This document shows, piece after piece, positions 1 through 64,000 of a stretch of 64,000 bases of DNA. This stretch comes from Streptomyces venezuelae (lineage in GTDB: Bacteria; Actinomycetota; Actinomycetes; Streptomycetales; Streptomycetaceae). Under the pieces are notes generated by a model. That model did no database searches and was not told the origin of the DNA. It saw nothing but the letters and a program-made list of their open reading frames with translations. How positions within the stretch are numbered: position 1 is the stretch's first letter; every line of letters starts with the position of its first letter. The stretch is taken from the NCBI RefSeq assembly GCF_008642335.1, contig NZ_CP029191.1:3596001-3660000 (forward strand). The letters are read 5' to 3'. Position numbers and translations under genes: made by a program.

Positions 1-495
1 GCCCGCGAACGTGATCATGCGGATGGCCGCGTCGAGCCCGTTCCAGGCGTCCGACTGCCACATGGCGAACCATTCGCCGCCGATCCCGATGAAGCCGACT
101 CCGAAGAGGAGCAGGATCATCAGCAGGCCTATGCTGCCGGTCAGTTGGGCGCGCCGAAGCCTCTCGGGCCGCCGCAGGGCCCGCGCCCACAGGACCGTCG
201 CCGTGCCGAGGATCAGCGCGGCGAGGGTCTCCCAGGCGATGATCGCGACGTACGCCGCGTCCTGGAGCGCGGTGGACTCCACCGCGCGCCACTTCAGCCC
301 GTTGTCCTTGAAGGTCGTGTCCATCGCGAGGACATGGCGTACGAACTGCTGGTTGGTCTCGAAGTCGGTGATGTTCCCGAACGCGACGAGCGCGATGTAG
401 AGCGCGATCGTTCCGGTGAGCAGTGTCGCGGCCACGGGCAGCGTTCCGGCGGCGAGCGCCCGCTCCGCGGGACGCGTGTTCTCTGGTGTCGGCAT
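1..495 (-). CDS. DUF2165 family membrane protein (3' end off the window)
   Basis: The reverse strand reads MPTPENTRPAERALAAGT onward and runs off the left edge without a stop, giving 165 visible residues. Hydrophobic segments lie near residues 15-40, 80-103 and 117-140. The block ALVAFGNITDF, followed by FVRHVLAMDTTF and a late GEWFAMWQS, matches what I recall of DUF2165, small predicted integral membrane proteins of unknown role. The ATG at 493-495 is the natural start. It lies 87 nt downstream of cutC on the same strand, so co-transcription is possible. No function can be assigned. Confidence 0.75.
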   Translation of the reverse strand, partial: MPTPENTRPAERALAAGTLPVAATLLTGTIALYIALVAFGNITDFETNQQFVRHVLAMDTTFKDNGLKWRAVESTALQDAAYVAIIAWETLAALILGTATVLWARALRRPERLRRAQLTGSIGLLMILLLFGVGFIGIGGEWFAMWQSDAWNGLDAAIRMITFAG

Positions 496-582
496 GAAGT
501 CCCCTCAGTGTCGACCCAGTTCTATCGCGTCCCGCGGAGGAACGATCACGCGGGAAAGCGGAACGACCACACGGGGGAACGC

Positions 583-1281
583 TCAGCCGTCGAGCGCGGC
601 CCGCCACTGGGCGACGGCGGCGGCGCAGACGGGTGCCGACCAGCCGTCAGGGCGTGCGGCCCCGCCGATGTGGAACGCGTCGACACCGGCGGCCCGCAGC
701 TTCGGCAGGTGGTCGAGGCGCAGGCCGCCGCCGATGAGGAGCTGCGGTTCGTACCCGGGTTCGCCGCGCCGGGCCGCCTCGGCGAGCAGCGTCGGCAGGC
801 CGTCGTCGACGCCGTCGGCGGAGCCCGCCGTGAGGTAGGTGTCCAGGCCGGGCAGGTCGGCGAGCTGCTTGCGCAGGGCGTCGCGGTCGGCGGCGCGGTC
901 GATGGCCCGGTGGAAGGTCCAGCGGCACCCGTCGAGGGCGTCCACCAGCGCTTCGACGGCGGGCATGTCGGCGCCGCCCGCCTCGTCGAGGAAGCCGAGC
1001 ACGAATTCCTCGGCGCCCTCGTCGCGGAGTTCGCGGGTGCGGCGCAGCAGCGCGTCCACGTCGTCCGCGTCGCCCGCGGCGAATCCGTCGGTCAGCCGGA
1101 GCATGACGCGCAGCGAGATGTCGACGGCGGAGCGGATGCCGGCGAAGGTCTCGCGGGACGGGGTGAGGCCGTCCGCGGCCATGTCGGTCACCAGCTCGAG
1201 GCGGTCAGCTCCGCCGGCCTGGGCGGCGACGGCGTCCTCGGCGTCGAGGGCGATCACCTCCAGGACTGCACGCTTGCTCAT
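583..1281 (-). CDS. cutC: CutC family protein
   Basis: 232 residues starting MSKRAVLEVIALDAEDA. The early AGGADRLELV block, the GLTPS loop and the late TAGSADGVDDG and LLIGGGLRLDHLP segments are typical of the CutC TIM-barrel family. The family was named for copper homeostasis in E. coli, but its biochemical role is disputed. The start at 1279-1281 has a purine-rich GAAGGAAGAG ribosome site just upstream; an earlier in-frame ATG at 1323 lacks one. It lies 91 nt downstream of the copper ATPase gene on the same strand. The gap contains a DasR-like operator (1324-1339), so the gene may answer to amino sugars as well as, or instead of, copper. Confidence 0.85.
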   Translation of the reverse strand: MSKRAVLEVIALDAEDAVAAQAGGADRLELVTDMAADGLTPSRETFAGIRSAVDISLRVMLRLTDGFAAGDADDVDALLRRTRELRDEGAEEFVLGFLDEAGGADMPAVEALVDALDGCRWTFHRAIDRAADRDALRKQLADLPGLDTYLTAGSADGVDDGLPTLLAEAARRGEPGYEPQLLIGGGLRLDHLPKLRAAGVDAFHIGGAARPDGWSAPVCAAAVAQWRAALDG

Positions 1282-1323
1282 GGATGTCTCTTCCTTCTGC
1301 TCGCTGCTCACGATCCCGGGCAC

Positions 1324-1339
1324 ATAGGTCTAGTCCAAT
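1324..1339 (-). promoter_or_regulatory. DasR-responsive element (dre)-like site upstream of cutC
   Basis: On the gene strand the 16-mer reads ATTGGACTAGACCTAT. It is close to the DasR consensus ACTGGTCTAGACCACT and shares the TGGACTAGACC core with the much better supported site in front of nagK in this window. It sits 43 nt upstream of the cutC start codon, a normal operator position. The assignment is by pattern only. Confidence 0.5.
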
Positions 1340-1372
1340 TAACAGCCTACGCGCAGAACACCCCCGCGCGTG

Positions 1373-3655
1373 TCAGGACAGCGGCTTGAAGCCCCGCAGC
1401 CGCAAGCTGTTCCCGACCACGAAGACCGACGAGAACGCCATCGCCGCGCCCGCGATCATCGGGTTGAGCAGCCCCGCGGCGGCCAGCGGCAGCGCGCCGA
1501 CGTTGTAGGCGAACGCCCAGAACAGGTTCGACCTGATCGTGCCGAGGGTGCGACGCGACAGCCTGATCGCGTCGGCCGCCGCCCGCAGATCACCCCGTAC
1601 GAGCGTCAGGTCGCCCGCCTCGATCGCCGCGTCCGTGCCCGTCCCCATGGCGAGCCCCAGATCCGCCTGGGCCAGCGCGGCCGCGTCGTTGACGCCGTCG
1701 CCGACCATCGCCACGCTGCGCCCCTCCGCCTGCAGCCGCTTCACCACGTCGACCTTGTCCTGCGGCATGACCTCGGCGATCACGTCCCGCGGAGCGATGC
1801 CGACCTCGGCGGCGACCGACGCGGCGACCGCCTTGTTGTCGCCGGTCAGCAGGATCGGGGTGAGACCGAGCGCACGCAGCCGCTCGATGGCCTCGGCACT
1901 GGTGTCCTTCACCGCGTCGGCGACCTCGAGGACCGCCCGCGCCTCGCCGTCCCAGGCGACCGCGATGGCGGTACGTCCCGCCGCCTCGGCCTCGGACTTG
2001 GCGCGCGCCAGCTCGGCGGGCAGCCTGATCTCCCACTCGGCGAGCAGCTGCTCCCGGCCGACGAGGACCGCGTGGCCCTCGACGACGCCCTGCACGCCGA
2101 GCCCGGCGACGTTGGCGAAGTCCTCGGGGGCGGGCAGCTCGCCCACCTCGGCGGCGGCACCGGCGGCGACGGCCTGGGCGATGGGGTGCTCGGAGGCGTG
2201 CTCCAGGGCACCGGCCAGCCGCAGGACGTCGGAGGCGGTGGTGCCGGGGGCGGTGTGGGTGGCGAGGAGCGTCATCCGGCCGGTCGTGACGGTGCCGGTC
2301 TTGTCGAGGACGATCGTGTCGACCTTGCGGGTGGACTCCAGGACCTCCGGGCCCTTGATGAGGATGCCGAGCTGCGCGCCGCGGCCGGTGCCGACCATGA
2401 GGGCGGTCGGCGTGGCGAGGCCGAGGGCGCACGGGCAGGCGATGATCAGGACGGCGACCGCGGCGGTGAAGGCGGCGGTGAGTCCGGCACCGTTGCCGAG
2501 CCAGAACCCGAGGGTGGCGAGCGCCAGGCCGATGACGACCGGCACGAACACCGCGGAGATCCGGTCGGCGAGGCGCTGGGCCGCGGCCTTGCCGTTCTGC
2601 GCGTCCTCGACGAGCTTGGCCATGCGGGCGAGCTGCGTGTCGGCGCCGACCCGGGTGGCCTCGACGACGAGTCGTCCGCCGACGTTGAGGGTGGCCCCGG
2701 TGACCGCGTCGTCCACGCCCACTTCCACGGGCACGGACTCGCCGGTGAGCATGGCGGCGTCCACCGCCGAGGTCCCCTCGACGACCCTGCCGTCCGTGGC
2801 GATCTTCTCGCCGGGCCGCACCAGGAACCGCTCGCCGACCTTCAGCTCGCCCACGGGGACCGTCTCCTCGCGCCCGCCCTCCCGGAGCACGGTGACGTCC
2901 TTGGCCCCGAGCTGGAGCAGCGCCTTGAGCGCGGCGCCGGCCTTCCGCTTCGACCGGGCCTCGAAGTAGCGCCCGGCGAGGATGAACGCGGTGACTCCGG
3001 CCGCGGCCTCCAGGTAGATGTTCCCGGCGCCGTCGCTCCGGGCGATGGTCAGCTCGAAGGGGTGCGTCATGCCGGGCGTGCCCGCGGTGCCGAAGAACAG
3101 CGCCCACAGGGACCAGAGGAACGCCGCCGACGTGCCGACGGAGATCAGTGTGTCCATCGTCGCCGCGCCGTGCCGCGCGTTGGTGAACGCCGCCTTGTGG
3201 AAGGGCCAGGCCGCGTACGTCACGACGGGCGCGGCGAGCGTGAGCGACAGCCACTGCCAGTACTCGAACTGAAGCGCGGGGGCCATCGCCATCGCGATGA
3301 CCGGTACGGAGAGGAGGACGGCGGTGGTGAGGCGCTGGCGCAGGGGCCGCAGTGCGTCGTCGGCGGCCCGCTCGTCGCCGTCGCCGTCGCCACCGTCGGC
3401 GGGGCCCGCGTCGGCGCGTACAGGGGCGGGCTCCTGCGCGGTGTAGCCGGTCGCTTCGACGGTGGCGATCAGGTCCCGCACGGAGACGTCGTCGCCGCGG
3501 TAGGTGACCTTCGCCTTCTCGGTGGCGTAGTTGACGGTCGCCTCGACGCCGTCCATGCGGTTGAGCTTCTTCTCGATGCGGGCGGCGCAGGAGGCGCAGG
3601 TCATGCCACCGATGGCGAGTTCGACGGCTGCGGCACCGGGGGTGGTGGTGGCCAT
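1373..3655 (-). CDS. copA: Copper-exporting P1B-type ATPase, CopA-like
   Basis: 760 residues. An N-terminal heavy-metal domain carries GMTCASC (residues 17-23). The P-type hallmarks follow in order: the TGES actuator loop, CPC in the metal-transport helix, the DKTGT phosphorylation site, SEHP in the nucleotide domain and GDGVND in the hinge. The CPC motif and the heavy-metal domain indicate Cu(I) export across the plasma membrane. I chose the ATG at 3653-3655, which has GGAG upstream; an ATG 21 codons earlier overlaps the -10 region and operator. It is divergent from the secreted copper protein gene at 3828. The shared region holds G-tract palindromes of CsoR type, so copper induction through a CsoR repressor encoded elsewhere is likely. 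Confidence 0.93.
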
Positions 3656-3684
3656 GTCGTGGGCTCCTGTACGAGGTGGACGCC

Positions 3685-3703
3685 GATACCCCGGCCGGGT
3701 ATC
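3685..3703. promoter_or_regulatory. Additional copper-operator-like palindrome in the copA leader
   Basis: GATACCC and GGGTATC arms (7 nt, perfect) flank CGGCC. It resembles the two CsoR-type operators 30-80 nt away but has a GC-rich centre. It lies between the inferred copA -10 box and the copA start codon, so it could be an auxiliary repressor site or an RNA hairpin. Confidence 0.35.
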
Positions 3704-3717
3704 GCTGATGAGATCCA

Positions 3718-3746
3718 TGTATACCCCTGGGGGGTACCGAACGCAA
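3718..3746 (-). promoter_or_regulatory. copA promoter with embedded CsoR-type operator
   Basis: On the reverse strand a -35 box TTGCGT (3741-3746) and a -10 box TATACA (3718-3723) are 17 nt apart. The spacer and -10 box overlap the palindrome ATACCCCTGGGGGGTAC at 3721-3737. This matches the G-tract operators bound by CsoR repressors in Actinobacteria. Binding there would block RNA polymerase until Cu(I) releases the repressor. Promoter boxes are read by eye. Confidence 0.65.
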
Positions 3747-3760
3747 GGGCGGGCAACCGC

Positions 3761-3788
3761 TTGACTTGATACCCCTAGGGGGTATCTT
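3761..3788 (+). promoter_or_regulatory. Promoter of the secreted copper protein gene with CsoR-type operator
   Basis: A -35 box TTGACT (3761-3766) and a -10 box TATCTT (3783-3788) are 16 nt apart. The spacer is almost filled by ATACCCCTAGGGGGTAT (3769-3785), nearly identical to the operator in the divergent copA promoter. This arrangement implies coordinated copper control of both genes. Confidence 0.65.
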
Positions 3789-3827
3789 CGAGACTACCCA
3801 CCGCACCCCGCCCCCGGAGGAGCCGTC

Positions 3828-4775
3828 ATGAACACCGGCCTGAAGATCACCGCATTCGCCGCCGCCGTCGCCGCGACCTTCGGCACCGCGTACGGCGTGG
3901 GCACGGGCATCGACCCGGTCACGGACAGGGACAAGACGCCGACGGCCCGGCACGGGGAACACGAGAGCGAGCAGCCGGAGGGGGAAGGGGGCAAGGCCGG
4001 GCACACCCCCGGCGGCCTGCAGATCTCCGACCGCGGCTACACGCTCGAACTCGCGGAGACCCGTCTCACGGCGGACAAGAAGCAGCCGCTCCGCTTCACC
4101 GTCGTCGAGGACGCGACGGGCCGGAACGTCACCGCGTACGCGAAGGAGCACGACAAGGAGCTGCACCTCATCGTCGCCTCACGCGACCTGACGACCTACC
4201 GCCACCTCCACCCGACGCGCGCGGCGGACGGCACCTGGTCGACCGACGTCCGGCTCCCCGAGGCGGGTGGCTACCGCGTCTTCGCCGACTTCCGCCCCAA
4301 GGGCGCGAAGGAGGGCCTGACGCTGGGCGCGGACCTCGGCGTGGCGGGAGCGTACGAGCCGCGGGAACTGCCCGCGCACAGCACGACCACGAAGGTCGAC
4401 GGCTACGACGTCACGCTGAAGGGCGAGCTCAAGACGGGCGCGGGCGGCGACCTCACGCTGAGCGTGGCGAAGAACGGCAGGCCGGTGACCGACCTGCAGC
4501 CCTACCTGGGGGCGTACGGCCACTTGGTGGCGCTGCGCTCGGGCGACCTCGCCCACCTCCACGTCCACCCGAACGGCACGCCCGGCGACGGGAAGACGGA
4601 GCCGGGCCCGGGTATCTCGTTCGGCACGGCGGCACCGAGCAAGGGCGCGTACCGCCTGTTCCTGGACTTCAAGCACGGGGGCAAGGTGCGTACGGCGGCG
4701 TTCACGGTGTACGCGGGCGGGGCGGCGGAGAAGGGGGACGGGGCGGCGGAGGAGGGCGGCGGCCACGAACACTGA
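3828..4775 (+). CDS. Secreted/lipid-free exported copper-associated protein, His-rich
   Basis: 315 residues. A short N-terminal hydrophobic stretch (about residues 5-25) suggests export or a membrane anchor; there is no lipobox cysteine. Two Ig/cupredoxin-like halves each carry a histidine cluster, RHLHP near residue 125 and AHLHVHP near residue 245. The tail is His/Glu/Gly-rich and ends GGGHEH. I do not recognise a named family, but such proteins commonly sit beside CopA genes in Streptomyces. GGAGGAG precedes the ATG. Extracytoplasmic copper binding is an inference from the histidine clusters and the shared CsoR-type control region with copA. Confidence 0.8.
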   Translation: MNTGLKITAFAAAVAATFGTAYGVGTGIDPVTDRDKTPTARHGEHESEQPEGEGGKAGHTPGGLQISDRGYTLELAETRLTADKKQPLRFTVVEDATGRNVTAYAKEHDKELHLIVASRDLTTYRHLHPTRAADGTWSTDVRLPEAGGYRVFADFRPKGAKEGLTLGADLGVAGAYEPRELPAHSTTTKVDGYDVTLKGELKTGAGGDLTLSVAKNGRPVTDLQPYLGAYGHLVALRSGDLAHLHVHPNGTPGDGKTEPGPGISFGTAAPSKGAYRLFLDFKHGGKVRTAAFTVYAGGAAEKGDGAAEEGGGHEH

Positions 4776-4814
4776 CGATGCGGCCGACACCCCACGCGTA
4801 CCCCCGGATCCCCC

Positions 4815-5492
4815 TCAGCCGAACAGCGAAAGCTCCTTCTCCGTGGCGCCCGCGAGCTCGTACCGCGTACCGGCCAGCGGGCGTCCCGCGCACAGCCGGA
4901 TCAGCGTCGGGGCGTCCCCGATGTAGCGGGCCGGCGGCCGCTTGCCGTCGGCGACGCCGAGGGTCAGCGGCTCGTCCCTGCCGTCGATGTCCGCGTGCAG
5001 CGGCAGCGGCGACGCGGCATGCGCCGACCTGCTGAACTGTTCGAGCAGCGCCAGCGCGTCGGCGAGCCCGTCACCCCCGTACGCGCCGGGCTTCCCCCAC
5101 GCCTCGCGTACGTCACCCGCGTGCACCCACTCGCCCAGCGCGACGCCGTCGAGGTACCCCTTGGCGGCGGCGAGGACGGGCCCGGCCTCCGTCATGGCGT
5201 GCTCCAGCTCGTCCACGACGCGGGAGTGGGACCAGTCGGCGCGCTCGGCGATGTCGCGTTCGTTGCACTCGGGCGAGAACACGCCCTCCTCGAAGCGGCC
5301 CTCCACGACGCGCGTCAGCGCCGAACTGCAGTGCGCGACGACATGCCGCACGGTCCAGCCCGGACAGCAGGTGCGGATCGCGTACGCCTCGTCGGGCGCG
5401 GCACGCAACAGCGGTATGAGGGCGTCGCGTTCGGAGCGCAGGAGGCGTCCCGCGCGCTCGGGGTCGTATGTCTTCTCGTCGTTGACGGTCAT
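4815..5492 (-). CDS. Maleylpyruvate isomerase-like (DinB/TIGR03083-type) protein
   Basis: 225 residues starting MTVNDEKTYDPERAGRLLRS. The pattern CPGWTVRHVVAHCSSALTR, followed by a helical bundle and a late GEWVHAGDVREAWG segment, is typical of actinobacterial DinB-fold proteins. These are annotated as mycothiol-dependent maleylpyruvate isomerase-like. His residues of the VAHC and WVHAGD segments would form the metal site. In-frame upstream ATGs exist (one at 5522); no convincing ribosome site discriminates between them. The true substrate is unknown. It is convergent with the copper protein gene. Confidence 0.7.
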   Translation of the reverse strand: MTVNDEKTYDPERAGRLLRSERDALIPLLRAAPDEAYAIRTCCPGWTVRHVVAHCSSALTRVVEGRFEEGVFSPECNERDIAERADWSHSRVVDELEHAMTEAGPVLAAAKGYLDGVALGEWVHAGDVREAWGKPGAYGGDGLADALALLEQFSRSAHAASPLPLHADIDGRDEPLTLGVADGKRPPARYIGDAPTLIRLCAGRPLAGTRYELAGATEKELSLFG

Positions 5493-5582
5493 GGCGGCAG
5501 CCAACCGCGTACGGGCTCCCATGGCAACGGCGAAGGGCGACGGCGCGACCGTACGCCGGACCCCCGGGCTAGGGTCGGCCCC

Positions 5583-6227
5583 ATGGCCGACGACAAGGAC
5601 CTCCACGCCCGCTGGGCCGCGACCCTGCTCCGCGCGAGCGGAGGCGCGTCCGGCGTCGACCCCGCCCCCTACGCGGAGCGCCTCCTCGCCCGCTGGGCCG
5701 AGCCGCAGCGCCGCTACCACACCACCGACCACCTGGCGGCGGTCCTGGACCACATCGACGTCCTGGAAGAGCACGCGGAGAACCCCGAACTCGTACGCCT
5801 GGCAGCGTGGTTCCACGACGCGGTGTACGCGCCCGACCGCTCCGAGAACGAGGAGCGCTCGGCCCGCCTCGCCGAACGGGCGCTGCCCGAGGCGGGCCTG
5901 ACGGAGGAGCGGACGGCGGAGGTCGCCCGCCTGGTCCGGCTCACCGTCACGCACGACCCCGCGGAGGGTGACAGCAACGGCGAGACGCTGTGCGACGCCG
6001 ACCTGGCGATCCTCGCCGCGCCCTCGGACACGTACGCGGCGTACGCGGCGGCGGTCCGCGAGGAGTACGCGTTCGTGCCGGACGAGGCGTTCCGGCAGGG
6101 CAGGGCGGAGGTCCTGCGCGGGCTCATGGCCCTGCCCCGCCTCTTCCGCACCCCGTACGGGACGTCGAACTGGGAGAGCCCGGCGCGCGAGAACCTGGCG
6201 ACGGAACTAAAACTCCTGTCGCCCTGA
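5583..6227 (+). CDS. HD-domain metal-dependent phosphohydrolase
   Basis: 214 residues. The HD signature is visible as YHTTDH (45-50) and WFHDAVYA (77-84, metal-binding His78-Asp79), with later TVTHD and DADLAIL segments. These mark the family annotated as predicted metal-dependent HD superfamily phosphohydrolase. Such proteins are cytosolic, and the substrate is unknown. The ATG at 5583 is the first one in the conserved frame. It ends 26 nt before the next gene, which reads the same way. Confidence 0.8.
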   Translation: MADDKDLHARWAATLLRASGGASGVDPAPYAERLLARWAEPQRRYHTTDHLAAVLDHIDVLEEHAENPELVRLAAWFHDAVYAPDRSENEERSARLAERALPEAGLTEERTAEVARLVRLTVTHDPAEGDSNGETLCDADLAILAAPSDTYAAYAAAVREEYAFVPDEAFRQGRAEVLRGLMALPRLFRTPYGTSNWESPARENLATELKLLSP

Positions 6228-6253
6228 CCACACCCCTACGTACTCTCTCCCCC

Positions 6254-7411
6254 ATGTTGCACATGGGTGGGGACCAGATCGACGAGGCCGTCGCGCACAC
6301 GGCCGCGGTGCTGCGCGCGGCGGCGGACCGCGACTGGGGCGCGAAGGCGGGCGGGGTCGACTGGAGCTGTCTGAAGACGTCCGAACACATCGCGGGCGTC
6401 CTCGCCGCGTACGCGTGCCAGCTGACCGGCCGCGCCACCGACGGCTGGGTGCCCTTCGACACCTTCCTCGACGAGGGCACGGGCCCCGAGGGGGCGATCC
6501 ACGCGATCGAGGCGGCCGCGGGCCTGCTGTCGGCGGTGGTCCGTACGACACCGCGCGGTGTCCGCGCCTACCACTCCTATCCGTCGGGCGGCGCGGACGC
6601 GTCGGGGTTCGCGGCGATGGGCGTGACGGAGCTGCTGCTCCACACGTACGACATCGCGCACGCGCTGGGCGTCGACGCGGAGCCGCCCGTCTCCCTCGCC
6701 GAGGCGGTCCTGTCCCACCTCTTCCCGCACGTCCCGCCGACGCCCGCGGGCGGCACGCCCTGGACGACGCTGCTGTGGGCCACGGGCCGCGGCGACCTGC
6801 CGGACCGCGCCCGCGTCACGCAGTGGCGCTGGCACAACCCCTACGCCCTGCCCGCGGGCGAGCTCTCCCTCCGCGAGCTCACCCCCGCGGCCGCGGCGGA
6901 CCTCGCCGAGGGCGGCACGGGCGGACTCACGTGGCTCGGCGGCGCGCCCTTCGGGGGTACGCGGGCGGCCTCGGGCGCCACGTTCAACAAGTACGTCGCC
7001 GGGGTGCACCGGCCCGGATGGGGCGTATACGCCCTGGTCCGCACCGCGGACGAGGTGGCCGTCGGCGGCATGGGCTTCCACGGGCCGCCGGACGACGAGG
7101 GCTGCGTGGAGGTCGGCTACGACCTGGTGGAACCGGCGCGCGGCAACGGCTACGCGACGGTGGCCCTCCGGGCGCTCTCCGCCTGGGCCCTCACCCACCC
7201 CGAGGTCACCTCCCTGCTCGCCCTCACGACCCCCGAGAACGTGGCGTCGCAGAAGGTGGCCACGGGGGCGGGGTACGTCCGCCTGCCGGATCGGACACCG
7301 CACCGGGCGTACGGCCTGCACCGGAAGGCCCCGAGCCGCGTCATCACGACCTCCTCCGCACGCTCCACCGGCCCCGCCGAGGGTGTCACCAAAAGCCCCT
7401 CCTGGAACTAA
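6254..7411 (+). CDS. Fusion of a DinB/maleylpyruvate-isomerase-like domain with a GNAT acetyltransferase
   Basis: 385 residues in two parts. Residues 1 to about 210 are a DinB-like helical bundle; VDWSCLKTSEHIAGVLAAYA and the later TELLLHTYDIAHALG are the usual signature stretches. Residues about 220-375 form a GNAT fold of RimJ/RimL type: GVYALVRTADEVAVGGMGF, the acetyl-CoA loop EPARGNGYATVALRAL, and NVASQKVATGAGYVRL. A second DinB-like gene lies nearby at 4815-5492. An ATG at 6263 is a possible alternative start. The fusion suggests a thiol- or metal-dependent step coupled with acylation, but no substrate is apparent. Confidence 0.75.
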   Translation: MLHMGGDQIDEAVAHTAAVLRAAADRDWGAKAGGVDWSCLKTSEHIAGVLAAYACQLTGRATDGWVPFDTFLDEGTGPEGAIHAIEAAAGLLSAVVRTTPRGVRAYHSYPSGGADASGFAAMGVTELLLHTYDIAHALGVDAEPPVSLAEAVLSHLFPHVPPTPAGGTPWTTLLWATGRGDLPDRARVTQWRWHNPYALPAGELSLRELTPAAAADLAEGGTGGLTWLGGAPFGGTRAASGATFNKYVAGVHRPGWGVYALVRTADEVAVGGMGFHGPPDDEGCVEVGYDLVEPARGNGYATVALRALSAWALTHPEVTSLLALTTPENVASQKVATGAGYVRLPDRTPHRAYGLHRKAPSRVITTSSARSTGPAEGVTKSPSWN

Positions 7412-7471
7412 AGTTGACGGACCCCGGCGATCAGGGAGGTCCCGGGGTTCACGGACCAGGGGTGGGGCAGC

Positions 7472-7852
7472 ATGACGACCGCGAACGACGACGCGACGGA
7501 CCGGATCGAGGCCCGGATCGAAGGCCGGTCGCTGGCCTTCTGGGTGGAGGCGACCGACGAGGACACGGACCTCGAAGGACCCGGCGCCGACTCCAAGGGT
7601 CTCTTCAGCCGGGACGGCGACGCCGTCCTGCGCTCCGTGCCCCTCGGCCCGCTCCGCAAGAACCTCGCCGAGACGGTCGACGCGCTGCAGCAGGTCTTCA
7701 AGGAGGTCGCGGACCGGGACGACACGCTCGCCTTCGCGGAGGCGCAGCTGTCGTTCCAGGTGACCGCGAGCGGCTCCATCCAGCTCATCGGCACCGGGCA
7801 GGTACAGGGGACCAGGGGTCTGACCCTGACGTTCAAGCGCCCGACGGCCTGA
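7472..7852 (+). CDS. Trypco1-like (CU044_2847-type) small conflict-system protein
   Basis: 126 residues. The pattern IEGRSLAFWVEATDED, then PLGPLRKNLAETVDALQQVFKEV, and a terminal ASGSIQLIGTGQVQGTRGLTLTF strand pair matches the trypsin-co-occurring domain 1 family as I recall it. These small proteins sit beside trypsin- or caspase-like effectors in bacterial conflict systems. It ends 10 nt before the GTG of the caspase/Hsp90 gene, so the two are almost surely one operon. It probably acts as an adaptor or sensor for the caspase; this rests on genomic association, not biochemistry. A GGGGTGGGG run precedes the ATG. Confidence 0.8.
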   Translation: MTTANDDATDRIEARIEGRSLAFWVEATDEDTDLEGPGADSKGLFSRDGDAVLRSVPLGPLRKNLAETVDALQQVFKEVADRDDTLAFAEAQLSFQVTASGSIQLIGTGQVQGTRGLTLTFKRPTA

Positions 7853-7862
7853 GCGCACGACG

Positions 7863-10800
7863 GTGGCGCACAAGGCCCTGCTGATCGGAGCGAGCGACTA
7901 CGACGAGCCGCTCCTCGACAGCCTGCCGTTCATCCAGGACGACCTGGCGCGGCTGCGGGACGTCCTCACCGACCGCGGCTTCCGGTCGGCGGAGATCGTC
8001 GAGAGCAAGCGGGGCATCATCCCCAGCGTCGTCCACGCCCAGGCCCGCGCGTTCCTGCGGGACGCGCGGCCGGACGACACGCTGTGGATCGTGCTCAGCG
8101 GACACGGATTCCACTTCGAGGGCCAGGACTACCTGGTCCCCGAGGACGCGACCTACGCCGTCGAGCCGTTCTCCGACGCGTGCGTCGAGATCGACTGGCG
8201 CAAGGAGTTGGGGGAGTCCCCCGCGAGCCACGTCGTCTTCCTCATCGACGCCTGCCGTGAGGGCGTGCAACGGGACGCCAAGGCGGGTCCGCCCGGCATG
8301 CAGAGCTGGACCCGCCGGGCGATCGCCGCGTCGCTGCGCCGCAAGGTGGCGTACGTATACGGATGCTCGGCGACGCAGAAGGCGCTGTTCGTCCGGGAGT
8401 CGGAGGTCGCCGCGCCCGGCTCCGACACCGGCATCGCGCCCGGCGAGTCCTTCAGCCTCTTCACGCGGGCCGTCGGCGACGCGATCGAGCAGAACCCGCA
8501 CGCGATGCGGCTGCAGGAGTTCTTCCAGGAAGTCCAGACCCGCGTCACCGCCCTGCACCGCGCCTATAAGCGGCCGTCCCGCGCCCCGCAGCAGATCAGC
8601 GTGGTCTCCGAACTGCCGCCCGGCGAGCAGGACTTCCCCCTCCTCCCCGGCCCCGACCGGCACACCGAGGCCCACCCGTGGATCCGGTCGACCGCCCAGC
8701 ACCCCGTGTGGCAGCGCACGCGCCCCGGCCCGGCGCGGGACACCCTGCACGAGCTCTGCGGCACCCTCGCGACGGGTCTCGCCGCCGCGTACGAGAAGGC
8801 GGCGACCGCGCTCCACGCCGACCCGTGGCACGACTCCGAACTGGCCCTGCGCACCCACGACAGGCTCGGCTTCCTGACGCACCGGCTCCCGGACGGCGTG
8901 GAACTGTCCCCGTCCGAGGCCGCGCTCGCCGTCCTCCTCCCCCTGGTCGAGCAGACCTTCTGGGCGCAGGAGGCGGAACGGCGCCGCGACGTCCTGTCCG
9001 ACGACGCGAAGGGGCCGGCCCCGGACCGGGACCGCTTCCGCAAGTTCGCCCAGGGCTTCCCGCGCATCAAGCGCAGGCTGCGCGCCCTGGAGCAGGCCAA
9101 GGTGACGGACGGCTCGGTGGATCGGATCCGCTGGTGGCTGTACCACCGCTGGCTGATCCAGCAGCCGGAGGTGTACGCGGCGGAGTCCCTGAAACTGCTG
9201 GTCGGCGCCCCCGCGAACGGCTCCGACCACCCCCGCTGGGTGACCGACTCCCTCTCCGAGAAGCGCCTGATGCGGTTCCTCCAGGAGCATCGCGCGGCCC
9301 CCTTCGCCACCTCACGGGGTGACGCCCTGCACGACAGCGACACGGTCGCCGCGAGCGCGCCCGACGAGCACGAGGTGCGCGAGCCGCTGGTCGCGGCGCT
9401 CACGAAGGCGGCGTACGCGATGGCGGTGGACCCCGTCGACCTCCCCGAGATCGTCGTGGAACACCTCGGGATCTCGGACAGCGTGAACCTGGACGAACTC
9501 CGCGCCACGGTCCGGGGTTCGGACTGGCGCACGTCGGGCACGGGCCGCTCCCTCAACGCGGTGTGCGGCCACCCGGCGGTGCAGATCGCCCTGCGCGAGC
9601 ACGCGTCGCGCGTGGACGGCCTGCTCCGCGACATCAACAAGGCGAACAACCCGACGCTCGCGCCCCTGTCGACGCTGCCGCCCTACGCGGACGGCTCCCG
9701 CGTCCGCCTCGGCGGCAACACCCCCGAACAGCTCTCCGACGGCATCCGCTTCCAGCTGGCGGAGGACCGGGTCCAGGAACTCCTGATGGGCGAGGAGCTG
9801 TACGGCGAACGGGACTTGGCGGTCCGCGAGGTCTACCAGAACGCGCTGGACGCGGTCCGTTACGCCGACCGCCGCCGGGAGTACCTGCGGCGCACCGGCC
9901 GCCCGACCGCGCCCTGGGAAGGCCGGATCGACTTCGTCCAGGGCGTGGGCGACGACGGCCGCCCCTACCTGGAGTGCCGCGACAACGGCATCGGCATGAG
10001 CGTACGAGAACTCCGCGACGTCTTCTCCCAGGGCGGCGCCCGCTTCGTGGACCTCCCCGAGTACATCGAGGAGCAGGCGGCCTGGGCGGAACTCCCCGAC
10101 CCGAAGATCGAACTGCACCCCAACTCCCGTTTCGGCATCGGGGTCCTCAGCTACTTCATGCTGGCCGACGAAATCGTCGTACGCACCTGCCGCCTCGGCA
10201 AGGACGGCCGCCCCGGCCGCCTGCTCCAGGTCTCGATCGCGGGCCCCGGCAACCTGTTCCGGGTGGAGGACCTGGGGCCGGGGGTGGAGTGCGGGACGAC
10301 GGTGCGACTGCTGCTGACCCAGTACCGGCGACCGACCTCATGTGTGGACGTCTTGCAGCAGGTGCTCTGGGTCGCCCCCTACCGGACGACGGCCGAGCAC
10401 GGGGCGCGTCGCCATGTGTGGGCCCCGGGCGAGGCGTCCTTGACGGGGGTGGAACTCGTCCAGACGTCGCACCTCCAGAGTGTGCCGATGAGCAAGCGCA
10501 GCAGCACCCTCCTGCCCTCGTCGGACCCGGACCTGTGGTGGGTGGACGGACGCGGGTGGCTCCTGGCGGACGGGCTGTGGGCCTCGACACGCGCCTTGGG
10601 CGAACCGCACGGCTTCGTGCTCAATCTGTACGGAGAGTGGCAGCCCGAACTGAGCGTCAACCGGTCGAGCATCCAGGATTACGACTGGGAGCGCGTCAAG
10701 GAGCGGATCAGCGCGGCCGCGCCCAGCCTCTTCACCGGACGGCAGTCCCTGGCGACGGTGTCGTGGCTCGCCCGCTTGTGCGGCATGTCCGTCGACCTGG

Positions 10801-12593
10801 CCGACTGTGTCGGCGCCCATGCGCGGGAGGCGGACGTTCCCTGGGAGCCGGGCGAAGGGGTCGTCCTGCCGTACAGCAAGGTGGGCTTCTTCCTCCCTGA
10901 TCAGGCGCTGCTCCCGCTGGTGACCGGCGACTTCCCCGCGGAGGCCAACGGGCACACAGCCTCGTACCTGTGCAACATCCCCTCACCCGTGCTGCGTTGG
11001 CGCCTCCTGACGCTGTACCGGGCAGGGCTCGGAGAGCCTCTCGCGGCCGGGGCTCCGGACTCGCCGGATCCGTGCGCCCGCCCGTCGGATCTCGCGCTGC
11101 TGAACACACACGGCAGATTCACGCGGTGGGACAAGGACCTGGCCGTCTGGCAGCACGGCCACAGCGGTCTGGGGACGCAGCCCTCACCGGCCCTGGTCCG
11201 GACCGGCGCCCCCAGCCTCAAGCTGCTCTTCCCCTGGTGCGACCCCGACAGGACGCTGACCGTCACGGACATCTTCAAGCGGGTCATGCACACCGAACTG
11301 TCCGCCGCGGACGTGGCCGGCCGGCTCACCGAACTCGGCTACCGCGTGGCGCCCTTGCACGCCTGGTCCACGGTCGTCCCCGACGACCTCCCCCTCTTGC
11401 TCACCGGTTCCTTCGGAACGTGGCTCGAACCGGGGGCACCCCTCACCGCCGCGCAGGTCTGCGTCAGCGCGGCGCGCGCCGAATGCTCCACCCCGCAGGC
11501 GGCCCAGCGGCTTCGGGAACTGGGATTCGACGTGCCGGCCGACGTCCCCGTGCGGGAAACCTGGACCGAGGAGGACCGGGTGGTGATCCAGAACCTCTGG
11601 CAGGTGAGCCCCGACCCCGCGCCCTCCGGCCTGGCAGCGGAAGTATCGCCGGGACAACTCACGAGCGTGGCCCACGAGTCCGGCTACTCCCTTCACCAGG
11701 CGGCCGAGCTGCTGAGAGCACTCGGCTTCACCGTCGAGACGCCGGACACCGAGCTGTCCGACGACGACCGGGCGATCATGGAGTACGAGGGGGCCCAGCC
11801 CTGGCCGTACCGGCCCGTGCCCTGGGCGTACGTGATGGCCGTCGCCCGCCGGTTCGGTTCACCCGAAAGCACGGCGGAACGGCTGCGCGAGCTCGGTTTC
11901 GAGGTAGGCGCCCCGCGAGCCGTCGACGAGCAACTGTCCAAGAAGGACATGGAGTTCCTCGGTTCAGTGGTGGGGCACGACCCGGAGGAGCCGCTGTCCC
12001 TGTCCGAGCTCGCGGAGGTGGCGGAGGAGTCCGGTGTGTCGCTGGCCGAGGCAGCGGCCCGGCTGACGTCCTTGGGATACGTGTGCGAGCCCGCTCAGGC
12101 GCTGCTCTCGGCGCTGCGGCTCCAGGACGTGCACATCGTGCGCTTCGGGTTCATGGTGCCCGACCCCGAGAGGCACGGTCCCATACGCCCCGCGGACCAG
12201 TACGCCGCTGCCCTGCACACGGGTCAGTACGGTCCGGAGATCGACGACATGAGGGAGGCGCTGCGCCTCCTCGGCTACGAGCTCGGCCCTGACACCGAAG
12301 CCTGGGGCAGAGAACGCAACGCGGAGTGGGACCTGACCCGCTCCCTCGAACGCGAGACCCCGGACCTCACGCTCGGGAGCTGGAACCACGTCCCCCTCAC
12401 CCTCACCACGCTGGTGACCGTCGCCGCCCGCCTCTCCCTCCCCTTCCACGACGTGGCCCGCAAAGCCACCGCCCTGGGCCTGCGCCACGAAGCGGAAGGC
12501 TGGTTCGCCCCGGAACCGGGGGAACCGGGGGAACCGGGGGAGCCGGGGGAACCGGGGGAACCGGAGGAGCCGGGGCACACCCCACCCCGCTAA
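7863..12593 (+). CDS. Caspase-like peptidase / Hsp90-type ATPase / tandem wHTH-like repeat protein
   Basis: 1,576 residues, GTG start 10 nt after the Trypco1-like gene. Residues 1-250 are a caspase-fold peptidase: KALLIGASDY opening, catalytic His81 in LSGHGFHF and Cys131 in LIDACREG. Residues 260-580 are helical with no recognised domain. Residues 590-780 are an Hsp90/GHKL ATPase: N-box EVYQNALDAV (Asn660), DNGIGM (707-712) and SRFGIGVLSYF (755-765). The Hsp90 middle region runs to about 950. Residues 1130-1545 hold about seven repeats with an A-x-R-L-x-x-L-G-[FY] core, resembling the winged-HTH array attached to such Hsp90 proteins. The tail is a GEP repeat. No membrane segment is present. 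The architecture fits an NTP-regulated suicide effector in an anti-phage or conflict system. Activating signal and protease substrate are unknown. Confidence 0.85.
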   Translation: MAHKALLIGASDYDEPLLDSLPFIQDDLARLRDVLTDRGFRSAEIVESKRGIIPSVVHAQARAFLRDARPDDTLWIVLSGHGFHFEGQDYLVPEDATYAVEPFSDACVEIDWRKELGESPASHVVFLIDACREGVQRDAKAGPPGMQSWTRRAIAASLRRKVAYVYGCSATQKALFVRESEVAAPGSDTGIAPGESFSLFTRAVGDAIEQNPHAMRLQEFFQEVQTRVTALHRAYKRPSRAPQQISVVSELPPGEQDFPLLPGPDRHTEAHPWIRSTAQHPVWQRTRPGPARDTLHELCGTLATGLAAAYEKAATALHADPWHDSELALRTHDRLGFLTHRLPDGVELSPSEAALAVLLPLVEQTFWAQEAERRRDVLSDDAKGPAPDRDRFRKFAQGFPRIKRRLRALEQAKVTDGSVDRIRWWLYHRWLIQQPEVYAAESLKLLVGAPANGSDHPRWVTDSLSEKRLMRFLQEHRAAPFATSRGDALHDSDTVAASAPDEHEVREPLVAALTKAAYAMAVDPVDLPEIVVEHLGISDSVNLDELRATVRGSDWRTSGTGRSLNAVCGHPAVQIALREHASRVDGLLRDINKANNPTLAPLSTLPPYADGSRVRLGGNTPEQLSDGIRFQLAEDRVQELLMGEELYGERDLAVREVYQNALDAVRYADRRREYLRRTGRPTAPWEGRIDFVQGVGDDGRPYLECRDNGIGMSVRELRDVFSQGGARFVDLPEYIEEQAAWAELPDPKIELHPNSRFGIGVLSYFMLADEIVVRTCRLGKDGRPGRLLQVSIAGPGNLFRVEDLGPGVECGTTVRLLLTQYRRPTSCVDVLQQVLWVAPYRTTAEHGARRHVWAPGEASLTGVELVQTSHLQSVPMSKRSSTLLPSSDPDLWWVDGRGWLLADGLWASTRALGEPHGFVLNLYGEWQPELSVNRSSIQDYDWERVKERISAAAPSLFTGRQSLATVSWLARLCGMSVDLADCVGAHAREADVPWEPGEGVVLPYSKVGFFLPDQALLPLVTGDFPAEANGHTASYLCNIPSPVLRWRLLTLYRAGLGEPLAAGAPDSPDPCARPSDLALLNTHGRFTRWDKDLAVWQHGHSGLGTQPSPALVRTGAPSLKLLFPWCDPDRTLTVTDIFKRVMHTELSAADVAGRLTELGYRVAPLHAWSTVVPDDLPLLLTGSFGTWLEPGAPLTAAQVCVSAARAECSTPQAAQRLRELGFDVPADVPVRETWTEEDRVVIQNLWQVSPDPAPSGLAAEVSPGQLTSVAHESGYSLHQAAELLRALGFTVETPDTELSDDDRAIMEYEGAQPWPYRPVPWAYVMAVARRFGSPESTAERLRELGFEVGAPRAVDEQLSKKDMEFLGSVVGHDPEEPLSLSELAEVAEESGVSLAEAAARLTSLGYVCEPAQALLSALRLQDVHIVRFGFMVPDPERHGPIRPADQYAAALHTGQYGPEIDDMREALRLLGYELGPDTEAWGRERNAEWDLTRSLERETPDLTLGSWNHVPLTLTTLVTVAARLSLPFHDVARKATALGLRHEAEGWFAPEPGEPGEPGEPGEPGEPEEPGHTPPR
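12510..12575 (+). repeat. In-frame 9-bp tandem repeat encoding a Gly-Glu-Pro tail
   Basis: Tandem copies of a GGGGAACCG-type unit close the caspase/Hsp90 gene and encode GEPGEPGEPGEPGEPEEPG. Because the unit is 9 bp, slippage would change tail length without breaking the frame. The tail is probably disordered. Confidence 0.8.
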
Positions 12594-12856
12594 GCCGGCC
12601 GCCCCTTAGGCCTCCGCAACCCCGCCCCCGTAAGCCTCCGCACCAGTTCCTTCGAGCCGATCTCCACCGCGCCCGCCCGCACCGCGTCCGCGTACCGCTC
12701 CGCGGGCACGTCGTAGTGGTCGCGTTCGAAGGCGCGCGGCGGGCACCCCACCGACGCCGCGAACGCGTGCAGCTCCTCGAAGGAGACGTCGCTGACCAGG
12801 TGGGACCACATGCGGCCGTGCCCCGGCCACGTGGGCGGGTCTATGTAGACGGTCAC
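12590..12856 (-). CDS. DUF4031 domain protein
   Basis: 88 residues starting (GTG) MTVYIDPPTWPGHGRMWSHL and continuing with SFEELHAFAASVGCPPRAFERDHYDVP and a short basic tail. This matches the short DUF4031 family of unknown role. Its TAG stop overlaps the TAA stop of the caspase gene by a few bases, so the two converge with no space for a terminator. The upstream neighbour at 12882 reads the same way. Confidence 0.8.
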   Translation of the reverse strand: MTVYIDPPTWPGHGRMWSHLVSDVSFEELHAFAASVGCPPRAFERDHYDVPAERYADAVRAGAVEIGSKELVRRLTGAGLRRPKGRPA

Positions 12857-12881
12857 GTCGGACTCCCCACCGGGTAGACGG

Positions 12882-13247
12882 TCACGTCAGGCCCCCCACC
12901 GGCGCCACCACCACACCCGCCTTGCCGCACACCCAGTGCGGGTCGGGCCCGAGCTCCGGTTCCACGTCCAGCGCGTGCGGGTCGCCCGAGCCGCAGACCG
13001 GGCACAGCGGCCACCGCCCGTACCGCTCCAGGAGCGCGTCCTGGACGTCCTGGGCGACGAGACCGGCGACGTACTCGATGCCCTCCGGCCACTGCTCGAC
13101 CCACCAGCGGCGGTGCGCCACCGATTCCTCGACGAGCGAGACGACCTCGGCCTGGGCGACCTCGCGGGCCACCAGGTCGGCGAGGACAAGGGCGCGAGCG
13201 GCGTGCAACGCCTGCTCCAGGGGGTCGATCGTGTCCATGCAGTCCAT
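12882..13247 (-). CDS. Conserved hypothetical protein with a CxxC motif
   Basis: 121 residues. The first 75 are helical (ALHAARALVLADLVAREVAQ, then HRRWWVEQWPEGIEYVAGL). A late LCPVCGSGDPH segment and a WVCGKAG cysteine suggest a small zinc site. I do not recognise the family. It ends 25 nt upstream of the DUF4031 gene. A short stretch containing gacggtcacgtc is repeated at the start of DUF4031 and the end of this gene, a small local duplication. Confidence 0.6.
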   Translation of the reverse strand: MDCMDTIDPLEQALHAARALVLADLVAREVAQAEVVSLVEESVAHRRWWVEQWPEGIEYVAGLVAQDVQDALLERYGRWPLCPVCGSGDPHALDVEPELGPDPHWVCGKAGVVVAPVGGLT

Positions 13248-13332
13248 TGTCGCCCCGTACGCGACCCGACGGAAAAGGACCGAGGTCCCGGGCGAGGTCG
13301 GGACCTCAGGGGTCTTGACCGGCCACCAGTCC

Positions 13333-13376
13333 GAAAATATCTTTCAGATGTGACCCATGATGTGAAGGAAATTTTC
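13333..13376. promoter_or_regulatory. Candidate operator of the RpiR/MurR regulator
   Basis: Two related AT-rich blocks, GAAAATATCTTTCA (13333-13346) and TGAAGGAAATTTTC (13363-13376), are inverted with respect to each other (12 of 14 positions pair). They flank the putative GTG start of the rpiR-like gene. They stand out in a region of more than 70 percent GC. The position suggests autoregulation and control of the murQ operon by MurNAc-6-phosphate, which is inference. Confidence 0.45.
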
Positions 13377-14276
13377 GCGGACGCCGCGCCCCCCGCCCCC
13401 GCCGCCCTCGCGGCCAAGGTGCGGACCCTCGCGCCGTCGATGACCCGCTCCATGCAGCGGGTCGCCGAGGCCGTCGCCGGCGACCCCGCGGGATGCGCCG
13501 CCCTCACGGTCACCGGACTCGCCGAGCTCACCGGCACCAGCGAGGCGACCGTCGTGCGCACCGCCCGCCTCCTCGGCTACCCCGGCTACCGCGACCTGCG
13601 CCTCGCCCTGGCCGGCCTCGCAGCCCAGCAGCAGTCGGGCCGCGCCCCCGCCGTCACCGCGGACATCGCCGTCGACGACCCGATCGCGGACGTCGTCGCG
13701 AAGCTGGCCTACGACGAGCAGCAGACCCTCGCCGACACCGCCGCCGGACTGGACACCGTGCAGCTCGGCGCCGCCGTCGCCGCGCTCGCCACCGCCCGCC
13801 GCGTGGAGATCTACGGCGTCGCCGCATCGGGCCTCGTCGCCCAGGACCTCGCCCAGAAGCTGCTCCGCATCGGGCACATCGCGCACGCGCACTCCGACCC
13901 GCACCTCGCCGTCACCAACGCCGTGACGCTGCGCGCCAAGGACGTGGCGATCGCGATCACCCACTCCGGTTCGACGGGCGACGTCATCGAACCCCTCCGC
14001 GTCGCCTTCGAGCACGGCGCGACGACGATCGCGATCACCGGACAGCCCGGCGCGGCCGTCTCCCAGTACGCCGATCACATACTGACCACCTCCACGGCCC
14101 GCGAGAGCGAGCTCCGCCCCGCCGCGATGTCGTCCCGTACGAGCCAGCTCCTCGTCGTGGACTGCCTGTTCGTGGGCGTGGCGCAGCGGACGTACGAGAC
14201 GGCGGCGCCCGCGCTCGCCGCGTCCTACGAAGCGCTCGCCCACCGCCACCGCCCCCGCAGCGGCGGCAACCGCTGA
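13350..14276 (+). CDS. MurR/RpiR family transcriptional regulator of MurNAc use
   Basis: 308 residues. The N-terminal HTH_6 domain (about residues 20-95) contains SMQRVAEAVAGDP and LAELTGTSEATVVRTARLLGYPGYRDLR. The C-terminal SIS domain (130-270) contains VEIYGVAASGLVAQDLAQKLLRIG and ITHSGSTGDVIEPL, the phosphosugar site. It is followed 52 nt later by murQ and then a PTS permease, so MurNAc-6-phosphate is the likely effector. GTG at 13350 is taken as start; GTG at 13362 is an alternative. The flanking inverted repeat overlaps the start, which suggests a very short leader. Confidence 0.85.
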   Translation: MTHDVKEIFADAAPPAPAALAAKVRTLAPSMTRSMQRVAEAVAGDPAGCAALTVTGLAELTGTSEATVVRTARLLGYPGYRDLRLALAGLAAQQQSGRAPAVTADIAVDDPIADVVAKLAYDEQQTLADTAAGLDTVQLGAAVAALATARRVEIYGVAASGLVAQDLAQKLLRIGHIAHAHSDPHLAVTNAVTLRAKDVAIAITHSGSTGDVIEPLRVAFEHGATTIAITGQPGAAVSQYADHILTTSTARESELRPAAMSSRTSQLLVVDCLFVGVAQRTYETAAPALAASYEALAHRHRPRSGGNR

Positions 14277-14328
14277 CCCCTTTCCCCGACCAGCCCCCCG
14301 CACCGGACACGAAAGAGCCGCAGACGCC

Positions 14329-15300
14329 ATGACCTCGACCACCGACGCGACCGGCACGAGCGAGCCGCGCGACACCTACGGAGAACTCCGCGCCCAGCTG
14401 GCCACCCTCACCACCGAGGCCTTCCGGCCCGAGCTCTCCGACATCGACCGGCTGCCCACCGAGGAGATCGCGAAGATCATGAACGGTGAGGACGCCTCCG
14501 TGGCCACCGCCGTCGCCGCCCAGCTCCCCGCCATCGCCGCCGCCATCGACGGCACCGCGGAGCGCATGGCCCGCGGCGGCCGGCTGATCTACGCGGGCGC
14601 GGGCACGGCCGGACGCCTCGGCGTACTCGACGCGTCCGAGTGCCCGCCCACGTTCAACACCGACCCGAGCGAGGTCGTCGGACTCATCGCGGGCGGACCG
14701 AGCGCCATGGTCAAGGCGGTCGAGGGCGCGGAGGACAGCAAGGAGCTCGCCGCCGACGACCTGGAGGACCTGAACCTCACCGAGGACGACGTCGTCGTGG
14801 GCATCTCCGCGTCGGGCCGGACCCCCTACGCGATCGGCGCCGTCGAGTACGCCCGCTCCCGCTACGGCGCGCTCACCATCGGCCTCTCCTGCAACGCGGA
14901 CAGCGCGCTCGCCGCGGCGGCCGAGCACGGCATCGAGGTCGTCGTGGGCCCCGAACTCCTCACCGGCTCGACCCGCCTCAAGGCGGGCACGGCCCAGAAG
15001 CTCGTCCTCAACATGCTGTCGACGATCACGATGATCCGCCTCGGCAAGACGTACGGAAACCTGATGGTGGACGTGCGCGCGTCCAACGAGAAGCTGCGGG
15101 CCCGCTCCCGCCGCATCGTCGCCCTCGCCACCGGCGCCTCCGACGAGGAGATCGAGGCGGCCCTCGCCGCGACCGACGGGGAGGTGAAGAACGCCATCCT
15201 CACCATCCTCGGCCAGGTCGACGGCCCCACCGCCGCCGAACTCCTCGCCACGTCCGACGGCCACCTCCGAGCGGCCCTGGACAACTCCCGTAAGAGCTGA
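14329..15300 (+). CDS. murQ: N-acetylmuramic acid 6-phosphate etherase
   Basis: 323 residues, the normal length for MurQ. The SIS core shows RLIYAGAGTAGRLGVLDASE and ECPPTF, followed by GISASGRTPYAIGAVEYAR and TRLKAGTAQKLVLNMLST, all characteristic. The enzyme cleaves the D-lactyl ether of MurNAc-6-phosphate to give GlcNAc-6-phosphate, feeding NagA (encoded at 32392-33531) in cell-wall recycling. It lies between the RpiR regulator and the PTS permease on one strand. A ribosome site is weak (CGAAAGAG upstream). Confidence 0.95.
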   Translation: MTSTTDATGTSEPRDTYGELRAQLATLTTEAFRPELSDIDRLPTEEIAKIMNGEDASVATAVAAQLPAIAAAIDGTAERMARGGRLIYAGAGTAGRLGVLDASECPPTFNTDPSEVVGLIAGGPSAMVKAVEGAEDSKELAADDLEDLNLTEDDVVVGISASGRTPYAIGAVEYARSRYGALTIGLSCNADSALAAAAEHGIEVVVGPELLTGSTRLKAGTAQKLVLNMLSTITMIRLGKTYGNLMVDVRASNEKLRARSRRIVALATGASDEEIEAALAATDGEVKNAILTILGQVDGPTAAELLATSDGHLRAALDNSRKS

Positions 15301-15354
15301 GCCACGAGTCGAAGCACCGCCGCTCCACCGCACGCACAGCAAGGCACAAGCACC

Positions 15355-16938
15355 ATGGCACCTGACAAGAACCGCGCCACCGCCGCCGCGATCCTCCCGC
15401 TCGTCGGCGGTGCCCGGAACATCACGTCCGTCGCCCACTGCATGACCCGGCTCCGCCTGGGCCTGGCCGACCGTTCGCTCGTCGACGACGACGCGCTGAA
15501 GTCTCTGCCAGCCGTGATGGGCGTGGTCGAGGACGACACGTACCAGATCGTGCTGGGTCCGGGCACGGTCGCCCGGGTCACGCCGGAGCTGGAGGCGTTG
15601 GTGGCGGCGGAGAGCACACAGCCGCTCCCGGCCCCGCCCCCGGCCCAGGCCGCACCCCAGCCACCTTCCGCCCAGCCCGATCACACCGACCACGCCGACC
15701 GCGCTTCGACCGCCTCCGAGCTGGCCGCCCAGGGCGCGGCGCTGAAAGCAGCCCGCAAAGCGAAGAACGCCACCCCCTTCAAACTGTTCCTGCGCCGGAT
15801 CGCGAACATCTTCGTGCCGCTGATCCCCGCCCTGATCGGCTGCGGCATCATCGCCGGCTTCAACGGCCTCCTGGTCAACCTGGAGTGGCTGCCGTCGATC
15901 ACGCCCGCGCTGGCCGCCATAGCCTCCGGCTTCATGGCGCTGATCGCGGTGTTCGTCGGCTACAACACGGCGAAGGAGTTCGGTGGTACGCCGATCCTGG
16001 GCGGCGCGGTCGCGGCGATCATCGTGTACGCGGGCGTCGCGGACATCAGCGCCTTCGGACAGAAGCTCTCACCCGGCCAGGGCGGCGTCCTCGGCGCACT
16101 GGGCGCGGCGGTCCTCGCCACGTACGTCGAGAAGTGGTGCAGGAGGTGGGTCCCGGAGGCGGTGGACGTCCTGGTCACGCCCACCCTGACGGTCCTCGTC
16201 TCCGGCCTCGTCACGATCTTCGGCCTGATGTTCCTCGCGGGCGAGGTGTCCACCGGCATCGGTACGGCGGCGGACTGGCTCCTGGACAACACGGGCGCGT
16301 TCGCGGGCCTCGTCCTCGGCGGCCTCTTCCTCCCCCTGGTCATGCTGGGCCTGCACCAGGCCCTCATCCCCATCCACACGACCCTCATCGAACAGCAGGG
16401 CTTCACCGTCCTGCTGCCCATCCTGGCGATGGCGGGCGCGGGCCAGGTGGGCTGCGCGATCGCGGTGTACAAGCGCCTGCGGCACAACACGTCCATCCGT
16501 ACGACGATCAAGTCGGCGCTCCCCGCGGGCTTCCTCGGCGTGGGCGAACCCCTCATCTACGGCGTCTCGCTCCCCCTCGGCCGCCCGTTCGTCACGGCGT
16601 GCGTGGGCGGGGCGGCGGGCGGCGCGTTCATCGGGTTCTTCTCGATGCTCGGCGACAAGGTCGGCTCGACGGCGATCGGCCCGTCCGGCTGGGCCCTCTT
16701 CCCGCTCCTCGACGGCAACGAGAACCTCGGCCTGACGGTGGCGATCTACGCCGGCGGCCTCCTGGTCGGCTACCTGGTGGGCTTCCTCGCCACCTACTTC
16801 TTCGGCTTCAGCAAGCAGATGCTGATCGACCTGAACGCAGACGTCGACGCGGGCGAGTCCCCCACGGCCCGCGCAGAAGCGGAACCGAACCCGCCGATGA
16901 GCACGGACGGCTCGGCGAAGGCGCCGGCGGGGGTCTGA
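15355..16938 (+). CDS. murP: PTS system EIIBC permease, probably MurNAc-specific
   Basis: 527 residues. The N-terminal EIIB domain (1-85) has the phosphorylatable cysteine in AHCMTRLRL (Cys29). A Pro/Ala-rich linker (about 90-130) joins it to a glucose-family EIIC domain with ten or so hydrophobic segments (150-500) including the GVGEPLIYGVSLPL signature loop. There is no EIIA domain, so an EIIA-Crr protein elsewhere must supply phosphate. Position behind murQ supports MurNAc uptake with phosphorylation to MurNAc-6-phosphate. Substrate assignment is by context, and GlcNAc or other sugars remain possible. Confidence 0.8.
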   Translation: MAPDKNRATAAAILPLVGGARNITSVAHCMTRLRLGLADRSLVDDDALKSLPAVMGVVEDDTYQIVLGPGTVARVTPELEALVAAESTQPLPAPPPAQAAPQPPSAQPDHTDHADRASTASELAAQGAALKAARKAKNATPFKLFLRRIANIFVPLIPALIGCGIIAGFNGLLVNLEWLPSITPALAAIASGFMALIAVFVGYNTAKEFGGTPILGGAVAAIIVYAGVADISAFGQKLSPGQGGVLGALGAAVLATYVEKWCRRWVPEAVDVLVTPTLTVLVSGLVTIFGLMFLAGEVSTGIGTAADWLLDNTGAFAGLVLGGLFLPLVMLGLHQALIPIHTTLIEQQGFTVLLPILAMAGAGQVGCAIAVYKRLRHNTSIRTTIKSALPAGFLGVGEPLIYGVSLPLGRPFVTACVGGAAGGAFIGFFSMLGDKVGSTAIGPSGWALFPLLDGNENLGLTVAIYAGGLLVGYLVGFLATYFFGFSKQMLIDLNADVDAGESPTARAEAEPNPPMSTDGSAKAPAGV

Positions 16939-17005
16939 CACCACCCCTGTCCGACACCACCCCGGGCACCCGTCACACGATCCGGCGAACCGGCCCGCCG
17001 AACGC

Positions 17006-17029
17006 TAATATGTCGCAGACGACATATTA
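17006..17029. promoter_or_regulatory. Perfect operator palindrome of the toxin-antitoxin operon
   Basis: TAATATGTCG (17006-17015) and CGACATATTA (17020-17029) are perfect 10-nt arms separated by CAGA, just 10 nt before the toxin start. This is the usual place for the antitoxin/toxin complex to bind for autorepression. The low GC makes the palindrome conspicuous. Confidence 0.8.
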
Positions 17030-17039
17030 CGGTCCCTGC

Positions 17040-17417
17040 ATGGACGCCCCCTACAACATGGAGCTCGAGCCAGAAGTCCGCGCCTGGCTCGAGCTCCTCA
17101 CCGATCGGCACTACCGAAAGGTCGAGGAGTACGCGGACCTGCTCGCGAGCCTGGGCACGGCCACTCCCATGCCTTTCGCGCGCCCCCTGCGCGAGGGGGT
17201 GTACGAGCTCCGGCCGACGCTGAACGGGCAGGACGCGCGAATCACGTACTGGTTCACGGCCGACCGCCGCATCGTGTTGCTCACGGTCTTCCACAAGACC
17301 CGGATACTGGAAAGGGAGCAAGTCGATCGTGCGGTACGGGTTCGCAAAGTGTGCGAGAGCGAGCACGGCCCAGCCCATCGGACATACGACCGAGCCGAGG
17401 ACGGAGACACGAAGTGA
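17040..17417 (+). CDS. higB: RelE/HigB-type toxin (Gp49-like)
   Basis: 125 residues. The core FARPLREGVYELRP, ARITYWFTADRRIVLLTVFHKT and a final run of basic helix residues (EREQVDRAVRVRK) is the phage Gp49-like branch of the RelE superfamily, ribosome-dependent mRNA interferases. I start it at ATG 17040. An upstream in-frame ATG (17010) lies inside the operator palindrome and is unlikely. The stop overlaps the antitoxin GTG (GTGA), toxin-first order as in HigBA systems. The C-terminal 20 residues extend past the usual domain end. Confidence 0.85.
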   Translation: MDAPYNMELEPEVRAWLELLTDRHYRKVEEYADLLASLGTATPMPFARPLREGVYELRPTLNGQDARITYWFTADRRIVLLTVFHKTRILEREQVDRAVRVRKVCESEHGPAHRTYDRAEDGDTK

Positions 17418-17749
17418 GCCATACCCGGTGGAAGCTGGCCCGCGAGAGGAAGCTCCTCGAAGGCCACGTGGAGGCGCCCGAGGCGGCGGCCGAGCGCGCC
17501 GAGATCCGCCTCGCGATGACCTTCGCCAAGGCTGTCTACGATCGCCGCACCGAACTCGGCCTCACCCAGGCGGAAGTTGCCGAGCGCGCAGGCCTGACCC
17601 AGGCCAAGATCTCGCGCATCGAAGGCGCGGACGCAGTCCCGACCCTGCCCCTTCTGCGCCGCATCGCCATGGCCATGAACGCCTCCCTGAACATCGCCCT
17701 CGACGCGGACCACGAAGAGGTCAGGTTCATCGGTCACCCAGCGGCCTGA
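17414..17749 (+). CDS. higA: XRE-family antitoxin (HigA-like)
   Basis: 111 residues starting (GTG) MSHTRWKLARERKLLEGHVE. The helix-turn-helix lies at about residues 42-95: RTELGLTQAEVAERAGLTQ followed by KISRIEGADAVPTLPLLRRIA. The basic N-terminal arm probably contacts the toxin. Its start overlaps the toxin stop codon, implying translational coupling, with GGAGA upstream. It should neutralise HigB and repress the operon through the 17006-17029 palindrome. Confidence 0.85.
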   Translation: MSHTRWKLARERKLLEGHVEAPEAAAERAEIRLAMTFAKAVYDRRTELGLTQAEVAERAGLTQAKISRIEGADAVPTLPLLRRIAMAMNASLNIALDADHEEVRFIGHPAA

Positions 17750-17794
17750 CTCAGCGACGGAAGTCGTAGACCCACAGCTTCCGGTGATCCGCAC

Positions 17795-18043
17795 TCACCG
17801 CGGCCGCGCCTGGACCTGCCGGTTCAGTTCCCGTACCCGTTCCCGCAGCACCTCCCCCGGGTCCGCCGCGCCCACCGCGTCCGGCGGGCAGTCCCACTCC
17901 CGCCCTCCGCCCAGCGGCCGCAGCTGCACGAGCCCTCCCTCGCACCCCATGACCTGGCCGACGCTCCCGTCCCGATAGTCGACGGCGTACGTCCCCGCCT
18001 CGGGCACACAAGGGTCCTCCTCCACCCCTGCCTCCGCCCCCAT
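17795..18043 (-). CDS. Small hypothetical protein
   Basis: 82 residues starting MGAEAGVEEDPCVPEAGTYA and continuing VDYRDGSVGQVMGCEGGLVQLRPLGGG, then a helical end RERVRELNRQVQARPR. The ATG overlaps the stop of the gene at 18043-18255 (ATGA), so the two are coupled. I do not recognise it; small proteins of this look are common in Streptomyces. Confidence 0.6.
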   Translation of the reverse strand: MGAEAGVEEDPCVPEAGTYAVDYRDGSVGQVMGCEGGLVQLRPLGGGREWDCPPDAVGAADPGEVLRERVRELNRQVQARPR

Positions 18044-18255
18044 CACCGCTTCTCCCCTTCCAGCACCGCGGCGAGCCGCAGCGCCGTGTCGAGGTTGCAC
18101 CGCCCCAGCTCCACGAGCGGCAGCCCCTCGCTCGCCAAGCTCAGCGGGTCCACCCGCAGCGACGGCAACGTGACCCCGGCCTCCGCAAGGCCTACCTTCA
18201 ACTGCCGTACGGCTTCCTCGGCCGCCCGCACCCGTTCCTCCGCCGTCAGCGCCAT
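18043..18255 (-). CDS. Small hypothetical helical protein
   Basis: 70 residues: an N-terminal helix ALTAEERVRAAEEAVRQLKVGL, then SLRVDPLSLASEGLPLVELGRCNLDTALRLAAVLEG. A GTG two codons upstream (18261) is an alternative start; GAGGCAG lies just before. It forms a translationally coupled pair with the downstream small gene. Function unknown. Confidence 0.6.
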   Translation of the reverse strand: MALTAEERVRAAEEAVRQLKVGLAEAGVTLPSLRVDPLSLASEGLPLVELGRCNLDTALRLAAVLEGEKR

Positions 18256-18676
18256 GACCACTGCCTCTCACACTGAGTGTTGCTGTTCCATCACCCAGCG
18301 TGTCCGCAACTGCGCAACCTTAAAAGCCTTGGCAACCCAACATCCCTCCGTGTCCAGAAGTGAACATCACCTCGGCCGCCCCCCTCGTCGTCTTCGCGAC
18401 ATACTTTCCCCGCCGGGAGGCCACCCGAGGCTCCGCGCCCCGCCCCCACATGGCCGACGCGCCACCGCTCCGCCGCCACCCCCGCCCCGTACCGCCCGGT
18501 CACCCACCACCGGCAGCCTCAACCCCTCCCCCACCCCGCCCCGGAACGGCCGAACGCGTGCTGGCCGAAAGGCCGCTGAGGCCCCGCGCCCGATCACGCC
18601 CCGTGCCGATGATGGCACCCCACGTCATCGAAGCGGCACGACCGGACACGACCGGACACGACCGGAGGGGACCCTC
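18256..18676. other. 421-nt gap with no gene seen
   Basis: This stretch between the small divergent gene pair and the alpha/beta hydrolase gene has weak codon bias in every frame. It is proline-codon-rich and lower in GC near 18290-18360. Triplicated gacacgaccg sequence occurs at 18646-18663, just before the hydrolase ribosome site. No hairpin or operator was convincing. Confidence 0.5.
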
Positions 18677-19957
18677 ATGACCGACTCCAACGAGCCCACT
18701 CAGCCCGACCTGGAGCAGCTGGACGAGCGCGAGGTCGCCGAGGCGATCGGCGCCGCCGCCCGCATCACCCTGGCCCCCGGCCCGAGGGAAGCCCGGGAGG
18801 CCCCCGCCGAGGCGCCCGCGCCCGACGACGAGTGGGCGCTGCCCGGCGGCACCGCCTGGGTGTACCTCGCCGACCCCACCAAGGGGCTGACCCGGCCCGT
18901 CCTCATCGCCGACGGGTTCAACAGCGGGCCCAGCGAGCTGAACTTCTCGTGGGAGATATTGGAACGCGGGCCGTACGCGTTCCTGAGCGAGCTGCGCAAC
19001 CGCGGCCGTGACGTCGTCCTGCTCGGCTTCGACGAGCGCAGCGCGTCCATCCTCGACAACGCCGAGGTCGTACGGGGCGCCATCCTGGAGGCCATCGCGC
19101 GCCGCGCGGGCGACCACCCGCTGACCGTCGGCGGTTTCAGCATGGGCGGCCTCGTCTCGCGGTACGCGCTGGCGAAGATGGAGCACGAGGGCGGGCAGGC
19201 GAACGACCACCAGACCGCGCTGTACTTCTCGTACGACAGCCCGCACCGCGGCGCGTGGATCCCGATCGCGCTGCAGGCGTTCGCGCACTACATCCGCAGC
19301 CTCAACGCCGCCTTCTCGAACCAGATGAACAGCCCGGCCGCACGGCAGCTGCTGTGGCAGCACATCAGCGAGTGGGGTGACACCCCGGAGACGGACAAGG
19401 AGCGCGGCACGTTCCTGGCCGAGCTGGAGCGGGTCGGCGGGTGGCCGTCGCGGCCGAAGAAGATCGGCGTCGCGAACGGGGTGCGGATCGGGGAGAGCAA
19501 CGGGATACGGCCGGGGGAGCAGGCGTTTCACGGGAAAGGGCTGGCGATCACCGGCACGCGGCTCTACACGCAGTCCGCGGGCGAGGACGAACTCGTCGCG
19601 CAGTTGCGGGTCGTGACGCTGCGGCGGCCGCACGTCAACACATCCGGGCTGCCCGAGATCGACGGCGCCCCGGGCGGCACCCTGGAAGGCTTCGGCATCC
19701 TCGCCGACGAGCTGAACAAGATCCCGGCCCTCATCGGCCTCCGCTCCGAGGCGGACATCCGCGAACACTGCTTCGTGCCGACGGTCAGCGCGATCGCCCT
19801 GCGCGACATCGACACGCACGAGAAGCTGTACGAGCCGGTGACGGCCGCGGCGGAGTCCGAGAGCGAACTCGACGAGTTCCTCTGCGCCTCCCGGAACGAG
19901 CCGCACACCCTGGTCACCGAGGAGCTGTGCGGCTGGATCCTGGAGCGTCTGCCGTAG
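18677..19957 (+). CDS. Alpha/beta hydrolase (lipase/esterase-like, cytosolic)
   Basis: 426 residues. Acidic N-terminus (1-55), then a hydrolase fold with RPVLIADGFN and the nucleophile elbow TVGGFSMGGLVSRYALAK (Ser in GFSMGG near residue 156). A later FSYDSPHRGAWIP segment and a possible catalytic His near the end (NEPHTLV) complete the triad. It resembles lipase-class proteins without a signal peptide, so it would act inside the cell. GGAGGGGACC precedes the ATG at 18677. The substrate is unknown. Confidence 0.75.
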   Translation: MTDSNEPTQPDLEQLDEREVAEAIGAAARITLAPGPREAREAPAEAPAPDDEWALPGGTAWVYLADPTKGLTRPVLIADGFNSGPSELNFSWEILERGPYAFLSELRNRGRDVVLLGFDERSASILDNAEVVRGAILEAIARRAGDHPLTVGGFSMGGLVSRYALAKMEHEGGQANDHQTALYFSYDSPHRGAWIPIALQAFAHYIRSLNAAFSNQMNSPAARQLLWQHISEWGDTPETDKERGTFLAELERVGGWPSRPKKIGVANGVRIGESNGIRPGEQAFHGKGLAITGTRLYTQSAGEDELVAQLRVVTLRRPHVNTSGLPEIDGAPGGTLEGFGILADELNKIPALIGLRSEADIREHCFVPTVSAIALRDIDTHEKLYEPVTAAAESESELDEFLCASRNEPHTLVTEELCGWILERLP

Positions 19958-19978
19958 GGCATCCGGCACGAGAAACGC

Positions 19979-20020
19979 CCGAGGGCGGCACCCCTTCCTG
20001 AGAAGGAGTGCCGCCCTCGG
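19979..20020. terminator. Bidirectional terminator hairpin
   Basis: Perfect 13-nt arms CCGAGGGCGGCAC (19979-19991) and GTGCCGCCCTCGG (20008-20020), with a nested CCTTC/GAAGG pair in the loop. It lies between the converging hydrolase and groEL genes and would serve both. Confidence 0.8.
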
Positions 20021-20051
20021 TACGTCAGGACAGTGATCAACCAGAGGTCGA

Positions 20052-21869
<1,818 letters not shown>

Positions 21870-21951
21870 CGCCTCTCACGGATCCCGGGGAGGATCCCGG
21901 GGGTGACCCCGAGCCCGGCTCCGGACCTACCCCGGCCCGGCCCGGCACACA

Positions 21952-21989
21952 CGAGGGGCCCGTACCCCTGTCGGGATACGAGCCCCTCG
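21952..21989 (-). terminator. Terminator downstream of the cold-shock gene
   Basis: CGAGGGGC (21952-21959) pairs with GCCCCTCG (21982-21989) and an inner CGTA/TACG plus CCC/GGG continues the stem. It lies 33 nt after the csp stop and before the groEL control region. Confidence 0.7.
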
Positions 21990-22021
21990 CGATGCTTGCT
22001 TCGGTGGTCGGTCGCGCCGAG

Positions 22022-22225
22022 CTAGACGGCGAGCTTGACCATGTCCGCCTGCGGACCCTTCTGGCCCTGCGAGATCTCGAACTCGACTCGCTGACCTTCT
22101 TCAAGGGTGCGGTAACCGTCCATCTGGATCGCGCTGTAGTGGACGAAAACATCCGCACCACCGTCGACCGCGATGAAGCCGTACCCCTTCTCCGCGTTGA
22201 ACCACTTGACGGTGCCCTGAGCCAT
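22022..22225 (-). CDS. Cold-shock protein, CspA family
   Basis: 67 residues, the standard size. RNP1-like KGYGFIAVD and RNP2-like VFVHYSAI motifs follow the opening [12 protein letters not shown]. It binds single-stranded RNA/DNA as an RNA chaperone. GGGGAG lies 8 nt before the ATG. A candidate promoter at 22336-22363 would give a leader of about 110 nt, typical for cold-shock mRNAs. In Streptomyces this csp-groEL neighbourhood is conserved as far as I recall. Confidence 0.95.
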
Positions 22226-22578
22226 GCCTAACTCCCCTATTACTGGCCCTTGCACAGGACCGCACTTCGCGGACCCGGGTCAGACCTCACCCCCCACTGG
22301 TAGGGGTGTGCGCCGGAACGCGTCGACCGCCGCTGAATGTATCTGTCCAACTGCCGTCTGCAACAGGTCAATCGGACGAGAATTCTGGGCACGCCCGATC
22401 GGGAATATACGGAGATTCCGTCCGGATCCAGGGCAAGTCAGGCCAGGCAAAAGCCGCAAAAGGTTCAAATGGGCAGTGCTCTTTGGCTACTTCTTGTCGG
22501 CTCGAGGCCGACTTCGTATATGCGCTCGGCACGGGCGGCGGAGCGCGCTTCCCAAACTGTACCGCGCTCAACCATGCA
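22226..22578. other. Long non-coding gap upstream of the cold-shock gene
   Basis: No gene is seen here. Reverse-strand TTGCAG (22358-22363) and TACATT (22336-22341), 16 nt apart, form a plausible csp promoter. The stretch 22370-22560 is unusually AT-rich for this genome and could be a long leader or a structured control region. Short ORFs across it show no codon bias. Confidence 0.4.
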
Positions 22579-22617
22579 GAATTGCCCCCTCCGTTTCTCT
22601 CGCGGAGGGGGCAATTC
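22579..22617 (-). terminator. Strong terminator after the MoaD-like gene
   Basis: Perfect 15-nt arms: GAATTGCCCCCTCCG (22579-22593) and CGGAGGGGGCAATTC (22603-22617), loop TTTCTCTCG. It is 27 nt beyond the stop of the gene at 22645 and would stop readthrough into the csp control region. Confidence 0.85.
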
Positions 22618-22644
22618 AGATAACGCAGGGTGCTTGCGAAAAGA

Positions 22645-22920
22645 TCAGCCGCCGGCGACGGCGGGAATGATCGAGACGCCCGCGCCGTCCGGAGTGGCCG
22701 TCTCCAGACCCTGCTCGAACCGGACGTCGTCGTCGTTCACGTACACGTTGACGAAGCGGCGCAGCTTGCCCTGGTCGTCCAGGACGCGGGCGGCGATGCC
22801 GGTGTGGTTCTTCTCCAGGTCGGCGATGACCTCCCCGAGGTTCGCCCCCTCGGCGACGACCTCGGCCTTGCCGCCGGTGTAGGTACGAAGAATGGTGGGG
22901 ATCCGAACGTTGACGCTCAT
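22645..22920 (-). CDS. MoaD/ThiS-family sulfur carrier protein
   Basis: 91 residues starting MSVNVRIPTILRTYTGGKAE and ending AVAGG. The terminal Gly-Gly is where sulfur is carried as a thiocarboxylate in ubiquitin-like carriers (MoaD, ThiS, CysO). RFVNVYVNDDDVRF is the typical central strand pair. AGGTG precedes the ATG; an upstream in-frame ATG three codons earlier is less well placed. It follows the threonine synthase gene on the same strand. CysO-like cysteine biosynthesis is possible, but the adjacent gene is thrC rather than cysM, so the partner is unknown. Confidence 0.85.
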   Translation of the reverse strand: MSVNVRIPTILRTYTGGKAEVVAEGANLGEVIADLEKNHTGIAARVLDDQGKLRRFVNVYVNDDDVRFEQGLETATPDGAGVSIIPAVAGG

Positions 22921-22955
22921 ACTTTTCACCTCAGATGTATGGGGGGCGCCCCGAA

Positions 22956-23014
22956 GGGGCGCGGGGAACTGCGCGAGGACGGACCACGACCCGCGGTCGA
23001 CAGCGGACCGCGGG
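22956..23014. repeat. Copy of a dispersed intergenic repeat plus hairpin
   Basis: GGGGCGCGGGGAACTGCGCG at 22956-22975 is one arm of a sequence that recurs at 27448-27546 and 39236-39395. Next to it CCCGCGGTC (22990-22998) pairs with GACCGCGGG (23006-23014), a likely thrC terminator or attenuating hairpin before the MoaD-like gene. Confidence 0.65.
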
Positions 23015-23025
23015 CCCTACGGCGA

Positions 23026-24342
23026 CTAGTCGGCCAGACCCGCAGAGCGGAACGCCTCAAGGCTCGGCTTGATCGTGGCGGTCGCCTGAGACCTCTCGGC
23101 GACCGCGTCGAGGGTCTTCAGACCGTCCCCCGTGTTCAGCACCACCGTGGTGAGGGCAGGGTCGATGAGCCCGGCTTCGACCAGCTTCTTGGTGACGCCG
23201 ACGGTCACACCACCGGCTGTCTCCGCGAAGATTCCCTCACTCCGAGCGAGCAGCTCGATCGCGTCCACGACCTGCTCGTCGTTGACGTCCTCCACCGCAC
23301 CCCCCGTACGCCGCGCGATGTCCAGCACGTAAGGACCGTCGGCCGGGTTGCCGATCGCCAGCGACTTGGCGATCGTGTTCGGCTTCTGCGGACGGACCAC
23401 GTCGTGGCCCGCCTTGAACGCCGCCGACACCGGCGAGCACCCCTCCGCCTGCGCGCCGAAGATCTTGTAGGGCTTGTCCTCGACGAGACCGAGGGCGATG
23501 AGCTCCTTCAGCCCCTTGTCGATCTTCGTGAGCTGCGATCCGGACGCGATCGGGATGACCAGCTGGTCGGGGATGACCCAGCCGAGCTGCTCGCAGATCT
23601 CGTACGCGAGGGTCTTGGAGCCCTCGCCGTAGTACGGCCGCAGGTTGACGTTGACGAAGCCCCAGCCCTCGCCCAGCGGGTCGCCGATGAGCTCGGAGCA
23701 GAAGCGGTTCACGTCGTCGTAGTTGCCCTCGATGCCGACGAGCTCACCGCCGTAGACCGCGGCCATGACGACCTTGCCCTGCTCCAGGTCGTGCGGGATG
23801 AACACGCAGGACCGGAAGCCGGCGCGGGCCGCCGCGGCGCCCACCGCGCCCGCGAGGTTGCCCGTGGAGGAGCAGGACAGCGTGGTGAAGCCGAAGGCGC
23901 GCGCCGCTTCGAGGGCCTGCGCGACGACGCGGTCCTTGAAGGAGTGCGTGGGGTTGCCGGAGTCGTCCTTGACGAACAACTTGCCCTGTTGGACGCCGAT
24001 TTCCTTCGCGAGGTTGTCGGCCTTGACGAGCTTGGTCCAGCCCGGGTTCAGGTTCGGCTTGTCGGCCACGTCGGCGGGGACGGGCAGGAGCGGGGCGTAG
24101 CGCCAGATGTTGGCGGGGCCGGCCTCGATCTGCTCGCGCAGGGCTTCCGGGTCGTCGAGGGGCAGGTCGTACGCGACTTCGAGGGGGCCGAAACACTCGA
24201 CGCAGGCGAAGATCGGGCCGAGCGGGAACGTGGTGCCGCACTCACGGCAGGAGAGGCCGGATGCGGGCCCGAGGTCTACGGAAGAGCCCGAAGCGGTGGC
24301 GCTTTCGGAGGTGCTTTCGGTGGCGACAGTCTGCACAGCCAT
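23026..24342 (-). CDS. thrC: Threonine synthase
   Basis: 438 residues, PLP fold type II. An N-terminal CRECG and CVEC pair may form a zinc site. The PLP lysine is in THSFKDR, the substrate/phosphate loop is SCSSTGNLAGAVGAAAA, and ASGSQLTKIDKGLKEL is typical of the long actinobacterial enzyme. It converts O-phosphohomoserine to threonine in the cytosol. I used the ATG at 24340-24342; an ATG eight codons upstream is equally open. The MoaD-like gene follows after 105 nt. No threonine attenuator was seen. Confidence 0.93.
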   Translation of the reverse strand: MAVQTVATESTSESATASGSSVDLGPASGLSCRECGTTFPLGPIFACVECFGPLEVAYDLPLDDPEALREQIEAGPANIWRYAPLLPVPADVADKPNLNPGWTKLVKADNLAKEIGVQQGKLFVKDDSGNPTHSFKDRVVAQALEAARAFGFTTLSCSSTGNLAGAVGAAAARAGFRSCVFIPHDLEQGKVVMAAVYGGELVGIEGNYDDVNRFCSELIGDPLGEGWGFVNVNLRPYYGEGSKTLAYEICEQLGWVIPDQLVIPIASGSQLTKIDKGLKELIALGLVEDKPYKIFGAQAEGCSPVSAAFKAGHDVVRPQKPNTIAKSLAIGNPADGPYVLDIARRTGGAVEDVNDEQVVDAIELLARSEGIFAETAGGVTVGVTKKLVEAGLIDPALTTVVLNTGDGLKTLDAVAERSQATATIKPSLEAFRSAGLAD

Positions 24343-24663
24343 GGAGGCGAGGCCCTTTCTCCTCATCTTCCTCGCGACGCATCTCGCCGCGAGACGGAAT
24401 TGGCACCTTCGCTAGCCGGGAGCCTCGCTGCGCTTGACTGCGCGAGACCGACTGGGTGGTTGCCGGGGCTTCAACGGGCCGTATCCCTCTGCCCCTCTGG
24501 ATGAGCGGTATTCGATTATGGGTTTCGATTGTCGTAGGCGAACGCGGTGGTGACCCCGACATGCGATGGCCACCGGCGTTGTTCAAGACTGTAACCGAAG
24601 CCCCGGACCCTTGAGATAGTCGTCCGAACCGCGAGATGGATCACATATGGGAGGACCACGACC
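24343..24663. other. Divergent control region of thrC and gpgS
   Basis: No gene seen in this 321-nt gap. A reverse-strand TTCGCC (24537-24542) and CATAAT (24515-24520) pair, 16 nt apart, could be the thrC promoter. The AT-rich centre at 24508-24535 contains two TTCGATT copies about 13 nt apart. Nothing definite was found for gpgS. Confidence 0.35.
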
Positions 24664-25608
24664 GTGCTGGAAGAGGTCGAGCACTGGCTGAGCAGGCGTT
24701 CCTGGTCCGTCGCCGACCGCCCGCGGGACCTGCTGGCCGCCGCCAAACGGGCGGGCGGCGCGTCGGTGAGCGTCGTGCTGCCCGCGCTCGACGAGGAGGG
24801 GACGGTCGGTGAGATCGTCGCCGAGATCCGCGCCGAGCTGATGGAGAGGGTTCCGCTGGTCGACGAGTTGCTCGTCGTCGACTCCGGCTCCACGGACCGT
24901 ACGGCGGAGGTCGCCGCCGCCGCGGGCGCCAAGGTCGTCCACCGCGACGCGATCCTGCCGCGCCTGCCGGCCGTCGCGGGCAAGGGCGAGGTGCTGTGGC
25001 GCTCGCTGCTGGCGACGAGCGGCGACATCGTGGCGTTCGTCGACGCGGACCTGAAGGAGTTCTCGGCGGACTTCGTCTCGGGGATAGTCGGTCCGCTGCT
25101 CACCGACCCGGACGTGGCGTTCGTGAAGGCGATGTACGACCGCCCGCTCGCGGGGGCGGACGGGCAGGGCGGCCGGGTGACGGAGCTGATGGCGCGGCCG
25201 CTCCTGAACATGCACTGGCCGCGGCTCGCCGGGTTCGTGCAGCCGCTGGGCGGCGAGTACGCGGCGCGCAGGTCGCTCCTCGAGCGGCTGCCGTTCCCCG
25301 TCGGGTACGGCGTGGAGCTCGGGCTGCTCGTCGACGCGCTGCACACCGTGGGCCTGGACGCGCTGGCGCAGGTCGACGTGGGGGTGCGCAGGCACCGGCA
25401 CCAGGACGGGCAGGCGCTCGGGCGGATGGCGGCGGCGATCTACCGGACGGCGCAGGTGCGGCTGGCGCGCGGTCATCTCGTACGTCCCGAGCTCACGCAG
25501 TTCGTCCGCGGCACACACGGCTTCGAGCCGCGGACCCATCCGGTGGACACGGAGGAGCGGCCGCCGATGGCCGATATCTCCGAGTATGCGCATCGCCGCG
25601 TGGCGTAG
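24664..25608 (+). CDS. gpgS: Glucosyl-3-phosphoglycerate synthase
   Basis: 314 residues, GT-A fold (family GT81). SVVLPALDEEGTVGEIV is the nucleotide-sugar pocket, VDSGSTDRT and FVDADLKEF hold the metal-binding Asp pair. MYDRPL and RRHRHQDGQALGRMA are typical of mycobacterial and streptomycete GpgS. It makes glucosyl-3-phosphoglycerate, the precursor of glucosylglycerate (a compatible solute) and, in mycobacteria, methylglucose polysaccharides. GTG start with GGGAGGACC upstream. It stands close to otsA and otsB, so the region groups compatible-solute synthesis. No phosphatase (gpgP) is adjacent. Confidence 0.88.
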   Translation: MLEEVEHWLSRRSWSVADRPRDLLAAAKRAGGASVSVVLPALDEEGTVGEIVAEIRAELMERVPLVDELLVVDSGSTDRTAEVAAAAGAKVVHRDAILPRLPAVAGKGEVLWRSLLATSGDIVAFVDADLKEFSADFVSGIVGPLLTDPDVAFVKAMYDRPLAGADGQGGRVTELMARPLLNMHWPRLAGFVQPLGGEYAARRSLLERLPFPVGYGVELGLLVDALHTVGLDALAQVDVGVRRHRHQDGQALGRMAAAIYRTAQVRLARGHLVRPELTQFVRGTHGFEPRTHPVDTEERPPMADISEYAHRRVA

Positions 25609-25644
25609 CGACCGGATATCAGCAGCTTTGCCTACATTGCCCTT

Positions 25645-25941
25645 ATGTGGGTTACAAGGGTCAGCTGTAGCTGGGCGGAAGACGTCTTGCGAGTCCTGCG
25701 GAGGGCGGCCGGACTGGCGCTCGCCACCGCCGCGGTCGCCACCGTGGTCGCCGCCGGGTTCCTCCCCGCGGCGCCCGCCGCCACGGCCGCCTCCCACAAG
25801 GAGACCCGGCAGGCCCGGTCCGGTCCTGCCGAGCTCGCCGACACGGGCAGTTCCCGGACCCTGCTCCTCGGCGGGGCCGCGGCCGCGCTCTGCGGGCTGG
25901 GCGTACTGGTGATCGTCGCGGCACGCAGACGTCGCGACTGA
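25645..25941 (+). CDS. Small exported protein with LADTG sortase-E-like motif
   Basis: 98 residues: a signal-like hydrophobic stretch (RAAGLALATAAVATVVAAG), a short extracytoplasmic part, LADTG (residues 66-70), a second hydrophobic helix and a RRRR tail. LAXTG plus helix plus basic tail is the recognition pattern of class E sortases in Streptomyces, so the protein could be covalently attached to peptidoglycan. ATG at 25645 or TTG at 25686 may be the start. It is very short for a wall protein; only about 25 residues would be exposed. Confidence 0.6.
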   Translation: MWVTRVSCSWAEDVLRVLRRAAGLALATAAVATVVAAGFLPAAPAATAASHKETRQARSGPAELADTGSSRTLLLGGAAAALCGLGVLVIVAARRRRD

Positions 25942-25991
25942 CCCGGCCGCCGTACGTTTGAGGGTTTACGGGACGGGCTACGTTTTGCCAC

Positions 25992-27398
25992 ATGGTCTCC
26001 GAGTCCGCATCGTCAGCAGCGCAGGTCCTCGTCGCGTCCAACCGCGGCCCCGTCTCGTACACCGTCGGAGAGGACGGTGAGCTGAGCGCGAAGCGCGGTG
26101 GCGGCGGTCTCGTCTCGGGACTCAGCGCGATCGGCGACGAGGCAGACGCCCTCTGGGTGTGCGCGGCGCTCGGCGAGGGCGACCGCGAGGCCGTGCGGCG
26201 CGGCGTCGGGGAACCCGGCGTGCGGATGCTGGACATCGACGCGCGCGTCCACGCGGACGCGTACAACGGCATCGCGAACTCGGTGCTGTGGTTCGTCCAC
26301 CACATGCTCTACCAGACGCCCCTGGAGCCGGCCTTCGGCCCGGAGTTCCGCGCGCAGTGGGCGGCGTACGAGACGTACAACCGGGCGTTCGCCGAGGCAC
26401 TGGCCCGCGAGGCTGCCCCGGGGGCGGCCGTCCTGGTCCAGGACTACCACCTGACACTGGTCCCCGGCATGCTGCGCGAGCTCCGCGACGACCTGCGCAT
26501 CGGCCACTTCTCGCACACCCCGTGGGCACCCGCCGACTACTTCCGGATGCTGCCGGACGACGTCGCCGAACAGGTGCTGCGCGGCATGCTCGGCGCGGAC
26601 CGGCTCGGGTTCCTCACCGGACGGTGGGCCGACGCGTTCACCGACTCCTGCGTGCGGGTCGTGGGCGGTACGTCGGGCACCCGCATCGGGGTGCACGGGC
26701 TCGGCGCCGACGCGGACTTCCTGCGGGAGCGGTCGCGGCGGGACGACGTCGAGGAGCGGATGCGGGCGCTGCGGGAGCAGGCGGGCGAGCAGGACGGCGA
26801 GCCCCGCAAGCTGATCGTGCGGGTGGACCGCACCGAGCTGTCCAAGAACATCGTGCGCGGCCTCCTCGCCTACCGGGAACTCCTCGAGACCCGCCCCGAA
26901 TGGCGCGAGCGCGTCGTGCACGTCGCCTTCGCCTACCCGTCCCGGCAGGACCTCGCGGTCTACCGCGACTACACGGAAGAGGTCTCCCGGGTCGCCGCGG
27001 AGATCAACTCCACGTACGGGACGGACGGCTGGACCCCGGTGGTCCTGCACGTCAAGGACGACTTCGCGCGCTCGCTCGCCGCCTACCGCATGGCGGACGT
27101 GGCGCTGGTCAACCCCATCCGCGACGGCATGAACCTCGTCGCCAAGGAGGTCCCCGTCGTCTCCGACGACGGCTGCGCGCTGGTCCTGTCGCGGGAGGCG
27201 GGCGCCCACGAGGAGCTCGGCGAGGACGCGATCTCCGTGAACCCGTACGACGTGACGGCGACGGCCGACGCGCTGCACACGGCGCTGCTCATGCCCCGGG
27301 AGGAGCGCGCCGAGCGCACGAAGCGCCTCGCCGCGGCGGCGACCGCGCTGCCGCCCGCACAGTGGTTCCTGGACCAGCTGCGGGCGCTCACCGGCTGA
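25992..27398 (+). CDS. otsA: Alpha,alpha-trehalose-6-phosphate synthase
   Basis: 468 residues, GT20 family. ASNRGPV and KRGGGGLVSGL form the N-terminal donor/acceptor loops, VQDYHLTLVPGMLRE and SHTPWAP follow, and VDRTELSKNIVRGLLAYRELL and NPIRDGMNLVAKE carry the UDP-glucose-site residues. It makes trehalose-6-phosphate from UDP-glucose and glucose-6-phosphate in the cytosol. otsB lies just downstream but on the opposite strand, so they are not one operon. A GTTT-N15-GGGCTA pattern at 25956-25980, just upstream, resembles a SigB-type stress promoter. Confidence 0.95.
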   Translation: MVSESASSAAQVLVASNRGPVSYTVGEDGELSAKRGGGGLVSGLSAIGDEADALWVCAALGEGDREAVRRGVGEPGVRMLDIDARVHADAYNGIANSVLWFVHHMLYQTPLEPAFGPEFRAQWAAYETYNRAFAEALAREAAPGAAVLVQDYHLTLVPGMLRELRDDLRIGHFSHTPWAPADYFRMLPDDVAEQVLRGMLGADRLGFLTGRWADAFTDSCVRVVGGTSGTRIGVHGLGADADFLRERSRRDDVEERMRALREQAGEQDGEPRKLIVRVDRTELSKNIVRGLLAYRELLETRPEWRERVVHVAFAYPSRQDLAVYRDYTEEVSRVAAEINSTYGTDGWTPVVLHVKDDFARSLAAYRMADVALVNPIRDGMNLVAKEVPVVSDDGCALVLSREAGAHEELGEDAISVNPYDVTATADALHTALLMPREERAERTKRLAAAATALPPAQWFLDQLRALTG

Positions 27399-27447
27399 CG
27401 CCGGACGGTCCAAGGGCGGCGCGGTTCTTCCGTCTGCGGCCCGGTGG

Positions 27448-27546
27448 GGGCTGGTCGCGCAGTTCCCCGCGCCCCCAAGTCGTCCACCCCAGCGGTGCCG
27501 GACGATGTGGGCCACCCAGGGGCGCGGGAAACTGCGCGGCCAGCCC
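27448..27546. terminator. Long hairpin built from the dispersed repeat, between otsA and otsB
   Basis: Two 28-nt arms (27448-27475 and 27519-27546) carry GCAGTTCCCCGCGCCCC and its near-perfect complement, with GGACG/CGTCC pairing inside. It lies between two converging genes and is suited to bidirectional termination. The same arm sequence recurs at 22956 and twice at 39236-39395. Confidence 0.7.
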
Positions 27547-27590
27547 ACGACAGCCCGCGGTCGCGCACCGGCGGTCGAGGTGAACGCGTC

Positions 27591-28481
27591 TCAGCGCAGT
27601 TGCGCGCCGATCCACGACAGCAGCCGCACCACACCCGCGGGTCCGTCCACCACCAGGTCCGCCCGGTCCGCAAGCTCCGCGACCTCCGAGCTGCCGCTGC
27701 ACACGAGCAGCCCCGCCACCCCGTCCGAGCGGAGCTTCTCCACGGCGCCGAAGGCGGGCAGGTCGCCGAGGTCGTCGCCCGCGTACAGGACGGACTCGGC
27801 GCCGACCTCCCGCAGGTACTCGGCGAGGGCCACGCCCTTGTCCATGCCCGGCGGGCGCAGCTCAAGGACGAGTCGGCCGGGCTCGACGATCAGGCCGTGC
27901 CGGTCCGCCAGCTCGCCGAGCGGCTCCCGCAGCGCGTCGAAGGCGGCCTGCGGGTCCTCCGCACGGCGCGTGTGCACCGCGACGGCCCGCCCCTTCTCCT
28001 CTATCCACGTGCCGCGCCACGCGCCGATCCCGTCCAGGAACCCGGGGAGCTCGGCGCGCACGGCGGCGACCCCGGGGTGCGGCTCGGCGGCGCGCACGGT
28101 GCCGGTGACGGCGTCCCAGCGCTCGGCGCCGTAGTGCCCGAGGACGACGAGGTGATCGAGGCCCGGCACGCCCGCGAAGCCTCCGTAGCGCACGGCGACG
28201 CCCGCCGGGCGGCCCGTGACCACGGCCGCCGACCGCAGCCGCGGCGCGAGCGCGGCGAGCACGCGCGCCGCGTCGGGGTGGGCACGCGCCTGCTCCGGGT
28301 CGGCGACGATCGGGGCGAGCGTGCCGTCGAAGTCGAGCGCCACGACCGCGCGCTCGGGCCGGGCGAGGATCGCGGCGAGGCCGTCGCGCCCGGCGGGCGT
28401 CACGGGCTCGGGCGGTCCGGACGCACCGGCCGGTCCGGAAGGCTCGGGCAGGTCCGACTGTGAGTACGTAGGGTCACCCAT
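27591..28481 (-). CDS. otsB: Trehalose-6-phosphate phosphatase
   Basis: 296 residues, HAD superfamily. Motif I is ALDFDGTLAPI (nucleophile Asp50, Asp52), VTGRP is motif II, the late MDKGVALAEYL holds the conserved Lys, and YAGDDLGDLPAF is motif IV. It removes phosphate from trehalose-6-phosphate. A 30-residue Pro/Gly-rich N-terminal extension precedes the domain. Convergent with otsA; a DUF3263 gene lies 19 nt upstream on the same strand. Confidence 0.92.
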   Translation of the reverse strand: MGDPTYSQSDLPEPSGPAGASGPPEPVTPAGRDGLAAILARPERAVVALDFDGTLAPIVADPEQARAHPDAARVLAALAPRLRSAAVVTGRPAGVAVRYGGFAGVPGLDHLVVLGHYGAERWDAVTGTVRAAEPHPGVAAVRAELPGFLDGIGAWRGTWIEEKGRAVAVHTRRAEDPQAAFDALREPLGELADRHGLIVEPGRLVLELRPPGMDKGVALAEYLREVGAESVLYAGDDLGDLPAFGAVEKLRSDGVAGLLVCSGSSEVAELADRADLVVDGPAGVVRLLSWIGAQLR

Positions 28482-28500
28482 GGGCCCGACCTTAGCCGCG

Positions 28501-28809
28501 TCAGCGCTCGTCGCGCCGGGACTCCCGCACCCGGCGCAGCCGATTGACCGTAATCGGGTCGTGGGCGAGCGCGCGGGTGTCGTCGAGCAGGGCGTTCAGG
28601 ATCTGGTAGTAGCGCACCGGCACCATCCCGAGTTCCTCGCGGATGGCACGTTCCTTGGCTCCGGGACCGGGCCACGGCCGCCGTTCGAGGGCTAGGACGG
28701 CGCGGTCGCGGGCGGAGAGGGCGTCCGGGAAGTCCTCGCCGCCGTCCGGCTCATCCGTGCCGCCGTCCGGCTCGTCCGGCTCGGGTCCATCAGGCTCGTG
28801 AACGGTCAT
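28501..28809 (-). CDS. DUF3263 domain protein
   Basis: 102 residues. A very acidic Glu/Asp/Pro-rich start (1-28) is followed by LSARDRAVLALERRPWPGPGAKERAIREELGMVPVRYYQILNALLD, typical of DUF3263, a helix-turn-helix-like fold of unknown role found throughout Actinobacteria. It starts 9 nt after the stop of the solute-binding lipoprotein gene, so the two probably share a transcript. A regulatory role for the sugar block is possible but unproven. Confidence 0.8.
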   Translation of the reverse strand: MTVHEPDGPEPDEPDGGTDEPDGGEDFPDALSARDRAVLALERRPWPGPGAKERAIREELGMVPVRYYQILNALLDDTRALAHDPITVNRLRRVRESRRDER

Positions 28810-28818
28810 GCCGGCACG

Positions 28819-30084
28819 CTACTCGGCGTTCTCCTTGGTCATCGCACGGCTCTGGATCCGGCTGAGCACCGACTTCGGGTTGCCGCCCTCGCCGACGGTC
28901 TTGCCGATGTCCTTCTTGATGTCCGCGGAGACCTGCGCCCACGACGTCTTGCCCACCGGGTACAGCTCGGAGGTCGGGAGCTCGTCGAGGAACTTGCCGA
29001 GCGCCGTGTGCCCGCGGTCCGCGGCCATCGCCTCGGACGCGGAGGTCGTCACCGGCAGGATGTCGTACTCGTTCGAGAAGTCGAGGACGTTCTTCTTGCT
29101 GTACGCGTAGTCCAGGAACTTGCCGGCCTCCTTGCGGTGACCGTTCTGCTTGAACGCCATCATCCAGTCGGCGACACCCATCGTGGCCTGCGCCTTGCCG
29201 TTGATGCCGGGCGCCGGCACCATGCCGAACTTGACGCCCTTCTTGGCGGCCATCTTCATGAGCGTCGGGTGGCCGTTGAGCATGCCGACCTCGCCGCGCG
29301 AGAACGCCGCGAACGCCTCCGCGCGGTTCATCTCTGCGGGCGCCGTCGGACCCGTCAGGCCCTTGCCGACGAGCTCGTCCCGCAGCCAGGCGAACGTCTT
29401 GGCGTTCTGCGGGGAGTCGATGGCGTACGAGCCGACGTTGTCGGTGTAACCGCCGCCGCCGCTGAGCATCCACATCAGCGTCTCGGCGGGCGCCTCCTCG
29501 GGGCCGAGCGGCAGCGCGTACGGGATCTTCACGCCGCGCGCCTTCAGGGCCTTCGCGTCGGCCTGCAGCTCGCTCCAGCTCTGCGGCGGCGTGAGGTTCG
29601 CGTCCTTGAAGAGCTTGGTGTTGTAGAAGAGCAGGCGGGTCGAGGAGGCGAACGGCATGCCGTACTGGATGCGGTTGACCTCGCCGGCGCGCGACAGGGG
29701 CGCGAGGAAGTCGGCCTGGGTGGCGATGGAGAGGAGCTCGTCGGCCTCGTAGAGCTTGCCCTGCGCGGCGTAGTCGGCGTACGCGCCGATCTGCGCCAGG
29801 TCGGGGGCGTCGCCCTTCTTGACCATCTCCTTGACCTCGCGGTCCACGTCGTTCCAGGAGTGGACGGTGACGTCGACCTTGATGCCGGGGTTCTCCTTCT
29901 CGAACCCCTCGACGACCCTGTCCCAGTACTTCTTGGAGCTGTTCGCCGCGGAGTCGCCGTAATCGGCGGCCACCAGCTTGAGGGTGACGTCGCCGGAGTC
30001 ACCGGGACCGCCGCAGCCGGCGAGCACGCCCGCCATGCCCAGTGCGGCCACCGCCGCGGTCAGACCTGTCACGCGCCGCTGCAC
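28819..30084 (-). CDS. Extracellular sugar-binding lipoprotein of an ABC importer
   Basis: 421 residues, GTG start. A signal peptide ends with the lipobox LAGC (Cys24). The mature chain has the family 1 solute-binding pattern: FEKENPGIKVDVTVHSWND, PDLAQIGAYADYAAQG, YGMPFASSTRLLFYN and WMMAFKQNGHRKEA. It would be anchored to the outer membrane face and bind an oligosaccharide or amino sugar. No permease genes are adjacent. It is divergent from the SIS isomerase and nagKA block, with a DasR-like site between, so an amino-sugar ligand and MsiK-energised uptake are plausible. The ligand is not proven. Confidence 0.88.
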   Translation of the reverse strand: MQRRVTGLTAAVAALGMAGVLAGCGGPGDSGDVTLKLVAADYGDSAANSSKKYWDRVVEGFEKENPGIKVDVTVHSWNDVDREVKEMVKKGDAPDLAQIGAYADYAAQGKLYEADELLSIATQADFLAPLSRAGEVNRIQYGMPFASSTRLLFYNTKLFKDANLTPPQSWSELQADAKALKARGVKIPYALPLGPEEAPAETLMWMLSGGGGYTDNVGSYAIDSPQNAKTFAWLRDELVGKGLTGPTAPAEMNRAEAFAAFSRGEVGMLNGHPTLMKMAAKKGVKFGMVPAPGINGKAQATMGVADWMMAFKQNGHRKEAGKFLDYAYSKKNVLDFSNEYDILPVTTSASEAMAADRGHTALGKFLDELPTSELYPVGKTSWAQVSADIKKDIGKTVGEGGNPKSVLSRIQSRAMTKENAE

Positions 30085-30158
30085 AGCTGTCCCACCCTCA
30101 TTGCTTTGCTTCTACGTTCGCACCTTGCCGAACTGCGATTTTCTCCCGAGTCCGGACA

Positions 30159-30174
30159 CAAGGTCTACACCACC
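30159..30174. promoter_or_regulatory. DasR-like site between lipoprotein and SIS gene
   Basis: CAAGGTCTACACCACC matches 11 of 16 positions of ACTGGTCTAGACCACT. It lies between two divergent genes, 75 nt from the lipoprotein start. It could control either. Weaker than the nagK and msiK sites. Confidence 0.45.
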
Positions 30175-30297
30175 CGAGTCTCACTTGTGCAACGGCGTCC
30201 ATCGGCCCCCGAGCGTTGCGGGGCGCGCCGGGCGACTGCTATGCACATCAGGTCTCCGACCGTTCACGACGGCACGTCGCACTTCTTCCACTCCCCC

Positions 30298-30329
30298 CAC
30301 TTCCGCACTTCCGCACTTCCGCACTTCCG
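30298..30329 (+). repeat. Four perfect tandem copies of CACTTCCG in the SIS gene leader
   Basis: The octamer CACTTCCG repeats at 30298, 30306, 30314 and 30322, then CAC. It ends 22 nt before the SIS gene start, near the GAGGAG ribosome site. It may be a regulatory or slippage-prone sequence. Confidence 0.75.
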
Positions 30330-30351
30330 CACTGACGAGGAGCCTTGGCGC

Positions 30352-31245
30352 ATGTCGCGTACCGCAGAAGAAATAGCCACCCAGCCCGCCTGCTGGCGCC
30401 GGGCGGTGGAAGCGGCCGCCGCCTTCGACGATCTGCCGAAACCCGGTGAGCGGGTCGCCGTCACCGGCTGCGGGACGTCCTGGTTCATGGCCATCGCCTA
30501 CGCGACGCTGCGCGAGGCGGCGGGCCTCGGCGAGACGGACGCGTTCGCCTCCTCGGAGTTCCCGGCGGGCCGTACGTACGACCGCGTCGTGGCGATCACC
30601 CGCTCCGGCACGACGACGGAGGTCCTCGACCTCCTGAACCGTCTCAAGGGCACGGTCCCGACGCTCGCGCTCACCGCCGACCCGAAGACGCCGGTCATGG
30701 ACGCGGCGGACTCGGTCGCCGTCCTGGACTGGGCGGACGAGGAATCGGTCGTCCAGACCCGCTTCGCCACGACGGCCTTCGCCTTCCTGCGCGCCGGCCT
30801 CGGCCACATCCCCGGCCTGAAGACGGTCCAGGAAGCGGCGGTGGACGCGGAACTCGCGGTGACGGAGCCGCTGCCGCCGACGGTGGTCGGCGCGGAACAG
30901 TGGACGTTCCTGGGCCGAGGCTGGACCTACGGTCTCGCACTCGAAGCCGCCCTGAAGATGCGGGAGGCGGCGGGCGCCTGGACGGAGTCCTACCCGGCGA
31001 TGGAGTACCGCCACGGTCCCATCTCCATCACCGGCCCGGGCCGGGTGGCCTGGATGTTCGGCATGCTCCCGGACGGCCTCGCGGAGGACGTGGCCCGCGT
31101 CGGCGGCGACCTGGTGGCCCGCCAGGAGGTCGACCCCCTGGCCGACCTCATCCGCGCCCAGCGCCTGGCGGTGGCATTGGCAGAATCCCGCGGCCAGGAC
31201 CCGGACCACCCCCGCAACCTGACGCGCAGCGTGATCCTGAGCTGA
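30352..31245 (+). CDS. SIS-domain phosphosugar isomerase/deaminase (AgaS/GlmS-C-like)
   Basis: 297 residues with two SIS domains. The first contains VAVTGCGTSWFMAIAYA and AITRSGTTTEVLDLL; the second LGRGWTYGLALEAALKMREAA and AMEYRHGP, which resembles the GlmS isomerase domain and AgaS. It would isomerise or deaminate a phosphorylated amino sugar. It leads the amino-sugar block (nagK, nagA, PfkB, aldolase follow). GAGGAG precedes the ATG. It lacks the glutaminase half of GlmS, so it should act as a catabolic deaminase or isomerase. Substrate (GlcN-6-P, GalN-6-P or other) is open. Confidence 0.8.
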   Translation: MSRTAEEIATQPACWRRAVEAAAAFDDLPKPGERVAVTGCGTSWFMAIAYATLREAAGLGETDAFASSEFPAGRTYDRVVAITRSGTTTEVLDLLNRLKGTVPTLALTADPKTPVMDAADSVAVLDWADEESVVQTRFATTAFAFLRAGLGHIPGLKTVQEAAVDAELAVTEPLPPTVVGAEQWTFLGRGWTYGLALEAALKMREAAGAWTESYPAMEYRHGPISITGPGRVAWMFGMLPDGLAEDVARVGGDLVARQEVDPLADLIRAQRLAVALAESRGQDPDHPRNLTRSVILS

Positions 31246-31351
31246 GTCCGGTGATCCTGGGCTGAGTCCGGCGGGCGTCCGCAGCAGTGCGGGCGCCTCC
31301 CCCCGGCCAGACCCACCCCCAGAAAGGACTCCGCCCCGCACGGGACCCAGA

Positions 31352-31367
31352 AGTGGACTAGACCTCT
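31352..31367 (+). promoter_or_regulatory. DasR-responsive element (dre) upstream of nagK-nagA
   Basis: AGTGGACTAGACCTCT matches 13 of 16 positions of the DasR consensus and is 26 nt upstream of the nagK GTG. DasR, a GntR-family repressor released by GlcN-6-phosphate, is known to control nagKA in S. coelicolor. This is the best dre of the window. Confidence 0.8.
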
Positions 31368-31393
31368 CACGGGCAACGCGCGAGACTGTTCCC

Positions 31394-32392
31394 GTGAGAC
31401 ACGTCATCGCCCTCGATGTGGGCGGCACCGGAATGAAGGCCGCCCTGATAGGGGCGGACGGCACCCTGCTGCACGAGGCCCGCCGCCCCACCGGCCGCGC
31501 CCGCGGCGCCGACGCGGTCGTGGAGTCGATCCTCGACTTCGCCGCGGCCCTCCGCGCCCACGGCATCGCCCACTACGGCGAGCCCGCGACAGCGGCAGGA
31601 GTGGCCGTCCCCGGCATCGTCGACGCCGACCGCGGCATCGCCGTGTACGCGGCCAACCTCGGCTGGAGCGACGTCCCCCTCCGGGACCTCCTCAGCGCCC
31701 GCCTGGAAGGCATCCCCGTGGCCCTGGGCCACGACGTCCGCACGGGCGGCCTCGCCGAGGGCCGCATCGGCGCCGGCAAGGGCGCCGACCGCTTCCTGTT
31801 CGTGCCCCTCGGCACCGGCATCGCGGGCGCCATCGGCATCGGCGGCGCCATCGAACCCGGCGCCCACGGCTCGGCCGGCGAGATCGGCCACATCGTCGTA
31901 CGCCCCGGCGGCCCGCCCTGCGGCTGCGGCCAGCGCGGCTGCCTGGAGCGCCTCGCCTCCGCGTCCGCGGTCAGCAAGGCGTGGGCCGAGGCGAGCGGCG
32001 ACCCGGAGGCGGACGCCGCGGACTGCGCGAAGGCCGTGGAGTCCGGCGACCCGCGGGCCCAGGAGGTCTGGCGCAACGCGGTCGACGCCCTGGCCGACGG
32101 CCTGCTCACCGCCCTCACCCTGCTGGACCCGCAGACCCTGATCATCGGTGGCGGCCTGGCCGAGGCGGGGGAAACGTTGTTCACGCCGCTGCGGGCCGCC
32201 GTCGCGGCGCGCGTCGTCCAGTTCCAGACGCTTCCGGAGATCGTCCCCGCGGCCCTCGGCGACACGGCGGGGTGCCTCGGCGCGGGCCTGCTGGCCTGGG
32301 ACCTGGTGGACAAGCAAGAGTCGGACCGCACCGCCCCCACCAACACCACCCCCACCAACACCACCACCCACCCCACGGAGGTACCCACCTGA
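31394..32392 (+). CDS. nagK: N-acetylglucosamine kinase (ROK family)
   Basis: 332 residues, GTG start. ROK features: ALDVGGTGMKAALIG (phosphate loop), AGVAVPGIV, LGTGIAGAIGIG and the zinc motif CGCGQRGCLE. It phosphorylates GlcNAc entering without PTS phosphorylation. It ends with a Thr/Pro/Asn-rich tail, NTTPTNTTTHPT, not part of the fold. The stop overlaps the nagA ATG (TGATG), so translation is coupled. A dre upstream indicates DasR control. Confidence 0.9.
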   Translation: MRHVIALDVGGTGMKAALIGADGTLLHEARRPTGRARGADAVVESILDFAAALRAHGIAHYGEPATAAGVAVPGIVDADRGIAVYAANLGWSDVPLRDLLSARLEGIPVALGHDVRTGGLAEGRIGAGKGADRFLFVPLGTGIAGAIGIGGAIEPGAHGSAGEIGHIVVRPGGPPCGCGQRGCLERLASASAVSKAWAEASGDPEADAADCAKAVESGDPRAQEVWRNAVDALADGLLTALTLLDPQTLIIGGGLAEAGETLFTPLRAAVAARVVQFQTLPEIVPAALGDTAGCLGAGLLAWDLVDKQESDRTAPTNTTPTNTTTHPTEVPT

Positions 32393-33531
32393 TGGCCACT
32401 AGCAAGGTTCTCGCCGGTGCACAGGTGGTACTGCCCACCGGGACCCTCACCAACGGCCGAGTGATCGTCGACGGTGCGCGCATCACGGGGAGCGCTCCCG
32501 CGGACGCCGAAACCCTCGACCTCACCGGCCACTGGCTGGTCCCCGGCTTCGTGGACATCCACAACCACGGCGGCGGCGGCGCCTCCTTCACCTCGGGCAC
32601 CGTCGAGGACGTCCTCAAGGGCATCCACACTCACCGCCTGCACGGCACCACCACCGTCGTCGCCTCGACGGTCACCGGCGAGATGGACTTCCTGGCCCAG
32701 CGCGCCGGGCTGCTCTCGGAACTCGCCGAGCAGGGCGACCTCGCCGGCATCCACTTCGAGGGCCCCTTCATCTCCCCGTGCCGCAAGGGCGCCCACAGCG
32801 AGGGCCTGCTCCGCCACCCCGACCCCGCGGACGTCCGCAAGCTCCTCGACGCCGCGCGCGGCCAGGCCAGGATGGTCACGCTCGCCACCGAGCTGCCGGG
32901 CGGCATCGACTCCGTACGTCTCCTCGCCGAGCACGGCGTCATCGCGGCGATCGGCCACACGGACGCGACGTACGAGCAGACCGTCGAGGCGATCGACGCG
33001 GGCGCCACCGTCGCCACGCACCTGTTCAACGCCATGCCGGGTCTCGGCCACCGCGCCCCGGGCCCGATCGCCGCGCTCCTGGAGGACGAGCGGATCACCG
33101 TCGAGCTCATCAACGACGGCACCCACCTCCACCCGGCCGCCTTCGAGCTGGCCTTCCACCACGCGGGCACGGACCGCGTCGCACTGATCACCGACGCGAT
33201 GGACGCGGCCGGCTTCGGCGACGGCCGGTACATGCTCGGCCCGCTGGAGGTCGAGGTGAAGGACAGCGTCGCGCGGCTCGTCGAGGGTGGCTCGATCGCG
33301 GGCTCGACCCTGACCCAGGACCGCGCGTTCAAGCGCTCGGTGACCGTCGACGGGCTGTCCGTCGAGGACACCGTCCGCGCCATCTCCGCGAATCCGGCGA
33401 AGCTCCTCGGCCAGTACGACAAGGTGGGCTCCCTGGAGCCCGGCAAGGACGCGGACCTGGTGGTCCTGGACGCGGCCTTCGACGTCAAGGGCGTCATGCG
33501 CAAGGGTGAATGGGTGGTTGAACCCCTTTAA
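32392..33531 (+). CDS. nagA: N-acetylglucosamine-6-phosphate deacetylase
   Basis: 379 residues, amidohydrolase fold. The metal ligands appear in HNHGGGG (residues 57-63 area) and HFEGPF with Glu, then GHTDATYEQT, ATHLFNAM, and the catalytic Asp in LITDAMDA. It deacetylates GlcNAc-6-phosphate to GlcN-6-phosphate, the DasR effector, and receives product from MurQ, NagK and the PTS. Translationally coupled to nagK; a terminator follows 33 nt after the stop. Confidence 0.95.
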   Translation: MATSKVLAGAQVVLPTGTLTNGRVIVDGARITGSAPADAETLDLTGHWLVPGFVDIHNHGGGGASFTSGTVEDVLKGIHTHRLHGTTTVVASTVTGEMDFLAQRAGLLSELAEQGDLAGIHFEGPFISPCRKGAHSEGLLRHPDPADVRKLLDAARGQARMVTLATELPGGIDSVRLLAEHGVIAAIGHTDATYEQTVEAIDAGATVATHLFNAMPGLGHRAPGPIAALLEDERITVELINDGTHLHPAAFELAFHHAGTDRVALITDAMDAAGFGDGRYMLGPLEVEVKDSVARLVEGGSIAGSTLTQDRAFKRSVTVDGLSVEDTVRAISANPAKLLGQYDKVGSLEPGKDADLVVLDAAFDVKGVMRKGEWVVEPL

Positions 33532-33563
33532 CCGACAACCCCACCCGAACCCCACCTGAACAC

Positions 33564-33599
33564 AAGGCGGTTGGCCCTCACCTCTGGGCCAACCGCCTT
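33564..33599 (+). terminator. Terminator after nagA
   Basis: Perfect 14-nt arms AAGGCGGTTGGCCC (33564-33577) and GGGCCAACCGCCTT (33586-33599), followed by CTGTTTG. It ends the nagKA transcript before the PfkB gene. Confidence 0.85.
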
Positions 33600-33661
33600 C
33601 TGTTTGGCATGATCAGAGCCCTGGGAACGTCGAACGAACAGGCACTTCGGGGGTGGTACGA

Positions 33662-34597
33662 GTGATCCTCACCGTCACGTTGAACGCCGCGCTCGACATC
33701 ACCTACCGCGTCCCCGCACTCACCCCGCACGCCTCGCACCGCATCACCGAGGTGACCGAACGCCCCGGCGGCAAGGGCCTGAACGTCGCCCGCGTGCTCG
33801 CCGCCCTCGGCCACGACGTCACCGTCACCGGCTTCGCGGGCGGCGACACCGGCCGTACGCTGCGCGACCGCCTCGCCGCCGAGCCGCGCGTCACGGACGC
33901 CCTCGCGCCGGTCGCGGGCGCCACCCGCCGCACGATCGCCGTCGTCGACGCGGCGACCGGCGACACCACCCAGCTCAACGAGCCGGGCCCGGCCGTCGCC
34001 CCCGCCGAGTGGGCCGCTTTCCTCGACTCCTACGAGGAGTTGGTGCGCCGCGACGGCCTGGCCGCGGTCGCCCTCTGCGGCAGCCTGCCCCCCGGCGTCC
34101 CCGTCGGCGCGTACGCCCTGCTCATACGGTCCGCGCGCGCCGCCCGCGTCCCCGTCCTGCTCGACACGAGCGGGGAGCCGCTGCGCCGGGGCGTCGCCGC
34201 CCGCCCGGACATCGTCAAGCCCAACGCCGACGAACTCGCCGAGCTCACCGGCTCCCACGAGCCCGACCGCGCCACCCGCGACGCCCGCCGCAGGGGCGCC
34301 CACGCCGTGGTCGCCTCCCTCGGCGCCGACGGCCTCCTCGCGGTCACCGCCGACGGCGGCTGGCGCGCCCGCCCCCCGGAGCGGGTCCGCGGCAACCCGA
34401 CCGGCGCCGGTGACTCGGCGGTCGCCGGCCTCCTCTCCGGCCTCGCCGAACACCTTCCGTGGCCGGACCGCCTGGCCCGCGCCGTGGCCCTGTCGGCGGC
34501 GACGGTGGTGGCGCCGGTGGCGGGTGAGTTCGACCCCTCCACGTACAAAGATCTGCTGCCTCGTGTCGCGGTGACCGGGCAGGTCACCGCGGCCTGA
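33662..34597 (+). CDS. PfkB-family 1-phosphofructokinase / tagatose-6-phosphate kinase
   Basis: 311 residues. PfkB hallmarks: RPGGKGLNVARVLAALG near the start and the C-terminal GNPTGAGDSAVAGLLSG with the catalytic Asp. The LNAALDITYRV opening and LCGSLPPGVP are typical of FruK/LacC enzymes. GTG 33662 is preferred (GGGTGG upstream); GTG 33653 is an alternative. The neighbour is a class II aldolase, so the pair could handle fructose- or tagatose-1,6-bisphosphate formed from amino-sugar or hexose phosphates. A terminator separates it from nagA. Confidence 0.85.
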   Translation: MILTVTLNAALDITYRVPALTPHASHRITEVTERPGGKGLNVARVLAALGHDVTVTGFAGGDTGRTLRDRLAAEPRVTDALAPVAGATRRTIAVVDAATGDTTQLNEPGPAVAPAEWAAFLDSYEELVRRDGLAAVALCGSLPPGVPVGAYALLIRSARAARVPVLLDTSGEPLRRGVAARPDIVKPNADELAELTGSHEPDRATRDARRRGAHAVVASLGADGLLAVTADGGWRARPPERVRGNPTGAGDSAVAGLLSGLAEHLPWPDRLARAVALSAATVVAPVAGEFDPSTYKDLLPRVAVTGQVTAA

Positions 34598-34631
34598 ACC
34601 TCCGCACCGCCTAGAGCAATTGGGGAGAACC

Positions 34632-35480
34632 GTGCCACTGGTCAGCACCGGCGAGCTCGTCTCGGGGGCCCGCGCCGCGGGTCACGGCGTCGCCGCGTTC
34701 AACGTCATCACGCTGGAGCACGCGGAGGCGGTCGCGCTGGGCGCGGAGCGGGCGGGAACCCCCGCGATCCTGCAGATATCCGAGAACGCGGTGAAGTTCC
34801 ACGGCGGCCGCCTCTCCGCGATCGCGGCGGCGACGGCGGCGGTGGCCCGCGCGTCGTCCGCCCCGCTCTCCCTCCACCTCGACCACGTCATGGACGTCGA
34901 GCTGCTGCGCGCCGCGCACCCCGAGGGTTTCAGCTCGGTGATGTTCGACGCGTCGAAGCTGCCGTACGGCGAGAACGTGAAGGCGACGGCGGACGCGGTC
35001 CGTTGGGGGCACGAGCGCGGCATCTGGATCGAGGCGGAGCTCGGCGAGGTGGGCGGCAAGGAGGGTGAGGCGCCGCTGGACGCGCACGCGCCGGGTGTGC
35101 GGACTGATCCGGCGGAGGCGGCCGCGTACGTCGCGGAGACGGGCGTGGACGCCCTCGCGGTGGCGGTGGGCTCCTCGCACGCGATGACGGAGCGCACGGC
35201 GTCCCTGGACCACGAGTTGATCGCCGCCCTCGCGACAGCCGTGCCCGTCCCCCTCGTCCTGCACGGCTCAAGCGGCGTACCGGACGACGAGATCCGGCGG
35301 GCGATCGCGTCCGGCATGGTGAAGATCAACGTGGGCACGGCCCTCAACACGGCGTTCACGGGCGAGGTCCGCGCCTACCTCGGTGCCCACGAGACGGGCG
35401 TCGACCCCCGCAAATACCTCGCCCCGGCTCGCGAGGCGATGGCCGGGACGGTGGCGGGGTTCCTGGGGCTGCTGAAGTAG
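34632..35480 (+). CDS. Class II ketose-bisphosphate aldolase (KbaY/FbaA-like)
   Basis: 282 residues, GTG start with TTGGGGAGA upstream. Zinc ligands are in HLDHVMD (two His) plus the later HGSSG, and GHGVAAFNVIT is the usual opening. IEAELGEVGG and AVAVGSSHA are typical of the GatY/KbaY subgroup rather than FbaA of glycolysis. It cleaves a ketose-1,6-bisphosphate into DHAP and glyceraldehyde-3-phosphate. It follows the PfkB kinase by 34 nt, likely one operon, and completes a possible Aga-type (GalNAc) route with the SIS, NagA and kinase genes. Confidence 0.85.
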   Translation: MPLVSTGELVSGARAAGHGVAAFNVITLEHAEAVALGAERAGTPAILQISENAVKFHGGRLSAIAAATAAVARASSAPLSLHLDHVMDVELLRAAHPEGFSSVMFDASKLPYGENVKATADAVRWGHERGIWIEAELGEVGGKEGEAPLDAHAPGVRTDPAEAAAYVAETGVDALAVAVGSSHAMTERTASLDHELIAALATAVPVPLVLHGSSGVPDDEIRRAIASGMVKINVGTALNTAFTGEVRAYLGAHETGVDPRKYLAPAREAMAGTVAGFLGLLK

Positions 35481-35498
35481 CCCCAGGAGGGTGGGGGC

Positions 35499-36506
35499 TC
35501 AGCCGGCGCTGCCGGGCTCCTTGAGCCACATCTGGTCGATGTTCGCGCCCGTCGTCCCGCACAGGTCGCTCTGGGTGCAGGAGAGCGTGACCGTGTTGGT
35601 GCCCTTGGTGAGCTGGACGAGCGCCCAGGTGTGCGTCCAGCCCTTCTCCCAGTCGCCTTCCTTGGCGTGGGAGAAGTTCTCCATGTTCAGCGGGCGGGTC
35701 TGCTTGTTGCCGTTGACGAGGATCGTGGCGTTGGAGTCCTTGCCGGGGACGCCGTAGTTGACCCACAGCTTGTACGAACCGGCCTTCGGAATCCCGTCGA
35801 CCGTCCACGTGATCTGCGCGCCGACCTTGTCGAACCCGGCGACGTACACCCCGCCGCCCGCCTTGGCGCCCTTCACGTCGGACGCCGTGGTCGTGCCGCC
35901 CTCCAGCTTGAGGGCCTTCGCGTCCGTCTTCGGGAGCTCCGCCTTCTTCTCGGGCTTCTTGGTCGGCTTCTCGCTGGGCTTGACGCTCTCGGCCTGCGAC
36001 GGCGTGCTGGAGGCGCCCGCGTCGGCGTCCTTGTCGTCGTCGTTGCCGGTGATCAGCGCGGCGCCGATGCCGAGCGCGACGACGGCGACGACGGCGACCG
36101 CCGCGATGAGCAGGCCCTTGGTGTTCGGGCCGCGGCCACGGCCGCCGCCGCCCGCGGGCGCGTACTGCGGCGACGTGACGGGCGCGCCGCCGGGCTGCGC
36201 CTCGGGGGCGGTGTAGTGGGCGTTGGGCTGCCCGTAGCCCTGCTGGGGCTGCTGGGCCTGCTGGTGCGGGACCTGCTGGCCGTATGCCTGCTGGCCGCCG
36301 TAGGTCTGCTGCCCGTACGCCGGGCGCCGGTCGCCGACCGCGCGGACCTGGTTGTACGAGGATCGGGGACCGGGGTACCCGTAGCCGCCCCCGCCGCCGG
36401 GCGGGGTCGCTCCGGCGGCCTGTCCGTCCTCGTACAGGTAGCCGAACGGATCGTCGTCGCCCTGCGGAGCGCTCGGCGTGTTCTCGCCGTTGTTGCCGGG
36501 CGTCAT
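35499..36506 (-). CDS. Single-pass membrane protein with an extracytoplasmic CBM-like domain
   Basis: 335 residues. Residues 1-125 are Gln/Gly/Tyr/Pro-rich and disordered (YGQQ repeats), a hydrophobic helix spans about 131-153, a Lys/Ser/Pro-rich linker follows, and residues 200-335 form a beta-rich domain. KAGSYKLWVNYGVPGKDSNATILVNG, then TWALVQLTKGTNTVTLSC, resembles carbohydrate-binding modules 6/35. The topology places the sugar-binding domain outside and the glutamine-rich part inside. Two cysteines (CTQSDLC) may form a disulfide. GGGAG precedes the ATG. Ligand unknown. Confidence 0.75.
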   Translation of the reverse strand: MTPGNNGENTPSAPQGDDDPFGYLYEDGQAAGATPPGGGGGYGYPGPRSSYNQVRAVGDRRPAYGQQTYGGQQAYGQQVPHQQAQQPQQGYGQPNAHYTAPEAQPGGAPVTSPQYAPAGGGGRGRGPNTKGLLIAAVAVVAVVALGIGAALITGNDDDKDADAGASSTPSQAESVKPSEKPTKKPEKKAELPKTDAKALKLEGGTTTASDVKGAKAGGGVYVAGFDKVGAQITWTVDGIPKAGSYKLWVNYGVPGKDSNATILVNGNKQTRPLNMENFSHAKEGDWEKGWTHTWALVQLTKGTNTVTLSCTQSDLCGTTGANIDQMWLKEPGSAG

Positions 36507-36593
36507 TCCCTGGTCACTCCCTCACATCGCTGACGCGGGGAGCCTACCCGGTCCCGTGGCGGGCAAGGGGTGGCGTCGGCCTCATCCAGGGCG

Positions 36594-38234
36594 TTATCCG
36601 GCCCGCCTGTGCTGTTTGGCACGGGACCGTTTCTCCACGTACATCCGCTGGTCAGCGGAGTGCAACACTTCGTCAGCCGACATCCCGCAGTGGGCCCATC
36701 CGATACCGAAACTTGCCCCTACGCGGACCGCTCTTCCGTCGACGCGGATCGGCGGGATGATCGCGTTCCGCAGCCGGACGGCGAGGTCCTGTGCGTCGGC
36801 GCGGCCGAGTCCGTCGGCGAGGACGACGAACTCGTCGCCACCGAGCCGCGCCACGGTGTCGCCGTCCCGCACCCCGCTGGTGAGGCGGCGTGCGACCTCG
36901 ATGAGGACGGCGTCGCCGGTGTGGTGCCCGAAGCGGTCGTTGATGGACTTGAAGCCGTCGAGATCGCAGAAAAGAACCGCGAGCCCCTTCGTGCCGTCGT
37001 CCACGTCATCGTCCCCGCCCTCGGGAGCGACGGTGTGGACATGATGATCGAAGCCCTCTTCCTGCTGGTGGTGGGAGGCGTGCCCGAAGTCGAAGCCGTG
37101 TTCGTAGGCCGCGTCGAGGGAGTCCACCGCGCTGGGCTGGCCCGCGTGGGGCCTGCGACAGAGCCGGGCGCTGAGGCGGGCGCGGAGTTCGGCGGAGTTG
37201 GGCAGTCCGGTGAGGGAGTCGTGGCTGGCCCGGTGGGCGAGCTGCAGCTCACGGCGTTTGCGGTCCTCGATGTCCTCGACGTGGGTGAGGAGGAAGCGGG
37301 GCCCGTCGGCGGCGTCGGCGACGACGGAGTTGCGCAGCGACACCCACACGTACGTCCCGTCGCGCCGCGCGAGCCGCAGTTCGGCGCGGCCGCCCTCGGC
37401 GCTGGTGCGCAGCAGCGTCCCGATGTCCTCGGGGTGGACGAGGTCGGAGAACGAGTAGCGCCGCATGGCGGACGCGGGTCGCCCGAGGAGGCGGCACAGC
37501 GCGTCGTTGGTGCGCAGGATCCGCCCGTGCTGATCGCCGCCCATCTCGGCGATGGCCATGCCGGAGGGCGCGTACTCGAAGGCCTGCCGGAACGACTCCT
37601 CGCTGGCCCGCAGTGCCTGCTGTTCCCGCTCCAGGCGGACGAGGGCGCGCTGCATGTTGGCTCGGAGGCGGGCGTTGCTGATCGCGATGGCGGCCTGGAA
37701 CGCGTACATCTGGAGGGCTTCGCGGCCCCAGGCGCCGGGCCTGCGGCCGTTGCGGGGCCGGTCCACGGAGATCACGCCGAGGAGTTCGCCGCCGGCGGCG
37801 CCGGTCGCGTACATGGGCGCGAAGAGGCGGTCCGAGGGGTGCCACTCGTCCTCGAAGCGGGGCTCGGGCCCTTCGGTGTACCACTGCGGAACGTCATCGT
37901 CGTCGAGGACCCAGCCCTCGGTGTACGAGATGAAGCGCAGCGCTCCCCAGGCCTCGCCCATGGCGAGGCGGCGCTCCCAGGCGTCGCGGGAGCCGACGCG
38001 GCCGGTGATGAGGGCCTCGGCGGAGGGGTTGCCCGCGAAGGCGGCGACGACGAGGTCGCCGTCCGGGCGCACGAGATTGACGCATGCCAATTCATAGCCA
38101 AGGCCGTTGACGACGCCGTCGGCGACGGTCTGCAGCGTGTCCGCCAGGCTTCGGGCCGTATTCAGCTCCGCTACCACCTGGTGCAGCTGCCGCAGGGTCG
38201 CAAGACGGACGTACGGCTCCGACTCGGTCTCCAT
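36594..38234 (-). CDS. cdgB: Diguanylate cyclase CdgB (GAF-PAS-GGDEF)
   Basis: 546 residues. A GAF domain (about 30-190) is followed by a coiled linker (ALVRLEREQQALRASEESFR), a PAS domain (215-330) and a GGDEF domain (345-535) with an intact RLGGDEFVVLAD active site. RDGD just before it is the inhibitory I-site. It makes c-di-GMP, which controls BldD and development; the domain order matches S. coelicolor CdgB. A 60-residue His/Asp-rich insert (ASHHQQEEGFDHHVHT) lies between the GGDEF helix and the FCDLDGF strand. GGGGAGAAC precedes the ATG. Known CdgB genes are BldD targets. Confidence 0.9.
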   Translation of the reverse strand: METESEPYVRLATLRQLHQVVAELNTARSLADTLQTVADGVVNGLGYELACVNLVRPDGDLVVAAFAGNPSAEALITGRVGSRDAWERRLAMGEAWGALRFISYTEGWVLDDDDVPQWYTEGPEPRFEDEWHPSDRLFAPMYATGAAGGELLGVISVDRPRNGRRPGAWGREALQMYAFQAAIAISNARLRANMQRALVRLEREQQALRASEESFRQAFEYAPSGMAIAEMGGDQHGRILRTNDALCRLLGRPASAMRRYSFSDLVHPEDIGTLLRTSAEGGRAELRLARRDGTYVWVSLRNSVVADAADGPRFLLTHVEDIEDRKRRELQLAHRASHDSLTGLPNSAELRARLSARLCRRPHAGQPSAVDSLDAAYEHGFDFGHASHHQQEEGFDHHVHTVAPEGGDDDVDDGTKGLAVLFCDLDGFKSINDRFGHHTGDAVLIEVARRLTSGVRDGDTVARLGGDEFVVLADGLGRADAQDLAVRLRNAIIPPIRVDGRAVRVGASFGIGWAHCGMSADEVLHSADQRMYVEKRSRAKQHRRAG

Positions 38235-38450
38235 GCTCGTTCTCCCCGAGACCTCGACAGCAACTCCAGGATGCGCGGCGCCCGCAGTGTTCTTCGGTGT
38301 GGACCTCTGTTGGCGGTCGGTCTTCCGTGACCTTGACCTTGTGCCTTTGTGCCCTCAGTGTCTTTCACTGTCGTCCAGTGTCTGATTGCCACCGTCACTG
38401 AATCACAGCGAGCATCGCACTCGGTACATAGGGTCAACAAAATATGGGTC

Positions 38451-38468
38451 CTGTGACTCAAGTCACAG
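38451..38468. promoter_or_regulatory. Crp-type palindrome
   Basis: CTGTGACT (38451-38458) and AGTCACAG (38461-38468) are perfect arms around CA, giving TGTGA-N6-TCACA, the classic cyclic-AMP receptor protein site, also recognised by Streptomyces Crp. It is 170 nt upstream of the flavin reductase and 217 nt from cdgB. Confidence 0.55.
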
Positions 38469-38494
38469 GTGGGGGGCCGCCGTTGGTCCAGTCC

Positions 38495-38510
38495 CTTGGA
38501 CTAGTCCACC
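38495..38510. promoter_or_regulatory. DasR-like palindrome upstream of the flavin reductase
   Basis: CTTGGACTAGTCCACC has a perfect TGGACT/AGTCCA core (38497-38508) and matches 11 of 16 consensus positions. Both halves are the variant TGGACT seen in the nagK site. It is 129 nt upstream of the reductase start. Confidence 0.4.
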
Positions 38511-38638
38511 GTGGCCGTGGCACTGCGTGCCACGGGTCACGCGCGCGTGGCGGGCGCCCGGTCCGTCGTCGGTCCTAGGACCCCTCTGGGCCCTCAGCCC
38601 GATGTTTTGGTTGCCGCCCACGGGCTAGCTTCGACGAT

Positions 38639-39232
38639 GTGGCTCACGTACTGAAGACTCTCCCGGCCCCGCCTGCCCCACGTTCCCCGTCATCGGATGG
38701 GCATGCTGATGGGGTGAGCAACGACGAGTTCCGCGCGGCGATGTCCCGGCTGGCGGCGGGCGTGGTCCTGGTGACGGCGCGCGAGCCCGGCCTGGACCCG
38801 GACGACCCGACCGCCCCGATGGGCGAGGACGTGGGCATGACGGCCACGGCCTTCCTCTCGGTCTCCCTCGACCCGCCCCTGGTCATGGTCAGCCTGCGCG
38901 AGGGCTCCCGGATGGACGACCTGCTGGCCGAGCAGCCGCTGTGGGCGGTGTCGGTGCTCGCCGAGAGCCAGCGCCACATCGCGGGCCGTTTCGCGATGAA
39001 GGGCCGCATCAGCGACCGCCTCCTCTTCGAGGACATCCCCTACGTACGGGGCGCGGCGTCCGGCGCCCCGATGGTGGGCGGCGCGCTGGCGACGCTGGAG
39101 TGCCGCACGGAGCAGACGGTGGCGGCGGGCGACCACACGCTGGTGATCGGCCGCGTGCTGACTGCGTCGGTGCCGAGCGGTGAGGGCGGCCCCCTCACCT
39201 ACTTCCGCGGCCGCTACCGCGCCCTGGGCTAG
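38639..39232 (+). CDS. Flavin reductase (FMN-binding split barrel)
   Basis: 197 residues, GTG start. FRAAMSRLAAGVVLVTAREP, the GMTATAFLSVSLDPPLVMVSL core (FMN-binding) and GDHTLVIGRVL are characteristic of the flavin reductase-like family that supplies FMNH2 to monooxygenases. About 25 Pro/Ala-rich residues precede the fold, so the real start may be the GTG at VSNDEF (38714). No monooxygenase is nearby. It ends 3 nt before a nested hairpin. Confidence 0.85.
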   Translation: MAHVLKTLPAPPAPRSPSSDGHADGVSNDEFRAAMSRLAAGVVLVTAREPGLDPDDPTAPMGEDVGMTATAFLSVSLDPPLVMVSLREGSRMDDLLAEQPLWAVSVLAESQRHIAGRFAMKGRISDRLLFEDIPYVRGAASGAPMVGGALATLECRTEQTVAAGDHTLVIGRVLTASVPSGEGGPLTYFRGRYRALG

Positions 39233-39235
39233 CGC

Positions 39236-39395
39236 CGTCGCGGGGCGCGCCCCGTAGGGGCGCGGGGAACTGCGCGACAAGCCACGACAAAGCCGCAGAC
39301 GCGTCTGCATGGTGCTTCGGCAGACGCGTCTGCGGCTTTTCCTGGGTTGCTCGCGCAGTTCCCCGCGCCCCTGACGGGGCGGGCCCCCCGCGACG
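39236..39395. terminator. Nested long hairpin built from the dispersed repeat
   Basis: Outer arms 39236-39277 and 39351-39395 carry CGCAGTTCCCCGCGCCCC and its complement, extended by GCGGGGCG-type sequence to about 40 nt each. An inner perfect 20-nt stem (39289-39308 with 39320-39339, built on GCAGACGCGTCTGC) ends in TTTT. It sits between converging genes (flavin reductase and arfB). It is the clearest copy of the dispersed repeat in the window. Confidence 0.8.
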
Positions 39396-39402
39396 GGGAA
39401 CG

Positions 39403-39831
39403 TCAGCCCCAGCCCCGCCCGGAGCGCCCCCGCTTGGTCTCACCGCGCTGCTTCTTGTTGCGGAGACGCCGCTCGTTGATGCCGCGAGGAACCTTCGTCG
39501 CGCGCCGCGGCTTGGGGGGCGGCGCGGTCGCCTCGGCGAGGAGAGACGCGAGCCGGGTAGCGGCCATCTCCCGGTTCCGCCACTGTGACCGATGCTCACT
39601 CGCGCGTACGGCGATGACGCCGTCGACGAGCCGCGGGCCGAGCCGTTCGAGGGCGCGCCGCTTCCACACCTCGGGCAGCGCGTCCGTGTTCGCGAGGTCG
39701 AACCGCAGCTCGACCTGGGAGTCGCTCGTGTTCACGTGCTGCCCGCCCGGCCCTGACGACCGCGAGAAACGCCACATGAGCTCGGCCTCGGGCAGGGAGA
39801 CGGAGCCGCGGATGACATGGGGACCGGACAT
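39403..39831 (-). CDS. arfB: Peptide chain release factor-like ribosome rescue protein (ArfB/YaeJ)
   Basis: 142 residues. The GGQ motif is in [20 protein letters not shown], and the basic C-terminal tail ([16 protein letters not shown]) is the feature that inserts into the mRNA channel of stalled ribosomes. There is no stop-codon recognition domain. It hydrolyses peptidyl-tRNA on stalled ribosomes. The tail is longer and more Arg-rich than in E. coli, common in Actinobacteria. Converges with the flavin reductase. Confidence 0.9.
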
Positions 39832-40020
39832 GCCTCCATGGTCCCGCGTCTGTCGGGCTCACGTCACACCCTTTTCGCGCGCGACGTCTTCGGGACACGG
39901 GTAAAGAAAGTAAAGCGAGGCGGAACCCTGGGGACCCTGGTCCGCGTTGTTAGGGGTGACGGTAGCTTCGTCCCCAGTACGAAGCCCGTACGTATGCAAC
40001 GAGGGAAGGGACTCCCAACA

Positions 40021-40596
40021 ATGGCAGTAAGCCTGTCCAAGGGTGGCAACGTCTCGCTCACCAAGGAGGCTCCGGGCCTGACCGCCGTCACCGTGGGCCT
40101 CGGCTGGGACGTCCGCACCACCACTGGCACCGACTTCGACCTGGACGCCTCCGCGATCGCGGTGAACACCCAGGGCAAGGTCTTCTCGGACCAGCACTTC
40201 GTCTTCTTCAACAACAAGGCGACGCCGGACCAGACCATCGTCCACACCGGTGACAACGTCACGGGCCAGGGCGAGGGCGACGACGAGCAGATCAACGTGA
40301 ACCTCGAGGGCCTCCCGGCCGACATCGAGAAGATCGTCTTCCCGGTCTCGATCTACGACGCCGAGAACCGCTCGCAGAACTTCGGCCAGGTGCGGAACGC
40401 CTTCATCCGCATCATCAACCAGGCCGGCGGCACGGAGATCGCGCGCTACGACCTCTCCGAGGACGCGGCCACCGAGACCGCGATGGTCTTCGGCGAGCTG
40501 TACCGCAACGGCGCGGAGTGGAAGTTCCGCGCGGTCGGCCAGGGCTACGCGTCGGGCCTGGTCGGCATCGCCCAGGACTTCGGCGTGAACGTCTGA
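40021..40596 (+). CDS. terD: TerD-family stress protein
   Basis: 191 residues, the normal TerD length. [29 protein letters not shown] opens, then [30 protein letters not shown] and a terminal [17 protein letters not shown]. The paired acidic clusters bind calcium in homologues. TerD proteins are cytosolic and linked to tellurite, phage and stress responses, and in Streptomyces to differentiation. ATG 40021 has GAGGGAAGGGA upstream. No other ter genes are adjacent. A terminator follows. Confidence 0.93.
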
Positions 40597-40614
40597 GTCG
40601 ACGCCTGACGGTGA

Positions 40615-40656
40615 GAAGGGCCCCGGCAGCACGGTTCTGTGCTGCCGGGGCCCTTC
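40615..40656. terminator. Terminator after terD
   Basis: Perfect 18-nt arms 40615-40632 and 40639-40656 (GGGCCCCGGCAGCAC and complement) with a 6-nt loop GGTTCT. It also lies just beyond the methyltransferase stop, so it serves both converging genes. Confidence 0.9.
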
Positions 40657-40710
40657 GGCGTCCGCACCCCACGGCACCCGACCGACCGGCGCGGTGTCAG
40701 GCGGTCGGTG

Positions 40711-41868
40711 TCAGACGGGAAAGCGCCATGACTCGTCGGGCGTCAGCAGGTGGCTGCCCTCGGGGGAGAGTTCCGCGCGCATCGAGTGCAGAGGGAACCT
40801 GCCGTTCTCCTCCCACCTCCTGCGAACACGTTCCAGCGCGTCCCAGAGCCGGCGAGGGCCGCCCTGGTGCACCACGGGCGACGTCCCGTCCTCGGCTCGG
40901 GCCCACGAGCCGTCCGCAGCGAGCAGCCAGACCACGCGCCGGCCGTCGTCCGGATACGTTGCCGCGCGGGTCTCGACCCCGGGTGTGTCCAGCTCGAACA
41001 GCCACCGGAGCGGCCATTCCTGCCACAGGTCGGGAATTACCCCTTCGGGAGCCCGTACGTCCTCGCCTTCGCGTACTCGGGCGGTCACGAACACGTCGTC
41101 CAGCTTCCCCGGGTAGTCCGCCCCGCGCCGGGCCTCCATGAACGTCGCAGGATCGGGCTGGACCGTGCCCCGCGCGATTCCGTCCGTGCCCATGTCCGCT
41201 GTGATCAGCAGGGCGGTGTGGGCAACGGTCGTGACGACTCGTCCCCCGGGGCGGAGCGCGCGGAGCCATGACGCTGGAACGGGCCGCACGGACACGGTCG
41301 CCATGATCCGGTCGTACTCGGTGTCGGGGAGTTCCTCCGTCGCGTCGACGGTTGCCAGCCGCGGGGTTCGCCCGAACTCGGCGAGACGCGTACGGGCAGC
41401 CTCGACCAGGTACGGATCCACGTCCACGCTCGTCACGTACTCGTCGCCGAAGCGCCGCGCGAACAGACCGGCGGAGTACCCGGAACCGGTACCCACATCC
41501 AGCACACGTTGCCCCGGCTTCACATCGAGCCGATGGGCCATGGACACGATGAGTCCCGGCAGGGTGCTGGACGACGTGGGGTCGCCCTTCCCGTGCTCGC
41601 CAGGGGCCGCGTGGTCGGCGTGTGTGGGACCGACGCGGGTCACGAGCGTCTCGTCCGTGTAAGCGGCGCGCAGCAGCTCGGCGGAGCTCTCGGGCGAGCT
41701 CACCAACGCCCATTCCTGCGCGATGCTGTCCGGAATTCGCTGCCACCAGCGCGGGACGAGCTTGTGACGGGGGGTGTTGCTGACGGCTTCATGCCATCCG
41801 GGTGCGTCCGCGGTCACCTTGTCGGCGAGAGCACGAGCGGCGTCGGTCCATGCGGGCGCTCCGGTCAT
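40711..41868 (-). CDS. SAM-dependent methyltransferase, PCMT-like
   Basis: 385 residues. The Rossmann motif I is RVLDVGTGSGYSAGLFARRFG, followed by VTSVDVDPYLVEAAR, and TEYDRIMATVSVRPVPASWLRALRPGGRVVT is motif II/III of protein-L-isoaspartate methyltransferase-like enzymes. An N-terminal extension (1-115) and a C-terminal extension (260-385) lie outside the core. ATG at 41868 has AAGGAG upstream. It is last in a row of reverse-strand genes with two DUF397 proteins and an XRE regulator. Related methyltransferases accompany such clusters elsewhere, but the substrate is unknown. Confidence 0.8.
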   Translation of the reverse strand: MTGAPAWTDAARALADKVTADAPGWHEAVSNTPRHKLVPRWWQRIPDSIAQEWALVSSPESSAELLRAAYTDETLVTRVGPTHADHAAPGEHGKGDPTSSSTLPGLIVSMAHRLDVKPGQRVLDVGTGSGYSAGLFARRFGDEYVTSVDVDPYLVEAARTRLAEFGRTPRLATVDATEELPDTEYDRIMATVSVRPVPASWLRALRPGGRVVTTVAHTALLITADMGTDGIARGTVQPDPATFMEARRGADYPGKLDDVFVTARVREGEDVRAPEGVIPDLWQEWPLRWLFELDTPGVETRAATYPDDGRRVVWLLAADGSWARAEDGTSPVVHQGGPRRLWDALERVRRRWEENGRFPLHSMRAELSPEGSHLLTPDESWRFPV

Positions 41869-41950
41869 GCGCCCACTCCTTGCAGTGCGTCGGCTATGGC
41901 TTGCACAGGCTCTGATCAGGGCCGAACTGAGCGCTGCCTCCTGATGTGGC

Positions 41951-42166
41951 TCAGCAACCACCCTCGGCGCGGCGGGACTTCTGCCAGCGGACCAAGGCGT
42001 TCAGGCGCGCCGGCGTGGTGGCTATCACCGTGTCCGGATCGTCGCTCTCGCGGAGGAGGAGGCGTTCCTCGTCGCGGGCGAGTTCGACGCAGTCCTCGGC
42101 GTCGATGCCCGAGAAGGACGACTTCTGCCACTGGATCTGCCGGGGCGGCTGGGTGACGTTGTTCAT
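41951..42166 (-). CDS. DUF397 protein (copy A)
   Basis: 71 residues: WQKSSFSGIDAEDCVELARDEERLLLRESDDPDTVIATTPARL then NALVRWQK. The WxKSSFS-CVE signature defines DUF397, small proteins that partner WhiJ/AbaA-like regulators in Streptomyces. GAAGGAACC precedes the ATG. The last 29 codons are almost identical in DNA to copy B at 42248, marking a recent duplication or gene conversion. Confidence 0.9.
   Translation of the reverse strand: MNNVTQPPRQIQWQKSSFSGIDAEDCVELARDEERLLLRESDDPDTVIATTPARLNALVRWQKSRRAEGGC
41973..42062 (-). repeat. 90-bp block repeated at 42270-42359 (two DUF397 genes)
   Basis: The two stretches, 297 bp apart in direct orientation, differ at one position (GGATC against GGGTC). 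Outside the block the genes are clearly diverged. It encodes LLLRESDDPDTVIATTPARL and the next residues in both genes. Confidence 0.85.
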
Positions 42167-42247
42167 GGTTCCTTCTTCGTGTCGTGGACGAGTTGACGGG
42201 GGCGCTGCGCCTTCGAGGCCGGGCTGAGCACGACCTTCCGACCGAGC

Positions 42248-42457
42248 TCAGCGACTGCCGCCCGGGCGACGGGACTTCTGCCAGCGGACCAAGGCGTTCA
42301 GGCGCGCCGGCGTGGTGGCTATCACCGTGTCCGGGTCGTCGCTCTCGCGGAGGAGGAGGTGCCCGTTGACTCTGGCCAGTTCGACACAGTTCGGACCCTC
42401 CACACCTGAGAAAGACGACTTCTGCCACTGCGTGTCAGGCATGTCGGGGCCTCTCAT
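42248..42457 (-). CDS. DUF397 protein (copy B)
   Basis: 69 residues with the same WQKSSFSGV and CVELAR signature. The ATG at 42457 overlaps the stop of the XRE gene (ATGA), so translation is coupled, the usual whiJ-DUF397 arrangement. A second ATG at 42442 is possible. It shares a 90-bp nearly identical block with copy A (42270-42359 against 41973-42062). Confidence 0.9.
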   Translation of the reverse strand: MRGPDMPDTQWQKSSFSGVEGPNCVELARVNGHLLLRESDDPDTVIATTPARLNALVRWQKSRRPGGSR

Positions 42458-43308
42458 AGCTCTCGTACGATGCGGCGGATGAGATGGCGGGACTCCATCT
42501 CGGACAACGAGGACTGCTCGGCCGAGCCCAGAAGCCTTCTGTATCTCGCGAGTTCAGCAGCGGCACCGATGAAGAGGCCGCCCACGGGGCTGTCCAGCTG
42601 CGCCGTATCCAACTGCGGCACAACGCCTCCCGCGTACAGCAGCGGGCTGCTCACCTCGATGAAGTGCTCGTTGGTGAACGGGATGACGCGGACCGTCACC
42701 GTCGGCCACTCCGAAGCCTCCAGCAAGTACTCCAGCTGCCCTTTGGCGACCTCTCGGCCGCCGAAGCGCATACGCAACGCCGCCTCGTGCACGATCGCGC
42801 TGAACGGCGGCGGATCGTCCCGTTCGAAGATCCTCCGGCGCCTCAGCCGGAATTCCACGCGTACGTCGACTTCCGCGGCGGGCAGCGTGGAAGCGCGGCT
42901 GCCGTGCAGCGCTCGCACGTACTCCTCGGTCTGGAGAACACCGGGCACGTTCAGCGTCTGAACGCTGCGCAGACCCGTCGCATGGTGCTCCAACTCCGCG
43001 ATGTTCAGGAAATCAGGTGGCAGCACACCCCGGTACTCGTCCCACCAGCCCTGCCCGCGCGACTCCCCCGCGATGACGCAGAGCGCGTCGACCAGCTTCG
43101 CGTCGTCGCACGAGTAGAACGCCGCGAGGCGCCGGATCCGCTCCTCGCTGACCCCGATGCGACCCGACTCCATGTGGCTGATCTTCGCCTGATCGGTGGA
43201 GAGCAGACCCGCGGCTTCACGCGCCGTCCTGCCCGCCAGCTCCCTCAACTTCCGCAGTTCGGCGCCCAGTCTGACCTGTCGAGCGGTGGGGTTTTCTCTC
43301 AGCGGCAT
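42454..43308 (-). CDS. XRE-family regulator, WhiJ-like (DUF5753)
   Basis: 284 residues. The HTH is near residues 12-65: LGAELRKLRELAGRTAREAAG and STDQAKISHMESGRIGVSEE. The long C-terminal domain (95-275) with GVLQTEEYVRALH and RQxIFERD-like residues (RRRIFERDDPPPF), then EHFIEVSSPLLY, is DUF5753, common in WhiJ-type developmental regulators. GAAGGGAAC precedes ATG 43308. Its stop is coupled to DUF397 copy B. A 30-bp palindrome 72 nt upstream is the probable operator. Confidence 0.9.
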   Translation of the reverse strand: MPLRENPTARQVRLGAELRKLRELAGRTAREAAGLLSTDQAKISHMESGRIGVSEERIRRLAAFYSCDDAKLVDALCVIAGESRGQGWWDEYRGVLPPDFLNIAELEHHATGLRSVQTLNVPGVLQTEEYVRALHGSRASTLPAAEVDVRVEFRLRRRRIFERDDPPPFSAIVHEAALRMRFGGREVAKGQLEYLLEASEWPTVTVRVIPFTNEHFIEVSSPLLYAGGVVPQLDTAQLDSPVGGLFIGAAAELARYRRLLGSAEQSSLSEMESRHLIRRIVREL

Positions 43309-43380
43309 CGTCACGTTCCCTTCGGGTCCGAGTCTGCCGTGTCGCGATGAGCCGGTCCACTCACTCGGGTGAACCCCACG

Positions 43381-43417
43381 GGACAACCTTGCCCCTGGGC
43401 AAGGTTGTCCCTACTTT
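43381..43417 (+). promoter_or_regulatory. 30-bp perfect palindrome overlapping the promoter of the ATP-binding gene
   Basis: Arms GGACAACCTTGCCC (43381-43394) and GGGCAAGGTTGTCC (43397-43410) flank CT. A -35 TTGCCC (43389-43394) and a -10 TACTTT (43412-43417), 17 nt apart, make the palindrome cover the -35 and the spacer. A WhiJ-like repressor bound here would silence the divergent ATP-binding gene. Confidence 0.7.
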
Positions 43418-43530
43418 CGTGTCAACCGCACGGCCCGCCAGTGAACCCGCAGAGCAGTCACCCACCTTCGGGTGGCCAAGCCACGGTGGCCCGCCGCGCA
43501 CCAGACCATCCCGCAACGGGAGTTGACCCG

Positions 43531-43944
43531 ATGGACGACCGACCGAACAGAACTCCGCAGACCTACCGCCTCACCACCCCCAACACCCCCCTCTCCCCCA
43601 AGATCTGCCGCGACACCGTCGCGATGCTGCTCACCGCCAACGGCCACCGGCCCGACCTCACCGACACCGCCCGCACCCTCGTCTCCGAGATCGTGACCAA
43701 CGCCGTGACGCACACCGGCTCACCGACCATCGACCTGGAGACCGTCGTCCTGTGCGACGGCGTGCGCGTCGCCGTGTACGACGATCACGCCGCCGCCGAA
43801 CCGCTCGCCGCGCTCGACGTCTCCCGGGACAGCGAGCACGGGCGCGGATTGCTGCTCGTGCAGGCCCTTGCCGACGACTGGGGTGTGGGGCCCGCGGCTC
43901 GTCCTCGCGGCGCGGGCAAGAACGTCTGGTTCGAGCTTCGGTGA
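43531..43944 (+). CDS. ATP-binding protein, AbaA/RsbW-like (HATPase_c_2)
   Basis: 137 residues. TARTLVSEIVTNAVTHTGSP is the N-box of GHKL kinases; the downstream VAVYDDHAAAEP and EHGRGLLLVQALADDWGV form the G boxes. Such single-domain proteins pair with XRE/DUF397 genes and resemble anti-sigma factors. It is divergent from the XRE regulator. ATG 43531 has GGGAG upstream. It may bind a DUF397 protein or a sigma factor; not shown. Confidence 0.85.
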   Translation: MDDRPNRTPQTYRLTTPNTPLSPKICRDTVAMLLTANGHRPDLTDTARTLVSEIVTNAVTHTGSPTIDLETVVLCDGVRVAVYDDHAAAEPLAALDVSRDSEHGRGLLLVQALADDWGVGPAARPRGAGKNVWFELR

Positions 43945-43994
43945 GACGGCGGCCTTCGGTGAGACGGCGGCGGAACGGGGTTTTACAGGACCCC

Positions 43995-44019
43995 GACTAT
44001 TCTGGATACTGTAATAGTC
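43995..44019 (+). promoter_or_regulatory. Inverted repeat upstream of padR
   Basis: GACTATT (43995-44001) and AATAGTC (44013-44019), perfect arms with 11 nt between, sit 64 nt upstream of the PadR GTG. PadR regulators usually bind such an element and repress their own operon. Confidence 0.55.
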
Positions 44020-44083
44020 CGCGAAACCGAAGACACGGCCCGCACGGACCGAAGACACGACCACACGCCGAAGAGAGGAACCC

Positions 44084-44458
44084 GTGGCCGCCGCCCCACC
44101 CACCGCCTGGACCCGCGCCGCGCTCCCGCTCTGTCTGCTCGGCATCCTGGACGGCGAGCCGAAGAGCTACGGGTACGCGCTGCTCAGCCGGCTCGGCGAC
44201 GCGGGGCTCGACGGCGTGAAGCCCGCGACCCTCTACCCCGCCCTCACGCGCCTCGAAGAAGAAGGCGCCGTCGAGGTCGAGTGGGGGGCGGGCGACGGCG
44301 GACCAGGGCGGAAGTACTACCGGATCACCGAGGAGGGGCGAGTGAGGCTGCGGCGCGACCAAGCCGCATGGGGGGACTTCTCCCGTACCGTCGCCTCGCT
44401 CCTGCCGGCCGAGGCCGAGGCCGAGGGGGAAGCACGTGAGCAAGTCAGCGGCGCCTGA
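44084..44458 (+). CDS. PadR-family transcriptional regulator
   Basis: 124 residues, GTG start. PLCLLGILDGEPKSYGYALLSRLGDAG is the winged helix opening, KPATLYPALTRLEEEGAVEVEW the recognition helix and wing, and PGRKYYRITEEGRVRLRRDQAAW the dimerisation hairpin. AAGAGAGGAA precedes the start. It overlaps the next gene by 23 nt and both form a PadR-HAAS pair. Effector unknown. Confidence 0.92.
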   Translation: MAAAPPTAWTRAALPLCLLGILDGEPKSYGYALLSRLGDAGLDGVKPATLYPALTRLEEEGAVEVEWGAGDGGPGRKYYRITEEGRVRLRRDQAAWGDFSRTVASLLPAEAEAEGEAREQVSGA

Positions 44459-45515
44459 GATCAGTTGGGCGCGCAAGGAGGACGAGGAGTGGGCCGACAC
44501 CGTGCAGGTGCGGCTCGCGTTCGACGAGGAGGTGCCGGTCGGGTTCGCCGAGGAAGTGCTCGTCGAGGCCCGCCAACTCGTCGAAGAGGCCGGGCAGCCC
44601 GCCCGCGAGGTGTTCGGGGACCCGGCCGCGTACGCCCGCAGCGTCGCCGCCGAGCGGGTCAGCGAGACGTACCGGGCCGGGATCGACACGCGTGGGATGC
44701 GGCCCGCCGAACGGCTCGGCGCCGCGCTCGGCTCCATGGGGTTCCTCGTGTTCGCCGTCTTCGGGCTCGTCTGGATCCAGGACGGCCTGTGGGTCGGCGT
44801 GAACTGGGCCTCGGTCGCGACCTTCACGGGGATCGGCGTGGGCGTCTCGGCGGGATGCGTCGCATTCGTCGCCCGTGCCGCCGGGCTGTTCCGGGGCATG
44901 TGGTGGTTCCTGGCCGGCGCGGCGGCCGCATTCGCGGGCGCCGTCACTCTCGCCGGCACGCTCTCCGACGAGCGCCTCTTCCGCGTGCCCGCGCCGGTCC
45001 TCATGCTGGCCGGCGTCCCGCTGGCCGTCGCCGCTTTCCTGCTCCCGGAGGAGAGGATCAACCGTTGGTTCACGCCCGCCCGTCCGGCGGGCGGCCTGGA
45101 CGACGAGCAGTGGCTGGCCCGCCTGGACGGGCTGCTGCGCGGGCGGCACGGCATGAAGGCCGCCGAGGCCCGCGCCCACGTGGAGGAAGTCCGCCAGCAC
45201 CTCGCCGCGGCCACCGGGGACACGCGCGCCGAGCACGCTTTCGGTGACGTCGAGATCTACGCCCTGCGCCTCTCCGAGGGCCCGCGCAGGCAGCAGCGCA
45301 TCACGCGCCAGAAGCTTTACGGCGCCCTCGCCTCGTCCGTGCTCTTCGGCGTCCTCACCGTCGACAGCCTGCTCGACCCGCACGACCGCTCCTCCGGCTG
45401 GGTCGCCTGTTACGTGGGGGCGTTCGGCTGCGCGGCATGGGGTGCGGTCAGCGAATGGCGCACCCTGCGCAAACAGCGCGCGGCCCTCGCGGACCCCGCG
45501 GCCCGCAAGCCATAA
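44436..45515 (+). CDS. Membrane protein with two HAAS-like domains (PadR partner)
   Basis: 359 residues, GTG start inside the padR gene. A HAAS-like helical segment (about 20-75, ending EVFGDPAAYARSVAAERV) precedes four hydrophobic helices (about 88-112, 118-140, 145-168 and 182-200). A second HAAS-like segment (about 225-285, AHAFGDVEIYALRLSE type ending) and one or two further helices (300-345) follow. HAAS domains occur next to PadR regulators and in sensor proteins. Two copies in one protein suggest an internal duplication. It probably reports membrane state to PadR; this is inference. Confidence 0.75.
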   Translation: MSKSAAPEISWARKEDEEWADTVQVRLAFDEEVPVGFAEEVLVEARQLVEEAGQPAREVFGDPAAYARSVAAERVSETYRAGIDTRGMRPAERLGAALGSMGFLVFAVFGLVWIQDGLWVGVNWASVATFTGIGVGVSAGCVAFVARAAGLFRGMWWFLAGAAAAFAGAVTLAGTLSDERLFRVPAPVLMLAGVPLAVAAFLLPEERINRWFTPARPAGGLDDEQWLARLDGLLRGRHGMKAAEARAHVEEVRQHLAAATGDTRAEHAFGDVEIYALRLSEGPRRQQRITRQKLYGALASSVLFGVLTVDSLLDPHDRSSGWVACYVGAFGCAAWGAVSEWRTLRKQRAALADPAARKP

Positions 45516-45525
45516 CCTGCCCCGC

Positions 45526-46035
45526 ATGATCCTCGAACCGCTCGTCGCCGTCGACGGCGCACTGCCCGGCCACCTCCTCACCGAGGTGACCGGGCTCTAC
45601 GCGTCGAACCACGCGTTCTTCGCGCTCAGCGGCGACTTCCCCGATCCCGACGACATCCGCGTCGAACAGGTCGCGAAGGCCCTCGCCGACGAGCTCGCGC
45701 ACCCGGACGCCGAAGTGCTGCTCGCGCGCTCGCGCGGCCGTCTCGTCGGCGTCGTCCTCACCCTCGCCCGCCATCCGGACCCGACCGATCCCGACCCGTG
45801 GATCGGGCTCCTCATGGTCGACGCAAGCTTGCATCGCACCGGGGTGGGGCGGGAGTTGGCGGCGCTCGTCGAGGAGCGGTTCCGGGCGGCGGGGCGTGAC
45901 GCCGTGCGCCTCGCGGTCCTGGAGAACAACCCGAAGGCACTCCGCTTCTGGACCGCGCTCGGCTACCTCGTCATCGGGCACCGCGAGGACCGCGCGCGGC
46001 ACCGCCCGTGCGCGGTCCTGCGCAAGGCTCTGTGA
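45526..46035 (+). CDS. GNAT acetyltransferase
   Basis: 169 residues from ATG 45526. LVGVVLTLARHPDP and PWIGLLMVDASLHRTGVGRELAALVEERF give the acetyl-CoA pyrophosphate loop (HRTGVGRELA), and VLENNPKALRFWTALGYLVIG the end of the fold. It lies 10 nt after the HAAS membrane gene. It resembles peptide or amine acetyltransferases; substrate unknown. Confidence 0.85.
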   Translation: MILEPLVAVDGALPGHLLTEVTGLYASNHAFFALSGDFPDPDDIRVEQVAKALADELAHPDAEVLLARSRGRLVGVVLTLARHPDPTDPDPWIGLLMVDASLHRTGVGRELAALVEERFRAAGRDAVRLAVLENNPKALRFWTALGYLVIGHREDRARHRPCAVLRKAL

Positions 46036-46052
46036 ACCGATGACACCCGCCC

Positions 46053-47501
46053 TCAGGGGCTGTCCGGCTTTCCGTCCCCGTACAGCCAGTCGCCCCAGAT
46101 CCTGCTGACCTTCTCGCGCGCCTCGTCGCCGCCCGCGTTCCGTTCGACGTACTCCGTGAAGTCCTTGGTGTCCGCGTTCTTGTGCCGGTACGTCTTCGTC
46201 CAGCCCTGCACGATGTCGTAGAACGCGTCGTCGCCGACGGCCCGGCGGATCTTGTGGATGACCATGGCGGCCCGGTCGTACACGGGCGGGTCGGAGATGC
46301 TCGCGGCGTCCGTGGGCCGCGCGGGCGGGAACGCCCAGATCGCCTCGTTGTCCGCCTTGTCCTCGTAGTAGTCGCCCTTGTAGAGCGCGTCGAAGGTCTT
46401 CTGGGCGCTGTCCCCGTCGTGGTCCTCGTCGTACAGCCACGTCGCGTACGTCGCGAAGCCCTCGTTGAGCCACATGTCCTGCCACGACTTGGGCGTGACG
46501 GAGTTGCCGAACCACTGGTGGGCCAGCTCGTGGACGAGGAGGTCGGTGCTGGGGGCACCGGGGAAGACGGGGCGGTTCTGGGTCTCAAGCGCGTAGCCCG
46601 CGTCGTCCTCGCGGTCCACGATCGCGCCGGTGGAGGAGAAGGGGTAGGGGCCGAAGTTGTACTCGGACCACTCGATGACGTCCGGGATCTTCGCGAGGAC
46701 CTTCTTGCTCGCCTTCGCCTGCGAGGGGTCGACGGCCGTGATGACCGGCAGCCCGTCCTTCGTCGTCGACGTCTCCATCTCGTACGCGCCGATGGCCACG
46801 GTCGCCAGGTAGCTCGCCATGGGTTCGGCGCTGTGCCAGGCGAACGTGGTGCGGCCGTTCTTCGTCGACTCGCGCGTCAACTCGCCGTTGGATACGGCCT
46901 TCAGGCCCTTGGGGACGGTGACCTGTATGTCGTACGAGGCCTTGTCGCTCGGGTGGTGGTTGCCGGGGAACCACGCCATCGACCCGGCCGGTTCGCCGAG
47001 CGCGAGCGCGCCGTCGTCCGTCTTCAGCCAGCCCTCTTCGGCGCCGTCGTCGTCGGTGATGGTCTCCGGGGTGCCGGAGTAGCGGACCACCGCGCGGAAC
47101 GTCTCGCCCCGGTCGAGCTCGTCGGCCGGGCGGACCCGCAGCTCATGGCCGGCGCGCTGGAAGCGGGCGGCCTTGCCCTCGACGGTGATGCCGGAGACGT
47201 CGAGGCCCTTGAGGTCGAGGTTGAAGGAGCTGAGGTTCTTGGTGGCGCGGGCGGTGATCTCGGCGGTCCCGGTGAGGTGCCTGGAGTCGGGGTCGTAGCC
47301 GAGGGTCAGGCCGTAGTGCGCGACGTCGTAACCGCCGTTGCCCAGCCTGGGGAAGTACGGGTCGCGCACGCCGTCGCGGCCCGGCGTGCCGTCGACGCCC
47401 GCCCCGCTGCAGCCACCGATGGTCGCGAGCAGGGCGAGGGCACAGGTGAGGGTGGCGGCTCGGGCGGTGGCGGCTCGGGCGGCCGTGGATCGCAGTTGCA
47501 C
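46053..47501 (-). CDS. Exported M1-family metallopeptidase (lipoprotein)
   Basis: About 482 residues. An exported N-terminus with TIGGCSGAG (lipobox-like Cys about residue 31) precedes an M1 aminopeptidase domain. The zinc motif is HELAHQWFGN with the third ligand in WLNEGFATY, and PGNHHPSDKASYDI matches the family. It should trim N-terminal residues of peptides outside the membrane. I took GTG 47501; the longest frame begins with TTG at 47522 and a clear ribosome site is absent at either. The expected GAMEN exopeptidase motif is not obvious in this shorter form. Confidence 0.85.
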   Translation of the reverse strand: MQLRSTAARAATARAATLTCALALLATIGGCSGAGVDGTPGRDGVRDPYFPRLGNGGYDVAHYGLTLGYDPDSRHLTGTAEITARATKNLSSFNLDLKGLDVSGITVEGKAARFQRAGHELRVRPADELDRGETFRAVVRYSGTPETITDDDGAEEGWLKTDDGALALGEPAGSMAWFPGNHHPSDKASYDIQVTVPKGLKAVSNGELTRESTKNGRTTFAWHSAEPMASYLATVAIGAYEMETSTTKDGLPVITAVDPSQAKASKKVLAKIPDVIEWSEYNFGPYPFSSTGAIVDREDDAGYALETQNRPVFPGAPSTDLLVHELAHQWFGNSVTPKSWQDMWLNEGFATYATWLYDEDHDGDSAQKTFDALYKGDYYEDKADNEAIWAFPPARPTDAASISDPPVYDRAAMVIHKIRRAVGDDAFYDIVQGWTKTYRHKNADTKDFTEYVERNAGGDEAREKVSRIWGDWLYGDGKPDSP

Positions 47502-47563
47502 GCCGGTGATCTTATGCGGCAAATGTTCGGAGCGGGGCGGTATGAACTCGGTGGCGGGCCCCG

Positions 47564-48730
47564 TCAGAGCACCGCGATGCCCAACGGCCGCTCCCCCGCC
47601 GGGAGTCGGCGCACCGACCCGTCCGCAGTGTCGACGACGGAGATGCCGTTCCAGTAGCCGTCGCGGGTGAAGCCGCCCGTGACATACGCGGTACGGCCGT
47701 CCTCGGACACGGCGACGTCCTCGTGCGGCCCGTCCAGCGGGATCACCCGCTCCTTGCCGTCCTTCGTCCGCACCGTCAGCGACGGCCCTTCGTCGGCGTC
47801 CGGGTCGATGGGCCCGGTGCCGACCGCGTACAGCGTGCCGTCGTCCGTCACCGTCACGCCGTGCTGGTGCGTGTTGGCGGTCATCTTCTCGACGTCGTAC
47901 TCGCCGGTGCGCAGATCGAGTACGACGAGCTTCTCGCCCTCGAAGGGCAGCAGCAGCTTCCCGTCGGCGGGCCGCACGGCCGTGTAGTGCGGCTTCAGCC
48001 AGGAGCCGAGGCCGCCTTCCGTGCCGTAGGGGGCGACTTCTATGCGGCGCGGCTTCGACTTCGGCCTCGACTTCTTCGACTTCGGCGAGTCCGCGCGTAC
48101 GACGGTCACGTCGAACGAATCGTGGTCGGTCGCGTAGATCTCGCGGCCGTCCTTCGACACGTCGACGTCGAAGGGCCGCCGCCCGACGGGCACGGTGTCG
48201 GTGACCTCGCGCTCGTCCGCGTCGATGATCTCCAGGACCCCGTTGCCGTCGGGCACGTTGACGCCCACGTAGACGTGCCTGCCGTCGGGCGCGAGGGCGA
48301 TGCCCATGCCGCCGCCGCGGTACTCGCCGGTCGTGACGGGCCCTGTCTCCGTCGCGTACGGGATGCGGTCGACGCGCTTGCGTACGGCGGTGTCGACGAC
48401 GGCCACGCCCTCGGCGGTCGCCACCCAGGCACGGCCGTCCTCGCCGACGGCAAGCCCGTAGGGCGCCTTCCCGACCTGCACGGAGTCGATGGGGCCCTTG
48501 TCCGGGTCGACGAAGGTGACCGTGTCCGACCCGAAGTCGGCCACGAGGAGGGTGCCTTCGGGGGTCTTGGTGGTGGTGGGGAGGGTGGTGGCGGGGCGTG
48601 CGGGGCCGGGGGCGGTCGACGACGCGGGGCCGTCATCGCCCGTGCCGCAGCCCGCCAGGACCGCCCCCGCCAGTACGGCCGACGTGGCGGTGAGGACGAC
48701 CGACCGGGCCGCCGCCGCACGCCGCTTCAC
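47564..48730 (-). CDS. Exported YncE-like beta-propeller lipoprotein
   Basis: 388 residues, GTG start overlapping the ankyrin-gene stop (GTGA). A signal peptide with LAGAVLAGCGTG (lipobox Cys27) is followed by a seven-blade-like repeat. Repeats of the type GTLLVADFGSDTVTFVD, PYGLAVGEDGRAWVATAEG, GIALAPDGRHVYVGVN, PFDVDVSKDGREIYAT and HEDVAVSEDGRTAYVTG define YncE/surface-antigen propellers. Ligand and role are unknown. Confidence 0.85.
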   Translation of the reverse strand: MKRRAAAARSVVLTATSAVLAGAVLAGCGTGDDGPASSTAPGPARPATTLPTTTKTPEGTLLVADFGSDTVTFVDPDKGPIDSVQVGKAPYGLAVGEDGRAWVATAEGVAVVDTAVRKRVDRIPYATETGPVTTGEYRGGGMGIALAPDGRHVYVGVNVPDGNGVLEIIDADEREVTDTVPVGRRPFDVDVSKDGREIYATDHDSFDVTVVRADSPKSKKSRPKSKPRRIEVAPYGTEGGLGSWLKPHYTAVRPADGKLLLPFEGEKLVVLDLRTGEYDVEKMTANTHQHGVTVTDDGTLYAVGTGPIDPDADEGPSLTVRTKDGKERVIPLDGPHEDVAVSEDGRTAYVTGGFTRDGYWNGISVVDTADGSVRRLPAGERPLGIAVL

Positions 48731-49329
48731 GCCGCGCCCCGCAGCAGCCGCGCGATGCCGTCGAAGCCGCGCCGTTCCGCGTGCGCGAGCGGCGTGACGC
48801 CGTCCCGGTCCGTGAGGTCCGGCGTCGCGCCCGCGGCGAGGAGCAGCTCGACGATCTCCTGGTGCGCGCGGCCGCCGTCGCCGAGGATCACGGCCTCCAG
48901 GAGGGCGGTCCAGCCGAGGTCGTTGACGTGGTCGACGTCGATGTCGGTGACGCGCAGCACTTCCCGTACGTACGCGACATGCCCGCGCTCCGACGCGGGG
49001 ATCACGGAGATCCCGCCGAAGCGGTTGCGCAGCGTCAGGTCGGGCCCGGCGGGCAGCAGCACATGCAGCATGGCGACGCTGCCCGTCACGCCGGTGACCA
49101 GCCAGGGGCTGTCGGAACGGTGGTCCTGCGCGTCGACGTCCGCGCCGGCCGCGACGAGCACGCGGGCCGCCTCGACGTGGTCGCCGAGCGCGGCGAGCAG
49201 CAGCGGGCTGCGCAGCTCGGTGTCGCGCGCCTCGACGCGGGCGCCCTCGGCGAGGGCGGCGGTCACTTCGGCGGCGTTCCCGGCCCGCGCGGCGTCGAGC
49301 AGCCGCCGGTCGGCAGCGGTGGTGTTCAT
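48727..49329 (-). CDS. Ankyrin-repeat protein
   Basis: 200 residues with about five ankyrin repeats, e.g. SPLLLAALGDHVEAARVLVAAGADVDAQD, GWTALLEAVILGDG and GVTPLAHAERRGFDGIARLL. ANK repeats mediate protein contacts; no other domain is present and no signal peptide. GAGGAGATC precedes the ATG. It is translationally coupled to the beta-propeller lipoprotein gene. It lies 74 nt downstream of hbpS on the same strand. Confidence 0.9.
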   Translation of the reverse strand: MNTTAADRRLLDAARAGNAAEVTAALAEGARVEARDTELRSPLLLAALGDHVEAARVLVAAGADVDAQDHRSDSPWLVTGVTGSVAMLHVLLPAGPDLTLRNRFGGISVIPASERGHVAYVREVLRVTDIDVDHVNDLGWTALLEAVILGDGGRAHQEIVELLLAAGATPDLTDRDGVTPLAHAERRGFDGIARLLRGAA

Positions 49330-49403
49330 GGCGGATCTCCTCGTCGTGCGGGCCCCCGCGCGGACGGGCGCGGGGGCCGGGAACAGCCTGTACTGCATGG
49401 GGC

Positions 49404-49961
49404 TCAGCGGTTGAGAGCGGCCACGCCCGCCTTCGCGAACTTCTCGTCCAGGTCGCCGCTCGGGGCGCCCGCGACACCGATGCCCGCGACGGGCGCGCCC
49501 TTGGCGGTGACCGGCGCGCCGCCCGCGAGGAACAGGGTGCCGGGGATGTCCTTCAGGTTCGGGGCCTGCTCCAGGCGCTTGGTCAGCTCGGAGGTGGGCG
49601 CGTTCCAGGACACGGCGGTGTACGCCTTCTTCACGGCGGACTCGGGGGACTGCGGGCCCGCGCCGTCGCCGCGCAGCTCGACGATGGTGTTGCCGTTGCG
49701 GTCGACGACGGCGACGGAGACGCGCTGGTTCTCCTTCTTCGCGGCGTCGAGGGTGGCCTGCGCGGCCTTGGTGGCGGCGGCGACCGTGAGGTGCGTGGAC
49801 TGCGTCAGGTTCTTGTTGCCGGCGTCGGCGGTGACGGCGGCCTTGGAGGCGGCGTCGGGGGTGCCCGCGGTGGCGGAGACGGCGCCGAAGGTACCGGCGC
49901 CGAGGACGGCGGCGGTGGCGGCGACGGTGAGGACGCGGGTGCGGCGGGAGAGCTTCTGCAT
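49404..49961 (-). CDS. hbpS: Secreted heme-binding protein HbpS (GlcG/DUF336 family)
   Basis: 185 residues. Signal peptide 1-32 (RRTRVLTVAATAAVLGAGTFGAVSATAG), then a GlcG fold with KAAQATLDAAKKENQRVSVAVVDRNGNTIVELRGDGA, PESAVKKAYTAVSW and LAGGAPVTAKGAPVAGIGVAGAPSGDLDEKFA. The family includes HbpS of S. reticuli, an octameric extracellular heme and iron binder that modulates the SenS kinase. It is divergent from the senS-senR pair exactly as known. CAGGAGC precedes the ATG. The His residues used for heme in S. reticuli should be compared; THLTV is a candidate. Confidence 0.9.
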   Translation of the reverse strand: MQKLSRRTRVLTVAATAAVLGAGTFGAVSATAGTPDAASKAAVTADAGNKNLTQSTHLTVAAATKAAQATLDAAKKENQRVSVAVVDRNGNTIVELRGDGAGPQSPESAVKKAYTAVSWNAPTSELTKRLEQAPNLKDIPGTLFLAGGAPVTAKGAPVAGIGVAGAPSGDLDEKFAKAGVAALNR

Positions 49962-50092
49962 CGGGGGCTCCTGGGTGGTCGGCTCGTGGGGCGTTCGAGG
50001 GGTTCTTGCCTCTGCCCTCAATGCTGTGGCGGCACCCGGGCCCCACCCCTCCACGTACCGGCTCTGTGCGACGCGCGACTCGGCCGACACCA

Positions 50093-50114
50093 GGGTCAAC
50101 CGATCGGTTGACCC
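50093..50114. promoter_or_regulatory. 22-bp perfect palindrome between hbpS and senS
   Basis: GGGTCAAC (50093-50100), CGATCG centre, GTTGACCC (50107-50114); the entire 22 bp is self-complementary. It is about 130 nt from each start codon and is the best candidate operator for SenR or another redox regulator. Confidence 0.6.
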
Positions 50115-50160
50115 CTGCGGGGTCCCGGTGGGCCACAATGAGGGTGTTTGCCCAGTTCAG

Positions 50161-50212
50161 GATGGCCGTACGGGATGGCCGTACGAGAAGGCCGTACGAG
50201 ATGCCCGTACGA
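50161..50212 (+). repeat. Four 13-bp tandem repeats just before senS
   Basis: Units GATGGCCGTACGG (50161), GATGGCCGTACGA (50174), GAAGGCCGTACGA (50187) and GATGCCCGTACGA (50200) run directly into the GAAGGAGG ribosome site. Each carries the self-complementary CGTACG. They are in the senS leader, so they may be operator half-sites or affect mRNA structure. Confidence 0.75.
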
Positions 50213-50227
50213 GAAGGAGGCCCCGCC

Positions 50228-51442
50228 ATGGGACAGCACACGCCGGGCCTCGACCCCCGCGCCCCCGACCCCGACGCCCGCTGGCTCGCGGCCGTCATGC
50301 ACACCGCGTTCTTCCTGCTCCTCGGGTCGTCGCTGGCGCGTTTCCTGATGCGGCACCCCGGCGAGCCCCGCACCCCGTGGATCATCGCGCTCTCGGTCTC
50401 CCTCGCGCTGCTCTACGTGCTCGGCCCCACCGTCGGCGCCCGCCCCACCGCGCCGCGCCGCCTGATCTGGCTGAGCCTGGTCGTGGCCGTCTGGGTCGTC
50501 ATCGTCATACTCGCGCCGAGCTTCGCGTGGTGCGCGGTGCCGCTCTTCTACACCGGGCTCCGTACGCTGCCGCCGCGCGCCGCCCTCCTCCTGGTGGCCG
50601 TCCTGACCGCGTTCGTGGTCGTCGCGCAGCTGAAGCTCGCGGGCGCCTTCGACCCGATACTGCTGTTCGCGCCGCCCGCGTGGGCGGCCGTCGCCGCGGC
50701 CGTGTTCCTGTACATGCAGCGGCAGGCCGCCCGCCAGCGCGAACTGATCGACGACCTGATCCGCACGCGCCGCGAACTGGCCGCGACCGAGCGCCGCGAG
50801 GGCACACTCGCCGAGCGCCAGCGACTGTCCATGGAGATCCACGACACCCTCGCGCAGGGCCTCTCCAGCCAGCAGATGCTGCTGCAGGCCGCCGACCGCG
50901 TCTGGGACACGGACCCGGCGAAGGCGCGCACGCACGTCCGCACCGCGGAGTCGATCACCGAGCACGGTCTCGCGGAGGCCCGCCGCTTCGTGCAGGACCT
51001 GGCGCCGGCGGACCTCGCGGACGGCGGCGGTCTCCCCCAGGCGCTGCGGGCGCTCGCGGAGCGCGAGTCGGACGCGGGGCTCACCGTCCGCTTCCACGCG
51101 GAGGGCACCGCGCCGCCGCTGCCCGACCGGGTCAGCTCGGCGCTGCTGCGCATCGCGCAGGGCGCGCTGGCGAACGTACGCGAGCACGCGGACGCGTCCA
51201 CGGCCGCGCTGACCCTGACGTTCCTCGACGACCAGGTGGTCCTGGACGTCGCGGACGACGGCAAGGGCTTCACGCCACCGACCGTTACTCGCGGTGCCGC
51301 TGCGGGTGTACGCGGACACGGCCTCCCCGCGATCCGCGCGCGGGCCCATCAGCTCGGCGGCACACTGACCATCGAGTCGGCGCCCGGCGAGGGCGCGGTC
51401 CTGTCCGTATCGATCCCGCTGACCCCACTGGAGGCACAGTGA
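50228..51442 (+). CDS. senS: Sensor histidine kinase SenS
   Basis: 404 residues. Four or five hydrophobic segments lie between about 28 and 175 (no large extracytoplasmic loop). The dimerisation helix contains SMEIHDTLAQGLSSQQMLL with the phosphorylated His; the HATPase_c domain has NVREHADAS, DVADDGKGF and GVRGHGLPAIRARA. It is a HisKA_3-type kinase for the NarL-type regulator encoded next (GTGA overlap). In S. reticuli SenS interacts with HbpS to sense heme and redox stress. GAAGGAGG precedes ATG 50228. Confidence 0.9.
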   Translation: MGQHTPGLDPRAPDPDARWLAAVMHTAFFLLLGSSLARFLMRHPGEPRTPWIIALSVSLALLYVLGPTVGARPTAPRRLIWLSLVVAVWVVIVILAPSFAWCAVPLFYTGLRTLPPRAALLLVAVLTAFVVVAQLKLAGAFDPILLFAPPAWAAVAAAVFLYMQRQAARQRELIDDLIRTRRELAATERREGTLAERQRLSMEIHDTLAQGLSSQQMLLQAADRVWDTDPAKARTHVRTAESITEHGLAEARRFVQDLAPADLADGGGLPQALRALAERESDAGLTVRFHAEGTAPPLPDRVSSALLRIAQGALANVREHADASTAALTLTFLDDQVVLDVADDGKGFTPPTVTRGAAAGVRGHGLPAIRARAHQLGGTLTIESAPGEGAVLSVSIPLTPLEAQ

Positions 51443-52077
51443 CCGTCCCCGCCCCCGTCCGCCTGCTGGTCTGCGACGACCACGTCGTCGTACGCGCGGG
51501 CCTGCTCGCCCTGCTCGGCAGCGCGCCGGACATCGAGGTGGTCGGCGAGGCGGGCACGGGCGAGGAGGCGGTGGCGCTGGCCGCGAAGCTGACGCCGGAC
51601 GTCGTCCTGATGGACCTGCAGCTGGGCGAGGGCATCGACGGCGTGGAGGCCACCCGCCGCATCACGTCGTCGCCACCCCCGACCCCCCACGTCCTGGTCC
51701 TGACGACCTACGACACGGACGCGGACATCACCCGCGCCATCGAGGCGGGCGCGACGGGCTACCTGCTCAAGGCGGAGCGCCCCGAGGAACTCTTCTCCGC
51801 GATCCAGGCGGCCTCCCAGGGCCGCACCGCGCTCTCTCCTCCGGTCGCGTCCCGCGTCATGGCCCGCATGCGCGCCCCCCGGCCCACACTCACCGACCGC
51901 GAACGCGACATCCTCGGCCAGCTCTCCCAGGGCCTCGGCAACCGCGAGATCGCCCGGGCCCTCTTCATCAGCGAGGCCACGGTGAAAACCCACCTGGGCC
52001 GCATCTACGACAAGCTCGGCGTGGACACGCGGGCGGGCGCGGTAGCGGTGGCGAAGGAACAACGCCTACTGCCGTGA
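51439..52077 (+). CDS. senR: NarL/FixJ-type response regulator SenR
   Basis: 212 residues, GTG start overlapping the senS stop. The receiver domain has the CDDH acidic pair, phosphoacceptor Asp in VVLMDLQLG, the Thr in VLTTYDTDAD and Lys in YLLKAERPEE. The LuxR-type HTH is LTDRERDILGQLSQGLGNRE then IARALFISEATVKTHLGRIY. It should bind control sequences of hbpS and redox genes such as cpeB/furS in S. reticuli. Those targets are not in this window. Confidence 0.92.
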   Translation: MTVPAPVRLLVCDDHVVVRAGLLALLGSAPDIEVVGEAGTGEEAVALAAKLTPDVVLMDLQLGEGIDGVEATRRITSSPPPTPHVLVLTTYDTDADITRAIEAGATGYLLKAERPEELFSAIQAASQGRTALSPPVASRVMARMRAPRPTLTDRERDILGQLSQGLGNREIARALFISEATVKTHLGRIYDKLGVDTRAGAVAVAKEQRLLP

Positions 52078-52104
52078 GGCCGTTGCGCGCAGCCCTGAGG
52101 CGGT

Positions 52105-52728
52105 TCAGAACTCGCTGGTGTCGAGCTCGAAGCCGAGGGGTTCCGGGAGGGGGACGACCTTGGAGAGCTTGAAGATCTCCTGGTGCTCGTACTCCTCGCC
52201 GGCGGGCTCCGTGTAGAGCACGGCGTTCCCCGCCTCGCGGTCGATGAGCAGGTAGACGGGGATGCCGGCGCGGGCGTAACCGAGGATCTTCTTGTGACGG
52301 TCGTTGTCGCCGGTGGACCGGGAGGTGACTTCCGCTACGAGGAGGACGGCGGCGGGGTCGTGGTACTTGTCCTCGTTGGCGAAGCTGCCCTTGGGGGCCA
52401 GCACCAGGTCCGGCATGACCTGGCCGGTCGACGAGGCGCCCGGCACGTAGAGACCGATACTCGTGTAGCGCCCCAAATCCTTGCGGTGGTCACGCACCTG
52501 CCCGTTGATTTCGGACACGTATTCCTCATGCTCTCCACTGCCCGGTGACGTCACGTGGATCTCCCCCTCGATCAACTCCACGCGCCACCCTTCGGGGGAG
52601 AACGCGTCGAACCAGACGAAGGCTTCTTCCACCGGCATGTCAGGTACCCGGTCCATGACCAGGCTCATCAGTGACCCGAGGTCGAAGCCGTCACCGGGCT
52701 CGCACTCCGGAAGAGGCATCGCTGCCAT
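52105..52728 (-). CDS. Uma2-family (DUF820) PD-(D/E)XK nuclease-like protein
   Basis: 207 residues. EGWRVELIEGEIHVTSPGSGEHEEYVSEI is the usual opening, MPDLVLAPKGSFANEDKYHDPAAVLLVAEV contains the Asp and the EVxS-like catalytic part (VAEVTSRS), and AGIPVYLLIDREAG follows. AAGGAGGTT lies at ideal distance before the ATG. These proteins are abundant in Streptomyces and cyanobacteria; DNA cleavage has not been shown for most. Confidence 0.88.
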   Translation of the reverse strand: MAAMPLPECEPGDGFDLGSLMSLVMDRVPDMPVEEAFVWFDAFSPEGWRVELIEGEIHVTSPGSGEHEEYVSEINGQVRDHRKDLGRYTSIGLYVPGASSTGQVMPDLVLAPKGSFANEDKYHDPAAVLLVAEVTSRSTGDNDRHKKILGYARAGIPVYLLIDREAGNAVLYTEPAGEEYEHQEIFKLSKVVPLPEPLGFELDTSEF

Positions 52729-52882
52729 GACAGAACCTCCTTCGTTCAAGGCGACACTGTCAGCACGGGCCGCACGGATCCGGGCAACCCAATCCGTTCA
52801 CTCGAACGCGCGATCGCTAACGTTTCTGCAGGTCAGCGCCCTGACGCCAGCCCACCCGCCCCGACCATGACACCATCGACCC

Positions 52883-53383
52883 GTGCTCGACATCGGCTAC
52901 GCCCTCTCCCGCCGCTTCCCCGACCCCGCCCAGCTGGACTACAGCCGCGCGGACGTCCACACGCTGCGTCACGACCTGTTCTGCGGGGACGTGTATCTCG
53001 CGGACACCAAGGCGGACCGGGAGCTGTCCACAGCCTGGGGGTGGGTTCCCGTGCTGGACTTCGCGTGGGCGCTGTGCGACATCGTCGAGACCCTCGACAA
53101 GGACCCGATGGGCAGCCGCGCCTCCCGCCCCCAGTACGCGGAGCTCGACTTCACGGAGTCGACGGACCGCATGCTGTTCGCCCGCCGTTTCGGCTGGGTG
53201 GACATCGAGGCGGACTGGATGGACCCGGACGAGGCGCCGCTGACCTTCTCGCACACCGAGCTCCGCCGCGAGGCGCGCGACTTCCTGCACGATCTGGTCG
53301 CCGACCTGACGGACCTCCACGACTCCCTCGCGGACAACCCCGCGATCTGGTCACTCCTTTCGCGCTTCCCCCGCACTCAGTAG
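52883..53383 (+). CDS. Conserved hypothetical protein
   Basis: 166 residues, GTG start. It is acidic with several conserved Trp (TAWGWVPVLDFAWALCD, RRFGWVDIEADWMD) and many Asp and Arg. I do not recognise a domain. It resembles small proteins of unknown function found across Streptomyces. It converges on the pentapeptide gene; there is no signal peptide or membrane segment. Confidence 0.65.
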   Translation: MLDIGYALSRRFPDPAQLDYSRADVHTLRHDLFCGDVYLADTKADRELSTAWGWVPVLDFAWALCDIVETLDKDPMGSRASRPQYAELDFTESTDRMLFARRFGWVDIEADWMDPDEAPLTFSHTELRREARDFLHDLVADLTDLHDSLADNPAIWSLLSRFPRTQ

Positions 53384-53425
53384 CCCGCGAGACAGTAGAG
53401 ACAGCAGCCCGCGAGGGAGCCGCCG

Positions 53426-54112
53426 CTACTCCCCCGGTCCTGCCACCCGCACCCCCACCTGCGCCGCGAACGCCGGGGCCAGTTCCATCAGCTGGGACGG
53501 GCTGATCACCGCACCGGCGAGACGCTCGATGCCCCGCGCGATGTCCAGCTCCGCCGCGTCCCGCAGGTCCACGTCCGTCATCCGCGCCCCCGTGAAGTCG
53601 GCGCCCCGCACCACGCAGTCCCGGAACTCCACCCGCTCCAGCGACGCCTGCCCGAAGTCCGGCTCCACCAGCACGCACCCCTCGAACACGACGTCCCGCA
53701 GCCGCGCCTTCCGCAGGTTCACGTAGTCGATCTTGCCGCCGCGCACCACGACCCGCTCCAGCACACCCCCGTGCAACTGCACGCCCCCGAGCCGCGCGTC
53801 GACGACCTCGACGTCCCGCAGCGACGCCTCGGCGAGATCCGTCCCCACCCCGCGCGGCTCCGTCAGCACGGAGTCCACGAACCGCGCCCTGACCAGCCGC
53901 GTCTCGTCGACCGCACACCCCGTCACCGCGCAGTCCATGAACAGGGCCCCGCCGCCGTCCTGACCGCCGAGGTCGAGCTCCTTGAACTCCACCCCGTCGT
54001 AGTCCCCGTCGGGCCGCAGCTCCCCTCCGTCGAACGGCCGGAGCGGAGGCAGCCGCACCTCGGCCCGTCGAACCGCCTCGACCACCCGTACCGGTTTCGT
54101 CCTCCGCACCAT
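53426..54112 (-). CDS. Pentapeptide-repeat protein
   Basis: 228 residues. Repeats of the A(D/N)Lxx type appear as VEFKELDLGGQD, RLVRARFVDSVL, ADLAEASLRDVEVVDARLGG, VNLRKARLRDVVFEGCVL, ASLERVEFRDC and ADFTGARMTDVDLRDA. The fold is a right-handed quadrilateral beta-helix. The last 40 residues are different. Homologues include gyrase protectors but most are of unknown role. ATG 54112 is taken as start. Confidence 0.85.
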   Translation of the reverse strand: MVRRTKPVRVVEAVRRAEVRLPPLRPFDGGELRPDGDYDGVEFKELDLGGQDGGGALFMDCAVTGCAVDETRLVRARFVDSVLTEPRGVGTDLAEASLRDVEVVDARLGGVQLHGGVLERVVVRGGKIDYVNLRKARLRDVVFEGCVLVEPDFGQASLERVEFRDCVVRGADFTGARMTDVDLRDAAELDIARGIERLAGAVISPSQLMELAPAFAAQVGVRVAGPGE

Positions 54113-54251
54113 TCCCCCATCGTGCACCCCACCACTGACAACGCCCGCGGACCACCCGAGAACCCGGCCCACGGCCCGATGTCACATCCCGGCCACCCCC
54201 ATACGTCCAAGAGATGAAGTCCACGCACCCGGCCCGAGGGAGCCCACCCCC

Positions 54252-55463
54252 ATGCCCACGTCCACACCCACGCCCCCCACCAGGCCAAGCCTCAGGCTCA
54301 CCGTCGTCGGCGGCGGCCTCGCCGGCCTCACCGCGGCCATCAGCGCCGCCGAGGCGGGCGCCCGCGTCACCCTCCGCGAGGCCCACCACACCCTCGGCGG
54401 CCGCGCCCGCACCTCCGAAGGCACGTACAAGACGAACGAGGGCCCCCACGCCCTCTACAGCGGCGGCCCCCTGTGGACCTGGCTCAAGCAGCGCGACCTG
54501 ATCAGGCCGCTCGCCCCGCTCCCGCCCCTCGAAGGCGCCCGCCTGCGCCTGCTCCACGGAGGCGCGCTGCGCCGCACCCCGCCCCTCGCCATGCTCAAGC
54601 TCCTGCGCCGCAGGACCGAACAGGCACCGGTGGACCGCGACTTCATGTCCTGGGCCACGGAAGAGGTCGGCGAGGAGGGCGCACGCGCGGCCGCGCACTA
54701 CGTCGCCGTCGCCACCTTCCACCACGACCCCGGCTCGCTCTCCGCCCGCTTCGTGCACGAGCGGCTGCGCCGCACCACCAAGCTGCCCCCGCAGGCGCAC
54801 TACCCGCGCGGCGGCTGGGGTTCGGTCGTCGACCGCATGGCCGCGCTGGCCTGGAACATGGGCGTACGCACGGAGACGCTCGACCGGGTGGACACGCTCG
54901 ACGACGCGTCCCAGGACGGTCCGGTCATCGTCGCGACCTCCCTCGACGCGGCCCACCGGCTCCTCGGCGACGCGTCCCTGCGCTGGGAGAGCGGCCGCAC
55001 GGCACTCGTCGACGTGGCGTTCCGTTCCCGGAGGGGCGACCTGTTCGTCGTCTCCGACCTGGACAGGACGGGCTGGGTGGAGCGTTTCACCGCCCAGGAC
55101 CGTACGCTCGCCCCCGCCGGGGAGCAGCTCGTACAGGCGCAGATCCCCCTCTCCCCCGACGAGACCAAGGCCGACGGCGTGGCGCACGCGGAGCACCTGC
55201 TCGACCTCGGCTTCCCGGGCTGGCGCGAGCGCCTGACGTGGCGCCGCGCCTCGGTCGCCAACGGTCGTACGGGCGCGGTGGACCGCCCCGGCACGACCTG
55301 GAGGGACCGTCCGGCGATCGACCGCGGGGACGGTGTCTACGTAGTGGGCGATCAGGTCGCGGCACCGGGGTTGCTGTCCGAGGTGTCGTTCAACAGCGCG
55401 GTGGAGGCGGTGTCGCTGGCCCTCACGAAGTCGGCGCTTGACCTCAAGTCCACTTCAGGTTGA
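54252..55463 (+). CDS. FAD-dependent amine-oxidase/phytoene-desaturase-like oxidoreductase
   Basis: 403 residues. LTVVGGGLAGLTAAISAAEAGARV is the GxGxxG dinucleotide fold, then TLGGRARTSEGTY. GVYVVGDQVAAPGLLSEVSFNSA near the end completes the FAD site. The architecture fits phytoene desaturase-like or squalene-oxidase-like proteins (NAD(P)-binding). No carotenoid genes are adjacent. Substrate unknown. It is divergent from the pentapeptide gene. Confidence 0.85.
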   Translation: MPTSTPTPPTRPSLRLTVVGGGLAGLTAAISAAEAGARVTLREAHHTLGGRARTSEGTYKTNEGPHALYSGGPLWTWLKQRDLIRPLAPLPPLEGARLRLLHGGALRRTPPLAMLKLLRRRTEQAPVDRDFMSWATEEVGEEGARAAAHYVAVATFHHDPGSLSARFVHERLRRTTKLPPQAHYPRGGWGSVVDRMAALAWNMGVRTETLDRVDTLDDASQDGPVIVATSLDAAHRLLGDASLRWESGRTALVDVAFRSRRGDLFVVSDLDRTGWVERFTAQDRTLAPAGEQLVQAQIPLSPDETKADGVAHAEHLLDLGFPGWRERLTWRRASVANGRTGAVDRPGTTWRDRPAIDRGDGVYVVGDQVAAPGLLSEVSFNSAVEAVSLALTKSALDLKSTSG

Positions 55464-55521
55464 AGGCTGAGGGCCACACGGACACACCCGGGCACACGGA
55501 CACGCCCTTTAGGAGCCCCTC

Positions 55522-56538
55522 ATGCGCGCCATCCGCCTCCACGCCTTCGGCCCCGCCGAGAACCTCGTCCTCGACGACATACCGGACCCCGAACCCGCGA
55601 AGGGCCAGGTCCGGATCACCGTGGCGGCGGCCGGCGTGCACCTCCTGGACACCGCGATCCGCGAGGGCATCCAGGGCCCGCTCCCCGAACTCCCCGCCCT
55701 GCCCACCGTCCCCGGCCGCGAGATCGCCGGCGTCGTCGACGCACTCGGCGACGACGTCCCCGCCCACTGGCTGGGCAAGCACGTCGTCGCCCACATCGGC
55801 TTCGCCCCCGGGGGCTACGCCGAGCGCGTCGTCACCGAGGCGTCCCGCCTCCACGGAGTACCGGACGGCCTCGACTCCGCGGAGGCGGTCGCCCTGATCG
55901 GCACGGGGCGTACGACGATGGGCATCCTGCAGTTCGCCACACTGACACCTGACTCCGTGGCCGTGATCCCCGCCGCAGCGGGCGGCATCGGCACGCTCCT
56001 CACGAAGTACGCGAAGCACCGCGGCGCCACCGTGATCGGCCTGGCGGGCGGCCCCGAGAAGAGGGCCCGCGTCCGCGCGAACGGCGCCGACCTCGCCGTG
56101 GACTACACCGACCCGAAGTGGCCCGAGAAGGTCCGCACGTACCTCACGGAGCGGCTCGACGGCCGCGCGGCCACCGTCGTCTTCGACGGCGTGGGCGGCG
56201 ACGCGGGCCGGCACGCGGTGGACCTGCTGGGCCCCGGCGGCACGCACATCGTCTTCGGCTGGTCCGGAAAAGGGCCGCACGACGGTGAGCCGCTCACGTT
56301 CACCGAGGAGGAGCTCGCCGCGCGCGGCATCACGCAGCTCAACGTGCTCGGCCCGGCGATGATGCGGAAGGCGGGCGGCGACAACCCCGTCCGCACCCTT
56401 GAGCTGGCCGCCCTGAGCTCCGCGTCGCTGGGCCACTTCACCCCGGCCGTGCAGCGCTTCCCCCTCGCGGAGGCGGCCGCCGCACACCGCGCCCTGGAGT
56501 CCCGCGCCACGATGGGCAAGGTCGTCCTGATCCCTTGA
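55522..56538 (+). CDS. Zinc-type (MDR) quinone oxidoreductase
   Basis: 338 residues. RIHLHAFGPAENLVLDDIPDPEP-like start, GVHLLDTAIREG, VPGREIAGVV and AAGGIGTLLTKYAKHRGATVIGLAGG (Rossmann, NADPH) are typical of the quinone oxidoreductase (QOR) subgroup. The catalytic zinc Cys of alcohol dehydrogenases is absent. It reduces quinones or enones with NADPH. TAGGAG precedes ATG 55522. It lies 58 nt after the FAD oxidoreductase. Confidence 0.9.
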   Translation: MRAIRLHAFGPAENLVLDDIPDPEPAKGQVRITVAAAGVHLLDTAIREGIQGPLPELPALPTVPGREIAGVVDALGDDVPAHWLGKHVVAHIGFAPGGYAERVVTEASRLHGVPDGLDSAEAVALIGTGRTTMGILQFATLTPDSVAVIPAAAGGIGTLLTKYAKHRGATVIGLAGGPEKRARVRANGADLAVDYTDPKWPEKVRTYLTERLDGRAATVVFDGVGGDAGRHAVDLLGPGGTHIVFGWSGKGPHDGEPLTFTEEELAARGITQLNVLGPAMMRKAGGDNPVRTLELAALSSASLGHFTPAVQRFPLAEAAAAHRALESRATMGKVVLIP

Positions 56539-56610
56539 TCCCCTGATGACGGGATGCGCGCCGGAAAAATCCGGATGCCCGCACGGCATACGGGAACTAC
56601 CGTCCGTTAT

Positions 56611-57840
56611 ATGGGTATGCAATCCGTCCAGTTCCGCGAGATCCCCGAGGCGGGGATCGACCGCGCGCTCTCGCTCTCCTACCTCGTCTTCCACGAGAAC
56701 CCGGAGGACGAGAAGCGCAAGCACCACCACGACCTGCTGCGCGGCTGCACCCGCATCGGTGCGTACGAGGGCGACGAACTCGTCGGCCTGGTCGCGGCGT
56801 TCCCCTTCACCGTGTCCGTGCCGGGCGGCGAACTGCCCTGCCCCTGCCTGACGTTCGTCTCCGTGGCCCCGACGCACCGGCGGCGCGGCGTGCTCTCCGG
56901 CATGCTCGCGGAGCTGTTCGCGCGGGCCTCGGCGGACGGCGCCCCGATCGCGGCCCTGTGGGCGTCGGAGGACGCGATCTACGGAAGGTTCGGCTTCGGC
57001 CCCGCCACGCACGGCCACACCGTGGAGATCGACTCCCGGCGCCCGCTCGCCCTGCGCATCGCGCCGGACGAGCGGCCGCTGCGCCTGATCGACCCGTCCG
57101 ACGCGCCCGACGTGCTCGGGGAGTACTACGACCGCACGCGCGCCGACCGCGCCGGACGCATCGCCCGCACCGAGGCGTGGTGGCGCGAGGAGTGGCTGGT
57201 GACGGAGGACGAGGAGGACGACGAGTTGTCGCCGCCGCGCGTGGTCGTCCTCGGCGCCCCTGACGACGCTGTCGCCGGGTACGCGATCTACCGCACCAGG
57301 ACCCGCGACGACGCCCCCGGTCTCGTACGCCTCGACGAACTGGAGGCGGACACGCCGGCCGTCGCGGCCGCCCTCTGGCGCTACCTCGCGTCGATCGACC
57401 TGACAGGCCTCGTCCGCGCGTGGGGGCGCCCGGTGGACGACCCGCTGCACCTCTTCTCCGCCGACCGCGACCAGGTGCGCGTGACCGGCGAGTTCCCGGC
57501 GCTGTGGGTCCGTCTCGTCGACGTGCGCGGGGCACTGGAGGCCCGCTCGTGGGCGGCCCCGGTGGACGTCGTCCTCGACGTCCGCGACGACCGCCTCCCG
57601 GCCAACGAGGGCCGCCACCGCCTGACGGCGTCCCCCGAGGGGTGTACGTACGAGAGGACGGACGACCCCGCGGACCTCACCCTCGACGTGCGCGACCTGG
57701 CGGCCTGCTACCTGGGCGGTACGAAGACGGACGCCCTGATCCGCGCGGGCCTCGCCACGGAGCACACACCGGGCACGGCAGCGGTGCTGGACGCGGCCCT
57801 GCGCACGGCGCTGCTGCCGCACACGGTGGACGAGTTCTAG
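56611..57840 (+). CDS. Eis-like GNAT acetyltransferase
   Basis: About 409 residues. An N-terminal GNAT fold (LVGLVAAFPFTVSVPGGELPCP then FVSVAPTHRRRGVLSGML), the EDAIYGRFGFGPATHG stretch, a second GNAT-like domain and a C-terminal SCP2-like part (TDALIRAGLATEHT) match the three-domain Eis family. In M. tuberculosis Eis acetylates aminoglycosides and proteins. ATG 56611 is used; ATG 56617 is possible and the TTATAT just upstream suggests a leaderless mRNA. It converges 7 nt from the next gene. Confidence 0.85.
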   Translation: MGMQSVQFREIPEAGIDRALSLSYLVFHENPEDEKRKHHHDLLRGCTRIGAYEGDELVGLVAAFPFTVSVPGGELPCPCLTFVSVAPTHRRRGVLSGMLAELFARASADGAPIAALWASEDAIYGRFGFGPATHGHTVEIDSRRPLALRIAPDERPLRLIDPSDAPDVLGEYYDRTRADRAGRIARTEAWWREEWLVTEDEEDDELSPPRVVVLGAPDDAVAGYAIYRTRTRDDAPGLVRLDELEADTPAVAAALWRYLASIDLTGLVRAWGRPVDDPLHLFSADRDQVRVTGEFPALWVRLVDVRGALEARSWAAPVDVVLDVRDDRLPANEGRHRLTASPEGCTYERTDDPADLTLDVRDLAACYLGGTKTDALIRAGLATEHTPGTAAVLDAALRTALLPHTVDEF

Positions 57841-57847
57841 ACCCGTT

Positions 57848-58324
57848 CTAGGAGCGGCCGAGCGCGTCCAGCGCGCCGTCGGTCAGCCGGTACACGGTCC
57901 ACTCGTCCTGGGGCAGCGCCCCCAGCGACCGGTAGAAGTTGATCGACGGCTCGTTCCAGTCGAGGACGGACCATTCGAGGCGCTCGTAACCGCGCTCCAC
58001 ACAGATCCGTGCGAGCTCGGTGAGGAGCGCCTTGCCGTGCCCGCCGCCGCGCGCCTCGGGACGTACGTACAGGTCCTCCAGGTAGATCCCGTGCACACCG
58101 CGCCACGTCGAGAAGTTGAGGAACCACAGCGCGAACCCGACGACGTCGCCGGACGCGTCGTCCTCGGCGATGTGGGCGAAGGCGGCGGGGCGCTCCCCGA
58201 AGAGCGCCTCGCGCAGCTGTTCCTCGGTGGCCTTGGCCTCGTCGGGCACCTTCTCGTACGCGGCGAGGTCACGGACCAGGGCGTGGATGACGGGGACGTC
58301 GGCGGGAGTGGCGGTACGAATCAT
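57848..58324 (-). CDS. GNAT acetyltransferase, diamine (SSAT)-like
   Basis: 158 residues. ATPADVPVIHALVRDLAAYEK opens as in spermidine acetyltransferases, GVHGIYLEDLYVRPEARGGGHGKALL carries the CoA loop, and RLEWSVLDWNEPSINFYRSLGA the catalytic end. The LEDLYV and W-V-L-D-W-N pattern is typical of the diamine N-acetyltransferase subgroup. Substrate is not certain. Confidence 0.87.
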   Translation of the reverse strand: MIRTATPADVPVIHALVRDLAAYEKVPDEAKATEEQLREALFGERPAAFAHIAEDDASGDVVGFALWFLNFSTWRGVHGIYLEDLYVRPEARGGGHGKALLTELARICVERGYERLEWSVLDWNEPSINFYRSLGALPQDEWTVYRLTDGALDALGRS

Positions 58325-58417
58325 GGAGGCAGCAAGCCACGCGTGCCGCGCCGAGTCAACGCCGTCTCACCTTCCGACATCCGCCGACACCTGCCGAGCG
58401 TCCCGTGGCGCCCGGCC

Positions 58418-59305
58418 TCACCGGCCCAGTAGCCGCCGCGCGATCTCCATGTCGTCGGCCACCATCGGCCGCCCGTCCTCGGCCTCCCACAGCGCGTTCT
58501 GCAGGACCCGCCCGAGCGTCCAGGCGCGTGCCCGCTCACGGTCGAGGGCAAGGACCTCCGTCATCGCGTCGAACCGCCACAGCACGTCGTCCGCGTCGAA
58601 CTTGTTGTCGAGGGCGGGCCAGAGGTCGAAGCCCGGGTCGCCCGCGAGCGGCTTCGGGTCGATGGCGAGCCACGGCTCGCGGTCGCCGGCGAGGACGTTC
58701 TCGAAGTGCAGGTCCCAGTGCAGCATCCGGTCGCCGGGCTCCCCCATGACCTCGCGCACCGCGCCCCCGCACCGCTCGACGAGGGCCCGCTCGGCCGGGT
58801 CGGCGATCGCCTTCAGCGCCTGCGGCAGGGCGTCGATCATCTCGGCGGCGATGTCGCCGAGCCCGCGCATGCCTTCGGGGGCGGGCGTCGCGGTGAGCCG
58901 GGCGAGGAGTTCGGCGAGGACGAGGACGGCCTTGCGGGTGTCGGCCATCGTCGACAGCATCCGCCCGGAGTCGAGGCGTTCGAGCAGCATCGTGCCAGTG
59001 GCGGCGTCGTGGTCGAGGAGCCTCACCGCCCCGTCGCCGTCCCACACCCGCAGCGCGACCGGCTCGCCCTCGGTCTCCTCGTCCAGGAGCTGGAACTTGA
59101 CCGCGGCGGGCGTGCCGTCCGCGCGCACGACGGGCAGCACGAGCGCCGCCATGCCGTGCATCGGCTCGCCGTCGACGGTCAGGTCCCAGCGCTCCACGAA
59201 CTCCCGTACGCGCGCGGGGAGCGCGGCGATGAAGGCACGCCCCGGCTCTCCCGCGTACAGGTGCTGCGACTCGACCAGGCCGTCCGGAATGCGAATGTCG
59301 ATCAC
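58418..59305 (-). CDS. APH(6)/hydroxyurea phosphotransferase-like kinase
   Basis: 295 residues, GTG start. The kinase loops VKFQLLDEETEGEPVALRVW and MLHWDLHFENVLAG with IDPKPLAGDPGFDLWP are characteristic of the APH_6_hur family, whose best known members phosphorylate streptomycin at O-6. No antibiotic genes are nearby, so it may act on another compound or be a low-level resistance gene. The GTG at 59314 is an alternative start. Confidence 0.83.
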   Translation of the reverse strand: MIDIRIPDGLVESQHLYAGEPGRAFIAALPARVREFVERWDLTVDGEPMHGMAALVLPVVRADGTPAAVKFQLLDEETEGEPVALRVWDGDGAVRLLDHDAATGTMLLERLDSGRMLSTMADTRKAVLVLAELLARLTATPAPEGMRGLGDIAAEMIDALPQALKAIADPAERALVERCGGAVREVMGEPGDRMLHWDLHFENVLAGDREPWLAIDPKPLAGDPGFDLWPALDNKFDADDVLWRFDAMTEVLALDRERARAWTLGRVLQNALWEAEDGRPMVADDMEIARRLLGR

Positions 59306-59384
59306 GTCCGGGACGATACCGACGCACCGGCACCACCGCACGGGAATTTTCCGGCGCGCGCCGACCCCGCGCCGTGGCCGCGTG

Positions 59385-60170
59385 CTAGGAAATCCCCTTC
59401 GCCTTCAGCTCCTTGGCGAACGCGCCCTGCTCGTACAGCGCGTCGCCGTCCGCCTTCTTCCCGTCGACGAAGACGGTGGGCGTGCCCGTGATGCCGTCGG
59501 CGCTGAAGGACTCCATCGCCTCGCCGACCCACTTCTTGTACGTCCCGTTGGTGACCGCCTTGTCGAAGGCGTCGCCGCGCAGCCCGTCGACCTTGTCGGC
59601 GATCTTCAGGAGGAACGCGGGCGTGTAGGCGTCGTCCGACTCCTCCTCGGCCTGGTTGGCGAAGACGGCGGCGTGGTACTGCGGGAACTTGCCCGCCTCC
59701 ACGGAGGCCCGCAGCGCGTTCGCCGCGTTCACCGAGCCGCCGCCGCCGAGGTTCTTGTCGAGGAACGAGGCGATCGTGTACTCGACCTTGACCTTGCCGT
59801 CGGCCACCGGCTTCACCAGCGCCTGTGCCCCGCCGTCCTCGAACTTCTTGCAGAACGGGCAGCGCGGGTCCTCGTAGATCTTGACCGTATGCTTGGCCTT
59901 CGGATCGCCGACGGTGATCACGCCGCCCTTCACGGAGGCAGGCACGTCGGCGAGTTGCGCACTGGCGGGGGCGGGGGCCTTGGCCTCCGGAGCACCGGCG
60001 GCCGGGGACTTCTCCCCGGCCGACGCGGCGGGCTTCTCGCTGACGCGCTCGCCGCCCTTGGCGTCGTCGTCGCCGGGGCCGCAGGCGGACGCGGCCACCC
60101 CGATCAGCGCCGCTGTCGCCACCGCGGCGGCGACGCGCGCTGCCTTGCGCCCGGCCTTGTGTACGGCCAT
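59385..60170 (-). CDS. DsbA-like thioredoxin-fold lipoprotein
   Basis: 261 residues. A signal peptide ends with AASAC (lipobox-like, Cys30), followed by an Ala/Pro-rich linker (45-75). The thioredoxin core has EDPRCPFCKKFED with a CxxC pair (CPFC), and GITGTPTVFVDG is the cis-Pro loop. It would form or rearrange disulfides of exported proteins on the membrane face. It lies downstream of an APH-like gene without clear link. Confidence 0.9.
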   Translation of the reverse strand: MAVHKAGRKAARVAAAVATAALIGVAASACGPGDDDAKGGERVSEKPAASAGEKSPAAGAPEAKAPAPASAQLADVPASVKGGVITVGDPKAKHTVKIYEDPRCPFCKKFEDGGAQALVKPVADGKVKVEYTIASFLDKNLGGGGSVNAANALRASVEAGKFPQYHAAVFANQAEEESDDAYTPAFLLKIADKVDGLRGDAFDKAVTNGTYKKWVGEAMESFSADGITGTPTVFVDGKKADGDALYEQGAFAKELKAKGIS

Positions 60171-60365
60171 GAAAAGCCCTCCATCACATTCGTCACGTAC
60201 CGCTCAAAGTATCGGAATCTACCCCGAGGGCCGTCGGCCGAACGACCCGCCCCCAGGGACTTACGGCCCTCCGCGCGAGACCACCGAAGCAACCGAAACG
60301 CCCGGGACGAACGCCGCGCACCGCCCCCCTCCCCACCACCCCCACCTGCGCAGTAACGTCCGCCC

Positions 60366-61787
60366 ATGAGCAGCGCGAACAACACGCACCACGGGCCCGG
60401 CACGGTCAACGGCGGCATATCGTTCTGGTACGCGGACCACGGACTGCCCACCGCCCGCGAGCCCCTGACGTCCGACGCCACCGCGGACGTCTGCATCGTC
60501 GGCGGCGGCTACACCGGCCTGTGGACGGCGTACTACCTGAAGAAGGCCGCGCCCTTCCTCCGCGTCACCGTCCTGGAGCAGAAGTTCTGCGGCTACGGCG
60601 CGAGCGGACGCAACGGCGGCTGGCTCTACAACGGCATCGCGGGCCGCGACCGCTACGCGAAACTGCACGGCCATGAAGCGGCGGTCCGCCTCCAGCGAGC
60701 CATGAACGAAACCGTCACCGAAGTGATCCGGGTGGCCGCCGAGGAGTCGATCGACGCGGACATCCACCACGGCGGCGTACTCGAAATCGCCCACACACCC
60801 GCCCAGTTGACCCGCCTCAAAGCCTTCCACGCCGCAGAACTGTCGTACGGCGAGAAGGACCGCACCCTGCACGGCGCCCGCGAGACGGCCGAGCGGGTAC
60901 GCGTGGCCGGCGCCGTCGGCTCGACGTGGACCCCGCACGGCGCACGCCTGCACCCGGTGAAACTCGTCCAGGGCCTGGCCGCGACGGTGGAGGCCCTCGG
61001 CGTCACCATCCACGAGTCGACCCCGGTCACGGAGATCAAGCCCAAACACGCGACGACCCCATACGGCACGGTCCGCGCCCCCTACATCCTGCGCTGCACG
61101 GAGGGCTTCACGGCATCCCTGAAGGGCCAACGCCGCACCTGGCTCCCCATGAACTCCTCAATGATCGCCACAGAACCCCTCACTGCCACCCAATGGAAAT
61201 CCATCGGCTGGGAAGGCAAGGAAACCCTCGGCGACATGGCACACGCATACATGTACGCCCAACGCACCGCCGACGGCCGCATCGCACTCGGCGGCCGAGG
61301 CGTCCCATACCGCTACGCCTCCAAGACGGACAACGACGGCCGCACCCAACCCGCGACGATCACAGCCCTGCACGAGATCCTGACCCGCTTCTTCCCCCAA
61401 CTGGCCGGCGTCGGCATCGCCCACGCCTGGTCCGGCGTCCTCGGCGTCCCCCGCGACTGGTGCGCCACGGTCACCCTGGACCGCGCCACGGGCCTCGGCT
61501 GGGCGGGCGGCTACGTCGGCTCGGGCGTAGCCACCACCAACCTGGCCGCCCGCACCCTCCGCGACCTGATCCAACAGGACTCGGGCCAAGCGGGCCCCAC
61601 CGACCTGACCACCCTCCCCTGGGTCAACCACAAGGTCCGCCGCTGGGAACCGGAGCCACTCCGCTGGCTCGGCGTCCACGCGATGTACGCCACGTACAAC
61701 GCAGCCGACCGCCGCGAACAAACCACCCACACGACGGACTCCTCCCGCCTGGCCCAGTGGGCGGACAGGGTGGCGGGCCGCCACTGA
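60366..61787 (+). CDS. FAD-dependent oxidoreductase (DAO/GlpO family)
   Basis: 473 residues. The dinucleotide motif is CIVGGGYTGLWTAYYLKK, followed by GYGASGRNGGWLYN, typical of the DAO superfamily (glycine/D-amino acid oxidases). GWAGGYVGSGVATTNLAARTL closes the FAD site. The substrate is probably an amine or amino acid. The stop lies at 61787; the following remnant begins at once. Confidence 0.88.
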   Translation: MSSANNTHHGPGTVNGGISFWYADHGLPTAREPLTSDATADVCIVGGGYTGLWTAYYLKKAAPFLRVTVLEQKFCGYGASGRNGGWLYNGIAGRDRYAKLHGHEAAVRLQRAMNETVTEVIRVAAEESIDADIHHGGVLEIAHTPAQLTRLKAFHAAELSYGEKDRTLHGARETAERVRVAGAVGSTWTPHGARLHPVKLVQGLAATVEALGVTIHESTPVTEIKPKHATTPYGTVRAPYILRCTEGFTASLKGQRRTWLPMNSSMIATEPLTATQWKSIGWEGKETLGDMAHAYMYAQRTADGRIALGGRGVPYRYASKTDNDGRTQPATITALHEILTRFFPQLAGVGIAHAWSGVLGVPRDWCATVTLDRATGLGWAGGYVGSGVATTNLAARTLRDLIQQDSGQAGPTDLTTLPWVNHKVRRWEPEPLRWLGVHAMYATYNAADRREQTTHTTDSSRLAQWADRVAGRH

Positions 61788-62095
61788 ACGCCTGGCAGTA
61801 CCTCGGCCGGCACTGCTGCTGGTGCGACGCTCCGATCCGGCAGGGGGCAAGGTCCGCCGGCCGCGCCGAAGGGCGCCTAGGTGCGCACGACTTGTCCATC
61901 GAGGTGTACGAGTGCGGGCCACACTGCCCGAAGCGCCCGGTCGGAGCCAGACTCGAAGACGGCGCTGCGGCTCATCATCCTCGCCGCCGTCATCTTCGGC
62001 GGATGGGTCGCCGCCCAGATCTTCGGCGGCGGTTCGCGCGGCGGCATCACGGTCAACGCCCGCAAGGCCGTGATCAGGCGCAATCACTTCCACGG
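61784..62095 (+). pseudogene. Decayed AICE-type small genes (zinc-finger and membrane fragments)
   Basis: In frame 2 from 61784 the residues WQYLGRHCCWCDAPIRQGA, then IEVYECGPHCPKRPVG form a CCxC...CxxxC zinc-finger-like protein without a start codon. Near 61952 a different frame continues with ALRLIILAAVIFGGWVAAQI, a membrane segment. The change of frame and the missing ends mark decay. I associate these short Cys-rich and membrane sequences with Streptomyces integrative elements, but recall is not certain. Confidence 0.5.
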
Positions 62096-62111
62096 CCGAG
62101 CCCGCCGGCGG

Positions 62112-62300
62112 TCACGATCGCTCTCGCTGGACCCAACCGGTGACGAGACCCACGACCAGCGGCACCAGCGCCCACAGCGAGGCCTCCAGGGCCGCCCGGG
62201 ACCACGGCAGCCCGTCGATCCAGTGCTTCACCCCCATGAAGACCACGACCCCCACCCCGTAGGCGGCAACCACCACCCCGGCCCTGTACCAATCCGTCAT
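62112..62300 (-). CDS. Small two-helix membrane protein
   Basis: 62 residues starting MTDWYRAGVVVAAYGVGVVV and with a second hydrophobic stretch ASLWALVPLVVGLVTGWV. It has an ATG at 62300 with a possible GGGAG upstream. Family not recognised. It lies inside the integrative-element remnant and may itself be mobile-element cargo or a chance ORF. Confidence 0.45.
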   Translation of the reverse strand: MTDWYRAGVVVAAYGVGVVVFMGVKHWIDGLPWSRAALEASLWALVPLVVGLVTGWVQRERS

Positions 62301-62375
62301 GGTCCCGCGCCTACTCCCACTCGCCCGCCTTACGAGGCCCACCCGTCCTCTACAGACCTGATGGAGGTCACCAGC

Positions 62376-62543
62376 ATGACGCAACCCACCGATGCTCGGG
62401 GAGAGCGCCTGCAGACCGCTCTTCCCCTCGCAATCTCCGGGACGCCGGTCCTGCCATTGCGAGCCGGTAAGACACCGTTCGGCAACTGCCGCAGCTGCGC
62501 AGATAACGCGTGCGGCAGCCGACCGAACATGAAAACCCCAGGT
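62376..62543 (+). pseudogene. 5' fragment of a bifunctional DNA primase/polymerase (AICE replication gene)
   Basis: 56 codons: MTQPTDARGERLQTALPLAI, then PVLPLRAGKTPFGNCRSCADNACGSRPNMKTPG. This is the N-terminus of the primase/polymerase proteins of Streptomyces AICEs and phages as I recall it (RAGK and FGNC...CADNACGxRPNMKTPG). The full proteins have several hundred residues. Here homology stops after PG, at the hairpin beside tRNA-Thr, and the rest is missing. It marks an element deleted after integration. Confidence 0.7.
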
Positions 62544-62566
62544 CAGAATCGATCTGCCCTGGGGTT
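62534..62566 (-). terminator. Terminator of tRNA-Thr
   Basis: AACCCCAGG (62534-62542) pairs with CCTGGGGTT (62558-62566), 8 nt beyond the 3' end of the tRNA, followed on the gene strand by TTCATG. The left arm coincides with the last codons of the primase fragment. Confidence 0.7.
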
Positions 62567-62574
62567 CCACAAGA

Positions 62575-62647
62575 GCCCCCTGTCGGATTCGAACCGACGA
62601 CCTACGCATTACAAGTGCGTTGCTCTGGCCATCTGAGCTAAGGAGGC
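62575..62647 (-). tRNA. tRNA-Thr (anticodon TGT)
   Basis: 73 nt without encoded CCA. Acceptor arms GCCTCCT and AGGGGGC pair, the D arm has TAGCTCAGATGGCC, the anticodon arm CGCACTTGTAATGCG places TGT in the loop, and the T arm is TCGGTTCGAATCCGA. It reads threonine ACA/ACG. tRNA genes are common integration sites of AICEs, and a primase remnant abuts this one. Confidence 0.95.
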
Positions 62648-62795
62648 ACACCGCACGCCCGGCGCAGGCCGCACGTGCCCGTGCAGTGTAACCAACACCG
62701 CCCCCACCCCCGTCGAAAATTTCCTCGAAGGTCACAGCACCGCGACTACTGACAGACGACTGACCCCCGGGGTACGGTCACGAGCAGTTCACTCA

Positions 62796-62811
62796 GGTGG
62801 ACTACACCACT
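62796..62811 (+). promoter_or_regulatory. DasR-like site upstream of msiK
   Basis: GGTGGACTACACCACT matches 12 of 16 consensus positions and is 52 nt upstream of the msiK ATG. It shares TGGACT with nagK and ACACCAC with the site at 30159. DasR control of msiK would couple transport energy to amino-sugar supply. Confidence 0.6.
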
Positions 62812-62863
62812 CCCTCTACTCGGATCGTCCGGCACGTTCCTGCCGGTGAAGGGGGCCCTCACC

Positions 62864-64000
<1,137 letters not shown>

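What the first reader, a model, noticed from the sequence alone, without database searches (positions are those of the whole stretch)
7472..12593. Two-gene Trypco1-caspase-Hsp90-wHTH conflict module
A small Trypco1-like protein gene is followed after 10 nt by one polypeptide that joins a caspase-like peptidase (His81, Cys131), an uncharacterised helical region, an Hsp90/GHKL ATPase with intact N and G boxes, and a tandem repeat array. Caspase plus chaperone-type ATPase in one chain looks like a signal-gated suicide effector of the kind predicted for NTP-dependent conflict systems in multicellular bacteria. I know such architectures as predictions only. Whether this system defends against phage, what activates the ATPase and what is cleaved appear open.
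Basis: partly seen in the sequence, partly recalled or inferred. Interest (0 to 1): 0.93.

Follow-up and report, generated by a model that had tools for sequence, protein, structure and literature searches.

The report
Caspase receptor with shuffled sensor half
A Streptomyces protein joins a caspase-type protease to an Hsp90-type ATPase switch and a C-terminal half that is swapped and diversified between close relatives while the rest of the gene stays constant, which looks like an immune receptor gene in an arms race, although what it senses is unknown.

The parts
7472..7852 (+). Pepco-domain gene (126 aa), partner of the caspase
   Evidence: PF24393 E 2.4e-18; 174 homologues; stays constant together with the N part in 10 homologous loci
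7863..12593 (+). 1576-aa caspase / iHD-CE / Hsp90 / wHTH protein, GTG start
7863..8651 (+). caspase domain, residues 1-263; His81 at 8103-8105, Cys131 at 8253-8255; low-confidence loop 133-159 right after Cys131
8679..9707 (+). iHD-CE domain, residues 273-615
   Evidence: PF24401 E 1.6e-88; one invariant His (H570) and one invariant Asp (D585) in this stretch of A3, so no conserved H..HD..D set
9723..10352 (+). Hsp90 N-terminal ATPase, residues 621-830; Glu656, Asn660, Asp707, Gly711 invariant
10353..11252 (+). Hsp90 middle-like region, residues 831-1130, first part of the variable half; Arg934 invariant
   Evidence: Foldseek to TRAP1/Hsp90 N+middle; Arg invariant in 37 of 37 rows of A6; not found by sequence
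11253..12497 (+). variable wHTH repeats, residues about 1131-1545, six L..LG[FY] motifs at 1155, 1217, 1284, 1341, 1401, 1467
   Evidence: PF24410 five stretches; motifs; position-wise variability
12512..12575 (+). 9-nt tandem repeat coding the GEP tail
5583..7411 (+). upstream flank: HD-domain protein and GNAT protein, left edge of the fixed site
12590..15300 (.). downstream flank: DUF4031 gene (-), small gene without Pfam family (-), RpiR/SIS regulator (+), SIS protein, MurQ-like (+); right edge of the fixed site

Best explanation
The locus encodes an immune-type receptor. (1) Shown by sequence and model: an active-looking caspase sits at the N-terminus of a chain that also holds an apparently inactive HD domain, an Hsp90 N domain with all ATPase residues, an Hsp90 middle-like region and wHTH repeats, with Pepco encoded just upstream. 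(2) Shown: the chain is split in evolution near residue 850; the caspase-to-ATPase part and Pepco stay constant, while the middle region plus repeats diverge fast and are exchanged between lineages, in place. (3) Inferred: the variable half binds a fast-evolving ligand, most likely a phage or other invader product; binding lets the Hsp90 clamp close and dimerise on ATP; iHD-CE relays this to the caspase, which is activated by proximity or release. (4) Inferred: Pepco is the caspase's own partner (substrate, inhibitor or adaptor); the outcome is death or arrest of the infected hyphal compartment.
For: Constant/variable split: 232 of 232 pairs, changepoint median residue 850, 79% within 810-860; P0001/P0008 98.4% vs 49.6%; three S. 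venezuelae strains 96.5-99.5% vs 74-76%. Exchange: N data reject the C clade, p 2.4e-5; C data reject the N pairs {1,8} p 1e-165 and {6,12} p 9e-6. DNA: L078/L080 upstream 92.5, Pepco 94.9, N 95.7, C 72.4, downstream 94.5%; dS 0.10 to 0.58, dN 0.024 to 0.27. Repeats keep motif positions and vary elsewhere. Control: Dactylosporangium clade without caspase, C lower in 1 of 21 pairs, against 81 of 81 in the other groups. Effector swapping: TIR in 7 of 7 Frankiaceae chains, the caspase Cys lost in all 7 by alignment. Pepco follows clan-CD peptidases: of 22 Streptomyces Pepco places, 12 lie by caspase-Hsp90, 3 by caspase without Hsp90, 5 by CHAT, 1 has no recognised peptidase (L235), 1 is a relic. 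Catalytic residues conserved.
Against: No recognised defence island at the window's site: of ten neighbours six have metabolic, regulatory or unknown-function families and four none; among 64 neighbours of 16 loci, 23 PADLOC models match 1 to 3 members each, best mad3 at 6e-30 in two, many weak. No plasmid match. dN/dS in the C part stays below 1 (0.33-0.47 in the three closest pairs): positive selection is not shown and relaxed constraint may add to the signal. Pepco-caspase co-occurrence is largely shared ancestry: 7 independent pairs, sign test not significant. The second DNA pair is less clean. No ligand, substrate, killing or phage phenotype is known. Caspase-less relatives outside Dactylosporangium also vary (12 of 12 pairs), so variability is not tied to the caspase.
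Confidence: 0.6

Rival explanations
1. Allorecognition: the variable half reports self against non-self between Streptomyces hyphae or colonies, and the caspase kills incompatible contacts, as fungal heterokaryon incompatibility genes do (recalled).
For: Allele-like differences at one chromosomal site, two deep C types shared across lineages with similar N parts, large differences within one named species, death-type effectors.
Against: PF24401 in any form in only 34 of 199 Streptomyces genomes; relatives in an archaeal, cyanobacterial and candidate-phylum bacterial assemblies.
Confidence: 0.17
2. Relaxed constraint: the C-terminal half is a scaffold of little importance that drifts, and exchange is ordinary homologous recombination.
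For: dN/dS below 1 in the C part; low-complexity GEP tail.
Against: Synonymous divergence is also raised (0.10 to 0.58) in the C part while both flanks are 92-95% identical; drift alone does not raise dS locally. Repeat motif positions and scattered invariant residues such as Arg934 are kept; the Dactylosporangium clade keeps its C half well.
Confidence: 0.12
3. Chaperone or proteostasis protein: an Hsp90-caspase that trims misfolded proteins under stress.
For: Hsp90 N and middle-like folds; one relative beside a gene that looks like htpG (L038); fixed chromosomal site.
Against: Patchy presence; full-length Hsp90 models far below cut-off (35.9 against 455 and 30.4 against 371 bits); the half that would bind clients is hypervariable, unlike a general chaperone.
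Confidence: 0.08

Closest known systems
iHD-CE / wHTH-HSP90_Na-associated proteins (Pfam PF24401, PF24410)
   Same: All named domains match well above cut-off; homologues annotated 'caspase family protein', 'HD domain-containing protein', 'wHTH domain-containing protein'
   Different: In the held papers I found no function, no constant/variable split and no effector swapping for them
NTP-dependent conflict systems of multicellular prokaryotes (Kaur et al. 2020, PMC7159879; abstract, outline and passages seen)
   Same: NTPase plus caspase or trypsin peptidase, small peptidase-co-occurring partner (Trypco1/2 there), multicellular hosts
   Different: The main text holds no 'Hsp90', 'HD-CE' or 'Pepco'; its switches are MoxR-vWA and GTPases (abstract); its two-gene caspase system pairs with membrane EACC1, not Pepco
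Canu caspase-nuclease defence (PMC12799240; passages seen)
   Same: Bacterial caspase with MALT1-like domain, in a defence role
   Different: Canu has an Ig-like fold and a pro-nuclease partner; no such domain matched here
DGR-diversified sensors (PMC10907252; passages seen)
   Same: Variable sensor joined to NTPase and peptidase or TIR effector
   Different: There variation is targeted hypermutation of lectin-type folds; here a whole half of the gene differs at synonymous and nonsynonymous sites and trees show exchange
NLR/STAND immune receptors (recalled)
   Same: Effector, NTPase switch, hypervariable C-terminal repeats
   Different: NTPase is GHKL/Hsp90-type, repeats are wHTH-type

Membership tests
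Caspase superfamily (Peptidase C14) | caspase fold | tested here: met
Caspase superfamily (Peptidase C14) | His-Cys dyad | tested here: met
   His81 115/116, Cys131 116/116
Caspase superfamily (Peptidase C14) | proteolysis and P1 specificity | not testable with these tools
   Asp129 is invariant (116/116) and Asp27 nearly so; a basic P1 is a guess from recalled metacaspases and MALT1
iHD-CE / Hsp90 / wHTH proteins | PF24401 and PF24410 above cut-off with Hsp90 N domain between | tested here: met
   297.7 and 109.1 bits against 27 and 23
GHKL/Hsp90 ATPase | N-box Glu and Asn, G1 Asp and Gly | tested here: met
   invariant in 37 of 37 diverse members
Hsp90 chaperone (HtpG) | full-length HtpG/HSP90 model over its cut-off | tested here: not met
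   30.4 against 371 bits; HSP90 family protein 35.9 against 455
Hsp90 chaperone (HtpG) | middle domain with catalytic Arg | tested here: inconclusive
   Foldseek covers N plus middle chains (4z1i_A TMt 0.57, 359 columns); sequence search covers little beyond N; Arg934 as the equivalent is recalled motif knowledge
Trypco1 (PF19493) | Pfam model match | tested here: not met
   no match at E 1; Pepco instead
Trypco1 (PF19493) | remote homology | tested here: inconclusive
   hhalign probability 10% and 27%, score 24.3 against 15.3 for the reversed profile and at most 12.9 in 30 column shuffles
Pepco (PF24393) | Pfam model match | tested here: met
   67.1 against 27 bits
EACC1-caspase two-gene system | caspase_w_EACC1 model over its cut-off | tested here: not met
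   52.8 against 140 bits
Canu | adjacent pro-nuclease | tested here: inconclusive
   none of ten neighbours matches a nuclease family in Pfam, but four of the ten match no family
Known anti-phage system | PADLOC system hit | tested here: not met
   only a generic caspase model, 20.9 bits
Known anti-phage system | lies in a defence island | tested here: inconclusive
   window site: no defence family among ten neighbours, four without any family; 64 neighbours of 16 loci: 23 PADLOC models match 1-3 members each, mostly general families by Pfam
Known anti-phage system | protects against phage | not testable with these tools
   needs experiment

The most novel reading that the evidence does not exclude
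A family of NLR-like receptors in filamentous and other prokaryotes in which an Hsp90-type clamp is the switch and in which the sensor half (Hsp90 middle region plus wHTH repeats) is renewed by recombination at a fixed chromosomal locus, with effectors (caspase, TIR) swapped at the other end: a bacterial counterpart of hypervariable R or het genes.
Probability: 0.45. Interest if true: 0.87.

Novelty: new variant of a known kind. Interest (0 to 1): 0.73.

Why it matters
If true, Hsp90 clamps join STAND NTPases as switches of immune receptors, and Streptomyces holds a naturally allelic receptor whose specificity lies in a swappable 700-residue half. That makes ligand finding direct: closely related strains, some of one species, carry nearly the same effector with different sensor halves, so exchanging natural halves between laboratory strains and challenging with phages, or mixing strains, would tell phage sensing from self recognition. 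It also ties Pepco, a family without known function, to caspase and CHAT peptidases.

Tried and rejected
Trypco1 membership: not met by Pfam; profile comparison weak. Defence-island reading: nothing recognised at the window's site, inconclusive elsewhere. Plasmid carriage: no match in near mode. Viral carriage: one weak relative (35% over 147 aa; HD-CE plus HATPase, no caspase match) in viral contigs. Function from papers: the searches listed no paper on these domains; the likely source of the Pfam names (J Bacteriol 2020, JB.00365-20, recalled) is not held. Pepco fold: model of low confidence (pLDDT 66), no PDB match at E 0.001. Coupling of Pepco and caspase on the tree: Fisher p 1e-9 but not significant beyond ancestry. 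Diversity-generating retroelement as the cause: not searched for; raised dS along the whole half does not call for it. L117, with an in-frame stop between the Hsp90 part and the repeats: split gene or nonsense change, not used. Rows dropped: chains whose C part is under 350 aa in one ORF and duplicates of one locus (L077, L087, L091, L094, L155); also loci cut at contig ends (L133, L074, L093), L133 and L074. Class counts (125 loci) still contain the duplicates. One search lists the best 120 of 303 homologues; searches use 116 sequences longer than 1400 aa. For A7 I passed 64 proteins chosen from the 82 listed (Pepco genes and some others left out, three window genes with shorter starts or ends). 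In one search the script's His column was off by one; the His statement rests on the printed SGHG/GHG strings.
Full report

ACTIVE SITES. In 116 full-length homologues (of 121 sequences at hand: the 120 listed of 303 found, plus the query), His81 is kept in 115, Cys131, Asp129, Asn660 and Asp707 in 116. Glu656, Asn660, Asp707 and Gly711 are invariant in 37 diverse relatives. Arg934 in ELSVNR is invariant in 37 of 37 and resembles the Hsp90 middle-domain Arg (recalled motif). iHD-CE shows a single invariant His and Asp, in line with its name as an inactive HD domain.

DISTRIBUTION AND SWAPPING. PF24401 in any form is found in 34 of 199 Streptomyces genomes, Pepco in 21 of 199 (20 above cut-off). 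A scan of named genome contigs kept the best 80 of 372 relatives, mostly Actinomycetota, with one Methanosarcinales archaeal bin, one Nealsonbacteria bin and two cyanobacterial assemblies. The Pepco plus caspase-iHD-Hsp90 pair is seen in the archaeal, the Nealsonbacteria and one cyanobacterial locus (L144, L147, L150); in the other (L148) Pepco stands before a chain without detected caspase. Over 125 loci (some counted twice) caspase is found in 81, Pepco in 46, both in 45. After removing duplicates, cut loci and chains split over ORFs, 109 sequences remain: Pepco 36, all with caspase; caspase without Pepco 33; neither 40 (L148 is not among these). Other forms: (i) caspase without wHTH tail, followed by a small gene (14 loci) and a gene that looks like a membrane protein (17 loci); (ii) seven Frankiaceae chains with a TIR domain in front (Pfam) in which the caspase Cys is gone in 7 of 7 by alignment, so TIR has probably taken over as effector; (iii) a second caspase subtype with CCFSG (five loci) or CCFAG (one); (iv) forms with a short or unrecognised N-terminus.

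PEPCO'S PARTNER. The genus survey gave 22 Pepco places. Twelve are beside the caspase-iHD-Hsp90 gene (in L068 that gene is in pieces), three beside a caspase of the same type on a chain without iHD, Hsp90 or wHTH (L227, L231, L233; L227 and L231 confirmed by Pfam), five directly behind a CHAT-domain gene (L228, L229, L230, L232, L234), one (L235) has no recognised peptidase, one (L239) is a relic. Two more caspase loci without Hsp90, found by DNA search, also have Pepco (L236, L237); a third, L238, has caspase pieces and no Pepco match. So Pepco goes with clan-CD peptidases rather than with Hsp90.

THE SITE. In 13 of 13 Streptomyces loci of this type put to the test, the pair lies between the HD-domain gene and the DUF4031 / small-gene pair of the window (L045, L055, L057, L078, L080-L086, L088, L090; L084 and L088 show only the small gene on the right); 3 of 3 loci of other genera tested lack these flanks. 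More distant Streptomyces members were not tested there; L053, L071 and L072 have other neighbours. In the stretches fetched from 20 Streptomyces genomes without PF24401, no Pepco or caspase match occurs, and 19 keep the HD-to-DUF4031 order (L208 is rearranged; L225 lacks the regulator match). One further genome keeps at this site the start of Pepco running straight into pieces of the wHTH repeats, with the caspase-to-Hsp90 stretch gone (L239): a loss in place. Of ten neighbours in the window six have metabolic, regulatory or unknown-function families and four have none. Among 64 neighbours of 16 loci of this type, 23 PADLOC models match 1 to 3 members each (best mad3 6e-30, in two; AriA 6e-15, in two; most weaker), and Pfam shows mostly general families.

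CONSTANT AND VARIABLE HALVES. Among all 6670 pairs of 116 homologues, 364 are at least 85% identical over residues 1-830, and 206 of these are below 65% over 831-1545. Among 232 pairs at least 90% identical over residues 1-800 (gaps counted as differences), residues 861-1545 are less identical in all 232; the drop is 7 to 51 points, median 29; the best changepoint has median residue 850 and 79% lie within 810-860. Examples: P0001/P0008 98.4 against 49.6; P0058/P0062 99.4 against 59.3; three S. venezuelae strains (P0002-P0004) 96.5-99.5 against 74-76. The boundary falls between the Hsp90 N and middle-like parts, so the region that binds clients in Hsp90 (recalled) lies in the variable half.

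EXCHANGE. In a tree of N parts P0001 and P0008 are sisters (99/96); in the tree of C parts P0008 joins P0013 (97/96) inside a separate group with P0010, P0012 and P0014. AU tests reject the C group on N data (p 2.4e-5, lnL 243 worse) and the N pairs on C data ({1,8} p 1e-165; {6,12} p 9e-6). The groups were named after seeing the trees, which weakens the p values, but the likelihood gaps are large. At DNA level S. olindensis against S. lomondensis: upstream 92.5, Pepco 94.9, N 95.7, C 72.4, downstream 94.5%; windows below 80% are 0 of 43 outside and 6 of 6 inside the C part. A second pair (L083/L084) gives 92.9, 95.7, 95.3, 82.4, 94.3%, but there 11 of 38 outside windows are also below 80%, mostly in a stretch further downstream where the two contigs differ, and only 1 of 6 inside windows is. 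Synonymous divergence rises at the boundary (0.10 to 0.58; 0.13 to 0.40; window against L042 0.24 to 0.41) and nonsynonymous divergence more (0.024 to 0.27; 0.025 to 0.148; 0.029 to 0.137). Raised dS in one gene half flanked by conserved DNA is what replacement by a diverged allele leaves; dN/dS below 1 means the half is still under constraint.

CONTROL. Seven Dactylosporangium loci without caspase show the reverse: C lower in 1 of 21 pairs, mean difference -7.9 points. The other groups: C lower in 81 of 81 pairs at N 70% or more (53 Pepco-caspase, 7 other caspase with tail, 9 caspase without tail, 12 without caspase), mean drop 19-26. Hence variability is not built into the fold; nor does it depend on the caspase, since the 12 other caspase-less pairs vary too. 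In the repeats L, L, G and F/Y of the motif are conserved (entropy 0.2-1.0) while positions such as -16, -12, -6 and +6 reach 2.8-3.1 bits, a kept frame with variable surface (surface inferred, not modelled).

MECHANISM. The simplest joint reading is receptor logic: variable half senses, Hsp90 clamp switches, iHD-CE relays, N-terminal enzyme acts, Pepco serves the peptidase. Sensing, clamp closure, proteolysis and death are inferred. Phage products are the likeliest ligands, but self/non-self recognition between mycelia fits the allele pattern too and cannot be told apart by sequence.

LITERATURE. Kaur et al. 2020 (outline, abstract and passages) define Trypco1/2 and an EACC1-caspase system but the main text holds none of the words Hsp90, HD-CE, Pepco; Kaur et al. 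2021 holds none of the six terms searched. Passages of PMC12799240, PMC10907252 and PMC13092281 were read. The statement that no paper on this system's function or its variable half was found rests, in an open-access library only.

Noticed in passing
L227:3693-5198: Pepco plus a caspase fused to a DnaG-type DnaB-binding domain (PF08278, E 2.3e-9): a possible helicase-sensing caspase.
   Followed up: no
L231, L233, L236, L237: Pepco plus caspase chains with a proline-rich stretch and, by eye, a membrane helix instead of Hsp90.
   Followed up: partly
L228, L229, L230, L232, L234: Pepco directly behind a CHAT-domain gene, in four of the five with a further ~500-aa gene in front: a separate Pepco system.
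   Followed up: partly
L098-L102, L108, L118: Frankiaceae chains carry TIR in front of a caspase domain that has lost its Cys by alignment.
   Followed up: yes
L034:12733-13712 and related loci: Tail-less caspase-Hsp90 genes are followed by a conserved ~115-aa gene (14 loci) and a membrane-like gene of about 150-220 aa (17 loci); the one and two examples scanned have no Pfam family above cut-off.
   Followed up: partly
L239:2491-3159: Relic of the module at the usual site: Pepco start joined to wHTH pieces.
   Followed up: yes
L079:524-10837; P0028 and P0118: Tandem copies: Pepco followed by two caspase-Hsp90 genes in a row; two homologues are listed with the same 13,516-bp longest contig.
   Followed up: no
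L112, L113, L116, L123, L127, L132: Lentzea caspase-less relatives sit beside a gene that looks like the Pup ligase pafA (name recalled from the sequence).
   Followed up: no
window 17040-17749: Two adjacent small genes that look like a RelE/HigB-type toxin with HTH antitoxin (name recalled).
   Followed up: no
window 24360-24507 and 62804-62861: SAM riboswitch (-) and msiK RNA (+) by Rfam.
   Followed up: no
L226:3852-7064: A contig of the viral collection encodes an HD-CE plus HATPase protein of 1071 aa.
   Followed up: partly
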